Source: Nannobrachium achirus (Eukaryota; Chordata; Actinopteri; Myctophiformes; Myctophidae). From it: 64,000 nucleotides of DNA. A program made the translations under genes and the position numbers. Below the pieces are notes generated by a model. The model was given only the letters and a program-made list of their open reading frames with translations. It made no database searches and was not told the origin of the DNA. The stretch covers positions 58,381,927 through 58,445,926 of the forward strand of contig OY997642.1 in NCBI GenBank assembly GCA_963921795.1, given 5' to 3'. Positions within the stretch are counted from its first letter, which is position 1. Every line of letters begins with the position of its first letter. This document shows, piece by piece, positions 1-64,000 of the stretch.

Positions 1-240
1 GTGTTTTTGGGGATTCGGAATCCAATGCAAACATTTGTTTTGCAGGAAAAACATTCCTTGGGCTAAAAACGGACCCCATAAATCTATGGTTTAGTGATTA
101 GTCATCACTTTTCAAAGTTTATTGGCGTCCGTTTCTCGGAAAGGAATGTTTTACGTGCAAAACAAATGCTTGCATTGGATTCAGAATCCCGAACAACACC
201 TAGTTTGACCCCTCACATGCTACTTAAAGCATATTTGTTT
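1..240. repeat. Palindromic MITE, copy 1 (cut by window edge)
   Basis: The two arms are inverted copies around about position 100: the CCAATGCAAACATTTGTTTT side pairs with AAAACAAATGCTTGCATTGG near 160-180. The same core, with CCCCTCACATGCTACTTAAA, occurs at 48.2-48.45 kb and 53.75-54.03 kb, so this is a dispersed foldback element whose left arm is truncated by the window edge. Confidence 0.75.
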
Positions 241-294
241 TTTGTATTTATTTGACTCTATATGTTCCATATGGCATGTTCTAACTGTGTGCCA

Positions 295-540
295 AATTTC
301 ACGCTTCTTTCATAAAGTGCACAATATTTGCCTGAAACGCTCGGACTATAGCCAGATTGCGGACATAGAAACATATTTTTTTTCAAAAAACCTTAGAAGG
401 ATTCAAAAGACACTTATAGAATCGGGTCAAAATTCTAATTTTCACGATTTTTCAAAAATAGCAGATCTACAAGCTTGCGTGTATATCTGCTATTCTTCAA
501 TAGTTAAAGCAGTCAATAATCCTAGGCCTAAATGGGTTAA
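295..540. repeat. Unclassified dispersed repeat with a short hairpin
   Basis: The stretch with GGATTCAAAAGACACTTATA and the hairpin arm AGATCTACAAGC at about 460-495 is matched at 23.50-23.66 kb. The part with CCTAGGCCTAAATGGGTT is matched in inverted orientation at about 23.16 kb. No coding content was recognised in 240-740. Confidence 0.6.
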
Positions 541-740
541 CGTTTTATTTACATTTTTGAGCTTATATGAACGTCTGGCTTTTTCCATATGTACGCCCAG
601 GGTCACATTGGCCAAGGTTTGCAGGATGCCTTCTTGAAAGTAACTAATAAATAGCACCCCATTAAGACTTGAAGGCGATTCTACAAATACAACAGTTTTC
701 TGAAAAACCTACTGTATGTTGCTTATCTATACTGTACATC

Positions 741-960
741 AGTGGTTCTCAAACCTTTTTGTGTCAAGGACCCCCAGAATTATATGCATTTAGCCGCCGA
801 CTTCCCATCTCAAAATGTGTTGTTCCAGGGACCCCCCAGAAGCAAAGATTTGAGTAAACAATCTATATATCTTCTCCATTAGCCCCTCCATAACATTTGC
901 GTCTATACTGTATATAGTGATAGTTTTAGAAACTTTTTTCATCAGTGAAAAAAAAAAAAA
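741..960. repeat. hAT-type MITE end fragment
   Basis: It opens with CAGTGGTTCTCAAACCTTTT and continues GTCAAGGACCCCCAG, the usual terminus of fish hAT MITEs. No matching opposite end was found, so it is probably truncated. An A-rich run follows at 945-965. Confidence 0.55.
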
Positions 961-997
961 AAAGGTAGTCGATGAAAAAAAAACGTTTTAGTAGTCA

Positions 998-1442
998 CAG
1001 GGTTCCCACACATTTTTACCAATTAATTTCCAAAACTTTTCCAGAATATTTAACCCAATTTCCAGGACTATATAACAATAATTCAGCTCAATAACGAGTC
1101 GCTTACTCCTATGCGCAATGCCCAAAGACAGGAAGTGTATGCCAGTGGTTCTTAACCATATTTCAATAATCTTAATCATATTTCAACGCCTCGCGTTGCG
1201 AGGCGTTGTGAGAATGTAGATCTGCTATTTTCACAATTTCTGCCTCTAATGTTTGACAATTTGGCCAATGTTTAATGTGTCATTTCAGAGGTATTAACTA
1301 AATCAATAACCAAAGACAATGCATAGCTATTTTTTCAGGACCTTCCAGGACCCTTGATAAATTCCAAAACTTTTCCAGTACTGGAAAAAAAAAAGTCTAA
1401 TTTCAAAATATTTCCAGGAATTTCATGACCGTGGGAACCCTG
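998..1442. mobile_element. MITE with GGGTTCCCAC termini
   Basis: The ends are inverted: CAGGGTTCCCAC at left and GTGGGAACCCTG at right. TAGTCA is repeated directly outside both ends as a target duplication. The interior contains the 3' half of the short dispersed hairpin at 1184-1233. It lies immediately 3' of the candidate exon at 1466-1710. Confidence 0.75.
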
Positions 1443-1465
1443 TAGTCAAAACACTCCAGACGTAC

Positions 1466-1710
1466 CGGTCGAACAGCGCCTCCAGGTGTTGTCGCTGGGT
1501 GCCCTCTGCTTTCTGGCCGTCCACCACAGCAGAGCCCACCTCCACCGCCCCCGTCGCCAGCTCCGACGGGGAAGGAATACACGTGCTACACTCTGTGGTC
1601 CTTAGGCTTGTGGCAGTAGTAGATGCACTACCACCACCATCACTACTACTACTGTTCAGGCATGGTAAGAGAAGCGCAAAGAGGGCCACAGATCTCCAAG
1701 TCCTCTCCAT
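1466..1710 (-). CDS. Candidate first coding exon, secreted or membrane protein
   Basis: Reading leftward from 1710, the frame opens in a strong Kozak context (A at -3, G at +4). It begins MERTWRSVALFALLLPCLNS, a typical signal peptide. A Ser/Thr/Gly-rich stretch follows, then the segment QHLEALFD at residues 74-81. At 1460-1465 the minus strand reads GTACGT, a good splice donor, so the exon would end at 1466 after 245 nt in phase 2. Beyond it the frame runs into a MITE, which fits an intron. LIV-1-type ZIP zinc transporters (SLC39A) have a short luminal segment of the form LEDLFDRYG just after the signal peptide. The resemblance is suggestive only, because downstream exons lie outside the window. 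Alternatively this is a chance frame; the signal peptide, Kozak and donor together argue against that. Confidence 0.4.
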
Positions 1711-2250
1711 CGTCCTTTGGATAAAGAAACAAACAACAACAACAAAAAAAGGGGGAATATCAGTTATCAGTTTGCGTCGGTAGCGTTGTCACGATTGTGA
1801 CGTTTTCTTGACGATTAATTGTCACACAAATAATTGTTGTTCACGACTTGATTGTGTTTTTTGCCGTTGAACACTGGAAAATTATGAATACAAATGGCAT
1901 TTCTGGCTTTTAGGACACAAACAAAAGCTGCACATGGCGGAAATTACAAATAACTTAAATATACAATTATTAGTGGAAATAGCTGATCACAAGCTCACAG
2001 CACGTCACATCAAACAAACCCAAAACACACAATTTAGGACGAGTACATTCTGAACTCCTGATGCGTACAGTCACAGTGAATATCTGAACTAGGTATGATG
2101 TGATGACAAAATATAAGATAAGGAACTGATTATGAAATGCTTGTGTCCTAATACTACACTGACAAAACTATCCCTTTTACACAACATCATCTAGTCTTGT
2201 ATCACCACGGCAAACATCCATATTTCTGTAAATAGCAAAAGAGTAACAGA
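1711..2250. other. AT-rich non-coding stretch
   Basis: This would be the 5' flank of the minus-strand candidate exon. No TATA box or CpG cluster stands out. At 1978-2010 there is the left arm of the dispersed hairpin (CACAAGCTCACAGCACGTCA). Confidence 0.4.
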
Positions 2251-2260
2251 CCATTTAGAC

Positions 2261-2509
2261 CAGTGGTCCTCAAAGTGGGCTCCAGGGACTCTCTGGGTTC
2301 CTTTTGGGAGGTCTAACATTTACAAGTATGTAACTCTGACAGTGTACAAATGAAAATGTGTACACTGTCAGAGTTAAGGGGGGGAGACCTTGACATGTTA
2401 AGACCCACCCACCCGTAACACCCACCCACCCATAACCTTGGAGACGACCAAGACTCGTTAACAACCCTGAAGGCAGGCAGGTGCCTCAAGGGAAGTTTGA
2501 GAACTACTG
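2261..2509. mobile_element. hAT-type MITE (CAGTGGTYCTCAAAG family)
   Basis: The left end is CAGTGGTCCTCAAAGTGG and the right end is AAGTTTGAGAACTACTG. Both are flanked by the 8-bp target duplication ATTTAGAC (2253-2260 and 2510-2517). The interior has the inverted pair ACTCTGACAGTGTACAAATG / CACTGTCAGAGTTAAGG. The same family lies directly 3' of two protamine-like genes at 46.65 and 54.70 kb. Confidence 0.85.
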
Positions 2510-3590
2510 ATTTAGACCAAAATGCAGATTTAAAGGAATTCTGCAATGAATCTCTATATTAACAATACAACAGGCTCCCTCATTGTATCACGATATATAC
2601 ACTATCTCTGAAAAGGCGTATCGCGGAGACATTGTATCGTCTCAACGATATTTATCACCATATCGCCCACCCCTACGTCATGATCCAAATAAGAACATTA
2701 TAACGGTGTGTAAAACAGAGAATCTAGAATTTGCCACAGACAAGGCCAAGTCTTTGCCACAGACACATTTTGTCTCCTGTCCTTGTGTGACACTGTCAAT
2801 ATTTTACCAACCACCTGACCTAGGTTGTTTTTAGATTCACAACACAACCTGGTAGCATGTCACAGAGTTCAGTGCAGCAGATAAACCTGTAGTAGCTGTT
2901 GGTAGTAACACATAACCCTGTCAGCATCTTGGCAGGTGCTGATTATAATCATTTTTCCACAAAGCAGCTTTAGTCTAGTCCTGCCAGGTTGATTACAGTT
3001 CAGAGATGGGATTTATGGCTCTTTGAAGTGAGCCGGATCTCTGATGGGATTTATGGCTCTTTGAAGTGAGCCTTGATCTCTGGGATCCGTTCCTTTCAAA
3101 GAGACGTTCAAAAGCCTCACTTTAGTTACTAGTTAGTAGTTAATTTGTAGATTTTGATTATAATTACAATTAACTTCAACCCTATATACATTTATTTCGG
3201 ACATATATAGGTACATACTACCTGCCATTTGAAAATAGCCGATCTATAAGCTCACAATGCGTCACTTTGCGACGCATTGTGAGCTTGTAAATCTGCAAAT
3301 TTTCAAAAGATTTTTCTACATTTTAGTAATTGGAAAACCTGTGAAACATTCTGCATAATGAGTACTATTGGTACTTTAAGTTAGGGATGGACATCGGAAT
3401 CGGCCAATATAAAAAATCGGCAGGTATTATATCAAACCAGCCGAATCGGTGACCGGCAGGTCACTGACATAAATACCAGTTTTATGCCAATTGTGTCTAT
3501 GGCACTACACAGCATGATGCTCTGGTCCTGTGACCAAAGTAAACATTAGCAAGTAGCAGCCAGTCTACTTAGTGGCAGCCTAGCAGCTAG
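2510..3590. repeat. Mixed repeat debris
   Basis: It contains a fragment of an ATATCG-rich MITE at 2580-2680 (ends CGCCCACCCCTACG) and a direct duplication of GGGATTTATGGCTCTTTGAA at 3006-3072. The hairpin is at 3231-3303, and a CGGAATCGGCCAATAT-type MITE fragment lies at about 3388-3460. No gene was recognised. Confidence 0.5.
3231..3303. repeat. Short dispersed palindrome, full copy
   Basis: The outer stem is CCGATCTATAAGCTCACAA / TTGTGAGCTTGTAAATCTGC. The inner stem is TGCGTC / GACGCA around a TTTG-type loop. It is one of more than 20 copies in the window. Confidence 0.85.
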
Positions 3591-4235
3591 TACTAGGGTA
3601 CTCGATTACTGCTCCACAATATGGTCCGGCGCAGACCAGAAACATCTGTCTAAACTTCAAATAGCTCAGAATAAAGCTGCAAGGCTTGCACTGCACTGTC
3701 CATTGGGTGTGAGGCAGAGTACTGAGAGATTGCATGCCAGTCTCTCATGGCTCAGAGGAGAGGTTGGCATGCAATTTAGTGAGTTTCTTTCGGAATATTT
3801 GTCATAGTAAGCAACCAGTTTGTCTGTACTCACAAATACAATATGTGAGAGATCGTCACAATCACGCTACAGGGCAGGTTACTAGGGGTGACATGGTTAA
3901 AGAAAAACCCAGAACAAATGCAGTATGCAGATCTGTATTGTATAGGGCAATTATTGGAACACATTACCTACCAACTATGATCACTGAAGCACCCAGTAAG
4001 GCTAGTTTTAAGAGACTCACTAATTATCCTCAGTTTAGTTTAAATTAACTGACCTGTAGTTGGTTTTTATTGGACCTTTGTTGTCTTGAATCTTTTTTTC
4101 TTAGACTACATGTTTTTATTGTATTGTGTTGTGTTACATGTATGTATTGTTATGTTTTTTGTGGACCCCAGAAGAGTAGCTGCTACTTTGGTGGCAGCTA
4201 ATGTGGGGATCCGTATGAATAAAGAATAAAGAACG
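3590..4235 (+). mobile_element. LINE 3' end (L2/CR1-like), decayed
   Basis: Translation gives RVLDYCSTIWSGADQKHLSKLQIAQNKAARLAL in pieces, the typical C-terminal region of fish L2/CR1-like ORF2, with the LDYC..W and L+.QNKAAR motifs. The frame is interrupted after about position 3780. The 3' untranslated part carries CCCCAGAAGAGTAGCTGCTA and AGCTAATGTGGGGATCC, a very common fish LINE terminus, and ends in AATAAAGAATAAAG. A dead 5'-truncated copy. Confidence 0.75.
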
Positions 4236-5385
4236 CCTAACCCTAAACATAACCTCAGTAACCGTGACGCGGGTGATTATCTAACCTGCCGACGCTCGCG
4301 GGTGATTATCTAACCTGCCGACGCTGTTCGACCCAACGGGAGTTCGACCTATGGGGCAGTCCCCACATTTTGATACCAATACTTTTGTACTCAAGTACAT
4401 TAACATTCCATCCCATCGTTCATTTCAAAGAGCCGTTCAAAAGACTCGATTCGTTCGCGAAAGTCCCACGTCTATTACAGTTCTGCTGTTAACCACTTAA
4501 AGACCGACGTGTCATGCTTCGTGCAACAGAAGTAGCCGATGTACAAACTCGCATTGGTGAGCTTGTAGATCTGCTATTTCCACAATTGCTTTTGAAAAAA
4601 TAAATGTATGTATCAATAAATAAATACAAATAAGAAAATTGCCTATAACATGGCATGTTATGGGGCCAGGCCTTGACAATAACAGGGTGGCCCACCTGCC
4701 CCTGGCAGGTAAATAAAACTTTCGGGCAAGTGGAGTTTGCTTTCAGGCTGCCCGCCCGGACGGCTGCCAAATGCTCGTTTGAGAACTTAAGGGGACGCAA
4801 CAATCTATGAACACAACACAAGTTATCTGTCTAAACTCCACATTGTGGCCTCGGGCTTCTGGTCTGTGGAATGCAAAACAAGAGCACTGTTGACCTGTGG
4901 TGTGCCATTTTCACTGTTGCTACACTGCAGCATATAAAACAATATGCTTGAAGGGAGCTGTGTGTGCTGAAGTCTTCGTTTCACAAATAATGGACGATTT
5001 ACCTTACAGACAAGTAGGATATGACCTGTACTTGTCCGAGACAACCCCTGGGGGACATTTTCTTATTGTTATCGTTGTTGTTAAGCATTCCTAAATACCT
5101 CTATGTGCTAAAGAGTAATATAAAAGGACACCTGTTAGTTTACTGCGATGTTCTCATTAGAGAATGTTCTTTCCTTCTCATTTCTGAACTAGTGAAATGT
5201 GTTGCCATGGTACATTTGACCAAATATACTATATTTTACCGCAATGTAAACCAGCCATAGTGCTTGCTCTTGTATAGATTGTGTATCTGAACTGTACTGT
5301 CCTGTGCCTTTCCTATGTGAACTGCTTCAGCTAGTAATGAAGAAACCAAGCAAAAACAAAGCAAGCAAAACAAAACAAAGCAAGC
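4236..5385. other. Unassigned stretch with repeat fragments
   Basis: A 32-bp unit containing GGGTGATTATCTAACCTGCC is tandemly duplicated at 4268-4328. A TTCAAAGAGCCGTTCAAAAG fragment (4425-4445) matches the 3.1-kb repeat, and a degenerate hairpin is at 4530-4580. At 5340-5395 there is an A-rich CAAAACAAAGCAAGC repeat. The remainder shows nothing I can assign. Confidence 0.4.
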
Positions 5386-5394
5386 AAAAACTAA

Positions 5395-6180
5395 ACTCCA
5401 AACAGCCCAAAATAAACTAATTAGGGTCCTGCTTAACTTTCCCTATCAGACTCACCTCACCGCTACTCACCAGTTAAGAGTGGGGTGTCTCAGAGTAGAT
5501 GACAGTACAGCAACTTGCAATGGGCCTGGTGTACAAGATACACTACACCACTAAGATACCCATGTACCTGGGCAAAATACTTTAAAACGTTAAGGATGTC
5601 CACAATTACAACACCAGAGGCAGCGCCACAGATCACGTTCAACCCAGTCAACTCAAAGAAAGGGTCAAACTTGTTCTTCTGCTATACCACAAAAACGTGG
5701 AATGCCTTACCGAAGGTCTTAAAAGGAGTGTGGATCACTAGCATGATGTAGCATCCTTTAAAATCGCCCTGAAAAACCACTTACAGGCAGCAGCCGTTCG
5801 CAACTGGTAAAAACAAACCTAGCCCAGTCCAGCCCTACCCTCCCCTGCCCTGCCCCTTCAAACAAACCTAGCCCAGCACAGCCCAGCCCTCCCCTGCCCC
5901 TTCTTTGTATATACTTACTGTTTGTATTGACTTACTGTATTTTGTTCTTTCATTTTTTTTACTGACTATATCTACTGCATAGTACTGTGTTCTATTCGTC
6001 TGTCATTCAATGTCATATGAGATACTTAAATGGTTTCCTGTGGAAAGCGTAGTCTTTTCTAGGATCTCCTTTTAGTAGACCTTGTACCAGTGAACTGTAC
6101 CAGTGAACTGTACCGTCATTAAACTGTACCTTTTCCTATGCAAACTTCTAATAAAGTCTTCAATCAATCAATCAATCAAT
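5395..6180 (+). mobile_element. LINE 3' end with (ATCA)n tail
   Basis: Decayed frames give VHNYNTRGSATDHVQP and then FKIALKNHLQ. This matches the C-terminus of L2/Rex-like ORF2 (HNYNTR..., SFK..LK..L). The 3' end is CTTCTAATAAAGTC followed by (ATCA)n at 6157-6180, the short-repeat tail these LINEs use. Related 3' ends in minus orientation lie at 30.50-30.87 and 60.68-61.08 kb. Confidence 0.75.
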
Positions 6181-6724
6181 AGCCCTGAATACATGACGGT
6201 CATATATATACACATGGCCGTCATGTTTCCCCCTCAACCTGAAAACCAGTGGGGTATTAGTGGTTCAACGGTTTGAGCTACAAACGTCAGATTTAACAAA
6301 AAATAAAGTGCTTACCCAAGTCTCCTTTTACTCAGAAATGACGCCGTTCAACGATATTACATGCCGCTCCCGCATTGTTTAATAAAAAGCATTTTATCCT
6401 GTTTTCCCTTATATTTCCCCCTCTAGTGGAGAGTCGCGTCATCTCCGGTCGCTCATTGTAGTGAACGGAGATGATGCGATGACGCGACTCTCCACTAGAG
6501 GGAGAACTTCAGGAAATACAAGGATAAAAATGCTTTTAATTAAACAATCCGGGAGCGGCATGTCATTATCGTTGAACGGCGTCATTTCTGAGTAAAAGGG
6601 GACTTGGGTAAGCCCGTTATTTTTGAAATCTGACGTTTGTAGCTCAAACCGTTGAGCCACGAATACCCCAATGGTTCTCAGGTTGAGGGGGAAACATGAC
6701 GGTTGACCGTCATGTATTAAGGGC
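6181..6724. mobile_element. Palindromic MITE A, about 545 bp
   Basis: The arms of about 265 bp are inverted copies around 6455-6460, for example CTCTAGTGGAGAGTCGCGTC / GACGCGACTCTCCACTAGAG. The ends are AGCCCTGAATACATGACGGT and ACCGTCATGTATTAAGGGCT, with TA on both outer sides. The arms differ at scattered sites, so the copy is not new. The family is not known to me. Confidence 0.8.
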
Positions 6725-6734
6725 TAGGAAACAT

Positions 6735-7072
6735 GGTGCATCTGCTATTATAGGAAATAGGCCTAGTATAAAAGCCTAGTAACCTAACCCCAGACCAGCA
6801 GAGATGACTTACACACTGTAGCCCAATAAATCTTGTATCTCTCTCTTCTGTATCTTCATAATAACAGAACAGACTACATTAGTCATGACCACTAATAGTA
6901 TACAGGCCCAAAGAAAGCCCTGCTAATGTAGTCTGTTCTGTTATTATTATGAAGATGCAGAAGAGAGAGATACAAGATTTATTGGGCTACAGTTAGTCAT
7001 CTCTGCTGGTCTGGGGTTAGGTTACTAGGCTTTTATACAAGGCCTATTTCCTATAATAGCAGAGGGTGCATC
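6735..7072. mobile_element. Palindromic MITE B, about 335 bp
   Basis: The left arm TGCTATTATAGGAAATAGGC pairs with GCCTATTTCCTATAATAGCA at right. The inner arms include the pair TACAAGATTTATTGGGCTAC / GTAGCCCAATAAATCTTGTA. GGTGCATCT is present at both edges, an 8-9-bp target duplication compatible with hAT. It abuts MITE A almost directly. Confidence 0.8.
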
Positions 7073-7079
7073 TCTCCAA

Positions 7080-7700
7080 TCCAACATGTCACCTTTCCGA
7101 CAGATACTACTAACCCTATCTTACCCTAACCTTAACCTCTATGGACATGTCGCCACTCCGACAGTGAACACTCCGACAATAAGAAGTCCCTGCCGGAGTG
7201 GGGACATGTGGCGACACGTCGTAATGGAGAGAGCCCCCCGACACGATGCCTGTCTGTCTGTAAAGGATGCCGAACACAAATATAACTGTTACTCTTACCT
7301 GTACAAAAGACGTGACAATAAAGTACAACCTTGAACCTTGGACCGTGGCGTTTACCATTTTATCATCATCAACAACAACGTTGAGTAGCGAGTCGACATT
7401 AAAAACGACCAAAACAAGGAGAACAGCGGCAACAGGACATGTTAGTGTTTATAAACAGCGCTAAACACGCTGCTTCGGTGCACTCGGTGCACTCTGCTCT
7501 ATGAGCTAGCAACGTGCCGTGCGCACAAGAGAGGGAAGCTTTAAAAGCCACACGCGGTGTAGCGAGCACATTGGTGCCCCGTCGAATTCCGTGACTCGGC
7601 GTGGCGCCATTTCAGCACGTTCGCGGTTTTACACGGAAGTAAGCAGCAGATTCAAGATATGAAATCCAGAAAATGAGGGTGATGTCTGGTTTATTTGTTT
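7080..7700. repeat. Short repeats and a LINE/SINE 3' tail
   Basis: 7080-7240 repeats the motif CACTCCGACA/CCGACAG in both orientations. 7255-7340 carries ACAAAAGACGTGACAATAAA and ACAACCTTGAACC, a tail also present in inverted orientation at 22.18-22.27 kb. 7440-7640 is CpG-rich with no clear frame. Confidence 0.45.
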
Positions 7701-7925
7701 GCTTATTATAAGTATCAACAATGCAATGTAGAAATTAGCATTGAACCAATGTTCTACATTAATCAAAACACCTTGTGTTGGTCCTCCTCAAAATGGCTGG
7801 TGTAAGACTACAAATGCAACCCATAAATAGCCAAAGAATCAGTGCCCTCTGTCCAGAGAAACAGTGCCCTCTGGCGTCACGGGATTCTACAGGTCACCAG
7901 GTTGGGTGCAACCGCTCCCGGCAGA

Positions 7926-8233
7926 CGGTAGCGCGCTATGGGAGAGTGTTTTCTGCTGGCGTTTCAGTCCGAGTGTATCAAAGGGTGCGTTCGGAAATGC
8001 GCACCGGATGTGTGCTCAGTGCAGTGAGTGCCTAAACCCAACCATAATCCTAGCCCTAAACTCAGTAAAACTATGCCTAACCCTAACCTTAACCTCAGTA
8101 AAACTATGCATAACCCTAATCCCTAACAGGTTCTGGTTAGGGTCCCTAACCAGAACCGGTGCGCATTTCCGAACGCACCCTTTGTCTCGGACTGAAACAC
8201 CAGCACAAAACACTCTCCCGGCGTGCTATCGCC
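7926..8233. mobile_element. MITE with about 70-bp inverted ends
   Basis: The left arm contains GGGTGCGTTCGGAAATGCGC and the right arm contains GCGCATTTCCGAACGCACCC. The outer pair is GGGAGAGTGTTTTCTGCTGG / CCAGCACAAAACACTCTCCC. The interior (8036-8150) is a degenerate CCCTAA-type run, including CCTAACCCTAACCTTAACCT. Confidence 0.75.
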
Positions 8234-8299
8234 GGGAGTGTTCGCTGTTCACAAGCCAGTGGTGAGCACTAAGGCGAAATAACGTATAAATAACGTCCA

Positions 8300-8700
8300 G
8301 TGGACACTCACGAGCTGTCGTGTTCCTCCCCTGTTGCCTCAGAACAGCGTTATTACGCCGTTAACGTCTCTTCCGTAAATCCGTTCACTCCCTGTCTGCC
8401 AATGCGGGCTAACTAACTGCTACCTGGGCTAAAGCTTCCTTGAAGAAGGGGAAGAAAAGAGCTCGCATCCCATCGTCCGGAGTCGGTGTGATACGGATTT
8501 TAGATGTGGTGCCCCTACTAAATTCGTGACGCACTTGATGATTCATGTGCGTGCATGTGAGGTGCGCGTACTGCGAGGTGCTCGCCGTGCCCAACCGAGC
8601 CCACGGCATCTCATTCTCACCCCTGGCTCCGGACGGATGATGGTGCTATGATTGGCTGGCTCTGTGCTGGGTGGTTGCCAGGCAACCACTGTGGTTCCCA
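8300..8700. promoter_or_regulatory. CpG-rich patch with RFX X-box and CCAAT box
   Basis: The segment is clearly richer in CG than its surroundings. At 8673-8687 it carries GGTTGCCAGGCAACC, a perfect match to the RFX X-box palindrome found in ciliary-gene and other promoters. ATTGG (a CCAAT box on the minus strand) lies about 20 bp away at 8651-8655. No convincing coding exon is visible on either side within 2 kb, so a promoter role is inference. A minus-strand frame at 8409-8609 has no recognisable content. Confidence 0.35.
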
Positions 8701-9250
8701 AACGTACTCATGAAAACTGATGTGTATTATTTAGCCATGGACCCAAGCCAAGCCCCCAGAACCTTGCTCTCTCAAGCGCCATGGACATGGTGGCCGTTTT
8801 GAGGTACTGCAGTTGGGGCCAGAAACATGAACGCGCATGATCTAGGCTACTTTGCATTGACGCGCGTTCATACCGGAAGTGCTCGTTCACGATTTGGAGC
8901 CCAAGCGCGTCCATGAACACAAACTATGACGCAAAACGCGTCACATAGGCCCCACTACGTCACGGTTTTACTACTGAAAACGCCTCGTGCGCTGGGTGAT
9001 GCAAGAGGACGGGCGGTGATATCTGGTGTCCTCTCTCTCTATTCAATTTCTTCTTATAACTCTATGCATGGACCCCCATGTTAGTTGGATTTTCAGCTGG
9101 GGAAGTAATTAAACGAACCCCATACATTATAAGAGGATCCTTTTAAAATGATTCTAAATTGTAGAATATTCAGATTCAGATTCTAATATATGGAAGTGTA
9201 AAATAGGTTTACAATGGTTTAACTGCATGTTGTAGCACCCCCTGCAAAAT

Positions 9251-9254
<4 letters not shown>

Positions 9255-9329
<75 letters not shown>

Positions 9330-9351
9330 AAAGAGAGAGAGAGAGAGAGAG
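9255..9351. repeat. (GT)n-(GA)n compound microsatellite
   Basis: A GT run from about 9255 to 9327 passes into a GA run that ends near 9351. Confidence 0.97.
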
Positions 9352-10010
9352 ATTTGAAGAAAATTCAGTTTTCAAAGATTTCCCCAGAGGGCAAAATGCA
9401 TCTTACAGACTAGGCCTACTCATCTTCAGGGCAGGCTTGCAGACTTAAAGGAGTAGTTCACCCCAAAATGAAAAAAAGTTCTATTGATTACTCACACCAT
9501 GGAGACTTGAGTTCAATAAAAAAAAAAAAAATCGTTTTTTGTCGCATTACTAAGACCAAAAAATGTGATTACAATAAATCTACCCCCATTGATTCCATAT
9601 GGGGGTAACAACAGGGTAGCCTAAATGGCCAAGTAAATAGAGTGCAAAGAAAAACTCTAAATGCTTCAAATAAACAATAGGACACAGCAGGACAACAGGT
9701 AAACATCAAACCTGGCATAAACAACACAAATAATGTTAATTCTTAATGTGTTGGTAAAAGGACTGTGACCGTTGAAAATGTGCTCTGCAAATAAACTTTA
9801 AATCACTTCAAATAAATTGGATTAGCTTTTTTTGTCACACTGTCACGCTATAATTCTTCTTTCCCCCTGCACCATTCAGTAACCAGCCAAGCCAGCGACC
9901 CCCCTGGCTATGGGATCTAGATTCTACCTTGAAGGAGATGCTGGGATGCTGATGATGATGATCATGATGAGAGGGGAGAGGCACCACGTGGTAGAGCTTC
10001 ATTAGAAACT
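9352..10010. other. Unassigned AT-rich stretch
   Basis: Near 9450 there is AGGAGTAGTTCACCCC, a motif common at fish MITE ends. Nothing else was recognised. Confidence 0.3.
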
Positions 10011-10492
10011 AGGGGTGTAACGATATAGTAACTGTATCGAAATATCGTTTTTAACTTAAAAAAACGAAGTATATGGAAATGAAAACAGATAAAATCGAAT
10101 CGTATCGTTTTATTTTGTATCGTATCGAATCGGCAGTGCAAAGAATCGATTGTATCGATACTACCTACTTGCATTCTATTTAGCATTTTTAAGAAGAAAA
10201 AATGAAAAGAAGGGGTTTAATTACTTTTCCTTTCCATATAGCTATACACTGGTCTATCGATAAATGTGTTTAATCTCTGGGTTCATGTCAAGGTACAGGT
10301 TTGTCAATATACAATGTCCATGTATATTTAGCAGATAATCACTGTGTTTACTTATTTATATCCATAATAATACATGTTTCCCTTAAAAACCTGCTCTATC
10401 CACACCATTCACACAGATTTAATTTCTTTGCTAAATCGTTACTATATCGTGATATGTATCGAATCGCTATGAAAATGTATCGTTACACCCCT
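10011..10492. mobile_element. MITE of the GGGTGTAACGATA type
   Basis: The left end AGGGGTGTAACGATATAGTA faces the right end ATCGTTACACCCCT, and the interior is rich in ATCG/CGAT. A related fragment lies at 2580-2680. Only a short possible target duplication is visible. Confidence 0.7.
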
Positions 10493-10741
10493 ATAAACCA
10501 TGCGATCTGGCTATAGCCATCGTCAAAGAATTTTATAATCGGTTCTTGAGAGATTAGCAACCATGTGACTGTGGTCGGTACTCGGTATAGCTGTCTACAC
10601 ACATTAAAGCAGGGGTCTTCAACGTTCTCAGGCCAAGGACCCCTTAGTTGAGAGATGAAGCAGAGACCCCCACAACCTTTTCAAGCTTTCATAGATTCCA
10701 CATAGTTTCATTGTTTGACAGCACGATCATCAGTGTATTTT

Positions 10742-11262
10742 TTTTTTTTTTTTTTTCTTATAATTTTTATCCCACAATTTTGTAACCCATTTTTTCACCC
10801 AGTGCCAATTGCCTATGTAATCCTGGGCTCTGCTCTCCCTCTGCCAACCTGGGGAGGCAACGGACTGACCTCATGCTTCCTTCTATGCATGAGGAGTCAA
10901 AGTTGCTTCTTTTCACCTGACAGTGGAGATTTCCCTGGTTTGGACGTAGCGCGTGGAAGGAACACGTTATTCCAACCAGTTCCTTTCCCCTCCATCAGGC
11001 GCCCCGGCTGGCCAGGGGGAGGCATTATTGAGACCAGGATTACATGCATGTTTTTGTGAGGGTATCAACCCTAGGAGACACGGGGAGAACATGCAAACTC
11101 CACACAGAAAGGCCCTATCGCCAACCCTACCTAGGGTGTGGGCGCTGATGACGCGGAGGAGGAACACGCCGCCAGTGCCCACAGTGTCCCCCGGCGGGAA
11201 TCGAACCCAGGACCTTCTAGCTGTGAGGCGAAGCGCTAACCACTGCGCCACCGTGCCCCCTA
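10742..11262 (-). mobile_element. V-SINE (DANA/HE1-type), copy 1
   Basis: Reading on the minus strand, the tRNA-like head has box A (GGCGCAGTGGTTAGCGC) and box B (GGTTCGATTCCCG). The conserved V-SINE core GGAGTTTGCATGTTCTCCCC follows, then a tail ending near GTGGGATAAAAATT and an A-rich run. The 13-bp target duplication ATCAGTGTATTTT (10729-10741 and 11263-11275) proves insertion into the hAT MITE. Confidence 0.93.
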
Positions 11263-11384
11263 ATCAGTGTATTTTGGATTCATGTCAATTTGTGTTTTCA
11301 GATATTTAACTAACTACTTGAACCGTCAATACTTAATAAACTTGACCTTTCACTGTATAGTCTGCTATTGTTCCCCTCTACACC

Positions 11385-11437
11385 GAAAATAGACGTTCTG
11401 CAAGCTCACAACGCCTCGCAGGCGTCTGCTATTTTTG
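11385..11437. repeat. Short dispersed palindrome, degenerate copy
   Basis: GTTCTGCAAGCTCACAACGC is followed by an abbreviated right arm, GCGTCTGCTATTTTTGG. It lies centrally in the hAT MITE. Confidence 0.6.
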
Positions 11438-11636
11438 GCTAAAGTTCTCAGAATATGAACATGAGGGTTCAAGTGGTTAATATAAAAAAGGTTTATATCA
11501 CACAAAGATTTGGAGGACCCCCTGTAGTAACTCTGAGGACCCCCTAGGGGTCCCAGACCTCCTGTTGAAGACCCTTGCATTAAAGCATTAAAGGATCAAT
11601 TTTTTCAACACAATCGTATTCACATCATCATTAACT

Positions 11637-11685
11637 TCAGTTTAGTTTAGTTTAGTTTAGTTGCACATACATTTAAACCAATATG
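11637..11685. repeat. (AGTTT)n and flank, left copy
   Basis: AGTTTAG pentamers are followed by TTGCACATACATTTAAACCA. The same unit recurs at 12226-12288 on the other side of the minisatellite, so the two copies bracket it as a direct repeat. Confidence 0.85.
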
Positions 11686-12215
11686 ACCAGTAAGACTCCC
11701 TAATCGGGAGATAAGCGACCGTCAGGTCGCAGCGTGATTTTAGGGCAAAATGTGTAGGAGCAGTGTCCAAAAATGTGTTTTAAAAAATCAGCCTGATGGT
11801 GGCGCTATATGGGACAGATCCATGTTGATGAGATGAGTGTAGACATACTGTGTACCGATTTGCGTGATTTTAGGGCAAAATCTGTAGGAGCAGTGTCCAA
11901 AAATGTGTTTGAAGAAATCAGCCTGATGGTGGCGCTAAATGGGACAGATCCATGTTGATGACATGAGTGTAGAGCAAGTGTGTACCGATTTGGGTGATTT
12001 TAGGGCAAAATTTGTAGAAGCAGTGTCCAAAAATGTGTTTTGCAAGAATCGGTCTCATGGTGGCGCTATAAGAGGGCGAGAATTGATGGGTGGAGGTTGT
12101 GGTATGGCAGGCAAGGAGTGTGTGTGCAAAATTTGGCATGGATCGGGGCAATGGTTGCATAGATATGAGCAGGGCAAAAGTGTGACTGACTGACAGCTGG
12201 TGGAGGTTTTGATAG
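11686..12215 (+). repeat. Minisatellite-type element, about 120-bp units
   Basis: It starts ACCAGTAAGACTCCCTAATC with the hairpin GCGACCGTCAGGTCGC. It contains three units of about 120 bp (GTGATTTTAGGGCAAAAT ... TGATGGTGGCGCTA). It ends TGGAGGTTTTGATAGTAACT. Related elements lie at 15.55-16.02, 57.74-57.95 and 59.76-61.31 kb and at the right window edge. Confidence 0.85.
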
Positions 12216-12225
12216 TAACTGTGAC

Positions 12226-12288
12226 AGTTTAGTTTAGTTTAGTTTAGTTTAGTTTAGTTTAGTTGCACATTCATTTAAACCAATATGC
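12226..12288. repeat. (AGTTT)n and flank, right copy
   Basis: A longer run of AGTTT pentamers is followed by TTGCACATTCATTTAAACCA. It is a direct repeat of 11637-11685. Confidence 0.85.
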
Positions 12289-12404
12289 TAAAACAAAATG
12301 GAAAAAATATAGAGCAATACAAGTGGAAAGAAGCAAAAGTGATGTGCCAGAAAGGACCAGAAAAAAGCAAAACAAAAGGGCTTGTCATGTTTTCATGTCA
12401 AGGA

Positions 12405-12700
12405 AATCCCAACCCCCCTGAGACTGTGAGGGTTCGATCCCTGGCCGGGTCATACCAAAGAAAAATGGGACCCACCCAGTCACAGTGCCTCCCTGCGTGG
12501 CACTCCGCATCAAGGGTTGGATTGGGGCCCTGCAACATACTAGTGCCATGTCCAGGGGGTGTACTTGTTCGGTGCTGCCGAGACTTTGTGTATGCATCGG
12601 CCCTAACACAGGGGTCATCAATATATCCTTATTGGGACAAACATGTCCGTGGCAAGACTTTCTGTTTTACACACCACTATAATGTTGTGTAAAACAATAA
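12405..12700 (+). mobile_element. tRNA-derived SINE fragment (box B only)
   Basis: GGGTTCGATCCCTGGCC is a box B. It is followed by GGTCATACCAAAG and GGATTGGGGC, as in the more complete copy at 47.80-48.00 kb. The box A half is missing. Confidence 0.6.
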
Positions 12701-12944
12701 ATACCCTGGGCCTGAACGTCAATTCTCCAGGTTTTCTTCAGAAAAAAAACTATGGCGCATTCTGGAGTCTAAACGGTTCTCTAACGTTTCATTTCCCATG
12801 ACCCCCGGGCCGGCCCATAACTCTGAGACCGCTATAACACCCATCATTGTATATTATATAATAAGGATTATATAATAAGGTTGGTTGGCCCTCTCTTGCG
12901 ACCAGGCGAGACCAGCACTGGTTTTTATTCATTTATAAAGGTTT

Positions 12945-13205
12945 AACAGGGAGATTACCACCTTATTTGAATTCTCTTTTGGAGTGGAAAAAAAACGAAT
13001 GGCTATCACACGCGCTCACAGGACTATCTGATGCTTGAGACTCATTATGCCTCAACTGAGATTGGAAAATCAGCCTTTAAGTGTGGTGCCTCAAATACAT
13101 GGAACTCTCTACTGGCCTCCCTTAAATATAGCTCGCTTGTATCCTTAGATCGTTTTTCAACGGATCGGATATTTCAACTATGGTGAATCTAAACTGTACC
13201 TGTTT
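12945..13205 (+). mobile_element. LINE ORF2 C-terminal fragment
   Basis: One frame reads EIGKSAFKCGASNTWNSLLA and then LVSLDRF. This matches the FGK.AF..AP..WN.L end of L2/CR1-like ORF2. No longer frame survives. Confidence 0.55.
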
Positions 13206-13234
13206 TAATTGAGTTCATATATCATCTGATGGAA

Positions 13235-13520
13235 TATATCGTCACTGTCAGGCAGAAACCTTGTATCTCCAAGTTTCAAATTTGTATATAATATTTTTTT
13301 TTTGCAAAGTAAAGCCCTGCTTCATCATACAAGGCCATCGCACAAAAGTAGTGAAAACAGCAGATCTACAAGCACACAACGCCTCGCACCGTGAGGCGTT
13401 GTGTGCTTGTAGATCGGCTGTTTTCACTAGTTTAAATCATTTTAAAAGTGATGAATACAAAACAAACGGTTTTGGACACACAAGGTTTCCGATATACACA
13501 TTGTTCTTGTATGTTCGTGG
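13235..13520. mobile_element. MITE with AACCTTGTATCTCCAAG end, copy 1
   Basis: AAACCTTGTATCTCCAAGTT and GCAAAGTAAAGCCCTGCTTC are matched in inverted orientation at 22.62-22.89 kb. The centre is the perfect palindrome at 13353-13427. Confidence 0.75.
13353..13427. repeat. Short dispersed palindrome, full copy
   Basis: The outer stem is GCAGATCTACAAGCACACAA with its complement. The inner stem is CGCCTC / GAGGCG. Confidence 0.92.
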
Positions 13521-13637
13521 CAAAAATGGGATTTTGACAAAGAATGTCCACCACGCCAACATGCCAATGACCCCTGCCCTGACACAAACCTCAATGTTGC
13601 CCTAATTGTAAGCCCCACTCTAAAAACAGGCTTTTAA

Positions 13638-13870
13638 CACTCGCATGACTAACAGGTCATTTTGACCTGTTATTGAGATTTAGAAATGGAATTAGAATGC
13701 TCAGGAAACACTCAAAACATTTTATTTCATATTTACAAAACGTCTCAAATGGTAGAAAAAAAACAAGACTTTGCTTGTATGATAAGGAAAAATCATGAAA
13801 GGGAAAATTTCTCAGAGTTTCCTGAGCAAACCTAAACCACCTCAAAATCAGGTTCAGTCATGCGAGTGTG
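13638..13870. mobile_element. piggyBac-type MITE (TTAA target)
   Basis: The ends are CACTCGCATGACT and TCATGCGAGTGTG. TTAA stands on both outer sides (13634-13637 and 13871-13874), which fits piggyBac; Kolobok also uses TTAA. Confidence 0.75.
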
Positions 13871-14157
13871 TTAAGCAATAAGCAGCATAAAACATTTCAC
13901 AGAAAGGTTCGCTCTACTCATATCTTTTAGTAGTTCTTCTGGCCAGCTTCAGGCAGGGTTCTTGGGTGCGGGATCATACTGCTAACTGCTGCTGCTGCAT
14001 TCTTTAATAAATAAGACTCAGAAAGAACTTTAAGCGAGTAAGCAGCATAAAACAACCATTACTCTTGTGAGGGCCAGGAAAATTGGCCTCACGTTGTCAA
14101 ATTCTGCTATACACTTGTGGTGAGTCTGTGGGAACAAGGACTAATACAGTAACGCAC

Positions 14158-14304
<147 letters not shown>

Positions 14305-14441
14305 GCATGTAATCCTCCTTCAAGCCCTTCTCACTCCACCCGTAAAGACAACACCAGTAGAGTCAGATCAGGGCGGGTGGTTGTTAGTTTTGGATGTTTG
14401 GAGAGATATAGACCTACTGTAAGATAACCTTTGGAAACAAG

Positions 14442-14584
14442 CAGGGGTGGAAGAAGTAGTCAGATCTGTTTTCATTCTCTTTCTTTTTTGTTGCTTTTTG
14501 CCCCCTTTTCTCCCCAATTTTGCCGTTATGACAATTCCGCCTCACACACATTTTTGTCTTGTCACTGCTGTTATACAGCTTTCC

Positions 14585-14621
<37 letters not shown>

Positions 14622-15072
14622 AGATTGATTTATTGATTGATTGATTGATTATGTTATGAGAGAGAAATGTAAAAACAACAGTAAAAGTACAGTCAAAACA
14701 CTTGGTCTAAAAGGATAACCCCCCAAAAAGACCTTGCGGTCTTGTTTCCATTGGGGTTGATTTCATCAATGTAAAAAATAGCGCCAAAAATTCATATAAC
14801 AAATCAAATTCAGATACATGTCAAACTATTAATCTATCTAACCACGTGTATCTAACCGTGCCGCACAGTGTGAGCTTGTAGATCTGCTATTTTCAAAAAT
14901 GTTAGACAACTTTTTAACGATTTTAGTATCTTTTACTTTGGCATGTATGTACATTTTGATTCCAACATTTTTGTACTTTTACTGAAGTCCAATTTTAAAC
15001 AGGCCTTTTACTTGTAAAATCTTTTACATTGCGGCATTGCTACTTTTACTTTTACTTCTTCCACCACTGCTG
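14442..15072. mobile_element. hAT-type MITE, GGGGTGGAAGAAGTA ends
   Basis: CAGGGGTGGAAGAAGTAGTC at left faces TACTTCTTCCACCACTGCTG at right. The interior holds (TTGA)n at 14584-14652 and the right arm of the short palindrome at 14860-14896. Confidence 0.75.
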
Positions 15073-15553
15073 AAAAGTGAGTGAGTCGGCTGGTGTCATC
15101 TTGGTGTTCAGTGTCAGTCTGAAGACATTCTGGCTTAACATCGTCAAAGAAAAGTTCCTCTTCCTTTGAACAGACTCTTTGCGTAGTATAGCGTCTGTTC
15201 TTGAGAGCCTAGTCTGAAGGAGACATGGCATTGAACCCGAGCCCTCTCTCTGTGTGATACACTATAATCGCGGTGCCACCCTGCCAGTTGGTTGGGTGGC
15301 ACTGCCGAAAACAGTAATTATCTCTGGGATTTTGTTTCTGCTGCTGCGTGGTGCCAAGTAAGACAGCAGAACAACAGGGCAATTGTCGTGTGTTGTGCTG
15401 TTGAGAAGAGAGGGCCTTCTTCGTTGAAGGCTGGCGACCACATCACAGGGTTTTGTTAATTACCCGGGCCGGCTAGTTTAGTCACCCACCTGTTCCTGCA
15501 TGTATCCATCTTTCATTCGTTCATCCGTCTACCAATTTATCAATCCTTCTATA

Positions 15554-16020
15554 CCAGTAAGACTCCCTAAATCGGGAGATAATCGACCGTCAGGTTGCAT
15601 ACACAAACTTTAGAAGGCAATGGTAGCCAATCAGGAGGGAATATGGGAAAAGGGACAGACCCATATTGATGACATGACTTTAGAGCTACTGTTTACCGCT
15701 TTGGGTGATTTTAGGGCAAAATCTGTTGGAGCTGAGTCCAAAAATGTGTTTTTAAAAAATCAGCCAGCTGGTGGCACTAGATGGGACAGATGCATTTTGA
15801 TGACATGACTGTAGAGATACTGTGTACCGCTTTGTGTGATTTTAGGGCAAAATCTGTTGGAGCAGAGTCCAAAAATGTGTCTTGCAAGATTCATGGTGGC
15901 GCTAGAAGAGGGGCATGTGAGTAACCCGTTGTTTGGCAGCCAAGGAGTGTGTGTGCAAAGTTTGGCATGGATCGGGGCAACAGTGGCGGAGATATGAGTA
16001 GGGCAAAAGTGTGACATGTG
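15554..16020 (+). repeat. Minisatellite-type element, second copy
   Basis: It starts ACCAGTAAGACTCCCTAAAT and has two units of about 125 bp with GATTTTAGGGCAAAATCTGT. The shared 3' part is GTTTGGCATGGATCGGGGCA. It lacks the terminal TGGAGGTTTTGATAG segment. Confidence 0.8.
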
Positions 16021-16149
16021 ACATGTAAAAACATGTCATTAAGTTGTCACAGAATGAAGACGATAGCCATACTCTAATAGTTGTTACAGTATGCCAACAC
16101 TGCTGTTCCTGTGAATAACGTGTTCTGACGCTACAGTTGAATTTGGTTT

Positions 16150-16740
16150 TATTATAGTGCCAAATTTACAATTTAGGCATTTAGCAGACAGGCATTATTT
16201 AAAGTAAGCAAAGTAAACACATGGTAATACATCAAATGCATAGACATGTAATGTGTGGACTTGGAGCGTTGTCCCGGAAATTGTTAAGGCACTCTTGCAT
16301 GCTAGAGCAGACAGCAGAGACACAACGTTCCCTCCCGAGCAAGCATTTGGCGACAGCAGGCGATTGACATGTACTGCCTGAAGCCCATGAAATGGTAAAT
16401 GATGCATTTAAATCCACCTGTTTCCGCCAGAATTTACTGTAGCATTATTTGCAGGACACTTCCGGTTAACAGCAGACATACAAGCTCACGCCGCGTCGCA
16501 GTTGCAGCCGCTGTGAGTGAGCTTGTAGATCACACTCGGCTTCGGCGCCGGAAGCTGCCTGCACCTTCTGCGCAAATGGGACTTTGGAAAGTTGAGGATA
16601 GTGTCATTATCCAAATCACTTTACAACGTAATCCACATTCACACACGTGTGGGGACTGCGGATGTAAATTAGCATCTTTGCTAAATCTGGTATATTTATG
16701 TTGCATTTATGTGCTGTCTATTAAAGATCCATTGTCCTCA
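16150..16740. other. Repeat fragments, no gene recognised
   Basis: TTTACAATTTAGGCATTTAG at 16166 belongs to a dispersed repeat also seen at 33.11-33.25 kb. A degenerate palindrome lies at 16470-16533. The remainder is unassigned. Confidence 0.4.
16470..16533. repeat. Short dispersed palindrome, divergent copy
   Basis: ATACAAGCTCACGCCGCGTC faces AGTGAGCTTGTAGATCA. The inner part GCGTCGCAGTTGCAGC is imperfectly paired. Confidence 0.65.
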
Positions 16741-17243
16741 CGGCGGTGCAGTAGTTAGCGCTTCGCCTCACAGCTAGAAGGTCTTGGGTTCGATTCCCGT
16801 CGGGGGACGCTGTGGGTGCTGGGGGCGTGTTTCTCCCTCCGCATCATCAGCGCCCACACCCTAGGTGGGGTTGGCGATAGGGCCTTTCTGTGTGGAGTTT
16901 GCATGTTCTCCCCGTGTCTCCTAGGGTTGATACCCTCACAAAAACATGCAGTAATCCTGGTCTCTATAATGCCTCCCCCTGGCCAGCCGGGACGCTTGAT
17001 GGAGGGGAAAGGAACTGTTTGGAATAACGTGTTCCTTCCACACGCTACGTCCATCCCGGGGAAATTCCCCCTGTCAGGTGAAAAGAAACAACTTGGACTA
17101 CTCATGCATTGAAGGAAGCATGAGGTCAGTCCGTTGTCTCACCAGGCGCGGCAGAGGGAGAGCAGAGCCCAGGATTACATAGGCAATTGGCACTGGGTGA
17201 AAATGGGTTGCAAAATCGTGGGATAAAGATTTAAAATTAAAAT
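16739..17243 (+). mobile_element. V-SINE, copy 2
   Basis: A plus-orientation copy with box B GGTTCGATTCCCG, the core GGAGTTTGCATGTTCTCCCC and the tail GTGGGATAAAGATTTAAAAT. The target duplication ATCCATTGTCCT is exact (16727-16738 and 17244-17255). Confidence 0.93.
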
Positions 17244-17255
17244 ATCCATTGTCCT

Positions 17256-17430
17256 GTCTAAAAAAAACACAGCAACCTTCTCATTGCAGGAGCAGTTAGG
17301 GGTTCAGTTACTTGCTCAAGGAAACTTCAACACTAACTCAGGGGGAGTCGGGGATCAAACCAGGAACCCTCTGTTTCCACAAGTGTACCACTCTATCTCC
17401 TGACCCATTGCCGCCCTATAGGTGCAGCCT
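17256..17430 (-). mobile_element. tRNA-related SINE fragment
   Basis: TTGCTCAAGGAAACTTCAAC, GGGGATCAAACCAGGAACCC (a box B on the minus strand) and CCACTCTATCTCCTGACC match the better copy at 50.94-51.15 kb. Confidence 0.6.
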
Positions 17431-18104
17431 ACAGTATACCCCTAGAGGCTGGATAAGTGGGGGCTTTATGGGGTTATCTTTGTGCCATAATTAATTCGTA
17501 TTCGTACTTTTCCTTTTTTTTACTCGTAAACATTTTTACCAAAAAAATTACACGTAAACAAATTAATTCGAAAAAACTATACGTAAAAAAAAAAAAGTAC
17601 GAATGTTTTTTTGGAAGCTGCAGTGATTATTATGCCAAAACTAAAAAGGAAAGCCAAAATACTAATATTTTCTTACTGTTTTACGAGTTGTTTTTTTGGT
17701 TACTTCATCACGAATGCTTTCATCAGATGCACGACTGCAAATCTCAGTCAGCAGTTAGGAAACTGCCAAAAATCACATGATCAGCAGAGAGCCAATGATG
17801 TGAGGCCTGTCCCACTAGCCAATCAAAAGGCTCCGGAGTTGGCATGGCAACCAGCTGTTGCCATGTCTTGTAAAAGTGAGTACTCTGGGCTTTCTTATAC
17901 ATCATTTTAGCTAATTCCATCACCAGTCCCTATGGAAGTCTAAATGCTCAAAAAATAATACATAAATACTACAATGAAATGAAATAAAAGAAATAACAAA
18001 ATGATATAAATAAAAAATAAATAGTTCTATAGATCTAATCATTTCTATAATTGTATTAAATAAGAGAAGTACTCTTTGTATTGTACTTCTTTTAAATAAA
18101 GGGG

Positions 18105-18520
18105 CCTCGGCATCGGCCAAGGGACCCCCCGGGGACCCCCTGGAGCTCTGGGGAGTTCCGGGGACCCCCGCGGACCCCCTGGCGCCGCCGCAAAGGGGCT
18201 CCGAAGGGGCCCAAAAATAGGAGCGGCACTTTCATGGGAAATTTGGGACTTTGACCGTGCGGACCCCTCCATGGGTGACGGGACCGGGGCAAACGTGACA
18301 GCGCGGCCTGGTGGCTGCTCCCCTGTACTGCAGCGCACATAAAAACTCATAACTCGGGCTAGGAGCGACCGTTCGAGACGGGACTGGTACCCACATGTCC
18401 GGCTCGGGGCCCCGTGGAGGAGCGCCACCTGGTGGCCGAATGCCGGTACTGCAGGCGGGTAAAAAAGGCCGTAACTCTGCCCCCGAGCCACCGGGAGAGA
18501 CGGGGCCGGCTGCGGGGGGG
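18105..18520. repeat. GC-rich block, left arm of the foldback element
   Basis: It is very rich in CCCC/GGGG (for example GGGACCCCCCGGGGACCCCC). It is mirrored at 20518-20945 with a few small indels. Long frames on both strands follow from GC content and are not conserved as protein. Confidence 0.85.
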
Positions 18521-19797
18521 TCCTTGACCTTAATTGGTGCGACAGGAAGTGCCCTTCGCCAAACAGGAAGTGCCTCTATATCTCATGAACCGTTTGTCGT
18601 ACAGACGTGTGGGTGGCGTCATATCACATGATTAAGAGTCCTTGACCTTAATTGGTGCAACAGGAAGTGCCCTTCGCCAAACAGGAAGTGCCTCTATATC
18701 TCATGCACCTTTTGTCGTACAGATGCGTGAGTGGCGTCATATCACATGATTAAGAGTCCTTAACCTTAAATGGTGCTTCCTTCGCCAAACAGGAAGTGCC
18801 CTTCGCCAAACAGGAAGTGCCTCTATATCTCAAGAACCGTTTGTCGTACAGACGCGTGGGTGGCCTCATATTACTTGATTAGGAGTCCTTGACCTTAATT
18901 GGTGCAACAGGAAGTGCCCTTCGCCAAACAGGAAGTGCCTCTATATCTCATGAACCGTTTGTCGTACAGACGCGTGGGTTGCGTCATGTGACTTGATTGG
19001 GAGTCCTTGACCTTAATTGGTGCAACAGGAAGTGCCCTTCGCCAAACAGGAAGTGCCTCTATATCTCATGAACCGTTTGTCGTACAGACACGTGGGTGGC
19101 CTCACATTACTTGATTAGGAGTCCTTGACCTTAATTGGTGCAACAGGAAGTGCCCTTCGCCAAACAGGAAGTGCCTCTATATCTCATGAACCGTTTGTCG
19201 TACAGACTCGTGGGTTGCGTCATGTGACTTGATTGGGAGTCCTTGACCTTAATTGGTGCAACAGGAAGTGCCCTTCGCCAAACAGGAAGTGCCTCTATAT
19301 CTCATGAACCGTTTGTCGTACAGACGCGTGGGTGGCCTCATATTACTTGATTAGGAGTCCTTGACCTTAATTGGTGCAACAGGAAGTGCCCTTCGCCAAA
19401 CAGGAAGTGCCTCTATATCTCATGAACCGTTTGTCGTACAGACGCGTGAGTGGCGTCATATCACATGATTAAGAGTCCTTAACCTTAATTGGTGCTTCCT
19501 TCGCCAACAGGAAGTGCCCTTCACCACACAGGAAGTGCCTCTATATCTCAAGAACCGTTTGTCGTACAGACACGTGGGTGGCCTCATATTACTTGATTAG
19601 GAGTCCTTGACCTTAATTGGTGCAACAGGAAGTGCCCTTTGCCTAACAGGAAGTGCCTCTATATCTCATGCACCTTTTGTCGTACAGATGCATGGGTGGC
19701 GTCATATCACATGATTAAGAGTCCTTAACCTTAATTGGTGCTTCCTTCGCCAAACAGGAAGTACCCTTGCCAAACAGGAAGTGCCTCTATATCTCTT
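18521..19797 (+). repeat. 119-bp minisatellite, forward array, about 11 units
   Basis: The unit contains TCCTTGACCTTAATTGGTGC, the pair ACAGGAAGTGCCCTTCGCC / AAACAGGAAGTGCC, and AACCGTTTGTCGTACAGACG. Units starting near 18.88-19.36 kb alternate two variants of the last third: GGCCTCATATTACTTGATTA and TGCGTCATGTGACTTGATTG. This is a two-unit higher-order repeat. Confidence 0.93.
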
Positions 19798-20517
19798 AAA
19801 CATGTGATATGGCGCCACCCACGCGTCTGTACGACAAACGGTTCATGAGATATAGAGGCACTTCCTGTTTGGCGAAGGGCACTTCCTGTTGCACCAATTA
19901 AGGTCAAGGACTCCTAATCAAGTAATATGAGGCCACCCACGCGTCTGTACGACAAACGGTTCATGAGATATAGAGGCACTTCCTGTTTGGCGAAGGGCAC
20001 TTCCTGTTGCACCAATTAAGGTCAAGGACTCCCAATCAAGTCACATGACGCAACCCACGCGTCTGTACGACAAACGGTTCATGAGATATAGAGGCACTTC
20101 CTGTTTGGCGAAGGGCACTTCCTGTTGCACCAATTAAGGTCAAGGACTCCTAATCAAGTAATATGAGGCCACCCACGCGTCTGTACGACAAACGGTTCTT
20201 GAGATATAGAGGCACTTCCTGTTTGGCGAAGGGCACTTCCTGTTTGGCGAAGGAAGCACCAATTAAGGTTAAGGTCCGACTCTTAATCATGTGATATGAC
20301 GCCACTCACGCATCTGTACGACAAAAGGTGCATGAGATATAGAGGCACTTCCTGTTTGGCGAAGGGCACTTCCTGCTGCACCAATTAAGGTCAAGGACTC
20401 TTAATCATGTGATATGACGCCACCCACGCGTCTGTACGATAAACGGTTCATGAGATATAGAGGCACTTCCTGTTTGGCGAAGGGTACTTCCTGTCGCACC
20501 AATTAAGGTCAAGGACC
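19798..20517 (-). repeat. 119-bp minisatellite, inverted array, about 6 units
   Basis: The same unit in reverse orientation (CGTCTGTACGACAAACGGTT ... GCACCAATTAAGGTCAAGGA). The array is about half the length of the forward one, so the palindrome is asymmetric. Confidence 0.93.
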
Positions 20518-20945
20518 CCCCCGCAGCCGGCCCCGTCTCTCCCGGTGGCTCGGGGGCAGAGTTACGGCCTTTTTTACCCGCCTGCAGTACCGGCGTTCGG
20601 CCGCCAGGTGCCGCTCCTCCACGGCCGGCTCCGGGGCCCCGAGCCGGACACGTGGGTACCAGTCCCGTCTCGAACGGTCGCTCCTAGCCCGAGTTATGAG
20701 TTTTTATGTGCGCTGCAGTACCGGGGGGCCGCCACCAGGCCGCGCTGTCACGTTTGCCCCGGTCCCGTCACCCATGGAGGGGGTCCGCACGGTCAAAGTC
20801 CCAAATTTCCCATGAAAGTGCCGCTCCTATTTTTGGGCCCCTTCGGAGCCCCTTTGCGGCAGCGCCAGGGGGTCCGCGGGGGTCCCCGGAGCTCCCCAGA
20901 GCTCCAGGGGGTCCCCGGGGGGTCCCTTGGCCGATGCCCCTTTAT
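20518..20945. repeat. GC-rich block, right arm of the foldback element
   Basis: Mirror of 18105-18520. It differs by small insertions such as the CACGGCCGGCTCC region near 20620. Confidence 0.85.
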
Positions 20946-21647
20946 TTAAAAGAAGTACAATACAAAGAGTACTTCTCTTATTTAATACAATTATAGAAAC
21001 GATTAGATCTATAGAACTATTTATTTTTTATTTATATCATTTTGTTATTTCTTTTATTTAATTTCATTGTAGTATTTATGTATTATTTTTTGAGCATTTA
21101 GACTTCCATAGGGACTGGTGATGGAATTAGCTAAAATGATGTATAAGAAAGCCCAGAGTACTCACTTTTACAAGACATGGCAACAGCTGGTTGCCATGCC
21201 AACTCCGGAGCCTTTTGATTGGCTAGTGGGACAGGCCTCACATCATTGGCTCTCTGCTGATCATGTGATTTTTGGCAGTTTCCTAACTGCTGACTGAGAT
21301 TTGCAGTCGTGCATCTGATGAAAGCATTCGTGATGAAGTAACCAAAAAAACAACTCGTAAAACAGTAAGAAAATATTAGTATTTTGGCTTTCCTTTTTAG
21401 TTTTGGCATAATAATCACTGCAGCTTCCAAAAAAACATTCGTACTTTTTTTTTTTTACGTATAGTTTTTTCGAATTAATTTGTTTACGTGTAATTTTTTT
21501 GGTAAAAATGTTTACGAGTAAAAAAAAGGAAAAGTACGAATACGAATTAATTATGGCACAAAGATAACCCCATAGGGCTTCCATCTTGGAAGAGCAGTAG
21601 GAGGAATTTGTTCTTCCACATGGGTTTGAATCCTATGTACTGTATAG

Positions 21648-22080
21648 CAGGGTTTTTAAAGTGGGTGACGGGGCACCCTGGGGTGCCGTGATGCCAGTCC
21701 AGGGGTGCCGCGAGATAATTTGATAATATTTGGAATTCATCAATATCACTACATCAATATCACTTCACTATGTTAGTAAAACAGACATTATTTGCATTGT
21801 ACTTGATGAGTTCTTTTTCTGTCTACGACAACTCTCTTCACCAAAAATAGCCGATCTACAAGCTTACAACGCGCCACAACCTTCCCCCCAGAATAGGCAT
21901 GCTGGGGTTCAAGTGGTTAAACGTCAAGTATGACGTTATTTTCAGTCAGTTCTGATGGAAACGGATATTTCTCCAATATGATGTAAGATTCTAGAAATTA
22001 ACAGTGTAATTCAGGGGTGCCGTGGATGAAAAAGTTATTTACAAGGGTGCCCTGAGTCAAAAAGGTTTGAAAACCTCCTG
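21648..22080. mobile_element. hAT-type MITE, GGGTGCC-rich
   Basis: The left end CAGGGTTTTTAAAGTGGGTG and right end AAAGGTTTGAAAACCTCCTG are inverted. GGGTGCCGTG/GGGGTGCC motifs repeat inside. A left arm of the short palindrome is at 21843-21880. The target duplication is not clear. Confidence 0.65.
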
Positions 22081-22177
22081 GTTGTACCTCACCGCAGTGC
22101 ATCTACAGTACGTACTGTAGGTGTCGCGCTTCTTGCCCCTCCTGGCTTTGCCCTGGGTTGGCTCCCATAGTGTCAGT

Positions 22178-22600
22178 TTGTTCAAGGTTCAAGGTTGTAC
22201 TTTATTGTTACGTCTTTTGTACAGGTACATAAGAGTAAAACCTATTTTTGTTCGGCTTCCTTTCAGACAATGCAGTGGTATAGCCTATATAAAATAACAG
22301 CAAAACAACAAAAACACAACACATCTAAAGATAAAATAATAAGTAATATGTAATAATGGCTTAGGAAAGAGAGTGTAAAAATGCATCCTCAGCTGTACAT
22401 GAGCATAAAGTTTTGTATATTGTATACACCCATGACATAATTTTTCCTTAGTAGCCACTGTACTATAACTTTTTGTCTTCACAGTGTGTTCTATTATGCA
22501 ACAGGTTGGTATAATGAAAAAATGCCACAAGCGTAATTTGTATAGGGTTTACGGGTTTAATAAACCCAAGGGCCCCCCTACTGGGGACTATTATAAATTC
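22178..22600. other. LINE/SINE tail (minus) and AT-rich sequence
   Basis: 22178-22270 has AAGGTTGTACTTTATTGTTA and ACGTCTTTTGTACAGGTAC, inverted relative to 7255-7340. 22270-22600 is AT-rich with nothing recognised. Confidence 0.5.
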
Positions 22601-22616
22601 ATAGGCTATTATATCA

Positions 22617-22889
22617 TCGTTGTCGGGTGAAAACCTTGTATGTCCAAAACCGTTCGTTTTGCATTTTTCATTTTAAAAATGATTTAAACTAGTGAAAACA
22701 GCCGATCTACAAGCACACAACGCCTCGCACCGCGAGGCGTTGTGTGGTGCGAGGCGTTGTGTGCTTGTAGATCTGCTGTTTTCACTACTGTTGTGCGATG
22801 GCCTTGTACGATGAAGCAGGGCTTTGCTTGGCGAAAGAACATACAAATTTGAAACTTGGAGATACAAGGTTTACACCCGACAACGACGA
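22617..22889. mobile_element. MITE with GTTGTCGGGTG inverted ends, copy 2
   Basis: ATCGTTGTCGGGTGAAAACC at left faces GTTTACACCCGACAACGACG at right, giving inverted ends of about 28 bp. The copy at 13.24 kb is in the opposite orientation. The central palindrome at 22692-22786 has an extra copy of its inner segment. Confidence 0.88.
22692..22786. repeat. Short dispersed palindrome, expanded copy
   Basis: The outer stem is CCGATCTACAAGCACACAAC with its complement. CGCCTCGCACCGCGAGGCG is followed by a second GTGGTGCGAGGCGTTGTGTG, so the inner right arm is duplicated. Confidence 0.88.
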
Positions 22890-22909
22890 TATGTATTTTG
22901 TCATTTCCA

Positions 22910-23670
22910 GTATATCAGGGGTCTCTAATCTCCTAATCTATGGCCCCCCCTCACAGCACAGGGCCCTTTTGATCTGAAAACCCATGCAGAATAAGATCTA
23001 ATTTCGCCCCTGAAAAATGCCTCTAGTTCTGGCGGCCTGACGCAGTGCCCCATTTCTCTCTCTGGCTTTGTCTGTGACCAGTGGTAGGTCTCCATAGGAA
23101 ACAAATACTGGTATGTAACTGACATAACTAAATGGACCCCTGCGGATCCACATAATTAAAAACCCATTTAGGCCTAGGATTATTGAATGCTTTAACTATT
23201 GAAAAATAGCAGATATACAAGCTCACAGCGCGGCACTCGGTGCCGCGCCGCTAGCTTGTAGAGAAGTTGTGAAAATGTGTGCAAATCTTTGAATATATGT
23301 ATTTTGAGAGCGAACGTTTTTTCAAATTTCAAATTTTGCTTCTGGGTGGTCCTTGGAACTATAATATTTTGAGATATGAATATTTTTTTTACAGGGGTCC
23401 TTGACATGAAAAGGTTTGAGAACCACTGACATAGTAGTCGCTCAAGAACAGACTAACTGAGCTGTTAACTGTTAAGTGAAAAGGATCTTTTCTTTGACGA
23501 TGGCTATTGCAGATTGCTGACATAGAAACACAGGTTTTTCATAAACCTTGGAAGGATTCAAAAGACACTTATAGAATCAGGTCAAAATTCAAATTGTCAT
23601 GATCTTTCAAAAATAGCAGATCTACAAGCTCGCAGCGCGGCACTCGGTGCCACGCTCATAAAATAATAAT
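22910..23670. repeat. Composite of hAT MITE fragments with two palindrome copies
   Basis: 23395-23430 reads GTCCTTGACATGAAAAGGTT then TGAGAACCACTG, a hAT MITE end. The palindromes lie at 23201-23262 (inner stem CGCGGCACTCGGTGCCGCG) and 23608-23660 (left arm and loop). The 23.50-23.63 part matches 365-470. Confidence 0.6.
23201..23262. repeat. Short dispersed palindrome, full copy
   Basis: AGATATACAAGCTCACAGCG opens the hairpin. GCGGCAC / GTGCCGC forms the inner stem, and GCTAGCTTGTAGA closes it. Confidence 0.8.
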
Positions 23671-24420
23671 ACACCATAATGTGTAGCCGTTGCATGGGTT
23701 AAAGTGTTTGGTTCACTGTAGTTCAAAATGATAAACATGTTGTGTATAGCGCTGTAATTTCAAATAGAGCTGGGAACCGTAACTGATTCATTTCGATTAA
23801 TTACAGGAAAATAACACAGTTAAAAAACATTTACAACAAACAAGTAACAGTGCACGCAATGGGAGAAGCCGATCAGACCGCTAAAACACATATTTATGTG
23901 AGATTAAACGTGCAATTAATTTTGATGAATGAATTACAATGTTTTACTTTGTATCTTACTTTGTACTTTTGAGCACTTGTCTTGAGCATTTTTAAAAGCA
24001 AATACTCCAGTAGGCTACTTTAACTCACGTACACCATGACTTGACTGAGAAATGTTGACTTGAGGTTGAGTAAATATTTGACCAGGAATATCTATCTATA
24101 TTCACCTTATTCCTGGCCCCGCCCACTGCTTCTTGTTCATATCCTGAAAGTTCCTAGAAAACAATTTGGTTTCCTGTTGTCCTTGCATTAAAATGGCCCA
24201 ATTCCAATGTCCCCCCCACGCCCTGTTGACTCTTGACTCACTGACTTAAGTGATGTCAACATGGTAAGAGCTTTAGTGTGCATCCCCCTAGTGGTGAGCA
24301 AAAGAACATCTGTGGACTCAGCTAGAGGGTACAGCTCCAAAGGTAATTGAGCAGCACTTTAGATGTGTGACACTTTACATCACATTTAACACTCTTTACT
24401 GTCCTTATTTACAGTCATTG
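23671..24420. other. Unassigned stretch
   Basis: AT-rich. A MITE-end-like GGCCCAATTCCAATGTC at about 24194 is shared with 27.23 and 59.04-59.12 kb. Nothing coding was recognised. Confidence 0.35.
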
Positions 24421-24869
24421 CTTTAAAGCAGGGGTCTTCAATGTTTTCAGGCCATGGACCCCTTAGCTGAGAGAGAGAAGCAACAGGGACCCCCTCTACA
24501 TATTGTATATATGTGTGATTCATAGAATTGTTTGGCAGCACTGTTATCAATCTATGTTGGATTTGTGTTTTAAAGGGCAACTTTATTTTTTTTTACAAGG
24601 GTTCATATTTTAGATTGTAATTAAATAATATAAAAGATGAGAGTTAAAATTAATTCATTTACTTCTTTCTATTGTTTTAGAGATTTTTATTTCAGTGGTT
24701 GGGGGCATGCGTAAAAGTGGCTAAATATGTCATTTTACGAGAAATAAGCCCATTCCCAAGATACAACGCAACCTTTCATGGTTGGATGTGACTTATGGGG
24801 GCTAGAAGTGTTACTGTAAATAGCAATAAAGAAATTGCTGGCTTATTGTGTATAAAATGTACATATTTA

Positions 24870-25384
24870 TTTTTTTTCTTTAAATTTTTATCCCACAATT
24901 TTGTAACCCATTTTTTCACCCAGTGCCAATTGCCTATGTAATCCTGGGCTCTGCTCTCCCTCTGCCAACCTGGGGAGGCAACGGACTGACCTCATGCTTC
25001 CTTCTATGCATGAGGAGTCCAAGTTGCTTCTTTTTTCACCTGACAGTGGAGATTTCCCTGGTTTGGACGTAGCGCGTGGAAGGAACACGTTATTCCAACC
25101 AGTTCCTTTCCCCTCCATCAAGCGCCCGGCTGGCAGGGAGGCAGGGAGGCATTATTGAGACCAGGATTACGTGCATGTTTTTGTGAGGGTATCAACCCTA
25201 GGAGACACGGGGAGAACATGCAAACTCCACACAGAAAGGCCCTATCGCCAACCCCACCTAGGGTGTGGGCGCTGATGACGCGGAGGAGAAACACGCCGCC
25301 AGCTCCCACAGCGTCCCCCGGCGGGAATCGAACCCAGGACCTTCTAGCTGTGAGGCGAAGCGCTAACCACTGCGCCACCGTGCC
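24870..25384 (-). mobile_element. V-SINE, copy 3
   Basis: Minus orientation with the same head, core and tail as copy 1. The 17-bp target duplication TAAAATGTACATATTTA is at 24853-24869 and 25385-25401. Confidence 0.95.
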
Positions 25385-25643
25385 TAAAATGTACATATTT
25401 AGCCACTTGTACGCATGCCCCCATGCGTACGCATGCCCCACATTTTAGCACGGTAAACGAGATAAAACAATAGAACGAAACAAATGAAAACATTTTAACA
25501 TTCACTTTTTCTTTTCTCTAATTACAATCTAAAATATGAACCCTTGTTGTAAAAAAACAAAGTTGTCCTTTAAGTTATTTAACTTGACCTTTCACTCTGT
25601 ACTCGATCTGCTCTTTTTTACCTCTACACCAAACCTATTTGCC

Positions 25644-25700
25644 GAAAATAGCCGATCTACAAGCTCTCAATGCCTCGTGCTTGTAGATCTGCTATTTTTG
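25644..25700. repeat. Short dispersed palindrome, shortened copy
   Basis: CCGATCTACAAGCTCTCAAT leads directly into GCTTGTAGATCTGCTATTTT. Most of the inner stem is lost (only TGCCTCGT remains). Confidence 0.75.
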
Positions 25701-25859
25701 GCTAAAGTTCTCCTCAGAATAGGGATGTAAGGGTTCAAGTTGTTAATTTAAAAGAATGATCCTATCACAAAGATTTGGTTGCCCCCCTGTAGTAACTCTG
25801 AGGACCCCCTAGGGGTCCCGGACCCCCTGTTGAAGACCCCTGCTTTAAAGGCTGCGATT

Positions 25860-27060
25860 GTTGTTATTATTATAATATATGCATCACTGGCGGAACAAGT
25901 CAGAACCGGGCCTGTATGCAAGCCACAATGATCGGGCCCCGGCCGCCGCCCGATTCATGACTCATGTCCATATTGTGGTGACTGAACTCAAACCAGACAC
26001 AAGAGAGCAGGACAGTGTTGCCAACTCCGGGCATTTATTAACAATTTTCAGTTTACAACAGCAGGTAAATGCAACGTAGCATAAATGTGCAACATAAATA
26101 TGAATGAATCAAACTAGGGTTAAACAGTTCAACATAGGTTCTTCCCCGGGCGGGGGGCTGCCGTCTCTTCTCTTCTTGGGGGGCCAGGGGTAGGTAAGAG
26201 TCAGTTAGGGGTTTTCTTCCCACAGATAATAGGTGACTATTGTTCAGGTAAAGTATCTCTTTCCCACAGGTAATAGGTGAGTATTCCTCTCTACCAGTGA
26301 CAGGTAAAGTATTTCTTTCCCACAGGTAATAGGTGAGTATTTCTCTTTACAGGTGACAGGTAAGGTGCGGTGCCACGCTCTCAAATAAATCCAACCGATT
26401 CACTATCTTCTAAACAAACTAAACACAGGGATTAATGGACCTAGGGCCAGAGAATGGTTGGATACAAAGTATGTTTTAAAGGGAAGTGAGTACTACTCAA
26501 CAAAATGGGAATTGGGGTGGCTCCCTGGGGGTCCGGTTGGTAAGGCTGCTTCCTCCTTTTCCAGGTCCATTCTCCACAGGTCGCCTGAGTACTCACTCTC
26601 CAGTGGTTCGGTACGCACTCCTCAGTGGTAGGTACACACTCCTCAGTGAAGGTCCACTCCCGGTCCAGCCTAAAAGTGATGAGTCGAAGGGATATTACTA
26701 TAATGCGCTTTAAATATGCGGTGGAGGGAGAAATATGGTGGTTCCTTACCGCCTGTCTGCCCATGTATTCGCTCGTCGGAGTCCCAGCACAGACTGGGGG
26801 AGAGAGCAAGGCTTCTATTTATGGACCCTGTGTTTGGAGTACCCCACAGGTGCATATGCTTGTGCCTGATGAAGCATGTGGGCCGGGAGGTGACGCCCTT
26901 CAATGACTTGGCCCACACCGTGCACTGCTCTGCTGGGCCTCGCTCTCCCATCCAGGGTGCGCTTCTCCGACGTGCGGGGCCTACCTGGCGGGCGGTGTCT
27001 GAACGAACCACCACAATATTGAAATGATTGACATTTGTAGGATTCAGAGAATTCCCCTAG
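25860..27060. other. Unassigned region with a small tandem repeat
   Basis: At 26218-26364 a unit of about 60 bp occurs three times with TTTCCCACAGGTAATAGGTG and AGTATTTCTTT, so acceptor- and donor-like strings alternate. At 26605-26660 CACTCCTCAGTG repeats. No protein or transposon family was recognised on either strand. Confidence 0.4.
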
Positions 27061-27069
27061 TAACGCTAT

Positions 27070-27260
27070 GAACTGTGGGTAATTCCTTTGCCAAAGGCTG
27101 CAAATGTTCGGACTTTTGGAAAGTCAACAAAAAGGGGCATTCCCACACCCTCACTGACTTACCAACCCTCAAGCCCCAACGTGAACGCGCACGTTGACTT
27201 TGGCTAAGTCAGTGAGTCAGCAAGTCAACGGATTGGGCCAATGTCGGTAGATGGCGTTCA
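27070..27260. repeat. MITE fragment shared with 59.04-59.28 kb
   Basis: GTGGGTAATTCCTTTGCCAA and CTAAGTCAGTGAGTCAG are matched in inverted orientation at 59.1-59.23 kb. ATTGGGCCAATG lies at the right end. Confidence 0.6.
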
Positions 27261-27362
27261 GGGCTCTGGGTGAACCTGTGTTGCCATGTCTGCCTGCTTA
27301 TGATAAGCAGTGTGTGTGTGTGTTTATGTAGTTGCTTATTGGGCTTGCTTTGTGATGTTTTT

Positions 27363-27878
27363 TTTTGTTTTTTGTTTTTTAATTTTTATCCCACGATTTT
27401 GCAACTCATTTTCACCCAGTGCCAATTGCCTATGTAATCCTGGGCTCTGCTCTCCCTCTGCTGTGCCTGGGGAGACAACGGACTGACCTCATGCTTCCTT
27501 CAATGCATGAGTAGTCCAAGTTGTTTCTTTTCACCTGACAGGGGGGATTTCCCCGGGATGGACGTAGCGCGTGGAAGGAACACGTTATTCCAACCAGTTC
27601 CTTTCCCCTCCATCAAGCGCCCCGGCTGGCGAGGGGGAGGCATTATTGAGACCAGGATTACTGCATGTTTTTGTGAGGGTATCAACCCTAGGAGACACGG
27701 GGAGAACATGCAAACTCCACACAGAAAGGCCCTATCGCCGACCCCACCTAGGGTGTGGGCGCTGATGACGCGGAGGGAGAAACACGCCCCCAGCACCCAC
27801 AGCGTCCCCCGGCGGGAATCGAACCCAGGACCTTCTAGCTGTGAGGCGAAGCGCTAACCACTATGCCACCGTGCCCCC
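27363..27878 (-). mobile_element. V-SINE, copy 4
   Basis: Full head, core and tail on the minus strand. The 17-bp target duplication TGCTTTGTGATGTTTTT is at 27346-27362 and 27879-27895. Confidence 0.95.
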
Positions 27879-27895
27879 TGCTTTGTGATGTTTTT

Positions 27896-28460
27896 AAACC
27901 AGTGGTTCCCAAATATTTTCATATCAAGGACCCCAGATTAATATATTTGTCCACAGTTGCAGACCCCATCTGAAAATATGTGATGCCAGGGACCTCCACA
28001 CAAGATTTGTGTTGTTAAAATGTTTCAGAAACATTTGACTTTCTTCTCTTCAATATGTTTTTAAGTGGCAGATGTAAAAGCTCCGAATGTGTTGCAATGT
28101 GACACATTGTGAGCTTGCTGATCTGCTATTTTCAAAAGTAAATGTAAATGTCAAGTAGTAAAACTGAGCCTAGTTGCTTATATTGGGCTTATTTTCATAG
28201 ACCTGGCCGCTTGTTTCTTTAGCAAAATCTGGCAACACATGATTCCTTGTTCACTTCCTTCCTTGGGAGGAAGTGAAAAGATGTTTTTGAAGCAGTACAC
28301 AGAAAACTCTCCCTCTGTAAAAGACAATGGCAGCCTCCATAGAGAAGGCCAGGAATAAGGTGAATAGAGACTCAAGTATAGGCAGCATTGGTGTAAACCA
28401 CCACAAGGGGGAGGCACAACACAACCTCTACAGAGCCTACAATAATTGTGGGCTCGCCTA
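27896..28460. repeat. Composite repeat, inverted relative to 57.0-57.43 kb
   Basis: It contains CAGTGGTTCCCAAATATTTT at the left, the palindrome at 28066-28136, and CACTTCCTTCCTTGGGAGGA / TGGCAGCCTCCATAGAGAAG. All of these appear in reverse order and orientation at 57.04-57.43 kb. Confidence 0.7.
28066..28136. repeat. Short dispersed palindrome, full copy
   Basis: The left arm is degenerate (GGCAGATGTAAAAGCTCCGA) and the right arm is intact (TGTGAGCTTGCTGATCTGC). The inner stem is ATGTGT / ACACAT. Confidence 0.75.
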
Positions 28461-28619
28461 TAAGGCGAGCACACTTTAGATATTGTCATTATTTATCTAT
28501 CAGGCAGGCAATCAGTAGACGGGATCTTCGGTTCCTTTCTACTCCTACATACTTAGTGAGAAAATGAAAATAAAAACATCAATGTGTTCAGTTTACAGTG
28601 GCGAAGTGTGCTATTATTT

Positions 28620-29640
28620 TTTATAGCAATCGGCCAAATGGTGGCGCTGTAGGAAGCCTTCGAAAGTGCGATCTTTGAACAGGTATAGCTCATGCTGTGT
28701 TATACATACAGCCATGAAACCTGTATACACTTATGTGTCTCCTCATGCCGAACAACTTTTACCCTCTAACTTTTGACCTCTGACCTTTAGGTCTCCCACA
28801 ATTCGGAATTATATGAAAAACAGTAAAAATCTATCTCCTCCTGGGATTTTCGCGTCAAGTGCACAAAACTTTTTTCACATGAACTTTGGACCAATACGGT
28901 CAAACTGTCTGGTTGGATTTCTTTTAAAGTGAAATATAATTTTTTAATAATTCATTATATATTGCGGTTTTATGCAAATTATTCTTCGGCCTCTAAATCA
29001 TACATGCAAAGTTACACGTTCATGGCATTTGGCAAAGATGTGGAGGGTTAGTCAAAGTATCACTGAAACCAATTTTATTCCAATCGGCCAAAGGGGGGCG
29101 CTATACGAAGCGTCTGAAAATTCAAACTTCAAACGGGCATAAGTCATGACTCGTTTCGTTTGAAGACATGCAACTTGTTACACGCGTGCTTTGACTCAAG
29201 CGGAAGACATCTGTGTCGTTGATAAGTAAGCTCCGCCCTTCGATTTTCCGCCACTTTGAGCAGTTTGTAAAACGCGTAAACCCGCTTTTATTCTGGAATT
29301 TTCGCGCCACGTGCACAAAACTTTTTTTACGTGAACTTTGGACCGATATCTAAAGATCTGTCAGATCGGATTTCTTTAACATTGAAACATGCTTTTTTAA
29401 ATAATTCAAACAATATTGCATTTTTATGCAAATTATTCTTCTGCCTCTAAAACATACAAGCAAAGTCACATTTTCATGACAAAATAGTGTAGAGGGTTAG
29501 TTCAAATATCACTGAAACCAATCTTACCCCAAATGGCCAAAGGGGGGCGCTATATAATTTTGAGCAGTTTGTAAAACGCTTAAACCCGTTTTTATTCTAG
29601 GATTTTTTTTGCAATTTGCATGAAACATTCTACACGCAAT
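28620..29640 (+). repeat. Tandem repeat, about 430-bp units
   Basis: CAATCGGCCAAATGGTGGCG (28626) recurs as AATCGGCCAAAGGGGGGCGC (29082) and AATGGCCAAAGGGGGGCGCT (29531). Each starts a unit containing TTTTATGCAAATTATTCTTC and GTGCACAAAACTTTTTT. There are two long units and one truncated unit. Confidence 0.85.
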
Positions 29641-29699
29641 CTAAGGACCTTTATCTAACATGCCTATGAAGTGCACACAAAAAAATTATAAAATAATAA

Positions 29700-29890
29700 T
29701 AATAAATATAGCTGCAAGCAGCGATAAAGTGTCCAAAGCCAAAAACACCTCAAATCATGAACACAGCCTGGGATGTGCGTGAAATCTTGCAAGCACATTC
29801 CCAATAGGTCAAGGAACAGATACCAACCTTCTCACATTGGCCTGTTATAGCGCCACCAGCGGGTCAACTTTTGCACAACACATTTTTGGA
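29700..29890. repeat. Dispersed repeat with AGCTGCAAGCAGCGAT end
   Basis: TATAGCTGCAAGCAGCGATA is the terminus of a common fish repeat. The body has GTTATAGCGCCACCAGCGGG. Confidence 0.6.
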
Positions 29891-30056
29891 ACAAAATGGA
29901 CCAATCTTTGACGTCAGTAACGTCAAAGAGAGCACTGCCTGCGATCTTGACATTTTGTGCTTTTATAGCCATTGTTTTCTGGCTTGAAGCGAGCCCACAA
30001 TTGTTTCGAAGGAACAATATTTTTCTAGTGTTATGTTGCAGTTGGAAAGTATCTGT

Positions 30057-30115
30057 GTGCGTGTGTGTGCGCGTGTGTGTGCGTGTGTGTGCGTGCGTGC
30101 GTGCGTGTGTGTGTT
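30057..30115. repeat. GT-rich microsatellite
   Basis: Irregular GT/GCGT run. Confidence 0.9.
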
Positions 30116-30432
30116 CTGTTAACATGACACACGTGCATATGTCCATGTATACGGGCCATTCTGTTTGTCAGTTATCTCCATATATGCAGACTACTTCTAC
30201 TTCACTGCATTATGCAGTGAAGTAGAAGTATTGAACATTTAATATACTCCAGTGAAGTATAAAAAAGAAAAATCTGCTATACTCAAGTACTTGAGTAAAC
30301 GTACTTAGTTACTTTACACGACTGCATGCCTGTAGTTCTCTCAAGCAGAGATGGACAGTCTTAAAGGGAGGGAAAGTTCACAAAAAAAAAAAAAATACCT
30401 TGTTTGATTACCATGTCCCATTTCTGAAATAG

Positions 30433-30497
30433 CAAAAATAGTTGTTCTACAAGCTCTCAACACGACACCAAGCGACACGTTGAGAGCTGAGAGCTTG
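30433..30497. repeat. Short dispersed palindrome, divergent copy
   Basis: TTCTACAAGCTCTCAACACG pairs with CGTTGAGAGCTGAGAGCTTG. The inner segment is ACACCAAGCGACAC. It abuts the (AAG)n edge of the LINE tail. Confidence 0.65.
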
Positions 30498-30499
30498 AA

Positions 30500-30870
30500 G
30501 AAGAAGAAGAAGAATTTATTATTAGAAGGTTGCATAGGAACAGTACAAGTACAGTTTCATGACAGTACAAATCACTGGTACAATGTCAAGTAAAAGGAGA
30601 TCCTAGTAAGCTAGTATGCTTTTCAGCTTATTTACGCAGGAACCACTTTATGTATCTCATAACATTGAAAGACAGACGGATAGAACACAGTACTATGTAT
30701 AGGATAACATCAATAACAAAAAGAGAAAAATATTATCTAATAAAATACTCAATCAATCAATATGAATATGGCCAATCAAAACAAATACATTTTGATGGCA
30801 TAAAAAAAAGATTTTCCGACCCCTGGCCTGGTGTCTTCTCAGAGTGATCCTAGTCAGGCTGTGAGGTGTG
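30500..30870 (-). mobile_element. LINE 3' end, minus strand
   Basis: TTATTAGAAGGTTGCATAGG, GTACAGTTTCATGACAGTAC and AAAAGGAGATCCTAG are the reverse complement of the 3' region at 6.04-6.16 kb. An (AAG)n tail precedes it. Confidence 0.75.
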
Positions 30871-31131
30871 ATGAATCTAACAATGATTAATCTATCAAGG
30901 AACGATCGATAGGCAGAGTTTCACTGTGACAACAAGACCCCAGCTGCTCTTTGCAGTTTGACCGCCGACTCTGCAAATGCATCATCATTCATGCTGAAAT
31001 ACTAAAATATCTCAAAACACAGATTGAACACAAAAAATAACTCAGGATTTTGTTGATTGTGTCCCAAAAAGATCTGGTTGTCCCAGAGGTGAACTGGCCC
31101 TTTAAGGTCTGAGCACCGACCAGCAGCTACA

Positions 31132-31345
31132 CTTCAGTGTTCTCCTCCTCTTCTGAAAGTCTGACCACCAGCCTCACTTGTTCCTCCTGTGAAGATCTGA
31201 CCTCCATCTTCAGTGTTCTCTTGTGAAGCTCTGACCTCCATCTTCAGTGTTCTCCTGTGAAGCTCTGACCTCCATCTTCAGTGTTCTCTTGTGAAGCTCT
31301 GACCTCCATCTTCAGTGTTCTCCTGCATGTGAAGCTGTGCTCTCC
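31132..31345 (+). repeat. 34-bp minisatellite just upstream of the gene start
   Basis: The unit CTTCAGTGTTCTC(C/T)TGTGAAG + CTCTGACCTCCAT is repeated about five times and stops 9 nt before the ATG at 31354. If transcription starts upstream, the array is in the 5' leader. No clear TATA box was seen ahead of it. Confidence 0.9.
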
Positions 31346-31353
31346 AGGTGAAG

Positions 31354-31545
31354 ATGAGGAGACTTGTGGTGTCCATGTTGTTCTTCCTGTCCGCTGCGCT
31401 CAGCCTGGCATCAGAACTGCATCACAACAACTACTACTGGCTGGAGCCTAAGGTCAAGAAGTTTGTGGATCAGGCGATCGTGAGAGCTAATGGACAACTG
31501 AATTACGGCCATCTGAATTACGAAGGAATTGGTCTAATAGCAGAG
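31354..31545 (+). CDS. Exon 1: signal peptide and start of cystatin-like domain
   Basis: The start is the ATG that gives MRRLVVSMLFFLSAALSLAS, a clear signal peptide with cleavage near residue 19. The exon continues to residue 64 (GLIAE) and ends at GAG|GTAACG, phase 0. Length (192 nt), signal plus about 45 residues of a KVKKFVDQAIVRAN-type helix, and the following small Cys exons match the exon plan of chemerin (RARRES2) and cathelicidin precursors, both cystatin-fold. I see no classic cystatin QxVxG motif, so protease inhibition is not implied. Exons 2-5 follow at 32952, 34465, 34897 and 36554 with matching phases, predicting a 1051-residue secreted protein. The chemerin/cathelicidin kinship is inferred from the Cys spacing and exon structure; a new cystatin-fold family is also possible. 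Confidence 0.75.
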
Positions 31546-31571
31546 GTAACGTTGTTGCATATATGCTATAT

Positions 31572-32026
31572 CAGGGGTGTCCAAAGTGCAGCCCGGGGAC
31601 CAAATACGTCCACGGACACTTTCACACAATTTTATACATTGTATTATAAATGGCGCACCAGCACCTCCAAACAAGAATATTTTCCCAGAGTATAGTTTTT
31701 CAGTATTCCTTGTTCCCTGTCGTGTCATCCTGAATGGCTCAAAGAAAGGATATTTTATTGTATTCTTTTACCTTTCACATCTGGTTACATTTGGTAATGT
31801 GAAATAATAATAGTTAGTTGTGTTTTGTACTGAGAACACACCTGACAAAAGGAATTAAATATTGCTGATGATGGTTAAATACAATGGTTTAAATGTGATG
31901 CATATGTACTGTATGTGACTTTGTTATGGTCCAACCAAATGTACTTATGTCAGGAGATGTAGTTGGCCCTTTGGTGGGCTAATATTTTCTAATGTGGCCT
32001 CCTTTGAAAAGGTTTGGACACCCCTG
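31572..32026. mobile_element. hAT MITE in intron 1
   Basis: The ends are CAGGGGTGTCCAAAGTGCAG and AAAGGTTTGGACACCCCTG. The target duplication is TGCTATAT / TCCTATAT (one mismatch). Confidence 0.85.
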
Positions 32027-32394
32027 TCCTATATTATTGTATTGATGTGTCAACCATGCAAGCTGGGTTGTTTTCATGGATGCAGCTTTATTCCACAACA
32101 GATCAGAGCCTTTATTTGTTTAAATAATGTAACTGCTGAATTTATTGATCAGAAACAAAACGTTTTATTTACTATGGACTATGGTGGACACAGACGACAC
32201 ATATTTGCAGAGCAAAGATAGATACGAACTGTGCGTGCGTGCGTGCATGGGTGGGTGGGTGCATACACACCACATTTTGTGTGTAGCCTATGTTCTTGTA
32301 GTTCATAATTCATTAGGAAAATTCATGTTTTTAAGGTTTTCAGGAAAGAAGAAATAATGAAATTCAATTTCTGCTGAAGTCATCTAGGTCAGTG

Positions 32395-32813
32395 CAGGAG
32401 TGGACTGGGCATCTGGCTTACCGGGCATATGCCCGGTGGGCCCACTATACAAGTTGGCCTGTGGGGCCTTAAAATTAACATTTTAGAATAGTTACAGTAT
32501 TTTGGGTGCTGGACTGGGCGAACACTAAGTGGAGTGGGCCAATCCTTTAGTAGCACTGGGCCACAGAGCAGAGGGACATTACATGATTGACCCACTGGCT
32601 TGTCTATCATCTTAATACCAGCCTAGTAGCCAATCACAGGCTATGGTGGCCCAGGAGTCCCACCCAAACATTTAACAGCATACAAGCCCACAACGCGCCG
32701 CTGCCTCGATGCGTTGTGGGCTCGTAGATCTTCTATGTTTGGTTCCCCCCGGTTGTGGTGGGCCGGTCTGGGCCAAGATGCCAGGGCCCATTTTATGTCC
32801 CAGTCCGGCCCTG
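32395..32813. mobile_element. hAT MITE in intron 1, with palindrome
   Basis: The ends are CAGGAGTGGACTGGGCATCT and GTCCCAGTCCGGCCCTG. The exact 8-bp target duplication GGTCAGTG is at 32387-32394 and 32814-32821. The short palindrome lies at 32675-32740 (CATACAAGCCCACAACGCGC / GCGTTGTGGGCTCGTAGATC). Confidence 0.92.
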
Positions 32814-32951
32814 GGTCAGTGTTTCCCAAACAGTGGGTCGGGACCGAATTGTGGGTCATGGATACATTTTCACCGGTAACGACTCAAGTAAAAACCCATC
32901 CTGTGTCCATGTCATGATCATGGTTCTGTTTCGTGTCCTGTTCTCCAACAG

Positions 32952-33050
32952 GTCTCTCGCCGCCAGGTGAGAATAGACGTGCGTTTGAGAGCAACGACCT
33001 GCAGAAAGGATCCTGGTAAAACACATCGGCCTGAGTGTACTTTGAAAAAG
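32952..33050 (+). CDS. Exon 2: cystatin-like domain, first Cys pair
   Basis: The acceptor is TTCTCCAACAG|GTC and the donor is AAG|GTAAGT. The 99-nt exon is phase 0 at both ends. It encodes residues 65-97, VSRRQVRIDVRLRATTCRKD then PGKTHRPECTLKK. The pattern beta-strand, then TTC-R-K (Cys81), then PEC (Cys93) closely follows human chemerin (LEFKLQQTSCRKRDWKKPEC), and cathelicidins have a similar paired-Cys loop in their second exon. Codons and splice sites are intact, so the exon looks functional. An acceptor at 33578 would give an alternative short ending; see findings. Confidence 0.75.
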
Positions 33051-33112
33051 GTAAGTGTGAAATACTGCAGAATGCAGCATGAAGCAACAAGCTGTTGGTT
33101 GTTATAAAACTA

Positions 33113-33250
33113 CAATTTACAACTTAGGCATTTATCAGACACTCTTAAATCCAGAGTGATTTACAGGAAACAAGGTCAACACAAGGAAATCCATCTAATG
33201 CATAGAGATAGTAGACTAATAGAGTAATCCAAGAACATATACAGTCATTG
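33113..33250. repeat. Dispersed repeat in intron 2
   Basis: TTTACAACTTAGGCATTTAT and CAGAGTGATTTACAGGAAAC form a common fish repeat, with a second copy at 16.16 kb. Confidence 0.6.
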
Positions 33251-33543
33251 TACCTTGAAAGTGCTAACCCTAGCACAACTATGGCACCAGCTCATTTTCA
33301 GGTACCACTTTGTTACATGCCACAACCACTAGGTGGTGTCAGAGAGCAACTAATGCCCAGACACAGGCAAATGAGACAGGTTTGTTGCTTTCCTTGTAGA
33401 TTATTACATTTTCAAGAATGTGAAGTCATGTTGAGCCAGAAACAAGCTTTCAGTCAACAGCAATAGTTGATAGCAAGAGATAGTGGGCTAATCTAGTAAA
33501 CCAAGAAAATAATAGCATCTGTCTAGTAAACAGTGAAGGCCTG

Positions 33544-33548
<5 letters not shown>

Positions 33549-33576
<28 letters not shown>

Positions 33577-33578
33577 GG
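33549..33578. repeat. (CT)n tract ending in AG
   Basis: A CT run is followed directly by AG|GTCGTCCTCAGACGAGCC. It is a ready-made polypyrimidine tract and acceptor inside intron 2. Confidence 0.85.
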
Positions 33579-34407
33579 TCGTCCTCAGACGAGCCTTCCA
33601 TCCTTCCACTGAAAGAGCTATATTCTGACATTTAAACTATTCTCACACTATAGGATGCAAGATCTACAAATGAATCTGCCATCAGTTTACATACCATATA
33701 ACATATCTATCTAAATTACTTGTTAACCTTTGCATAAGCCTACAAGGTCTTCAAGCCCAGGACAAGAACTACCCGGAGATGTGTGCACGACTTTGGGTCA
33801 TGTGCATGGAACTAGCAATAATGAACTAAACATACTAAACATGTAACCAGTAAGATGCCTAAGGGCTTGGCCATATATGGATTCTGTTAGTGTGGATCTC
33901 CATATATGGGCATAAAAGGGATTATATTAGTGTGGTTCCCCTGACATCACAGTGATGTCACAGTGTGATGTCAGAGCGTAACAGTAACCATACATATTGA
34001 GGCGTTACAAAGATACATACTAATAAGGTGTGACAGTTCTCATACTTAACTGTGACCTATGATCGCAACCACACTCCTGTCAGGTTTTTAGATCATGCTA
34101 TTTATTATTTTACATTTTACATGAAATAATGATGACATCACTGGAAGGAGTAAACAAATTAAAACCAGACCGGTGCATCCGTCTGTCTGGCAGGCACTCA
34201 TTTATGCCCATATATGGTGTTCCGTGTCCAGGCCAGTCTGTGATGTCATCTCCAAATTTGGGCACTGTAGTGATGTCAGTCAGTGATGTCAGTTGGGCAT
34301 TGTTACCATGGTGGAGACACTGTTTAGTATCAGTGATGTCACCATGCAGACATTTTAGTAAATATATAGTTATTAGATATTATCTCCCATCTACTTGCTA
34401 AATGTTC

Positions 34408-34408
34408 A

Positions 34409-34462
<54 letters not shown>

Positions 34463-34464
34463 AG
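34408..34464. repeat. (CTGT)n forming the exon 3 acceptor
   Basis: CTGT repeats run up to TCAG at 34461-34464, immediately before exon 3, so the microsatellite is the polypyrimidine tract. Confidence 0.92.
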
Positions 34465-34551
34465 CTCTGTGTTCGATGCATGGTGTGTGGCCGGTGTCCA
34501 GAAAGCGAGGATCCTTCCATCGACTGTGTTCGAAGAAAAGACGAGGAGACG
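34465..34551 (+). CDS. Exon 3: Cys-rich segment
   Basis: An 87-nt phase-0 exon, residues 98-126: LCVRCMVCGRCPESEDPSID then CVRRKDEET. The acceptor is the CTGT repeat ending in CAG and the donor is ACG|GTAAAC. It has five Cys (99, 102, 105, 108, 118) in a CxxCxxCxxC run unlike most cystatin-fold proteins. Chemerin has CLACIKL....VHC at the equivalent place, so two Cys are shared and the others are extra. The tight Cys run could bind metal or form nested disulfides; this is inference. Another (TGTC)n tract follows the donor at 34590-34681. Confidence 0.72.
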
Positions 34552-34589
34552 GTAAACACCTTTTACCTGTCTGTCTGCCTGTCTGCCTC

Positions 34590-34597
34590 CCTCCTCC

Positions 34598-34681
<84 letters not shown>
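34590..34681. repeat. (TGTC)n microsatellite in intron 3
   Basis: A near-pure TGTC/CTGT run 38 bp downstream of the exon 3 donor. With the tract at 34408-34464 it brackets the exon. Confidence 0.95.
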
Positions 34682-34896
34682 TGTTACTTAGCCAACTCCA
34701 TTTTCAGGTTTTAGATTTCTTTTCATAAATCAGTTCTATTGAACACCCTTTATGTCTGTGTTTTGGTTAAAATAATATTGAACCAATGAAAAGTTGTAAA
34801 AAGCTCTTCGGCCGATTATTATTATTATTATTACCCTTATTATAACATGTGGTACTTTAAACTTATATAACACGTTTACATCTTGTTTGCTTTCAG

Positions 34897-35008
34897 CGTA
34901 ATGCTGTGTGGGACAGACAGTGTAAGCCTGCACCCCCTCTCGGTGGATCATATTCACTGTTAAGTAGCGGCGGATTGGAATGTCCACGACCACAATTAAT
35001 GTATCCAG
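34897..35008 (+). CDS. Exon 4: end of Cys-rich domain
   Basis: The acceptor is TTGTTTGCTTTCAG and the donor is CCAG|GTGATC. The 112-nt exon ends in phase 1 and encodes residues 127-163: RNAVWDRQCKPAPPLGGSYS then LLSSGGLECPRPQLMYP, with Cys135 and Cys155. Chemerin has a Q-C pair here (HQETQC). If the donor is ignored, the frame runs on for about 20 codons to a stop near 35069 with no nearby AATAAA. I therefore favour splicing to 36554, because the one leftover base and the two leading bases of exon 5 complete a Val codon. A retained-intron form ending at the early stop cannot be excluded. Confidence 0.65.
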
Positions 35009-35014
35009 GTGATC

Positions 35015-35129
35015 ACAGAGCTTTAGCCTTGATGTCTGACTGTACCTCCATGCTGTTGATGTCTATATGAGTAATGAAGTATTGTCCTTTTAGCCTTAAT
35101 GTCTGACTGTACCTCTGTATTGTTTACAT
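35015..35129 (+). repeat. Tandem intronic repeat split by a MITE
   Basis: The unit TTTTAGCCTTAATGTCTGAC / TGTACCTCTGTATTGTTTAC occurs at about 35022 and 35090, and again at 36476 beyond the MITE. Each unit contains an acceptor-like TTTTAG. Confidence 0.8.
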
Positions 35130-36437
35130 GCGCGCAGGAGATAGGGGGGGATGGGGGGGATTAACACCTCCACTTTTTTTGGGTGGGGGGGATATCCCCC
35201 CCAGTCAGGGGCGAAAATGGGAAATGTTGTCCCCTCCATTCACTTCCAGAAGACCCCCCTGTCCCCCCCAGTCAGGGACATAGTGGTCTAAATTCTGAAA
35301 TCATGCACTAAACACGATCGAAGCGATTTACAGATGCTATTATAATGAGAACACCCCTCTGTTTTCCTGCAAAATGGTTTGGTCTGTGTTGCCAAGTTCT
35401 TAGAAACAAGCAGCCAGCTATATGAAAACCACAATATTCCAGGGTGGTTTTCATATAGCTGGCTGCTTGTTTCTCTCGCAAAATCTGGCAACAACAAGAA
35501 ACGATAGTTTCTCTAAGTTGGTTCTGCCATTTCAAATAGTTAATAAGGAATGCCGCCACCCTGGACAAGGAAAGGATTTGTTGTTTTTGTTGCCACCCTG
35601 GCCCTGGACAAGGAAGCTAAAGGATTACTTTGTTGTTATTTGGGCTGTGTGTGAGAGGACTGGAGGAGGAGGAGGAGGAGGAGGAGGAAGGATGTTCAAT
35701 TCTCAAGCCGGTAATGAATGACATTTATACCGTATTGTGTTCTGGACTGGTGGCCTGTTCTAACCTGTGCTGTGCCAACTGCTTGTGGACTGTATCATTG
35801 TATTGTGTGTTCAGTGTTCTGACGGCTGAGCGGCTGTCATGCTTCTGAGTTCTGAGTACTGTATTTTATTGTGGCCACTGGCCAGTGTTTTGAGTGATGA
35901 ACGGTCGCTGTGCCAAATTGCTGCTATAGTCGGTGTTCTTGAGGTAAAAAGTTAACCATAGAAACATGAAAGAAACGTTGGTTATGACGAGAGGACTGTT
36001 TAATGTCAGTGTTTGTGTTGAAGTGTGTTTTAAGCTTTGGTTGTGTTGGTTATTGCAGTACTAGTGATAACTTGATAAGTAAATAAATAATACATCATAA
36101 TTAATGCGACGCGATAGTGACAAGCAGTTAAAAAAAGGTTAAAAGGGTTAAAAAAAGTGCTGCAGCTGTTGGCCTGTTACTCCTTCAATAAAAAGATCTA
36201 ATATAGACTTAATGAATTCATGTGTATTTCATTTTAAAAATGCCTTGACATCTGCATAAAACAACTGTGTAATTCAGCTCAAGTGGAGGGGATATGTCCC
36301 CCCCTCCTCGGGGCAAAAGTGGGGGGGATATCACCAAAAGTGGGGGGGATACCCCAATTTTTTTCGCGCGCGCTATGCGCGCGCACATACCTCCCAGATA
36401 TGTCCCCTTCACTTTTAAAATGCCTCCTGCGCCCCTG
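35130..36437. mobile_element. 1.3-kb non-autonomous DNA element in intron 4
   Basis: ATTGTTTACAT stands on both sides (35119-35129 and 36438-36448). The ends carry GCGCAGGAG in inverted orientation. Both termini are rich in GGGGGGGATATCCCCCC-like runs, as in known fish MITEs. Internal inverted segments lie at 35,395-35,475 (AGCCAGCTATATGAAAACCA / TGGTTTTCATATAGCTGGCT), and there is a (GGA)n run at 35,663-35,690. No transposase frame is visible. Confidence 0.75.
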
Positions 36438-36553
36438 ATTGTTTACATTTATGAGTAAAAGTATTGTGTTCTCATTTTAGCCTTAATCTCTGACTGGACC
36501 TCTGTTTACATTTATGACTAATAACATATTCAATCATTCTTTTTCTATCCAAG

Positions 36554-39219
36554 TCTCTCATCGCATCGAGATGAGCGCCTCTCATCACATCGCGATGAGC
36601 ACGACGGAACGGGTTGTCAACCAGGTTGTCAGGATGGATTATGAAGACAACTTTCAGGAAGTCCACAATGGTTTGCCAACTATCGGTGTCTCCCCCTCCA
36701 TAAACGGGGTTTCTGAGGGCCAGCAGCAGGGGCGTCAGGTGCTCCACGGTTCCAACTTCACCATCAGCTGCTCCAACTACATGATGGAACCAATATTGGT
36801 TCCAGTTACTAATACTTCAAACAGCACAGAGCTCCTAGAAGGCTTCTATCTCACATTTGATTCTGGATCCAACACAACACATGGACACGTCCAGTCTTAT
36901 TTTGACGACAGAAAGCCTGGCCCTGCCGACTTCCTGTTTCCTGCAGCAGACCACACCCACCAAGGGATCTACACATGTGTTTATAGCGTCACTCTAAATG
37001 GTCAGGTCTACAGCGAAGAGCGGCAGAGCAAGCCGCTCTCTCTCAGTGTCATAGTTACAGATAAGGTGCCAGCTATCAGTGTCTTCCCGTACATATTCCC
37101 GTACATTCCCGTACCTGAGGACCGGCAACAGGCGCAGGAGTTGAAGGAGGGTTCCATCTTCACCATCAGCTGCTCCATCCAGGAACAACGTCCACACAGC
37201 TCCTTCCACCTCACAGTCGGTTCTGGATCCAACGTTGAACACAGTCACAAACAGCCATGTGTCAATGGCTCTGCCCACTTCCGGTTTCCTGTAGCAGACC
37301 ACACCCACCAAGGCGTCTACAGATGTGTTTATGGGGTCACTATAGACGGTCATGTCTACACCAGGCCGAGCGAGCCGCTCTCTCTCAGTGTCACAGTTAC
37401 AGATAAGGTGCCAGCTATCAGTGTCTTCCCGTCCATAAAAGGGTTTCGCTACTACGGGTTGCTGCAGGAGCAGCGGCAGGTGGTTGAGGGTTCCATCTTT
37501 ATCATTAGCTGCTCCATCGAGGAACAACGTCCACACAGCTCCTTCCACCTAACAGTCGGTTCTGGATCCAACGTTGAACACAGTCACACACAGCCATGTG
37601 TCAATGGCTCTGCCATCTTCCTGTTTCCTGTAGCAGACCACACACACCAAGACGTCTACACATGTGTTTATGGGGTCACTATAGACGGTCATGTCTACAC
37701 CAGACAGAGCGAGCTGCTCTCTCTCAGCGTCACGGTTACAGATCTGACGCCAGCTATCAGTGTCTTTCCCTCCATAAACAGGGTTTCTGAGGGTCAGCAG
37801 CAGGGGCAGCAGGTGCTCCACGGTTCCAGCTTCACCATCAGCTGCTCCATGGAGATGATGGCACGGATACCGATTCAAGTTACTGATAGGCTCCTACAAG
37901 GCTTCTATCTCACATTTGATTCTGGATCCAGCACAACAGACAGACACGCCCAGGCTGGCTCTGACGACTTCCTGTTCCCTGCAGCAGACCACACCCACCA
38001 AGGGAACTACACATGTTTTTATGGCGTCGCCATAAATGGTCAGGTCTACGGCAAACAGTGGCGGAGTGAGCCGCTCTCTCTCAGTGTCATAGTTACAGAT
38101 AAGGTGCCAGCTATCAGTGTCTTCCCGTCCATAAAAGGAGTTCCTGAGGACTGGCAGCAGGAGTGGTGGCAGGAGGAGGTGGAGGAGGAGTGGTGGCAGG
38201 AGACCAGAAACAAGGTTCCTGAGGAGCGGCAGCAGGTGTTGGAGGAGGGTTCCATCTTCACCATCAGCTGCTCCATCCAGGAACAACGTCCACACAGCTC
38301 CTTCCACCTCACAGTCGGTTCTGGATCCAACGATGAACACAGTCACACACAGCCATGTGTCAATGGCTCTGCCCATTTCCTGTTTCCTGTAGCAGACCAC
38401 ACCCACCAAGGCGTCTACAGATGTGTTTATAGCGTCACTATAGACGGTCATGTCTACAGCAGACAGAGTGAGCCGCTCTCTCTCAGCGTCTATCCGGCGC
38501 CAGCTATCAGTGTCTCCTCCATAAACGGGGTCTCAGAGGGCCAGCAGCAGGGGCAGCAGCAGGTGTTGGAGGAGGGTTCCATCTTCACCATCAGCTGCTC
38601 CATCCGGGAGGAACTCCCACACAGCTCATTCCACCTCACCTTCGGTTCTGGAGCCAACGCCAAACACAGCATCAAGCAGCCAAATGTCAATGGCTCCGCC
38701 CACTTCCCGTTTACAGCCGCAGAATACACCCACCAAGGCGTCTACGAATGTGTCCATGATGTCACCCTCGACGGTTATGTCTACACCAGAAGCAGTGAGC
38801 CGCTCTCTCTCACCGTCAGAGAGAGAGAGAAGATCACCAAAGGTCCGAGTGTTCCGACTATCAGCGTCTTCCCGTCCATAAACGGGCAGGTGTTGGAGGG
38901 CCTCAGCTTCACCATCACCTGCTCCATCCAACAAGACCACCCTCACAGCTTCTTCTACCTCACATTCGATAACAAAGTAAAAGAGAAAAAGCCATGCGTC
39001 AGTGGTTCTGTCAGCTTCCTGTTCCCTGAGGCAGACCACATCCATCAAGGCGTCTACAAATGTTTGTACGTCACTGTCACTGTCGACCGTCGCACATCCC
39101 GCTTCTGGAGTGGGCGCCTCCCTCTTGCCGTCACGGCTGCGTCCGTTGATTCTTTCCATGACGATTACGTTGAGCCCCCTGGTGCGCCCAATGACGATTA
39201 CGATGAATATGATAATTGA
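36554..39219 (+). CDS. Exon 5: seven tandem Ig-like domains and acidic tail
   Basis: The acceptor is TTCTTTTTCTATCCAAG|TC, whose phase fits exon 4. One open exon of 2666 nt encodes residues 164-1051 of the predicted protein. Seven Ig-like repeats of about 95-130 residues start near residues 205, 337, 451, 564, 683, 813 and 931. Each has ISVFPSI...., a B-strand Cys (FTISCS), a DHTHQGVYxCVY F-strand motif and SEPLSLSVTV, as in leukocyte-receptor/FCRL-like Ig domains. Domains 2, 3, 5 and 7 carry an extra Cys (QPCVNGS or KPCVSGS); domain 6 has Asn there. N-glycosylation sequons are frequent. There is no membrane span. The end, DDYVEPPGAPNDDYDEYDN, is acidic with Tyr, so sulfation is possible. The order is A-B-B-A-B-B'-C. 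All frames on the opposite strand are shadows. Confidence 0.88.
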
Positions 39220-39304
39220 GACGATTTATTTTTCTTCTCCTACAAAATCCACTAACCTCTCGAACCCCATCATCTGTATCGAGGGTTTAAAATAATCCCT
39301 GGCT

Positions 39305-39310
39305 AATAAA
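39305..39310 (+). terminator. Polyadenylation signal AATAAA
   Basis: It lies 86 nt after the stop codon of the Ig exon, the first AATAAA downstream, and just before a MITE. Confidence 0.65.
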
Positions 39311-39655
39311 CCAAATATGTCTTAAGTTACTATATAAGGTAATTAAAGCTATAACCAAAATATATTTGTTTAAACACCTTAAATATTTCTATTTATTTTA
39401 GAAACAGTTCATGTCTTACTCAAGAGGGAGTCGCAAGTTGATGGCATTCGTCCATGTGGAATTTAGCCCTTATGGAATGCATGTAAAAAAAAAAAAAAAG
39501 AAATGTGATGCTCATAGACAAAATGTCATCAACTTGTGACTGGCATTTCCCCAATTGAGTGTAACTATTTCTAAAATAATTACAATTATTAAGATGTTTT
39601 TAACTTAACATTTTCGTTATAGAAGACAACTATAATGTATTAAGACATATTTGGC
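39311..39655. mobile_element. Palindromic MITE downstream of the Ig gene
   Basis: ACCAAATATGTCTTAAG at left faces TTAAGACATATTTGG at right. The inner pairs include CTATTTATTTTAGAAACAG / CTATTTCTAAAATAATT and CAAGTTGATGGCATT / AATGTCATCAACTTG. Confidence 0.7.
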
Positions 39656-39659
39656 TTTG

Positions 39660-40680
39660 CTCCAGTATCTGGCCTGTAGACCCGTTCGCAATTTGGTGTA
39701 AGGGGAGTTTCTCAATGGAACTGAGTTATTCGGTCCCTAGACATGAGAAATCACAGAGGTGCTCGTCCGCCATAGTGCCACGAATGGCGCAATATCCAAA
39801 TCAAATATGGCCGCCATCGGATATAATGACAATCTTTGTATATGCATGTAATACCTCCATTCTGACTAATTGGGGTGTGGGGAATTCATTTCTGATATTG
39901 TTTTGGGCCATTTTGGATGATCTTGACCTTGAAAGGCCATGGTTATGGTCATTTTGCTATTCCGAAGACCATGGCCAAAACGTAGCCATAGTTAGGAGTA
40001 AAAACAGGTGCAATAGGTCTAAATCAGCTAATTCTGACATGTACAATTCATTTTTGATATTATTTTGATCATTTAGGATCATCTTGTCTTTGAAATATCA
40101 TTGATTCATTGTCAATGTCATTTTTCAAAAACGATTTTGTTCTTTACTAGAACTTTTTGAATGGTGAAAGCCGCTTCCAAGGAGTGGCTGTGTGTCCCGT
40201 ACGTCCATATATGGTCATTCCAGTCCAGAATGAACAGGTTTTATCTGTCCCGTACATCCAGAATATTTGTGTATCGTCTGTCTCTGTCTGATGATTGGAT
40301 GATTAAAAATGTCCAATGAGAACATACTTTGAAGCTTCACATGACAATTCATTTTCTTTGAAATATATGTGTGTCCCTTGCGTCCAGAATTGAGGATTGG
40401 TCAAGCTTCACATGACAATTTGGCCCTCCAGATAAAATCATTCATTTATTCAGAATTGGAAGAATGTATAGATCTAGAACACATAGAATAAAAGTTCACA
40501 GCTTCACTTCGAACCGAGGTTTGATTTGTGAGCGGTGCAAACCGCTCCTATATTTCACTTTTAGCGTATTTAGCTAAAACATATTAGCACGGGACGATTC
40601 TTTCATTCTTCATCGATTGGCTAGTTGAGTAACTAAACATTAGAACTGACCAATCAGAAACCGTTCTACTCATGACGACA
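39660..40680. other. Unassigned stretch
   Basis: CATTTCTGATATTGTTTTGG (about 39889) recurs as CATTTTTGATATTATTTTGA (about 40048), a weak internal duplication. CCGTACGTCCATATATGG and CCCGTACATCCAGAATAT repeat at 40.20-40.26 kb. No gene was recognised. Confidence 0.4.
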
Positions 40681-40690
40681 TGTGTTAGCC

Positions 40691-41297
40691 TAGCCCCATA
40701 TAGAACCTCACCCGTCGCTGCATACGGTTGTGCTCCGAGACGAGGTCCTATAAGGGTTTCCCCGTGGGGGGGCGAACGCCTCCAACGGTGCGGTAGAAAA
40801 CACTCTTCCCGCAATTGTATCCACAAAGTAACGGTAGTTCCGAGCTCCCAGACTGTGAAAACCTAGCCAGGGTCAATAAAACATGAACCAGGGCACGAAA
40901 CAACCCCTTAAAATCGCTAGTTTTGTCAGCCGGTAATGTTTACAAGCCTGGAAGTTGCAGCCGGAATGGTAGCATTAGCGGCCCCTCTGGCCGAATGTCT
41001 GTTCGAATGCAGCGACGGTTGGGGCTACGTTCGTAAACATTACCGGCTGACAAAACTAGCGATTTTAAGGGGTTGTTTCGTGCCCTGGTTCATGTTTTAT
41101 TGACCCTGGCTAGGTTTTCACAGTCTGGGAGCTCGGAACTACCGTTACTTTGTGGATACAATTGCGGGAAGAGTGTTTTCTACCGCACCGTTGGAGGCGT
41201 TCGCCCCCCCCCCCCCCCCCCCACGGGGAAACCCTTATAGGACCTCGTCTCGGAGCACAACCGTATGCAGCGACGGGTGAGGTTCTATATGGGGCTA
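40691..41297. mobile_element. Mutator-like palindrome with 9-bp target duplication
   Basis: The arms of about 275 bp are almost perfect inverted copies around a spacer of about 85 bp (40940-41030). The ends are TAGCCCCATATAG and CTATATGGGGCTA. GTGTTAGCC is repeated exactly outside (40682-40690 and 41298-41306). Long inverted ends with a 9-bp duplication are the hallmark of Mutator-type elements. The main arm difference is a homopolymer, G7 at left and about C17 at right. No transposase is present. Confidence 0.9.
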
Positions 41298-41399
41298 GTG
41301 TTAGCCAAACAGAACAGACCAATCAAATGCTGTGTTGTTCATGTTAATTTAGATATGTCTTGGCCATTACACTTGAACTTGAGGCCGGTTTAAAGTTCA

Positions 41400-42830
41400 T
41401 GAAAGGTTTCATATCCTGGACCTTTCCTAAACTTTAAACTAACAGATTGAACACCACACAGGATTCGAAACAGCGACCACGCTACATTACCCTTGCAGGC
41501 TAAGGTTGCTGTTTCGAATCCTGTGTGGTGTTCGATCTGCCAGTTTAAAGTTTAGGAAAGGTCCAGGATATGGGGTTGGTCAGACTTTTCCCTCTAACTT
41601 TGACTGACGGCCAACGCCAAGAAGTGCTGGGTTGCCCTCCTGTCTGTTTTCCCTCTGTCTCCTAATTGCTTTATAACCCTCAAGAAGCTTTATTTGGCTC
41701 TATGCATACAAACAAAATTCAGGTGTCTCTTGCGTCGATCGGACACCACCCAGGATTCAAGACAGCGGCCACACTACATTACACTTGCAGATTATGGCCA
41801 GGCTGTCTGTTTAAGGTTTGTTTGAACCTTAAACAGGCAGAGATCCGACACCAACCAGGATTTGAGACAGTTTGCATGAGGCATTTAGGAGTTTTCCTGC
41901 ATCTGGGTTCCATATCCTCGGTAAAGCTTATTCTCATCAGTTTGTTGTGTGTAATGGCCAGGCTGTTTGTCTGAACGCTAAACAGGCACAGATCTAACAC
42001 GACTCAGGATAGAAGACAGTGACCACACTACATTACACTTGCAGGTTATGGCCGCTGTCTTGAATCCTGAGTGGTGTCAGATCTCTGCTGGTTTAAAGTT
42101 CATGAAAGGTCCAGGCGTAATCGCTAGGTTGTTTGTCTGATCTCCTGTCTGTTTTCCCTCCGTCTCTTTATCGCTTTATACTGTAGCTCTATTTGGCTCC
42201 AGATTGTTTGTCTGACCTCTTGTCTGTTTCCCCTGTTGTCTCCTAATTGCTTTATAACTCTCAAGAAGCTTTATTTGGCTCTGCATACAAACAAAATTCA
42301 GGTGTCTCCTGCGTCGATAACCTAAGAAGATTTGGGTGGTGTCAAATCTCTGCCGGTTAAAAGTTCAGGAAAGGTACAGGCGTAATGGCCAGGTTGTAGG
42401 GTTAGGGTTAGGGTTTATAACCCTCAAGAAGCTCTATTTGGTTCCAGGTTGTTTGTCTGACCTCCTGTCTGTTCTCCCTCTGTGTCCTTATTGCTTTATA
42501 ACCCTCAAGAAGCTTTATTTGGCTCTATGCATACAAACAAAATTCAAGTGTCTTCTGCATCGATCGGACACCAACCAGGATTCAAGACAGCGACCACACT
42601 ACATTACACTTGCAGATTATGGCCAGGCTGTTTGTCTGAACCTTAAACAGGCAGAGATTTGACACCAACCAGGATTTAAGACAGTGACCACACTACATTA
42701 CACTTGCAGGTTATGGCTTAAAGTTTAGGAAAGGTCCAAGATATGAGGCATTTAGGAGTTTCTCTTGCATCTGGACTATTTCAAATGGAAGATCTTGGCG
42801 TTGCCCATCAGGTTAGAAGGCAAAGTATGA
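41400..42830. repeat. Complex tandem repeat with hairpin units
   Basis: TATAACCCTCAAGAAGCTTT with TTTGGCTCTATGCATACAAA recurs near 41670, 42250 and 42500. GACCACACTACATTACACTT recurs at about 41475 (diverged), 41768, 42020, 42590 and 42690. Inverted pairs such as GGATTCGAAACAGCGACCAC / GCTGTTTCGAATCC form hairpins. Period and order are irregular. Confidence 0.8.
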
Positions 42831-43720
42831 TCAATTCAATATCCTGGGTAAAGTTTGTTCTCTTCAGTTGCACCTCTTCTATAGTATGTCTGTCTTGTAA
42901 GTGGAATAATATAACCTAAATGTTCACATTTTATATTCTGACCAAGGGTTCTGGTCTGACGTAACATATAAACATGACCAGTTGCAATGAAGATTTGCGC
43001 ATGCTGTTTTACCTCCATATTTATTACTATGACATAAATCACCATAACGTCAGAGATCACTCAATGGATTATAGTGAAGGGCTGCTAAAGGCAGTCCATT
43101 CCTTAGCATTTGCCTTAGTTTCCTCTTGTTCGCATCTAAAATCATGTTTGAGACAGACTCACAAACAGATGTGTCGTATTTGTCGTATTTAATGCCCAAA
43201 GCAGTGATGCCAGGGTTGAAGTGGTTAAAATAAGGTACGGATTGCAAATCCCAGTATTAATGATCATACATATATGAAAATCTATATTTCTTTTTTCGTT
43301 ACGCTATTAAGGATCATGCATAATAAAAATCGCCTTTGCACCGCTCACTTCGCACGGGTGCGATTTTTTTTTCCATAATGGTTTGTTTTATTTGTAACAA
43401 AATACATACAACTGAGAAATATAATAATTATAAATATTCCCCTTTAACATTAATATACAAAAAAAAAAAACTAAATTATAACAATAACAATTTCACTCGA
43501 AGTGCACCATATTGTGATTGTGTGCATGCAAGTTAGTGTGATGTGTTTTACATGACGGATTTTCCATTGTTCCATGGCAAAATCCATCAGCATGGAGGCC
43601 ATATCGTCGAGTGTCACACTTTCCTTAACACTTAGATACTGTGACAAGACTCGGTGATAAGGGCTTCAGACATGGCAGGAGTGTACTAAAGTCAAAGTGC
43701 TCCTTTCATATTCCATTCCA
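42830..43720. other. Unassigned stretch
   Basis: A 45-bp hairpin (AAATCGCCTTTGCACCGCTC ... GGGTGCGATTT) is at 43328-43371, and GGATTTTCCATTGTTCCATG forms another near 43557. No coding content was recognised. Confidence 0.35.
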
Positions 43721-43743
43721 TTGGTTCTAGAAATGCTGTTCCT

Positions 43744-44362
43744 ACGAAACAGTGTGGGCTCGCTCGTGACTATACTCTGCAGCGTGCTAACTGTCATGTG
43801 AAGCTCAACCAATTCTCCAGCTAACACCACTCCCAGATTTCATTCCACCAATTGCGCCTCATTGGCTAAGGCCATGGCTACACGGAGCTGGATATTTCAT
43901 ATATCCTGGTTTTTCAGATATCCACATAGAAAAATATCTAGGTCCACACGGAGCTGGATATTTCATATATCCCGGTTTTTCAGATATCCACATAGAAAAA
44001 TATCTAGGTCCACACGACAAAGATATCTAGGTCTAACAAGCACACACACAGTAAAGTCTTCAGAGATATCCGGGTTCCCTGTCTACACAATCTCTCCACT
44101 TATTTATCCGGTTTAAAAAATATCCAGCTTCGCGGCCGAAATATCCAGCTTCATGTGGCTGCAAGCCCCAACAGCACAAAAAAATGTCTAGCTTCAGAAA
44201 TATCCAGCTCCGTGTAGCCATGGCCTAACGGAACACGATATGCAGCGGAAATAATGACGAAACCATAGTGTTTTTGCCTTTGAACTGTCTGCGGCGGAAC
44301 TCACTATATATAAATAATGAGGAGATAACATAGTGTTCTCGCCTTTCAGGCGAGCCCACAAT
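43744..44362. mobile_element. MITE with TGTGGGCTCGC ends, copy 1, interrupted
   Basis: ACAGTGTGGGCTCGCTCGTG at left faces CAGGCGAGCCCACAATTAG at right. The copy at 58.32-58.55 kb is uninterrupted and shows where the Harbinger MITE inserted. Confidence 0.8.
43870..44225. mobile_element. Harbinger-type MITE nested in the previous element
   Basis: The ends are GGCCATGGCTACACGGAGCT and AGCTCCGTGTAGCCATGGCC. The target duplication TAA (43867-43869 and 44226-44228) is typical of PIF/Harbinger. The interior repeats GGATATTTCATATATCC-type units. Confidence 0.93.
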
Positions 44363-44439
44363 TAGTAAAGCCAAGCAGGGCATTGGTGAGTTATTAAGGA
44401 CATATCTGAGAATGCCCATATTTGCCTTTGCTATGAGGT

Positions 44440-45000
44440 CTAGTCCTCAGTATAAAGATTTTAAAAGGGCCCTTCTAACTAAAAATAATAAAACAGAACA
44501 GAGAATAAAACCAGTCCATGGGGTAATGGAGGAACAGAGGTAAGAAGGATGACGACGGCTCACTGCTATAGCCCGGTCACACCAAACGCCAGCCTCAGCT
44601 CCTGGTGCCCTGCAGCCAGAGCGTAAAGCCCTAGCGCTGCGGTGATTAAGCGCCGACATTCGGGTCAGCGTTTTCCCTCTCTGGTCCCCCACAGGGCACA
44701 GCTCTCTGGATGGCCGTCGTCAGCTATGTTCCCTCCGTCCCACTGCTGGCTCTTCCAGCGTCTACTCTCTGTCTCGTCTGTCTCTGTTTCCCTGGGCAGG
44801 ACCCCCACGGACAGGGCCGGGCACACCCTCCGGGGGCCTTGGTCATAGTATTTGAAGGCCATGGCGCTTATAGCCCATCTCGCATCAAATAACATCATGG
44901 CTACCACTGGCTGGTGCGTCCCAGTATTCTAGTTCTTAATAGACATTTAAAATAACTAGACCAGGTCAACCTGGTTGTGCCAGACCCCGGTTCTGCCAAC
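44440..45000. other. Unassigned, moderately GC-rich stretch
   Basis: Overlapping frames exist on both strands at 44642-44907. The minus frame reads MAFKYYDQGPRRVCPALSVG in part. No family was recognised and neither strand has a convincing exon pair, so I do not call a gene. Confidence 0.3.
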
Positions 45001-45960
45001 CCTCTGGGCCTATAAATTTAATGGTACATTTAGGCTGTCTGTCCCTTTATAGGCTGTCTGTCCCTCCCTCATGTCATCATCATTTGTGACATCATTGTGA
45101 CCAAATATGGAGAAAATATTGCCAACCCCCTGTCTGTCATCATCATTTATGACATCATGCCTTTTGTAGGCATGTCATCATCATGTCATCATCATATATA
45201 CCCTTTATATAGAAAACCCGGACAGACCGACATTTGCTTATGTAGGCCTACCCATTTCATGGGTCTGGCAAAAATACAACATTTGGAGTTCTGTACAGCT
45301 AATATTGTCCCAAATCTCTCAAACCATATGTCACTTAAAATAAACAACCTGTGGAACACTGCCAAGCTAGTCTCAAGTCTCCCCTTTAATGGTAAACTGA
45401 TATTGATGTGTTAATCAGCTAAATATGGGGAGCTTGCTATGAAAGCCTCTCAAGTTGCATGGAATGCAAACATTAAATAAAACAAAGAATTACATTTGCA
45501 ACACAATTTATGTATTGCAATATATGTAGCGGGGTCCCTGCTTCATCTCTCTCTCCCTCAGCTAAGGGGGCCTTCTTTTTGAGCTTGAAAGATCCAGAAG
45601 CTCTGATGGAGTCTGGAGCATGGGGTTCTTTCTCGCGAGGGTCTTATACATAGATATGAAGTCCTAGATACCTCATTCGCCGGCCATTCAGTTCATTGGA
45701 GCGACCTGTAAAAAACAGGAATGCGGAAGGAACGCTGCCACTCAAAAAGTGACTACTGGCCAATCACAGATTGTCTTTTATCCGTGACTGTCAGAATCTA
45801 GGGTGCGGTCGTTAATGCCTCTTATTGGCCTATATGACACTGGGCCTACCGAACTTCGGTTTTCTGTGACAAACGTGGGAGCTAGCTTGCCCTCCCGCAC
45901 GCGATACAGTCGCCCCAGAGCCGTAGGAGGCGTCTACCTTTCTACAGTATGTCCATGGTC
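45001..45960. repeat. Repeat debris
   Basis: CTGTCATCATCATTTATGAC units repeat at 45.07-45.19 kb. 45526-45575 (GCGGGGTCCCTGCTTCATCT ...) is an inverted piece of the CAGGGGTCTTCAAC hAT MITE. 45.64-45.98 kb (GATATGAAGTCCTAGATACC ...) resembles a fish MITE but has no clear ends. Confidence 0.45.
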
Positions 45961-46600
45961 TTATCGGCGTCGTAGGCTATACTGTATGGATCAGGGCTGC
46001 AACAGTTGATTGAACCAATCGAATGATTGTTTAAAAAAAAGGGCAATTGACCTATCCTAAGTGAAAAGTTTCAAAAAAAGGTACAAAGAATGGAAAAAAA
46101 ATACAACCTCACAACATGTCGAAGTGAAAAGTGTTTACAAAAAACAAAACAAACAATTACAAGTGTAAAGTGTAAAAAAAATAGGAAATAGACGATCTAA
46201 AGGCTCAAACGTGAGCTTCTAGATTGCCTATTTTCACTATTTTTTGCATGCTGCCGCTGTGCAAAGTATAAAAACAATGCTTGGTTAATCGCTTCGTTGA
46301 TTCTAATTCCAACTTCGACAGGTCAATCTAATTAAAAGTTTTCTATGATTCTCTGCTTTCATGTGAAATGGAGAAATAAAAATGCTTAAGGACTATCTGT
46401 TTATTAGATCCAGTCACATACAAAAAAATAGATAAAAATTAAGTAATCGATGGGATTATCGAAGAAAGAAAATAATCCATAGTTGCAGTCCTAACCACTC
46501 TGAACCCAGCGTTATGATTCTGGGGGGAACATAAGCCAAAAAGATTCAATCTACAAGCTCATGCTTGTAGATCGTTTTCAATGTAGATGGAGAAAAGGGG
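45960..46600. repeat. 3' flank of protamine-like copy 1 (duplicated block)
   Basis: Pieces such as GAGCTTCTAGATTGCC, GCATGCTGCCGCTGTGCAAA and the AACAGTTGATTGAACCAATC region match 54.24-54.67 kb in the same order. Palindromes lie at 46186-46237 and 46543-46580. AATAAA on the minus strand at 46400-46405 is a possible distal polyadenylation signal. Confidence 0.65.
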
Positions 46601-46652
46601 CCAAAGTACATTTGTAACTCAAGTCCGGTTCTCCAAGACTACAGGGGAGTAG

Positions 46653-46851
46653 TGCAGTGGTTCTCAAAGTGGATTCCAGGGACTTTGTGGGTTCCTTTAT
46701 GGGGGTCTAAATTGACCCATGCAAGTCTGTAACTCTGACAGTGTGCAAATGGAACCAAATGGACCATGACGGGTCCATTTGGTTCCATTTGTATACTGTC
46801 AGAGTTAAGGATCGAGACCTTGACATGTGAACGTTTGAGAAACACCGGTGC
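46653..46851. mobile_element. hAT MITE directly 3' of protamine-like copy 1
   Basis: CAGTGGTTCTCAAAGTGGAT at left faces AACGTTTGAGAAACACCGGTG at right, with the internal pair CTCTGACAGTGTGCAAATGG / CTGTCAGAGTTAAGG. It starts 18 bp past the stop codon, so the transcript's 3' end must lie in or beyond it. Confidence 0.8.
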
Positions 46852-46869
46852 AGTGGATATCACGGACGC

Positions 46870-47151
46870 TTACTCGGCCGACACGGCACGCCTCCTTCTC
46901 CTTCTCCTCACTGGTGCCATTGCCGCGGGTCTCCTGCGACGCCTGACGGACCTTCTGCGTCTCCTCCTGGTGGTCGTTGCGGCTGCAGCCGCACGTCTCC
47001 TCCTCCTCCTGGGCCTCGCGGACGCAGCGCGCCGCCTAGTCCTCCTCCTCCTGCGCCTGACCGGAGCCGCCGCCAGCGCGACTCTCCTCCTTCTCCTCCT
47101 CCTCGCCTCCGCCTTCGCCGGGGCAGCGGAGTAAACTGGGACGACGTCCAT
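46870..47151 (-). CDS. Protamine-like sperm nuclear basic protein, copy 1
   Basis: The 93-residue frame begins MDVVPVYSAAPAKAEA and continues as Arg blocks of 5-7 residues split by short Ala/Thr/Val/Pro spacers, including APVRRRRRRTRRRAASARPR. Fish protamines of the thynnin/mugiline type have the same style of block (ASRPVRRRRR) but are only about 34 residues. The predicted role is DNA compaction in spermatid nuclei. Single exon. The ATG lies about 125 bp downstream of a TATA box with a CRE 19 bp further up. The copy at 54.92 kb is 93 residues and almost identical after residue 12. The opposite strand is open as a Leu-rich frame, but promoter direction and homology to copy 3 favour this strand. 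An alternative for an isolated Arg-rich frame would be a viral core-like protein; nothing around it supports that. Confidence 0.78.
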   Translation of the reverse strand: MDVVPVYSAAPAKAEARRRRRRRVALAAAPVRRRRRRTRRRAASARPRRRRRRAAAAATTTRRRRRRSVRRRRRPAAMAPVRRRRRRRAVSAE

Positions 47152-47272
47152 TATTCTGTGACGCTTGAAAGCTCGATCGAAAATGAATTAATTACTGTCG
47201 CTGTTAACAAGTTGAACAACTAGTTACTTCGTAAGCAGAACTGTAATGATCGGCAGACTTGTTGCAGTGCCC

Positions 47273-47308
47273 ATTAATATAGCACCTGGAGGCCGCTCTA
47301 TGACGTCA
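47273..47308 (-). promoter_or_regulatory. CRE and TATA box of protamine-like copy 1
   Basis: TGACGTCA at 47301-47308, then on the minus strand TAGAGCGGCCTCCAGGTG and the TATA element CTATATTAA at 47274-47282, followed by GGGCACTGC. The same string of elements lies before copy 3. CRE plus TATA is how CREM-driven spermatid genes such as protamines are built. Confidence 0.8.
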
Positions 47309-47800
47309 TACATTTTATGTTTGAGTTGGGGCTTACGATTAAAAGATTCAAGTTGGGGTTAGACATGGATTAAGCAGGTTAGGGTTACGATTAGACATGT
47401 GTTAGTTTTAAGGGTTGGGACATTTAGAAGGTTAGGTTTGGAGGTTAAGATTAGGAATAAACAGCATTCAGCGCAGGTTTGCATTCACCAGCATCGGCAG
47501 TTAGTAGCTTCGGACTACTGGGACCTCGAAACAACGGGACCTCGGAATATTGCTACGCGCCCTATAGGAATAGACATTTAGAACTACACACATCTGCATT
47601 CATTCATGTGTCTCGCCCATTACTGACAAACCGATTGTGACAACGTTTTTTTCACTACAATTGCCACCCTGTTGGTTACCAAAATTCCCCCAGATTCAGG
47701 TCTCAGATCATATCCAAGCTCACAATGAAGATCTAGGGATTTGCATTCTCATTGAAACCTGTCAAAACTGAAGATGTACAAAAAGATAATCATTGCCCTT
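47309..47800. other. Upstream flank with degenerate TTAGGG-like sequence
   Basis: GGTTAGGGTTACGATTAGAC and similar strings run to about 47460. Copy 3 has a comparable stretch after its CRE. The rest is unassigned. Confidence 0.45.
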
Positions 47801-47804
47801 CAGC

Positions 47805-48000
47805 CAGCTCAGTGGACTTGTGGATAGAGTGTCCGCCATGAGCCTGTGAGGTCGCGGTTCGATTCCCGGCCCGGTCATACCAAAGACTGAAAAATGGGAC
47901 GAAGTGCCTCCCTGCTTGGGACTCAGCATCAAGGATTGGATTGGGGGTAAGTCCCTGTATCATACTAGTAGCCGGGGATCCAGTCACCAAAATGGGAGAG
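47805..48000 (+). mobile_element. tRNA-derived SINE
   Basis: Box A-like AGCTCAGTGGACTTGTGGAT with AGAGTGTCC, then box B GCGGTTCGATTCCCGG, then GGTCATACCAAAG and GGATTGGGGG. Too divergent in the stem regions to be a tRNA gene. Confidence 0.75.
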
Positions 48001-48002
48001 GA

Positions 48003-48628
48003 CCTGTGATGTTCTGCCGCACTTTTTATTTCTGTTTTATCTATTAGTTTGGTCATTAAGGTCCACAGAATCAGAGGCCTGTTCTGCCGGAAACACTGCG
48101 AAAAAGAGTTATGGCCATTTGTATATTCACTGTCACATTGACTCCTCTAGAAATATTAAAAAAAGAAAATAAATCTGCTTTAAGTAGCATGTGAGGGGTC
48201 AAACTAGGGGTTCTTCATCATTCTGAACCCATTGCAAGCATTTATTTTGCATGAAAAACATTCCTTGGGCAAAATGTTCGCCACCCAAAACTGTGAAAAG
48301 TGGAAAAAAAGTGATGACTCATCACTTCACAGTTGTTGGGGGGCCAATATTTTGCCCAAGGAATGTTTTTCATGCAAAACAAATGCTTGCAATGGATTCA
48401 GAATGATGAAGAACCCCTAGTTTGACCCCTCGCATGCTACTTAAAGCAGATTCTTTTTCTTCTTTTTTTATATTTCTAGTGTAGTGGAGTCATGGGGCAA
48501 TGAATATAAAAATGGCCATAACTTTTTTTCGCGATGTTTCCGGCAGAGCACGCCTCTGATTCTGTGGACCTTAATGACCAAACTAATAGATAAAACAGAA
48601 ATAAAAAGTGCGGCAGAACATCACAGGT
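48003..48628. mobile_element. Palindromic element, copy 2, with SINE-derived outer arms
   Basis: The core around 48290-48345 matches window positions 1-240 and the copy at 53.55 kb. The outer arms contain CTGTTTTATCTATTAGTTTG / CAAACTAATAGATAAAACAG and CCTGTGATGTTCTGCCGC / GCGGCAGAACATCACAGG. Total arm length is about 290 bp. Confidence 0.85.
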
Positions 48629-48639
48629 TCAACCCTATT

Positions 48640-49120
48640 CCCCGACTATATAGTGTCATATCCAGGGGGTTTACTTGTACAACAAGGCTTACTTCAGCCA
48701 ACCAAGGGTCATGACAACATCCCCACCATATTCCTCAGAGATGCAGCCGTATCTATTGCTCCCATCGTAGCCCACATAGCAAAGTATCCATTAGTGTCAC
48801 GTCCCACAAGAAATCAAGATGGTGAAAATCTTTCAGGGATTGAGGGAACATAGGGCTGAGGGAACAAATTTCACGAATCCATTAAGGTACCGGTACTAAT
48901 AACCTTGTGTCACCATGCTTTCCACACAAACAAGTTAACAACACAGACAGAGTATGAGCTTGAGCGTGCACTGCTCGTTCTGTGTAGTAGCCACGTCCGT
49001 TGCCTCTATCCCATCACCTCTATCCTGTCGCCTCTCTGTGATCCACTGTGACACGACATGTGTTCGACATGTATAGATCATAATTGACCGGTTGGTTACC
49101 ACTGTAACAGAGCAATTCAT
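48640..49120. other. SINE-tail remnant and unassigned sequence
   Basis: TATCCAGGGGGTTTACTTGT resembles the SINE at 12.55 kb. Nothing else was recognised. Confidence 0.35.
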
Positions 49121-49129
49121 TTTCCATAA

Positions 49130-50340
49130 TCAACAGCTACCTCAATGAACAAAAACTGCTGTTTGAATTCCAATCCGGCTTCAGAACACCCCACTCCACT
49201 GACACACCACATGCCTACTGTATTTGACCATCTCTACATCAAATGCAATTGCTTGGGCAAATTCTGCGGCATGGTCATGCTGGATCTCTAAAAGGCGTTT
49301 GACGGTGTAACTAATCTACTTAATAAGCTGCACACGATTGGTTTTGATAACTGTTTGATAAACTGCAAACTGTATGAAATCCTACCTTGAGGGAAGAGGG
49401 TGTGTAGTGCTGTTCTGATACGCATCACTCCAATGATGCGTTCGGCCGACTCTCCCCATTACTAACCCTACCCTAACCATAACCCTAATCCATTACTAAC
49501 CCTGACCCTAACTTCACGCGTAGCCGCGTAGTCAGAGTAATGAAACGTCGGACTGACATATTCCTCCAGAGGGAAGACAACAAGTGTTATCAATGGAACC
49601 ATGTCCTCGTCCCTACCAGTGAACTGTGGGTTTCCCAAGGAAGCACACTCAGGCCATTAGTAAATTAATTAAGGACTGCTTGTAACAGTTTGTTCGTGTT
49701 CGCTGATGACTCAGCACTCCTGGTCTCGGGGTGAGGACAAAATGCAAGTCGAGGAAGCTCTCTGAACTTACTTGGCTTTTCAATAACAAACTGTCATTAA
49801 CAGAATCCATTATTTTTGGGTCCAAACATTCCCTTGGTAATGTAAATGGGAAGTATTTCAAGGTCAGAGCTGACAATGATAATCTCAATCAAAGAAAAGG
49901 TTACTTGTTTGGCATGTATTCTTGACAACTAACTGACAGGTGAAAAAATGTAATCAAAAGTGATTAAAAAAAGCTATCATCCAAATACTACCAGAACCGT
50001 CCCACCGAGCGGTTAGCGTCATGTTGGCCGAAAGAAATCAGGACGAGAAGGTTTGTTGGCGTGTTTACTAGTTACCAGTAGAAGACAGGGTTAAGCAAAT
50101 ACAAATTGGTTAACCCTGTCTTCTACCCAATTGTTTTTTAAGATAGTCAAAACAAATTGGTTAACCCTGTCTTCTACCCAATTGTTTTTTAAGATAGTCA
50201 AAGGGACATTTCCCTCAATGCCCTCAATACCCTCATATCCGATTAACTACTGTACTTCTTTCTCCAAAGTGTGTGACACCCACAGCCACAACACTAGAGC
50301 CAGTGACAACGATCTGGTACCACCCATCTATAGAAACAAA
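49130..50340 (+). mobile_element. LINE with reverse-transcriptase remnants
   Basis: Recognisable pieces in order are FEFQSGFRTPHSTD, MVMLDL.KAFDGV, VSQGSTLRPLV, LFVFADDSALLVSG (the FADD catalytic box), LTWLFNNKLSL then TESIIFGSK, and HSHNTRASDNDLVPP. This is the ORF2 order of L2/Rex-like LINEs. The reading frame is broken many times and a CCCTAA-like stretch is inserted near 49,460-49,540. A direct duplication at 50,098-50,205 repeats TTGGTTAACCCTGTCTTCTA. Confidence 0.85.
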
Positions 50341-50940
50341 TCCCCCCCCCCCCCTTTCTCCTTTGTACATAATAGTGTTTTGTACTTGTTGATGAAATGT
50401 TATTGTTATATAAATGGTAAATGGTGCATTTATATAGCCCTTTTATCCAAATCGTTTTACATAGATTGTGCATGATGCGTCGATTCGAAGGATCAAAGCT
50501 ACTTCGGGTAGACGGTCACAAGGGGGCGCGCGCGCGGAGGGGGACGGGACACAGGGTCCTGCCCCCCCCCTTACCCAGGGTACTTAGGGAAGCTAGCCGG
50601 TGGGTTCAGTCTTGTTGCATAGTCTCGGGCCAGGGCTCGCTGTAATAAGATTATTGCCTCGATACCCATGACAACATGGGGATCGTGGGTCAGCGAGTTA
50701 TGGCCCGAGGCAGAACCCATGCCAAATCTAGGCTTCATTTAGGACATAGATTCTATGCTGTCTTATAGTAGAGCTTAAGGTAGGCTGCTAATATAGTGCG
50801 CTTATATAGGCCTTAGATATTATGCTGTCTTTATAGTAGGGTGCTCCATATGCCATGCTGTGTGATGCTTGCTCTTGCCTTCATTCTTGTTAATAAAGTA
50901 TACTTAAACCCAAGTGATCGTCTCCTGAAATTACATTCAC
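50341..50940. other. Repeat fragments
   Basis: A C-run is at 50342-50355. TAAATGGTGCATTTATATAG at 50416 is a common fish SINE/LINE tail. A GC-rich patch with (GC)n is at 50526-50580. No gene was recognised. Confidence 0.4.
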
Positions 50941-51150
50941 CCATTCACACACACACATTCATACACCGTTGGCAGAGGAAACTATGCAATGCACCAACCT
51001 GCACATCGGAAGCATTGTGCAGGTTGGTCAGAGTCTTGCTCAAGGACACTTCGACACTAACTCTGGGGGAGCCCGGGATCGAACTGGGAACCCTGTGTTT
51101 CCCATCCGGACGCTCTACCGGCCACTCTACCCCTGAGCCACTGTTGAAGT
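50940..51150 (-). mobile_element. tRNA-related SINE, minus strand
   Basis: On the minus strand AGTGGCTCAGGGGTAGAGTG is a box A and AGTTCGATCCCGGGCTCC a box B. The body contains GTCCTTGAGCAAGACTCTG. A diverged fragment is at 17.26-17.43 kb. Confidence 0.75.
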
Positions 51151-51519
51151 TGGCACCTCAACAGAGTGCAGTCTAGTTTATTTTTAGACCTACTGTATAT
51201 TAATGGTCACATTTTTGCAGCACATTTTAGCAGTTAATTCAGTGTACTTTTTCTGTAACCCCAAAAGTCCATTGAGTTCAATGGACCTTCAATGGATACC
51301 TTTTTGAGCTGAATCAAAAGTCTGTCTGAGGAGGGATGTGTACATTTTCTACTGTACATAATGTACTTTGTACTTTGTGTTTTCAGCAAATCCACACAGT
51401 GCACGTGTGTGTTTATTATTGTATAGGCCTAACTATAAATTATTAATACTAGTTGTGGGCACAGTATAGTCCTACGAGGGATTGAATGTAGGAGTCTCAG
51501 AAGTAATGTTGGAGAACCC

Positions 51520-51930
51520 AGACCGGTGCCTGTTGGGCAGAACAGTCACCATTGACGACCAGTTGTGCAATACCTGTGATGTTGGCATCGTTTCAGCATG
51601 TGGCTGTAACCATGGTGGCGACACTGTTTAGTGTCAGTGATGTCAGCAGCATGCTCATCTCCAAATTTGGGCATTGTTTCAGCGTGCGGATGTTACCATG
51701 TGGCGACACTGTGTAGTATCATTGATGTCAGCATGCAGACAGACGCCGGACGCCCCGCACAGACTGACATTCGGTAAATTAATAGTTAGATATCCGATAT
51801 TGAAAATGCTAAACATTGAAATTCGAATGGGATTATATAGGGAATGTTTTTATAACAGTAGAGTGCTCAAGTACTGCTTTCGGTGATTTTGTATGTACGT
51901 ATCTGTCTATATGTCTGTCTGTGTTTACGT
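51520..51930 (+). repeat. Partial duplicate of intron 2 of the cystatin/Ig gene
   Basis: ACCCAGACCGGTGC, ATCTCCAAATTTGGGCATTG, TTACCATG.GG.GACACTGT and AGTATCATTGATGTCA match 34.15-34.35 kb in the same order, followed by ATAGTTAGATAT and a short TGTCTGTCTG run. Exon 3 itself is not found after it. Confidence 0.65.
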
Positions 51931-51939
51931 CATCCATGG

Positions 51940-53300
51940 GAAAACTCTTGGAAAAACACAGGATGACCTCACTAACAACAAGTGCGACAGCTAGTGATTT
52001 CGTTGACTAAAACTGTGACTAAAACTGTGACAAAGAATGTTCGTCGACTACCTTTTTTCACTGACGAAAACTGAATAAAAACGAAATAAATAAAAATCAC
52101 ACAGAGTTGGTTAATTTATGTTTAATAATATAATCATTTATATCGGCAAAGTAACTGGTAACTAAAGTTTTCAAATAAATGTAGTGGAGTAAAAGTACAA
52201 TATTTGGATCCGAGATTTAGTGGAGTAAAAGTAAAAGTAACCATTGGAAATGCTCAAATAAAGTACAAATACCTCAAAATTAAGTAATCTTAAAATATTA
52301 GGTAATATATTTATGATGTCATTGTGAGAATGCGCAATTATCAGCCAATCAAATTAATGTATAAAAAACGTACTGTACTGGTCAGCTGTTGTTGGGGGGC
52401 GAGGGGGAGATTACACTGTGACATGAGTTTCAGGCTATTTTCAGAGAGACCACGTTACTACTGTATATACTATCAGGCCTATAATTTCGGGGGGTGTCAG
52501 CGGGCCTTTAAGTAAATGTACTTACGGTAGTTACTTTACAACACTGTGGAGATCAAAGCTCATAATTCTTTTTTTGTCATAATAATTCATAATTCTTTTG
52601 TTTTCCCATACAGTAGACACGGACAAAGCAACATGGTGTAGCTTTGATCCTACCAGGAGCACCGCTCAAAAATAAGCTATGATCACTAAAACTACAGAGA
52701 AATATGTTGTCACTTTGGTCAACAAATAAAAACTATGTCAGGGAGGGATGACTAGTGAAGAAGAGCTCCAGTAGAACTAAAAGACGAGTCGTGTTATGTT
52801 TGGTTGCACATTGAAAATAGCAGATCTACGAGCTTGTAGATCGGCTATTTTCAGCATGCAACCAAGTGTTAATTCAGCCGTTACTGTGAAAACTGGACAT
52901 TTAGATATTTTGTCGACTAAATCTGGACTTTAAACTAAAACTTTTCAGATATGACTCAAACTAAATGGGAATTTTATTCAAAAGACTTATGACCAAAACT
53001 AAATCAAATCAACAATCTAGCCAGAGAAACAGAGTGGTGCCTTTGAGTTGATTTTAGTGGGCTACAGTGTATGAATCTCGGTTGGCCTGGGTCAATAATG
53101 TAACCCAGCGGTTTTCAACCAGTGGTCGGCCCTTGAGGGGGTCCCAGGTGGTCCCAGCTAAATGATGGAGAGTTGGTAACCAAATGGACCCTTGTAGATC
53201 TTTAACTCTTGACAGCGTAAAATGAAACCCTTATAATTAAACCCTTATGGGTCCATTTGGTTTCATTTTAGGCTCTCAAGAGTCTACAGAAAGGGAGAAT
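51940..53300. repeat. Fragments of ACTAAAACT- and AAGTACAAATACCTC-type MITEs
   Basis: 52000-52090 and 52880-53010 carry GACTAAAACTGTGACTAAAA / CTAAACTAAAACTTTTCAG-type sequence. 52150-52290 carries AGTGGAGTAAAAGTAAAAGT. 53105-53290 is a CAACCAGTGGTCGG-type fragment. The perfect palindrome is at 52813-52851. Confidence 0.5.
52800..52862. repeat. Short dispersed palindrome, minimal copy
   Basis: GAAAATAGCAGATCTACGAG meets CTTGTAGATCGGCTATTTTC with no inner stem. The flanks GGTTGCA / TGCAACC extend the pairing to about 60 bp. Confidence 0.9.
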
Positions 53301-53552
53301 GTAGAATTGTTATTTTGATGAACATTTTGCCTGTTATCTCTCCTATGGTACGGACATCAATACAGCATTGAATTGTGGACGTTTTATCCAACGAAAACAC
53401 AAATATTCAAGGTTTTGGGTCTGAGAGGCTAAATCTCATCAAATGGTGGTTTGTGGCTCAAATGGCGAATAAATAATGGACATTGACATGAAAAAAAAGT
53501 GATGTTGTCATTCAGGTTCAGGGGTCGTTTCAGCGATCTAAACGTGTAGTCC

Positions 53553-54212
53553 GGGGCCTTAGGGGGAGAAAATGGTCATTTTGTGCTAATCAGTCTAAAA
53601 GCGCCACACTTTGTACAGATGTAGCCCAGGGCATGCTCTAATGATTTTGCTAGGGCGCTCGAGCCGGCGACCTTCGGGGTCGCCACAGCGGCCAAATCAA
53701 GTCGGGCTCCCATCGACACTATACTACGGGAAGAAAATACCCAGAAAAGAATCTGCTTCAAGTAGGATGTGAGGGGTCTAACTAGGGGTTTGTCATGATT
53801 CTGTATCCATTGCAAGCATTTGTTTTGCTGCACAAAAACATTCCTTGTGCTAAAAGCGGCCCCACAAAACTGTGAAAAGTGATGACCCATCACAAACCAT
53901 CATTTTGTGGGGCCATTTTTAGCCCAAGGGAAGTTTGTTGTGCAAAACAAATGCTTGTAATGGATTCCGAATCATGACAAACCCCTAGTTAGACCCTTCA
54001 CATCCTACTTAAAGCTAATTCTTTTCTGGGTATTTTCTTCCTGTAGTATAGTGTCGATGGGAGCCCGACTTGATTTGGCCGCTGTGGCGACCCCGAAGGT
54101 CGCCGGCTCGGGCGCCCTAGCTAAATCATCAGAGCATGCCCTGTGCTACATCTGTGCAAAATCGGGCGCTTTTACACTGCACAAAATGAGCATTTTCTCC
54201 CCCTAAGGCCCC
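53553..54212. mobile_element. Palindromic element, copy 3, arms about 325 bp
   Basis: The outer ends are GGGGCCTTAGGGGGAGAAAA / TTTTCTCCCCCTAAGGCCCC. The arms include GGCGACCTTCGGGGTCGCCA. The core shares CATTGCAAGCATTTGTTTTG with copies 1 and 2, but the outer arms are unrelated to those of copy 2. A minus-strand frame at 53576-53893 is a product of the arms. Confidence 0.88.
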
Positions 54213-54229
54213 AGAAGAGTGGCGGTGTT

Positions 54230-54695
54230 CTTCTCAGTGTCGTAGGCGTATGGATGAGGATTGAAACAGTTAATCGAACTAATCAGTGTAAAAAAAGATG
54301 ATTGATAACTGTGATAAAATAATCAATTAACAACCAGTGCCTATTTTGGGCATATCATTCTAGGTGAAAAGTAAAAAAAAAAAAAAAAAAGTGTTTTCAT
54401 TTCATTCAAAAAGGGTGCAAATATCCAATCTACAACCTCACAACACGTCGCAATTACAAGTGAAAAGTGTGCAAAAAAAAAGGTTTAAATAAAAAAATGA
54501 AACTAGCTAAAACAGCTGATCTACAAGCTCACAACAAGCTCACAAGTCGTGAGCTTCTAGATCTGCCATTGTTACTATTTGTTGTTGCACGCTGCCGTCG
54601 TGCAAAAAAGCATTACAGAATAAAAAATAGATAAACGGTTAATCGGTTCGCTGATGTTTCAAAACAATTCAAATTAGTTAAAAATACAAAGTAAT
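54230..54695. repeat. 3' flank of protamine-like copy 2 (duplicated block)
   Basis: Matches 45.97-46.34 kb in order. It carries a palindrome left arm at 54421-54457 and a full palindrome at 54509-54571. Confidence 0.65.
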
Positions 54696-54698
54696 CCA

Positions 54699-54877
54699 GT
54701 GTTTCTCAATGTGGATTCCAGGGACTCGGTGGGTTCCTTAAGGGGGTCTGAACGGACCCATACAAGTCTGTAACTCTGACAGTGTACAACTGGAACCGAA
54801 TCCATTCGGTTCCATTTGTACACTGTCAGAGTTAAGGGGAGACCTTGAAATGTAAAAGTTTGAGAAACGCAGAAGAA
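54699..54877. mobile_element. hAT MITE directly 3' of protamine-like copy 2
   Basis: Same family and same position as the element at 46653-46851, so it was there before the block duplicated. The ends are CAGTGTTTCTCAATGTGGAT and AAAGTTTGAGAAACGCAG. Confidence 0.8.
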
Positions 54878-54916
54878 AGAAAAGAATCCATAGTTTCAGC
54901 CTCCGATATTGGATGC

Positions 54917-55198
54917 TTACTCTGCCGACACGGCGCGCCTCCTTCTCCTTCTCCTCACTGGCGCCATTGCCGCGGGTCTCCTGCGACGCCTGACGGACCT
55001 TCTGCGTCTCCTCCTGGTGGTCGTTGCAGCCGCGCGTCTCCTCCTCCTCCTGGGCCTCGCGGACGCAGCGCGCCGCCTGGTCCTCCTCCTCCGGCGTCTG
55101 ACCGGAGCCGCCGCCAGTGCGGCTCTCCTCCTCCTCCGCCTCCTCGCCTCCGCCTTCACCGGGGTGAATCCAGCGGAAAGTATGGCCACGTCTGCCAT
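54917..55198 (-). CDS. Protamine-like sperm nuclear basic protein, copy 2
   Basis: 93 residues: MADVAILSAGFTPVKAEA, then Arg blocks in the same order as copy 1 (ALAAAPVRRRRRRTRRRAAS ... PAAMAPVRRRRRRRAVSAE). Differences from copy 1 are concentrated in the first 12 residues and one spacer (AAATTT against AAAAATTT). The ATG has A at -3 and G at +4. Single exon, minus strand, about 130 bp below a TATATAAA box with a CRE 22 bp further up. The intact Arg blocks, which are prone to slippage, suggest the gene is or was recently under selection. A plus-strand Leu/Ala-rich frame (54909-55211) covers the same bases and is taken as a shadow. Confidence 0.78.
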   Translation of the reverse strand: MADVAILSAGFTPVKAEARRRRRRRAALAAAPVRRRRRRTRRRAASARPRRRRRRAAATTTRRRRRRSVRRRRRPAAMAPVRRRRRRRAVSAE

Positions 55199-55327
55199 TG
55201 TTCACTTATGATGTGGATGAGCGATGAACGAATTGAACTCTTGAAGTAATCTGTAGCTAACTGGTTAAAGCAACTAATTTCCTCTGAGGCACAACTGTAT
55301 GAATGAGCAGAGTCGGCGCCACGTCGA

Positions 55328-55365
55328 TTTATATACTTACACTTGGAGGCCATTCTATGACGTCA
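55328..55365 (-). promoter_or_regulatory. CRE and TATA box of protamine-like copy 2
   Basis: TGACGTCA at 55358-55365 and, on the minus strand, TATATAAA at 55328-55335. The segment TAGAATGGCCTCCAAGTG between them matches the equivalent segments of copies 1 and 3. Confidence 0.82.
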
Positions 55366-55396
55366 CCTTAATTTGATTCTACCAGTTTGCAAAGCT

Positions 55397-55532
55397 GGTC
55401 CACCGACCATATTCACACAGCGGCCATCTTGCCATTAAGTTAATGAAATGCCACCCCAGTTGCCACCACAGTTAACCTCCGGTTTCAATGCAAATTTCAG
55501 AAATGGCCGCCAGGTGAATATGGTCTGTAGAC
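55397..55532. mobile_element. Short MITE, GGTCCACCGACCATATTC ends
   Basis: GACCATATTCACACAGCGGCC at left, written as GACCATATTCAC, faces GTGAATATGGTC at right. The inner GGCCATCTTG / AAATGGCC are also inverted. Confidence 0.65.
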
Positions 55533-55539
55533 TGATTTC

Positions 55540-56010
55540 CGGAGTGCCGCCCTGTGGAGAGTGCCGTCATGACTGCGGTTTCAACCCAACGTACAATCAG
55601 GGAAACCAATACAAAACACGCATGGCTTCCCGAGGCTGCATGCTAACATCAGAAGTGAGTATCTAACTGAAAGTTTCCAAAACCTACTGTGCTCTTCTTT
55701 GTGGGAACAAAGTCCTTTAGGTTGATATATTTTTTATCCACTTTTGGCGAACATCTTTGTAACTCCTCGGCCAGCGGAAGAACAGACTAGAGTTGCACCG
55801 CAGCCATGGCTGACTAAACTTTAGAGGTTATGGTAAGGGGGTGGCCTGTCAGTCGCACACTGCTGTCACACACCAAAACTATAGCAAGACACAAAGTTTT
55901 ACAAATCGATACAATCTGGGCGGGCAAATTCTAGTTCTGAATTGTTGTATGTTATTTGTATTCCTAATAACATCCCTGGATTAGACTGCTGACTTGTAGC
56001 TTTATTAGTG
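55540..56010. other. Unassigned stretch
   Basis: Mixed sequence with no recognised gene or repeat ends. Confidence 0.3.
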
Positions 56011-56013
56011 TTT

Positions 56014-56458
56014 ATTACCCGGCTTGTTTGAATGCTTGATTCTGATTGGTCAATCGTTGAAATCAGACGTCTGATATTCCTTGATAACAGACCGCTCCAC
56101 TCTATAACAGACCGATGCCTAATCAACGGCTCAGAACACCTGCTGCAGTCAGGCTGCACTGCGTGAATCTTGTGCTGTAATCAACATGTCGGCCATCTAA
56201 ACAAACACACAGCGACATTTAGAACTAAACGTTGCTCTCAAGAATGTTTAAAAAAATAAGAAATAGACAACGCAGTATCAGAAAATGGATTCTATTTGAT
56301 CAGCACTTCCTTGTTTTCCAAGGTGACCGTGTTGCACTGGGGGGGACGCCCAGCGCAACACTTGTGGAATATTTCCAGCTGTCTGTAAACAAGGAAATAC
56401 TTTGTTTTGTTTTCAGTTTTGAGTCAAATTCTTAATTTTATTTAGTAGCCGGGTAATA
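56014..56458. mobile_element. MITE with TTACCCGGC ends
   Basis: TTATTACCCGGCTTGTTTG at left faces TAGCCGGGTAATA at right. It contains CAACCTTGGAAAACAAG-like inverted segments around 56300-56360. Confidence 0.6.
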
Positions 56459-56459
56459 C

Positions 56460-56924
56460 GCAGGATAACGACTGGCTCCTTGGTGTTTCTCCATACACAA
56501 CAGACCGACAGCCTGATATAACTGAAGTTGAAGGGTGGCTGAAGGGAGCCAGAAACACCGCGGTGCCAGTCATTATATCCCTTACTTATCACCTCTTAAA
56601 GTAATCGACTGCTGGCGTTCAAAAACGGGAAAGAGCCTTCCCTGGAGATTGTCTCGATTCTCTCCCCTCTCCCTGATGTCTGAACTACTGGTCACCCATA
56701 TATGTAGATATTTTAAGAGCCTATGTCATGTAATTTATCTAATACACAATGGCATTAAGCTGCCTAGATTTTCAGGTTTGAATAATTTATTGCAATGTAT
56801 TTCCCAATTAAGGATACCATTTCACAAAGTAACATTTCCTATGTGTAACGCCCCAGATTCAAAACCGGGTCTTCCGTGTGAAAGTATCCCCTGGATGGAG
56901 GGAGATACTAGATTGCAATACCAA
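56460..56924. other. Unassigned stretch
   Basis: A plus-strand frame at 56535-56942 has no recognisable domain and runs into a repeat. I call no gene. Confidence 0.3.
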
Positions 56925-57674
56925 CAACTAAAACATTTCTAAAGGTAATAAAAGCAATGTCTTTGAATAAACTATAAGATCATTATAGTTCTTGTAACTA
57001 TAAGATCATTTGCCTCAGGCTGAGGCAGTGAGTCACTATGCTACATATGCATTTCAGTATTCACCATATTCCTGGCCCTCTCTATGGAGGCTGCCATTTT
57101 CTTTTACAGAGGGCGCTAGAGAGTTTTTCTCTGTGTGCTGCTTCAAAAACATCTTTTCACTTCCTCCCAAGAAAGGAAGTGACACGGAATTGTCTGTTGC
57201 CAGATTTTGCCAAAGAAATAAGCCCAACGGAAGCAACTAGGCTATACTGCTTTACATTTACAATTGAAAATAGCAGATCAGCAAGCTCACAATGTGTCAC
57301 ATTGCGACACATTGTGAGCTTGTATATTTGCCATTTAAAAAATATTGAGGACAAAAAAAAAATATTTTTGAAACATTTTAACAACATGAATCTGTGTGGA
57401 GGTCCCTGGCACCACATATTTTCAGATGGGGGTCTGAGACTGGACAACAATGTATACTTATATGCATACAGACTCCTATTTACTCCTATTTATTTCATAA
57501 TGCAACAACAAACAACAATCATAACGTAAAGTGTTTTACCATAATGTATTGGGTCATAACACTTCATAATTACTGGGCATGCATAAGCCTAGACATTTTT
57601 ATTTGGAAAACATAATGATCTTATAGTTTATTCAAAGACATTGCTTTTATTACCTTTAGAAATGTTTTAGTTTG
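56925..57674. mobile_element. Composite element with about 63-bp inverted ends
   Basis: AACTAAAACATTTCTAAAGG ... CTTTGAATAAACTATAAGAT at left is inverted at 57613-57672. The interior is the reverse of 27.9-28.42 kb and includes the palindrome at 57266-57337 (inner stem TGTGTC / GACACA). Confidence 0.75.
57266..57337. repeat. Short dispersed palindrome, full copy
   Basis: GCAGATCAGCAAGCTCACAA with TGTGTCACATTGCGACACA and TTGTGAGCTTGTATATTTGC. The inner stem GTGTC/GACAC differs from the 3231 copy (GCGTC/GACGC) by paired changes. Confidence 0.88.
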
Positions 57675-57739
57675 CCTTAGGTTCAAGTCATCAAGATTAG
57701 ATATGGTGGTATATTGGCAGCTTGTGTGCTTTTGCACTT

Positions 57740-57955
57740 TTTGGCGGCGGTGCCAGGGGGTCCCTGGGGGTCCCTGGAGGTTGTGGTTTGATTTGTGTGT
57801 GCAAATGTTGGCATGGATGGGGTCAACCGTGGCAGAGATATGTGAAGGGCAAAAGTGTGACGTGTCACAGACAGACTGACTGACTGACTGCGAGACAGGC
57901 TGACAGCCGGTGGAGGTTTTGATAGTAACTGCGACCTTACGGTCGCAATAATGTG
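57740..57955 (+). repeat. 3' part of the minisatellite-type element
   Basis: GGCATGGATGGGGTCAACCG, GGGCAAAAGTGTGACGTG, then TGGAGGTTTTGATAGTAACT and the closing hairpin GCGACCTTACGGTCGC. Only the 3' portion is present. Confidence 0.75.
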
Positions 57956-58307
57956 ATTCCACTTGCAATACCAACAACACATGCAGGCACAGTTCACATT
58001 GCTACACACGCTCTGCTGGCACACAAGTAGGCCATACATGGCCACGAGTGCACAAGACACAGGTCGGCATCTCGACAGAGTGCAGTCAGTTAGTATAATT
58101 GCTAAGACCTGTGAAGGAAGTAAGGAAGAGGCCTTTCCAATGGCTGCTGTGTATATATAATTTAGCTGGGGGCCACTTAGAACCTGCTCAAGGACCCCTG
58201 GGGGTCCCCGGACCTCACTTTGAGAACCACTATAGACCAGTGATTTTCAATCTGTGGGCAGTGAGAATATCGCAAGTGGGCCCCCCCAAAAAAGATTACA
58301 ATGCTAA

Positions 58308-58552
58308 TACTAGAGATACTGTTCCTACGAAACAGTGTGGGCTCGCTCGTGACTATATTCTCCAACGTGCCACACTGTCATGTGAAGCTCAACCAATACT
58401 CCAGCTACCACCACTCCCAGATGTTTTTCCGCAACTCGATTGCACCTCATTGGCTAAGGGCCGCCTTTGTACTGTCTGCGACGGAACTCACTCTATAAAT
58501 AAGGAAGATAACATAGTGTTCTCGCTTTCAGCGAGCCCACAATTAATATAAA
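58308..58552. mobile_element. MITE with TGTGGGCTCGC ends, copy 2 (uninterrupted)
   Basis: GTTCCTACGAAACAGTGTGG ... CAGCGAGCCCACAATTAAT. It is the empty-site counterpart of 43744-44362. Confidence 0.8.
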
Positions 58553-59030
58553 GAAAAAACGTTAAAAAAAATGAATTAAACAATACTATTTTAGTTCCAT
58601 TGATCCAAGCCAGAACATAATGGATTGATTAATCATTAAAATAAAAAATGCTCGCGACCGACCACTTATAGAGGTGATGCCATAGTTTTGTACTTTTTCT
58701 GTTTTATATGTGTCTATGGAGTTACTCTAACAGACCCCCAGGTGTGATATGCAAATATGTCTTCCCTGTGTACTTTTGGTTACTTCCTGAAAGCTGAAAG
58801 CCTCTGAGTCAAAAGGCCCAAAATGAAATCATAATATCATCCCCTCCCATTTTTACCATTCAACTGCAGCTGAGTCACCACCCACCTGACAACCAGGCAT
58901 ACATAATGAGCAGGTGGGTGTGGCCACATAAAAACATAATTTAAACACTTCCTGTAGACTTCTTTTGAACAAAAAAACAATCTTCCTCCAAGTATATTCA
59001 TAATACCCTCTACTTCCTTGTTGGGAGATT
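58553..59030. other. Unassigned AT-rich stretch
   Basis: No gene or repeat end was recognised. CACCCACCTGACAACC / AGCAGGTGGGTG is a small inverted pair near 58880-58920. Confidence 0.35.
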
Positions 59031-59037
59031 CTTAGGC

Positions 59038-59760
59038 ACAATTCCAATTCGCTCCCTTACTGACTCTTACTGCCTTAGGCGCGCGTTCACTGTGAGGTCT
59101 TGAGGGCTGTTCCAATTGAAATCGGTAAGTCAGTGAGGGTTCGGGAACGTCCCTTTTTGCACCCTTTCTGTAAGTCTGCACCAATGCAGCCTTTGGCAAA
59201 GGAATTACCCACAATTCATAGCGTTACCAGGGGAATTGGTAAAAATGTATGCAAATTAGCCATGAATTGCAGTTAGAACGTTAACAAACAGTAGAGCTTT
59301 CTCACTGTTCTCAAAGGGAGACGGAATGGAAGATATATATTTAGTAAAATAAAACTATTAAAAAATAAAATTAAATAAGGGGACACATAATAAGAAATGT
59401 GCAAAGTAGATACAATTTAAAATTAATAACATTATAACCCCAATCTAAACAGTAATTAAAACTAATTGATTAACATAATATTATAATAATAATCAGTAAT
59501 CACAGCCTTTAAAGCAATGGCTGTAAAAAAGGACAGTTAATAGTTTTAAAGTGTCATGAAGTGCTCCATTCCTTTTCTACCATTTCGGAGCCCTTGCAGC
59601 CTTCACCCTCAAGCACTTACCAGATGATGTCACCTAAGTCGGTGAGGGTTCAGGGCTTGAGGGCTTAGGGCGGACATAGGGCCTTAGAACGAGATCACAG
59701 CACTTGGGAAAGAGAAGGTGAAACAAAAACGACTCGAAAAACGCTCCATGGAGCACAGGT
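59038..59760. repeat. MITE fragments shared with 24.2 and 27.1 kb
   Basis: 59.04-59.24 contains TGTTCCAATTGAAATCGGTA and GGCAAAGGAATTACCCACAA. 59.57-59.70 contains AAGTCGGTGAGGGTTCAGGG. They look like the two ends of one interrupted element, with AT-rich sequence between. Confidence 0.5.
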
Positions 59761-59958
59761 GTCCACCAGATCAGCTAGAAGTCTGACTTGATGACATGAC
59801 TATAGAGATTATCTGTATTTATCTGGTGGATACATTTGCGTGAAGTTTGGACAAAATATGTAGGGGCAATAACAAAAAATAAAGTTTTGCCTAAATCGGC
59901 CTCCTGGTGCCGTCATAGGCCAATGTGAAACGGCTGGCAAGTCTTCTAGGGCCTAGAG

Positions 59959-60413
59959 CAGGGGTCTTCAACGTTTTCAGGCCAAGGACCCCTTAGTTGA
60001 GAGAGAGATGAAGCAGGGACCCCCACATTTTCATTGATTCCATATAGTTTCATGGTTTGACTGCACAATCATCGGTGTATTTTGGATTCATGTTAATTTG
60101 TGTTTTCAGATATTGAACCACTTGAACCGTCAATACTTAATGAACTTGACCTGTTACTTTGTACTTAGTTTGCTCTTTTCCCCTCTACACCAAAGCTCTT
60201 TGCCAAAAATAGCCGATCTACAGGCTCACAACGTTGTGAGCTTGTAGATCTGCTATTTTTGGCTAAGAATTCTAAGAATATTCTAAGAATGGATGCTAGT
60301 GTTTAATATAAAAAAAGAGAAAAAAAGTTTCTATCAAACAAAGATTTGGAGGACCCCCTGTAGTAACTCTGAGGACCCCTTGGGGGTCCCGGACCCCCTG
60401 TTGAAGACCCCTG
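59959..60413. mobile_element. hAT MITE (CAGGGGTCTTCAAC), copy 3
   Basis: CAGGGGTCTTCAACGTTTTC to CCTGTTGAAGACCCCTG, with the exact 8-bp target duplication GCCTAGAG (59951-59958 and 60414-60421). No V-SINE inside, so it shows the basic 455-bp element. The short palindrome is at 60205-60260. Confidence 0.95.
60205..60260. repeat. Short dispersed palindrome, compact copy
   Basis: CCGATCTACAGGCTCACAAC meets GTTGTGAGCTTGTAGATCTG with no extra inner stem. Confidence 0.9.
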
Positions 60414-60680
60414 GCCTAGAGACAATGTGCGTGCTAAGTTTCACGGCAATCGGACGCTGCTTTCATGATGCATTTTGTTCAAAACGAGACACTCCTGCAA
60501 ACTTTAGTCTTAGCCAATCAGAATGGAATATGAATAATCTAGATCCATCTTGATCACATGTTATAGAGATGATGTTTACTGTTTTGCGCGATGTTTCGAC
60601 AAAGTCTGTAGTTACATAACATAAAAATAAAATAAAATAAAATAAAAAGGTTTTGCAAAACTTTGCCTCCTGGTGGTGCT

Positions 60681-61160
60681 GTTTGATTGATTGATTGAGT
60701 GATTGATTACTTTATTAGAAGTTTGCATAGGAAGAGGTACAGTTTCCTGACAGTACAGTTCACTGGTAGAAGGTCAACTAAAAGGATCGACACAGGATCG
60801 ACACCTCAAATCGGGGTCCTTTTTTAACTCAAATAACATGACAGACAAATAAAAAAACAGTACTATGCAGAAAAAATAAGAAAAAACTGTCGTAAAACAC
60901 GGTGCAAAAATAAATGGTATCTACAATAGAAAGATCAGGGAGATAAGGCTATGCTAAGTTTTCTGTTACCGGTTACGAGTAGCAGCCTGTAAGTGGCTTT
61001 TCAGAGTGGTTTTAAAGGAAGTTAGGGATTTACACTCCTTTAAGGCCTTCGGTAGGACGTTCACACGTTCCACGTTTTAGCGGTATAGCAAGAGAACGAA
61101 TCTGACCCTTTGTTTGAGACAGATCTGGGCGTGGACATCCTTGTGACAGTAACAGGCCGA
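60681..61160 (-). mobile_element. LINE 3' end, minus strand
   Basis: A (TTGA)n tail followed by TACTTTATTAGAAGTTTGCA and AGGTACAGTTTCCTGACAGT, the reverse complement of the LINE end at 6.0-6.18 kb. It then runs into GCCTGTAAGTGGCTTTTCAG. Confidence 0.75.
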
Positions 61161-61401
61161 TGTGAAAAACAGGGCAGAGGCTCTGGCATTCAGGGAGTGC
61201 GTGCACAGTTTCACGTCGATCGGGCCTGCGGTTCCGGAGATTAGCTGTCCACAGACGGACGGACATGCGGATAGGAGCCAAAACAGTCTCGGCCTCACTT
61301 CGGCCTGGCGGAGACAATTATCAAGTCAAAACTTAGACTTTTGCGGTCAAAGTTGCAACTCAAAGTAAGAGTTGAAAGCATAAAGATGACCTGCTTATTC
61401 G

Positions 61402-61941
61402 TTAATTATTCGTCAGGTAATTGAGGGGGTTTACTGACGACAAATCGCCGGTGAGCCTCGACACGAAGTTCTGGCCGGATTCATTGGACTGGTCGAGATT
61501 GGTGGATCCGTCCGGCATCTGCCTCATCATGCCGCTATCCTTCCTCCGCCTACGTCCCACTTGCCTCTTCGGCGCCTTCCTTCTCGCGGGCTTCCTGCCG
61601 GGCTTCCTGCCGCGGCGCTTGGCGGACCTCCGGCGCCTCCTGGTGGCGGGCCTCCTGGCCGCCGCGCGTCTCTTCATCCTCCTCCTCCTCCTGGGCCTCG
61701 GGGACGCGGAGCGTCTCCTCGCGGACGCGGCGCGTCTCCTCTTGGCGGGGGTCCTCCTCCTCCTGCGTCTGACCGCCCTCCTGGGACTCGCGCTGATTCT
61801 CCTCCTCCTCCGGCCCCTCCTCGCCTCCGCTTTCTCCGGGGAAGCAGCGAGGGGGGAGGCGACGCCGACAAGCGGGGAGGCGGCGATTGGGGAGGCAGCG
61901 ATTGGGGAGGCAGCGACTGCCATCGGTGCTGCTTCTGCCAT
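61402..61941 (-). CDS. Protamine-like sperm nuclear basic protein, long copy 3
   Basis: The start is the ATG at 61941 (GGGTAATGGCAG), giving 179 residues. There are three parts. Residues 1-37 are an Ala/Ser/Pro leader with repeated ASPIA/ASPL units. Residues 38-134 are the basic core, PEKAEARRGRRRRRISASPR ... AVRRRRRRTPAKRRRAASAR, with SPRR/SPRP motifs like the phosphorylated SPKK motifs of sperm histones. It ends RGRKPGRKPARRKAPKRQVG, rich in Lys as well as Arg. Residues 135-179 are a neutral/acidic tail, MRQMPDGSTNLDQSNESGQN then FVSRLTGDLSSVNPLNYLTN. The core aligns with copies 1 and 2 (KAEARR, RRRRRRT, RRAASAR, PRRRRR), so it is probably the fuller form of the family. Single exon behind the same CRE-TATA promoter. 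I infer chromatin packing in spermatids. The tail has no homologue I recognise. Confidence 0.8.
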   Translation of the reverse strand: MAEAAPMAVAASPIAASPIAASPLVGVASPLAASPEKAEARRGRRRRRISASPRRAVRRRRRRTPAKRRRAASARRRSASPRPRRRRRMKRRAAARRPATRRRRRSAKRRGRKPGRKPARRKAPKRQVGRRRRKDSGMMRQMPDGSTNLDQSNESGQNFVSRLTGDLSSVNPLNYLTNN

Positions 61942-62038
61942 TACCCTCTTATTGAAATTGAAAGTTAAAGTATTGATCAAAGTATTACTTCTGACTCACT
62001 GAACTGTAGTTAATGAGGAAACGCTCTGAGCAGTGCCC

Positions 62039-62074
62039 ATTAATATAGCACCTGGAGGCCACTCTATGACGTCA
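62039..62074 (-). promoter_or_regulatory. CRE and TATA box of protamine-like copy 3
   Basis: TGACGTCA at 62067-62074. On the minus strand it is followed by TAGAGTGGCCTCCAGGTG and CTATATTAATGGGCACTGC, nearly base-for-base as in copy 1. The TATA box lies about 100 bp upstream of the ATG. Confidence 0.82.
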
Positions 62075-62154
62075 CACGGATTAGGGTTAGGAAAAGGCAT
62101 GTATACAGTAGTAGGTTAGATTTAGGGATTAGGCCGGTTAGGAATAGGCACTTA

Positions 62155-62905
62155 GGCCGGCTTTACACTGCAGTCAAATCTAGCCCAAATCCGATTTGTT
62201 GTCAGATCTGATCTTTTGGCCCGAGTTTTCACACTGCATTTGCAAGTGACACAGATCTGATCTGTGCGTTCAGACAGCGTCAGCTCAAAGCTGCCCTGCG
62301 GGACATGTGTGCTTTGGTTACCGTGGTAACGACGTAGGCGTCATGACGTTACGTCACTACGTCGACGCTGGTTGATTACGTTCTGATTACGTTCAGGAAA
62401 TGCGACATAATAGTCCATAGTAAACACACGTTAATATTGTTTTTCTCTCTTCTTTTCTTTACTCTTGTGTTTCGCTCTTCTCTCTCGTTTTCACTGTTTA
62501 GCTCACGTGTTTTCTCTCTTCTCTTTTGTTTTTCTAATGTGCTCAGTACGCTGTAATCAAATAGTAAATACTCGCGCTCTGTAATGATGTAATTTACAGC
62601 CGCGCTTGGGTCGCGCTGCTCTCGCTGCAAGTGACGCTTGGGCCAGTTTGATGTGACTTGAATGTGACCTGCATATAAGTCTATGGGATTGATGTGGTTG
62701 CTGCTTTCAGACTATGTCAGATGTCCTCAGATCCGATATGGATCGGATTTGAAACTACCTCTGGAGGTGGTTTTTCAAAATCGGATCTCATGTGACCTGA
62801 ATGTGACATGTTTGGATTTAGACTATTTTAAAAAAATCGGATTCCACTTTTGAAGTGACTCAGATCTGATTCAGGCTAGATGTCAGTGGCAGTGTAAAGC
62901 CAGCC
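62155..62905. mobile_element. Harbinger-type MITE upstream of copy 3
   Basis: GGCCGGCTTTACACTGCAGT at left faces GTGGCAGTGTAAAGCCAGCC at right. TTA / TCA outside the ends is a diverged 3-bp duplication. Internal TCAGATCTGATC and ATCCGATTT motifs are mirrored. Confidence 0.8.
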
Positions 62906-62909
62906 TCAT

Positions 62910-63490
62910 AGGTTAGGTTTAGGGGGTGGGCTTGGAGTTATGCCTGATTTCGCACTCAGTTGCATGCAGATCTACAAGCCCATGATTTGCAATCATCTCA
63001 AATCACAGCAGGTTCCCGAGATAGCAAAAGTGCTTACCACAAATAAAACACTGTGACAGTGATACAAACGCACGTACAGAGGTTATAATAGTTTTTGATT
63101 TTTCATTAGTTTAGTTTTAGTTAGTTTTGACAATTGTTTTTATAATTCAGTTAGTTTTAATTTGTTTTAAGAGTGAGTTTGCTTTGCTTCTTGATTTTTT
63201 TATGACAATACTTAGTTTTAGTTTAGTTAATTAGTTTTAGTGTCAGTTCTATTTATATTTATTTTTTTCATACAATTGTGAGGTGCAGTCTTCAAAAAGG
63301 TCAGAGTAAGTAGACCTATTGTGTAATACAAACTCAACAAAAGATAATCATAAGAACCAACATAATTATCTGTGGTAAACAAACACTTTAGCACCAATCA
63401 AGATAAACCAGTTCCAGTGGTTGTCCTAAGATAACTGCACTGCACCATCAATTCCTGGCACGGCTTTGTTGCACCTACTGCACATTACAT
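62910..63490. repeat. MITE fragments, TTAGTTTTAGTTAG-rich
   Basis: 63085-63245 is a TTTAGTTTTAGTTAGTTTTG-type MITE piece, related to 52.0-52.1 kb. A palindrome arm is at 62964-62985 (GCAGATCTACAAGCCCATG). Confidence 0.5.
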
Positions 63491-63492
63491 TG

Positions 63493-63632
<140 letters not shown>

Positions 63633-63951
63633 GCCTCCCAAGGTATAACATGTGGGAGTTGTGGTGGTGACATGCGGGGTCAGTGGGTGACATGTCGGGT
63701 CCACAGCCCGGACCCCACAACTTTTGGGGTTAGTTTACAGGTTAGGATTAGGGAAGGGTTTTGATTTCAATCGGGATTGTCACATAAAGAACACCGTTTG
63801 TGGTTTCTTCCATGTATACAGTCCCGAGAGAATGAATGCACGCGCCATTCTTTGAAACTAAGAAAGAGTCCAATGTCCTGTCTATAATTAGTCCTTTTTA
63901 GTTTTTCCAAATGTTTAACACTAGCCTTTCTAAGGGTAATGTTTTTATAAA

Positions 63952-64000
63952 ACCAGTAAGACTCCCTAATCGGGAGATAAGCGACCGTCAGGTCGCAGCA
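63952..64000 (+). repeat. Start of another minisatellite-type element
   Basis: ACCAGTAAGACTCCCTAATC with GCGACCGTCAGGTCGCAGC, identical to the start at 11686. It runs off the window. Confidence 0.9.

Follow-up and report, generated by a model that had tools for sequence, protein, structure and literature searches.

Alpha-1B-glycoprotein and its venom-inhibitor relatives, oprin and DM43, are soluble runs of LRC-type Ig domains, and none of them is known to carry a cystatin-superfamily head; Spp-24 is likewise not known to have Ig domains. Inhibitory cystatins have the motif QxVxG. Spp-24 is described as having four cysteines that are conserved, together with a region rich in Ser (PMC13188829). 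The short core of chemerin (RARRES2) is split over several coding exons, for which one review gives both 5/6 coding and four exons; the same review states that chemerin is unannotated in fish and that its receptors are present (PMC9405667), and rarres2 is the name used for a flounder gene in another paper (PMC10417057). In carp, SITR is a secreted immune protein with two Ig domains, one of them close to CD300, as its abstract describes it (PMC3031540). We found no description of a chemerin-like domain combined with Ig domains in paper titles or abstract starts, in agreement with a preliminary description of the present locus, which knew of no family with this combination. Both halves are of known kinds, and as far as titles and abstract starts show their join appears to be new.

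The window analysed here is the whole stretch of 64,000 nucleotides from contig OY997642.1 of the Nannobrachium achirus assembly GCA_963921795.1, and positions are window coordinates on the forward strand. Our overall reading, in which we place considerable confidence, is that the window locus (C5) is one gene, arisen by domain capture, for a predicted secreted protein in which a chemerin-like head is followed by several KIR/LILR-type Ig domains in tandem and then by an acidic tail of modest length. The locus is laid out as follows:

31148 to 31322, forward strand: 34-nt tandem repeat (5.1 copies) just 5' of the start codon, probable 5' UTR
31354 to 31545, forward strand: exon 1, 192 nt with a phase 0 donor, covering the signal peptide and the N-terminal portion of the chemerin-like domain
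32952 to 33050, forward strand: exon 2, 99 nt; core with TTCRK..PEC motif, aligned to chemerin
34465 to 34551, forward strand: exon 3, 87 nt; CxxC and further cysteines
34897 to 35008, forward strand: exon 4, 112 nt with a phase 1 donor, covering the last part of the chemerin-like core plus the linker; fused to the Ig exon in paralog C19
35009 to 36553, forward strand: intron 4, with a length of 1545 nt that falls to about 226 nt once the inserted repeat and one duplication copy are taken out
35130 to 36437, no strand assigned: inserted repetitive element, with an 11-nt duplication, ATTGTTTACAT, on either side (35119-35129 and 36438-36448)
36554 to 39219, forward strand: exon 5, 2666 nt with a phase 1 acceptor, covering the seven Ig-like domains, the acidic tail with its Tyr residues and the TGA stop
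36676 to 37068, forward strand: Ig domain 1, class A with domain 4
37069 to 37410, forward strand: Ig domain 2, class B with domains 3 and 5
37411 to 37749, forward strand: Ig domain 3, class B
37750 to 38106, forward strand: Ig domain 4, class A
38107 to 38499, forward strand: Ig domain 5, class B
38500 to 38853, forward strand: Ig domain 6, grouping with C1 domain 3
38854 to 39216, forward strand: Ig domain 7, grouping with the one Ig domain of C14 and that of C10; acidic tail
39305 to 39310, forward strand: AATAAA polyadenylation signal, read in the sequence; surrounding sequence also kept in C19

Spliced in phases 0,0,0,1, the five exons give an open frame of 1051 residues with GT-AG borders at all four introns. 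The exon lengths, start, end and 35008/36554 join given in the preliminary description are present in the sequence, and so are the phases, the Val codon split across exons 4 and 5, the product length and the acidic Tyr-bearing tail (nine Asp/Glu and three Tyr in the last 30 residues). Seven tandem Ig-like domains in one exon had also been claimed, and Pfam Ig_2 gives seven stretches in exon 5 (E 1.4e-30; Ig_3 gives six). The donors of exons 1-4 match the consensus at 6, 9, 6 and 7 of 9 places, and the exon-5 acceptor has pyrimidines at 14 of 16 positions. Scanning the window for Rfam families and tRNAs yielded no matches.

The joined layout is present in at least four loci of this 1.66-Gb genome (C5, C19, C1 and C14), all with open frames, is uninterrupted in C19 and recurs in an intronless copy, C20. 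C19 consists of exons of 192, 99 and 87 nt followed by a single 2859-nt exon, whose uninterrupted sequence covers the last part of the cystatin-like domain along with seven Ig domains; it has an open frame of 964 residues and encodes 1078 aa with no stop, and DNA similar to the 34-nt tandem repeat of C5 lies about 5 kb upstream of its exon 1. C1 is modelled with exons of 192, 99, 87, 106 and 1529 nt, a phase-1 intron 4, four Ig domains and 670 aa, a model that requires a particular choice between two donors spaced by 4 nt, the alternative giving a 228-residue frame. The length of exon 1 is identical in C5, C19 and C1. The C14 model (exons of 189, 102, 102, 100 and 368 nt, phase-1 intron 4, one Ig domain, 286 aa) uses an exon-4 donor that we chose among several phase-1 GTs. 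C20 has a 294-codon open frame that matches exons 1-5 of C14 block by block in the same order and ends in one Ig domain and EDYDY; no poly-A run of at least nine A was found in it. A further copy, C10, has a single Ig domain and looks damaged. With three other loci modelled in the same order, plus an intronless copy that has both parts, the predicted five-exon arrangement of C5 is more than chance, and the predicted gene is one of several of this kind in the genome. As its relatives support the join of exon 4 to exon 5, C5 is almost certainly, on sequence grounds, a single gene joining both parts.

Most of the family bears the head without Ig domains. Head matches at E <= 1e-3 fall in 25 places (hits within 100 kb counted as one place), and at six of these an Ig match lies no more than 15 kb away, the Ig places being 53 plus 17 picked from a listing; Ig-less relatives are the majority. 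Family members C21 and C3 have four exons each, two Ig-less members are modelled as ending in exon 4, and no Ig exon was found within about 11.5 kb downstream of exon 4 of the gene at C15:44.607. Conversely, none of eight other Ig regions (L013-L020) has head exons next to it at E up to 1. In a tree of heads, the Ig-bearing loci do not form one group.

The head resembles chemerin in its signal-like N-terminus and in six family-wide cysteines (Cys 81, 93, 102, 105, 118 and 135, invariant in eight aligned members), with CxxC between the third and fourth; the cysteine gaps are 11, 8, 2, 12 and 16 in C5 and 9, 10, 2, 15 and 17 in the PDB chemerin chain. The core is split over several exons, and the layout in which the last exon holds the core end (192, 99, 87 and 2859 nt in C19) was set against the published description of chemerin. 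The head family profile gave three PDB matches, the first two being chemerin chains at weak E values of 0.11 and 0.12, and by hhalign chemerin was the best of four compared proteins (E 1.4e-4, probability 52%); neither a single head sequence nor a three-member profile matched it. Spp-24 came second of the four. It shares the TTCRKD motif and gave a weak Pfam match in one of eight members (E 0.058), but differs by its four conserved cysteines and Ser-rich region from the six-cysteine head family. The C5 head matched no Pfam family at E up to 10; the eight members gave two other weak single matches, Cystatin (0.022) and Mab-21_C (0.012), the latter, with the lowest E value of the family, not being a cystatin. 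Of the label chemerin/cathelicidin-like in the preliminary description, the first half is the better one, with weak scores; against cathelin, 566-633 of 1000 shuffles scored equally high for three members and hhalign gave 6%, so that cathelicidin is unsupported as nearest kin. An inhibitory cystatin is likewise unsupported by the hhalign comparison and by the absence of QxVxG in 10 of 10 heads (that of C10 lacking exon 1). The similarity to chemerin is too weak for a firm family assignment, and C5-type proteins differ from chemerin in having Ig domains in place of its tail, whose receptor-activating C-terminal motif is absent from all ten heads and from the whole C5, C19, C1 and C14 proteins. 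We regard the head as a putative chemerin-like member of the cystatin superfamily with a weak link to chemerin itself.

The seven Ig domains of C5 are 71-92% alike in DNA, and in a comparison with nine unrelated loci's Ig sequences from this genome the 21 domains of the six loci all cluster together (100/100). Among solved structures the Ig domains are nearest to KIR/LILR (best match 1b6u_A, E 3.9e-8, then more KIR and LILR chains). Unlike those receptors, this gene has several domains per exon and a cystatin-like head, and C5, C19 and C14 show no transmembrane-like stretch: no 19-residue Kyte-Doolittle window after residue 40 exceeds 1.61 in these three or in C1. Only C1 has a shorter hydrophobic C-terminal run (11-residue window 2.6 at 657), unlike C5 and C19. 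The array would resemble the soluble LRC-type run of alpha-1B-glycoprotein, oprin and DM43. Carp SITR is similar as a secreted fish immune protein built of Ig domains, but has two of them, and its abstract mentions no chemerin-like head (PMC3031540).

With a signal-like N-terminus, no transmembrane-like window and KIR/LILR-like domains, the predicted product is most likely soluble, fast-evolving and immune-binding. One gene of a large chemerin-like family would have gained a phase-1 Ig-domain exon behind its fourth coding exon, and this exon would have grown through internal duplication, copies with one, four and seven domains being seen. The protein would be made and be soluble in plasma or mucus, its array might bind host or microbial ligands by analogy with secreted LRC-type proteins such as A1BG, and the head could be a processed or signalling module. 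A binding-protein function is a tentative proposal, to which we give somewhat less than even chances.

The most probable alternative is one gene with two products, retention of intron 4 or early polyadenylation giving a short chemerin-like protein and splicing the Ig-bearing one. Left unspliced, exon 4 reads on in frame to an early stop in both C5 and C1, giving a short cystatin-only end; the donor of intron 4 agrees with the consensus at 7 of 9 places, those of exons 1 and 3 at 6, and most relatives are Ig-less. Such a switch is impossible in C19, which has no intron 4, and overall we consider this alternative rather unlikely. It is doubtful that the head acts as chemerin, with proteases cutting a fast-changing linker to free a leukocyte attractant that the Ig array targets: the cysteine pattern, the weak similarity and a linker that is the least conserved part of the protein would fit, and the missing tail motif speaks against it. 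Equally speculative is the broader picture of a soluble recognition molecule made in a fish lineage from a chemerin-type cytokine and a receptor Ig array: the array would bind a target, and the head, once proteolysis frees or exposes it, would call leukocytes there. Duplications within a single exon would change the Ig number, and intron-4 splicing would let some members switch between Ig-bearing and Ig-less forms.

Improbable, in our view, is a once-working fusion at C5 that is now decaying. Over all aligned codons dN/dS is 0.71 (0.56-0.90) for C5-C19, 0.66 (0.53-0.82) for C5-C1 and 0.73 (0.57-0.94) for C19-C1, so that the upper limit lies below 1 in all three pairs; the 1051-codon frame of C5 is open, with intact GT-AG borders, as are the frames of C19, C1 and C14. 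Pointing the other way, dN/dS is close to or above 1 in some parts, C10 is damaged and a repeat has entered intron 4 of C5. The head may have lost constraint, with which its values of 1.3 (0.72-2.94) for C5-C1 and 0.78 (0.43-1.39) for C19-C1 are compatible.

Very improbable are two neighbouring genes, a short chemerin-like one that stops within exon 4 or beyond it, plus an Ig gene starting in intron 4. The early stops of unspliced exon 4 in C5 and C1 and the two Ig-less members ending in exon 4 would suit them, as would ATG frames in intron 4 that begin with hydrophobic residues and have a phase-1 GT, of which C5 has six (35422-36003) and C14 five. However, the six of C5 all lie within the inserted repeat and C1 intron 4 has none; the scan is weak either way, since its positive control, exon 1, gave none, its donor being phase 0. 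The repeat, which makes up most of the intron, has imperfect inverted ends and other copies in the same genome (query 35128-36437, cut at the element edges). Intron 4 is partly homologous between C5 and C1; no homology to the C5 intron was found in intron 4 of C14. As the intron is about 226 nt without the repeat, a promoter or first exon for the Ig part there is unlikely. The separate promoter and signal-peptide exon that the preliminary description named as the sign of two genes are impossible in C19, where one exon holds both parts with no intron between, and the intronless C20 carries both; we reject two genes for C19 and consider them unlikely for C5. Chance joining of exons at C5 is ruled out by the paralogs.

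If true, a large chemerin-like fish family with an Ig-bearing branch would be relevant to what became of chemerin in fish and to how receptor families yield soluble binding proteins. Copies with one, four and seven domains, with and without intron 4, together with an intronless copy, would constitute a stepwise record of domain capture.

The preliminary description joined five exons into one gene, with a cystatin-superfamily, chemerin-like head in exons 1-4 and an array of immunoglobulin (Ig) domains in exon 5, and on checking the sequence we found its exon lengths, start, end and the join of 35008 to 36554 to be correct (window coordinates):

31354-31545, exon 1
32952-33050, exon 2
34465-34551, exon 3
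34897-35008, exon 4
36554-39219, exon 5

The phases (0, 0, 0, 1), the Val codon split by the last junction and the 1051-residue product without a stop were likewise borne out by the window sequence, and the splice sites are ordinary, with GT-AG at the intron borders. Exon 5 contains six stretches matching Pfam Ig_3 and seven matching Ig_2; no Pfam family was found in exons 1-4.

Further copies of this arrangement occur in the same genome (1.66 Gb, with the window at C5:58381927-58445926). A 16-base word taken from the Ig exon occurs at 103 places, some in close rows. Of ten further regions containing such places, two (C19 at 60.76 Mb and C1 at 8.05 Mb) hold the complete set of four upstream exons in the same order, and the remaining eight gave no match to the head (E up to 1). 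On C19, exons 1-3 match those of the window gene in length and intron 4 is missing: one 2859-nt exon 4 encodes the last part of the cystatin-like domain, seven Ig domains and the stop, giving a product of 1078 aa. The C1 gene (exons of 192, 99, 87, 106 and 1529 nt; intron 4 of 325 nt, phase 1) encodes 670 aa with four Ig domains, using the one of two donors 4 nt apart that leads to the long frame, the other giving 228 residues. A C14 gene (189, 102, 102, 100 and 368 nt) has one Ig domain and ends in DDYDN, and its exon-4 donor, chosen among several phase-1 GTs, again gives phase 1. On C20, an intronless open frame of 294 codons encodes a whole cystatin-like domain, then one Ig domain and an acidic tail with Tyr; block by block it follows the order of C14 exons 1-5, without any of the four introns. 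No poly-A run was found at this copy. The simplest reading is that it would be a copy of a spliced message, in which case such messages would contain both head and Ig parts. Another locus (C10:17404501-17410500) has exons 2-4 and one Ig exon; its exon 4 reads into a stop, the usual donor is absent and it looks damaged.

Intron 4 of the window gene is 1545 nt long and holds a repeat (35130-36437) with an 11-nt duplication on both sides and imperfect inverted ends. The genome contains many further copies, a search giving at least 121 matches (40 of 1215 candidates scored), and four other copies cover 1307-1310 of the 1310 query bases, the query itself having been ended at the presumed edges. Once the repeat and one of the two duplicates are subtracted, the intron measures about 226 nt; its ends are partly homologous to intron 4 of C1. 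A scan for ATG frames that are hydrophobic at the start and carry a phase-1 GT counted six in the window gene's intron 4 (all within the repeat), five in that of C14 and none in that of C1; it carries little weight because its positive control gave none, the exon 1 donor being in phase 0.

The head belongs to a larger family. The head query gave 108 matches at 29 places (hits within 100 kb counted as one). At 25 of these the best E reached 1e-3 or better, and in six of the 25 (C5, C19, C1, C14, C10, C20) an Ig match lies no more than 15 kb away. In the modelled Ig-less members on C21 and C3 the frame spans four exons and finishes, within exon 4, in a short acidic tail. A tandem cluster at C3:20.70-20.93 Mb contains many chemerin-like head matches, with no nearby Ig among the matches listed. 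A chemerin-like gene at C15:44607001-44613000 (C15:44.6) retains the window gene's phase-1 donor sequence in exon 4; no Ig exon was found behind it up to 44621000. Near-identical copies (99.3-99.7% over 2.7-3.4 kb) at C4:56167808 (L022), C8:53783023 (L024), C11:65108369 (L025) and C15:48994233 (L026) each hold an intact intronless chemerin-like open frame of 159 residues, which in L024, the sole copy checked, lies between inverted repeats of ~820 bp, 98.9% alike; the element looks like a transposon with a captured host cDNA.

Earlier labelled chemerin/cathelicidin-like, the head keeps the first half of that name, with weak scores, and loses the second. In hhalign, chemerin scored 31.6, Spp-24 30.4, cystatin C 23.3 and cathelin 21.5, and in local alignments of three members, with 1000 shuffles each, the scores were 63-67 for chemerin (no shuffle as high in any member), 42-56 for Spp-24 (7, 0 and 0 shuffles), 34-36 for cystatin C (36-83) and 25-27 for cathelin (566-633). 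With an eight-member profile the PDB gave three matches (E up to 10), of which two were chains of chemerin, at E 0.11 and 0.12, and one an unrelated protein (E 1.1); a three-member profile or a single head sequence matched none. In Pfam, the eight members gave single weak matches to Mab-21_C (0.012), Cystatin (0.022) and Spp-24 (0.058), and three weaker. Six cysteines are common to the eight, in a spacing like that of chemerin and including CxxC. On these weak scores and the cysteine pattern, chemerin-like is the best label. Chemerin's own tail motif is absent from all ten heads, as is the cysteine-protease-inhibitor motif. An additional pair of cysteines (108 and 155 in window-protein numbering) co-occurs in C5, C19, C1 and C15:44.6, as would be expected of a fourth disulphide; the window protein has one further cysteine of its own, at 99.

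The solved structures closest to the window Ig domains are KIR and LILR domains. Many other Ig matches in the genome, 37-63% identical to the window exon and clustered on C2, C1, C9, C21 and others, lie mostly in open frames of ~120-250 residues, with a few in longer frames. In a tree of 30 Ig domains, nine of them hand-picked other Ig sequences of the genome, the 21 from six loci formed one group against these nine (100/100). The C5 domains fall into classes A (1 and 4), B (2, 3 and 5), 6 and 7, and C1 has one of each in the order A-B-6-7; class 7 also takes in the lone Ig domain of C14 and that of C10, and the C20 domain was placed with no class. This fits a single capture of a class-7-like domain with later growth to four and seven, which stays unproved because nine comparison sequences are few. 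In the head tree the Ig-bearing loci are not a group of their own, an Ig-less C4 copy standing beside C20 and C15:44.6 among Ig-bearing loci; on this tree the Ig-bearing state must have changed two times or more, and loss of Ig or repeated gain is therefore possible.

Over all aligned codons, dN/dS for three pairs was 0.71, 0.66 and 0.73, with upper limits below 1. For C5-C19 it was 0.42 (0.21-0.87) in the head and 0.77 (0.58-1.02) in the Ig part; pairs with C1, rough because the alignment of its first Ig domain is broken up, gave 1.3 (0.72-2.94, C5) and 0.78 (0.43-1.39, C19) for the head and 0.62 (0.44-0.90) and 0.76 (0.52-1.20) for the last three Ig domains. The linker is close to saturation (dN 0.86, dS 2.1). 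These estimates indicate a protein that is evolving fast, probably, not certainly, under constraint.

Elsewhere in the window, 118-nt tandem-repeat arrays in both orientations are flanked by two copies of the same open frame (18045-20949), and the minus strand carries three open frames, rich in Arg and protamine-like, at intervals of 6.5-8 kb (46873-47187, 54920-55201 and 61405-61938), the first two clearly alike by eye and none matching a Pfam family (E up to 1).

In the titles and the starts of abstracts listed by text searches we found no description of an Ig array attached to a domain of the cystatin superfamily, subscription papers and fish protein databases being outside reach; 'immunoglobulin' and 'chemerin' are absent from the main text of a 2009 survey of the cystatin superfamily (PMC2784779). 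It is quite possible that some annotation already lists the gene's product as uncharacterised. Its reading frame is in two parts, with a signal-like start. A1BG-like proteins bind extracellular ligands and, judging from such kin, a KIR/LILR-type array without a membrane anchor would likely do the same. The head may be what keeps the protein in folded form and in circulation. A soluble binding protein is, tentatively, the favoured role of the product. Alternatively, proteases may set the head free, as in chemerin, and it would then, an improbable role, act as a chemerin-like signal.
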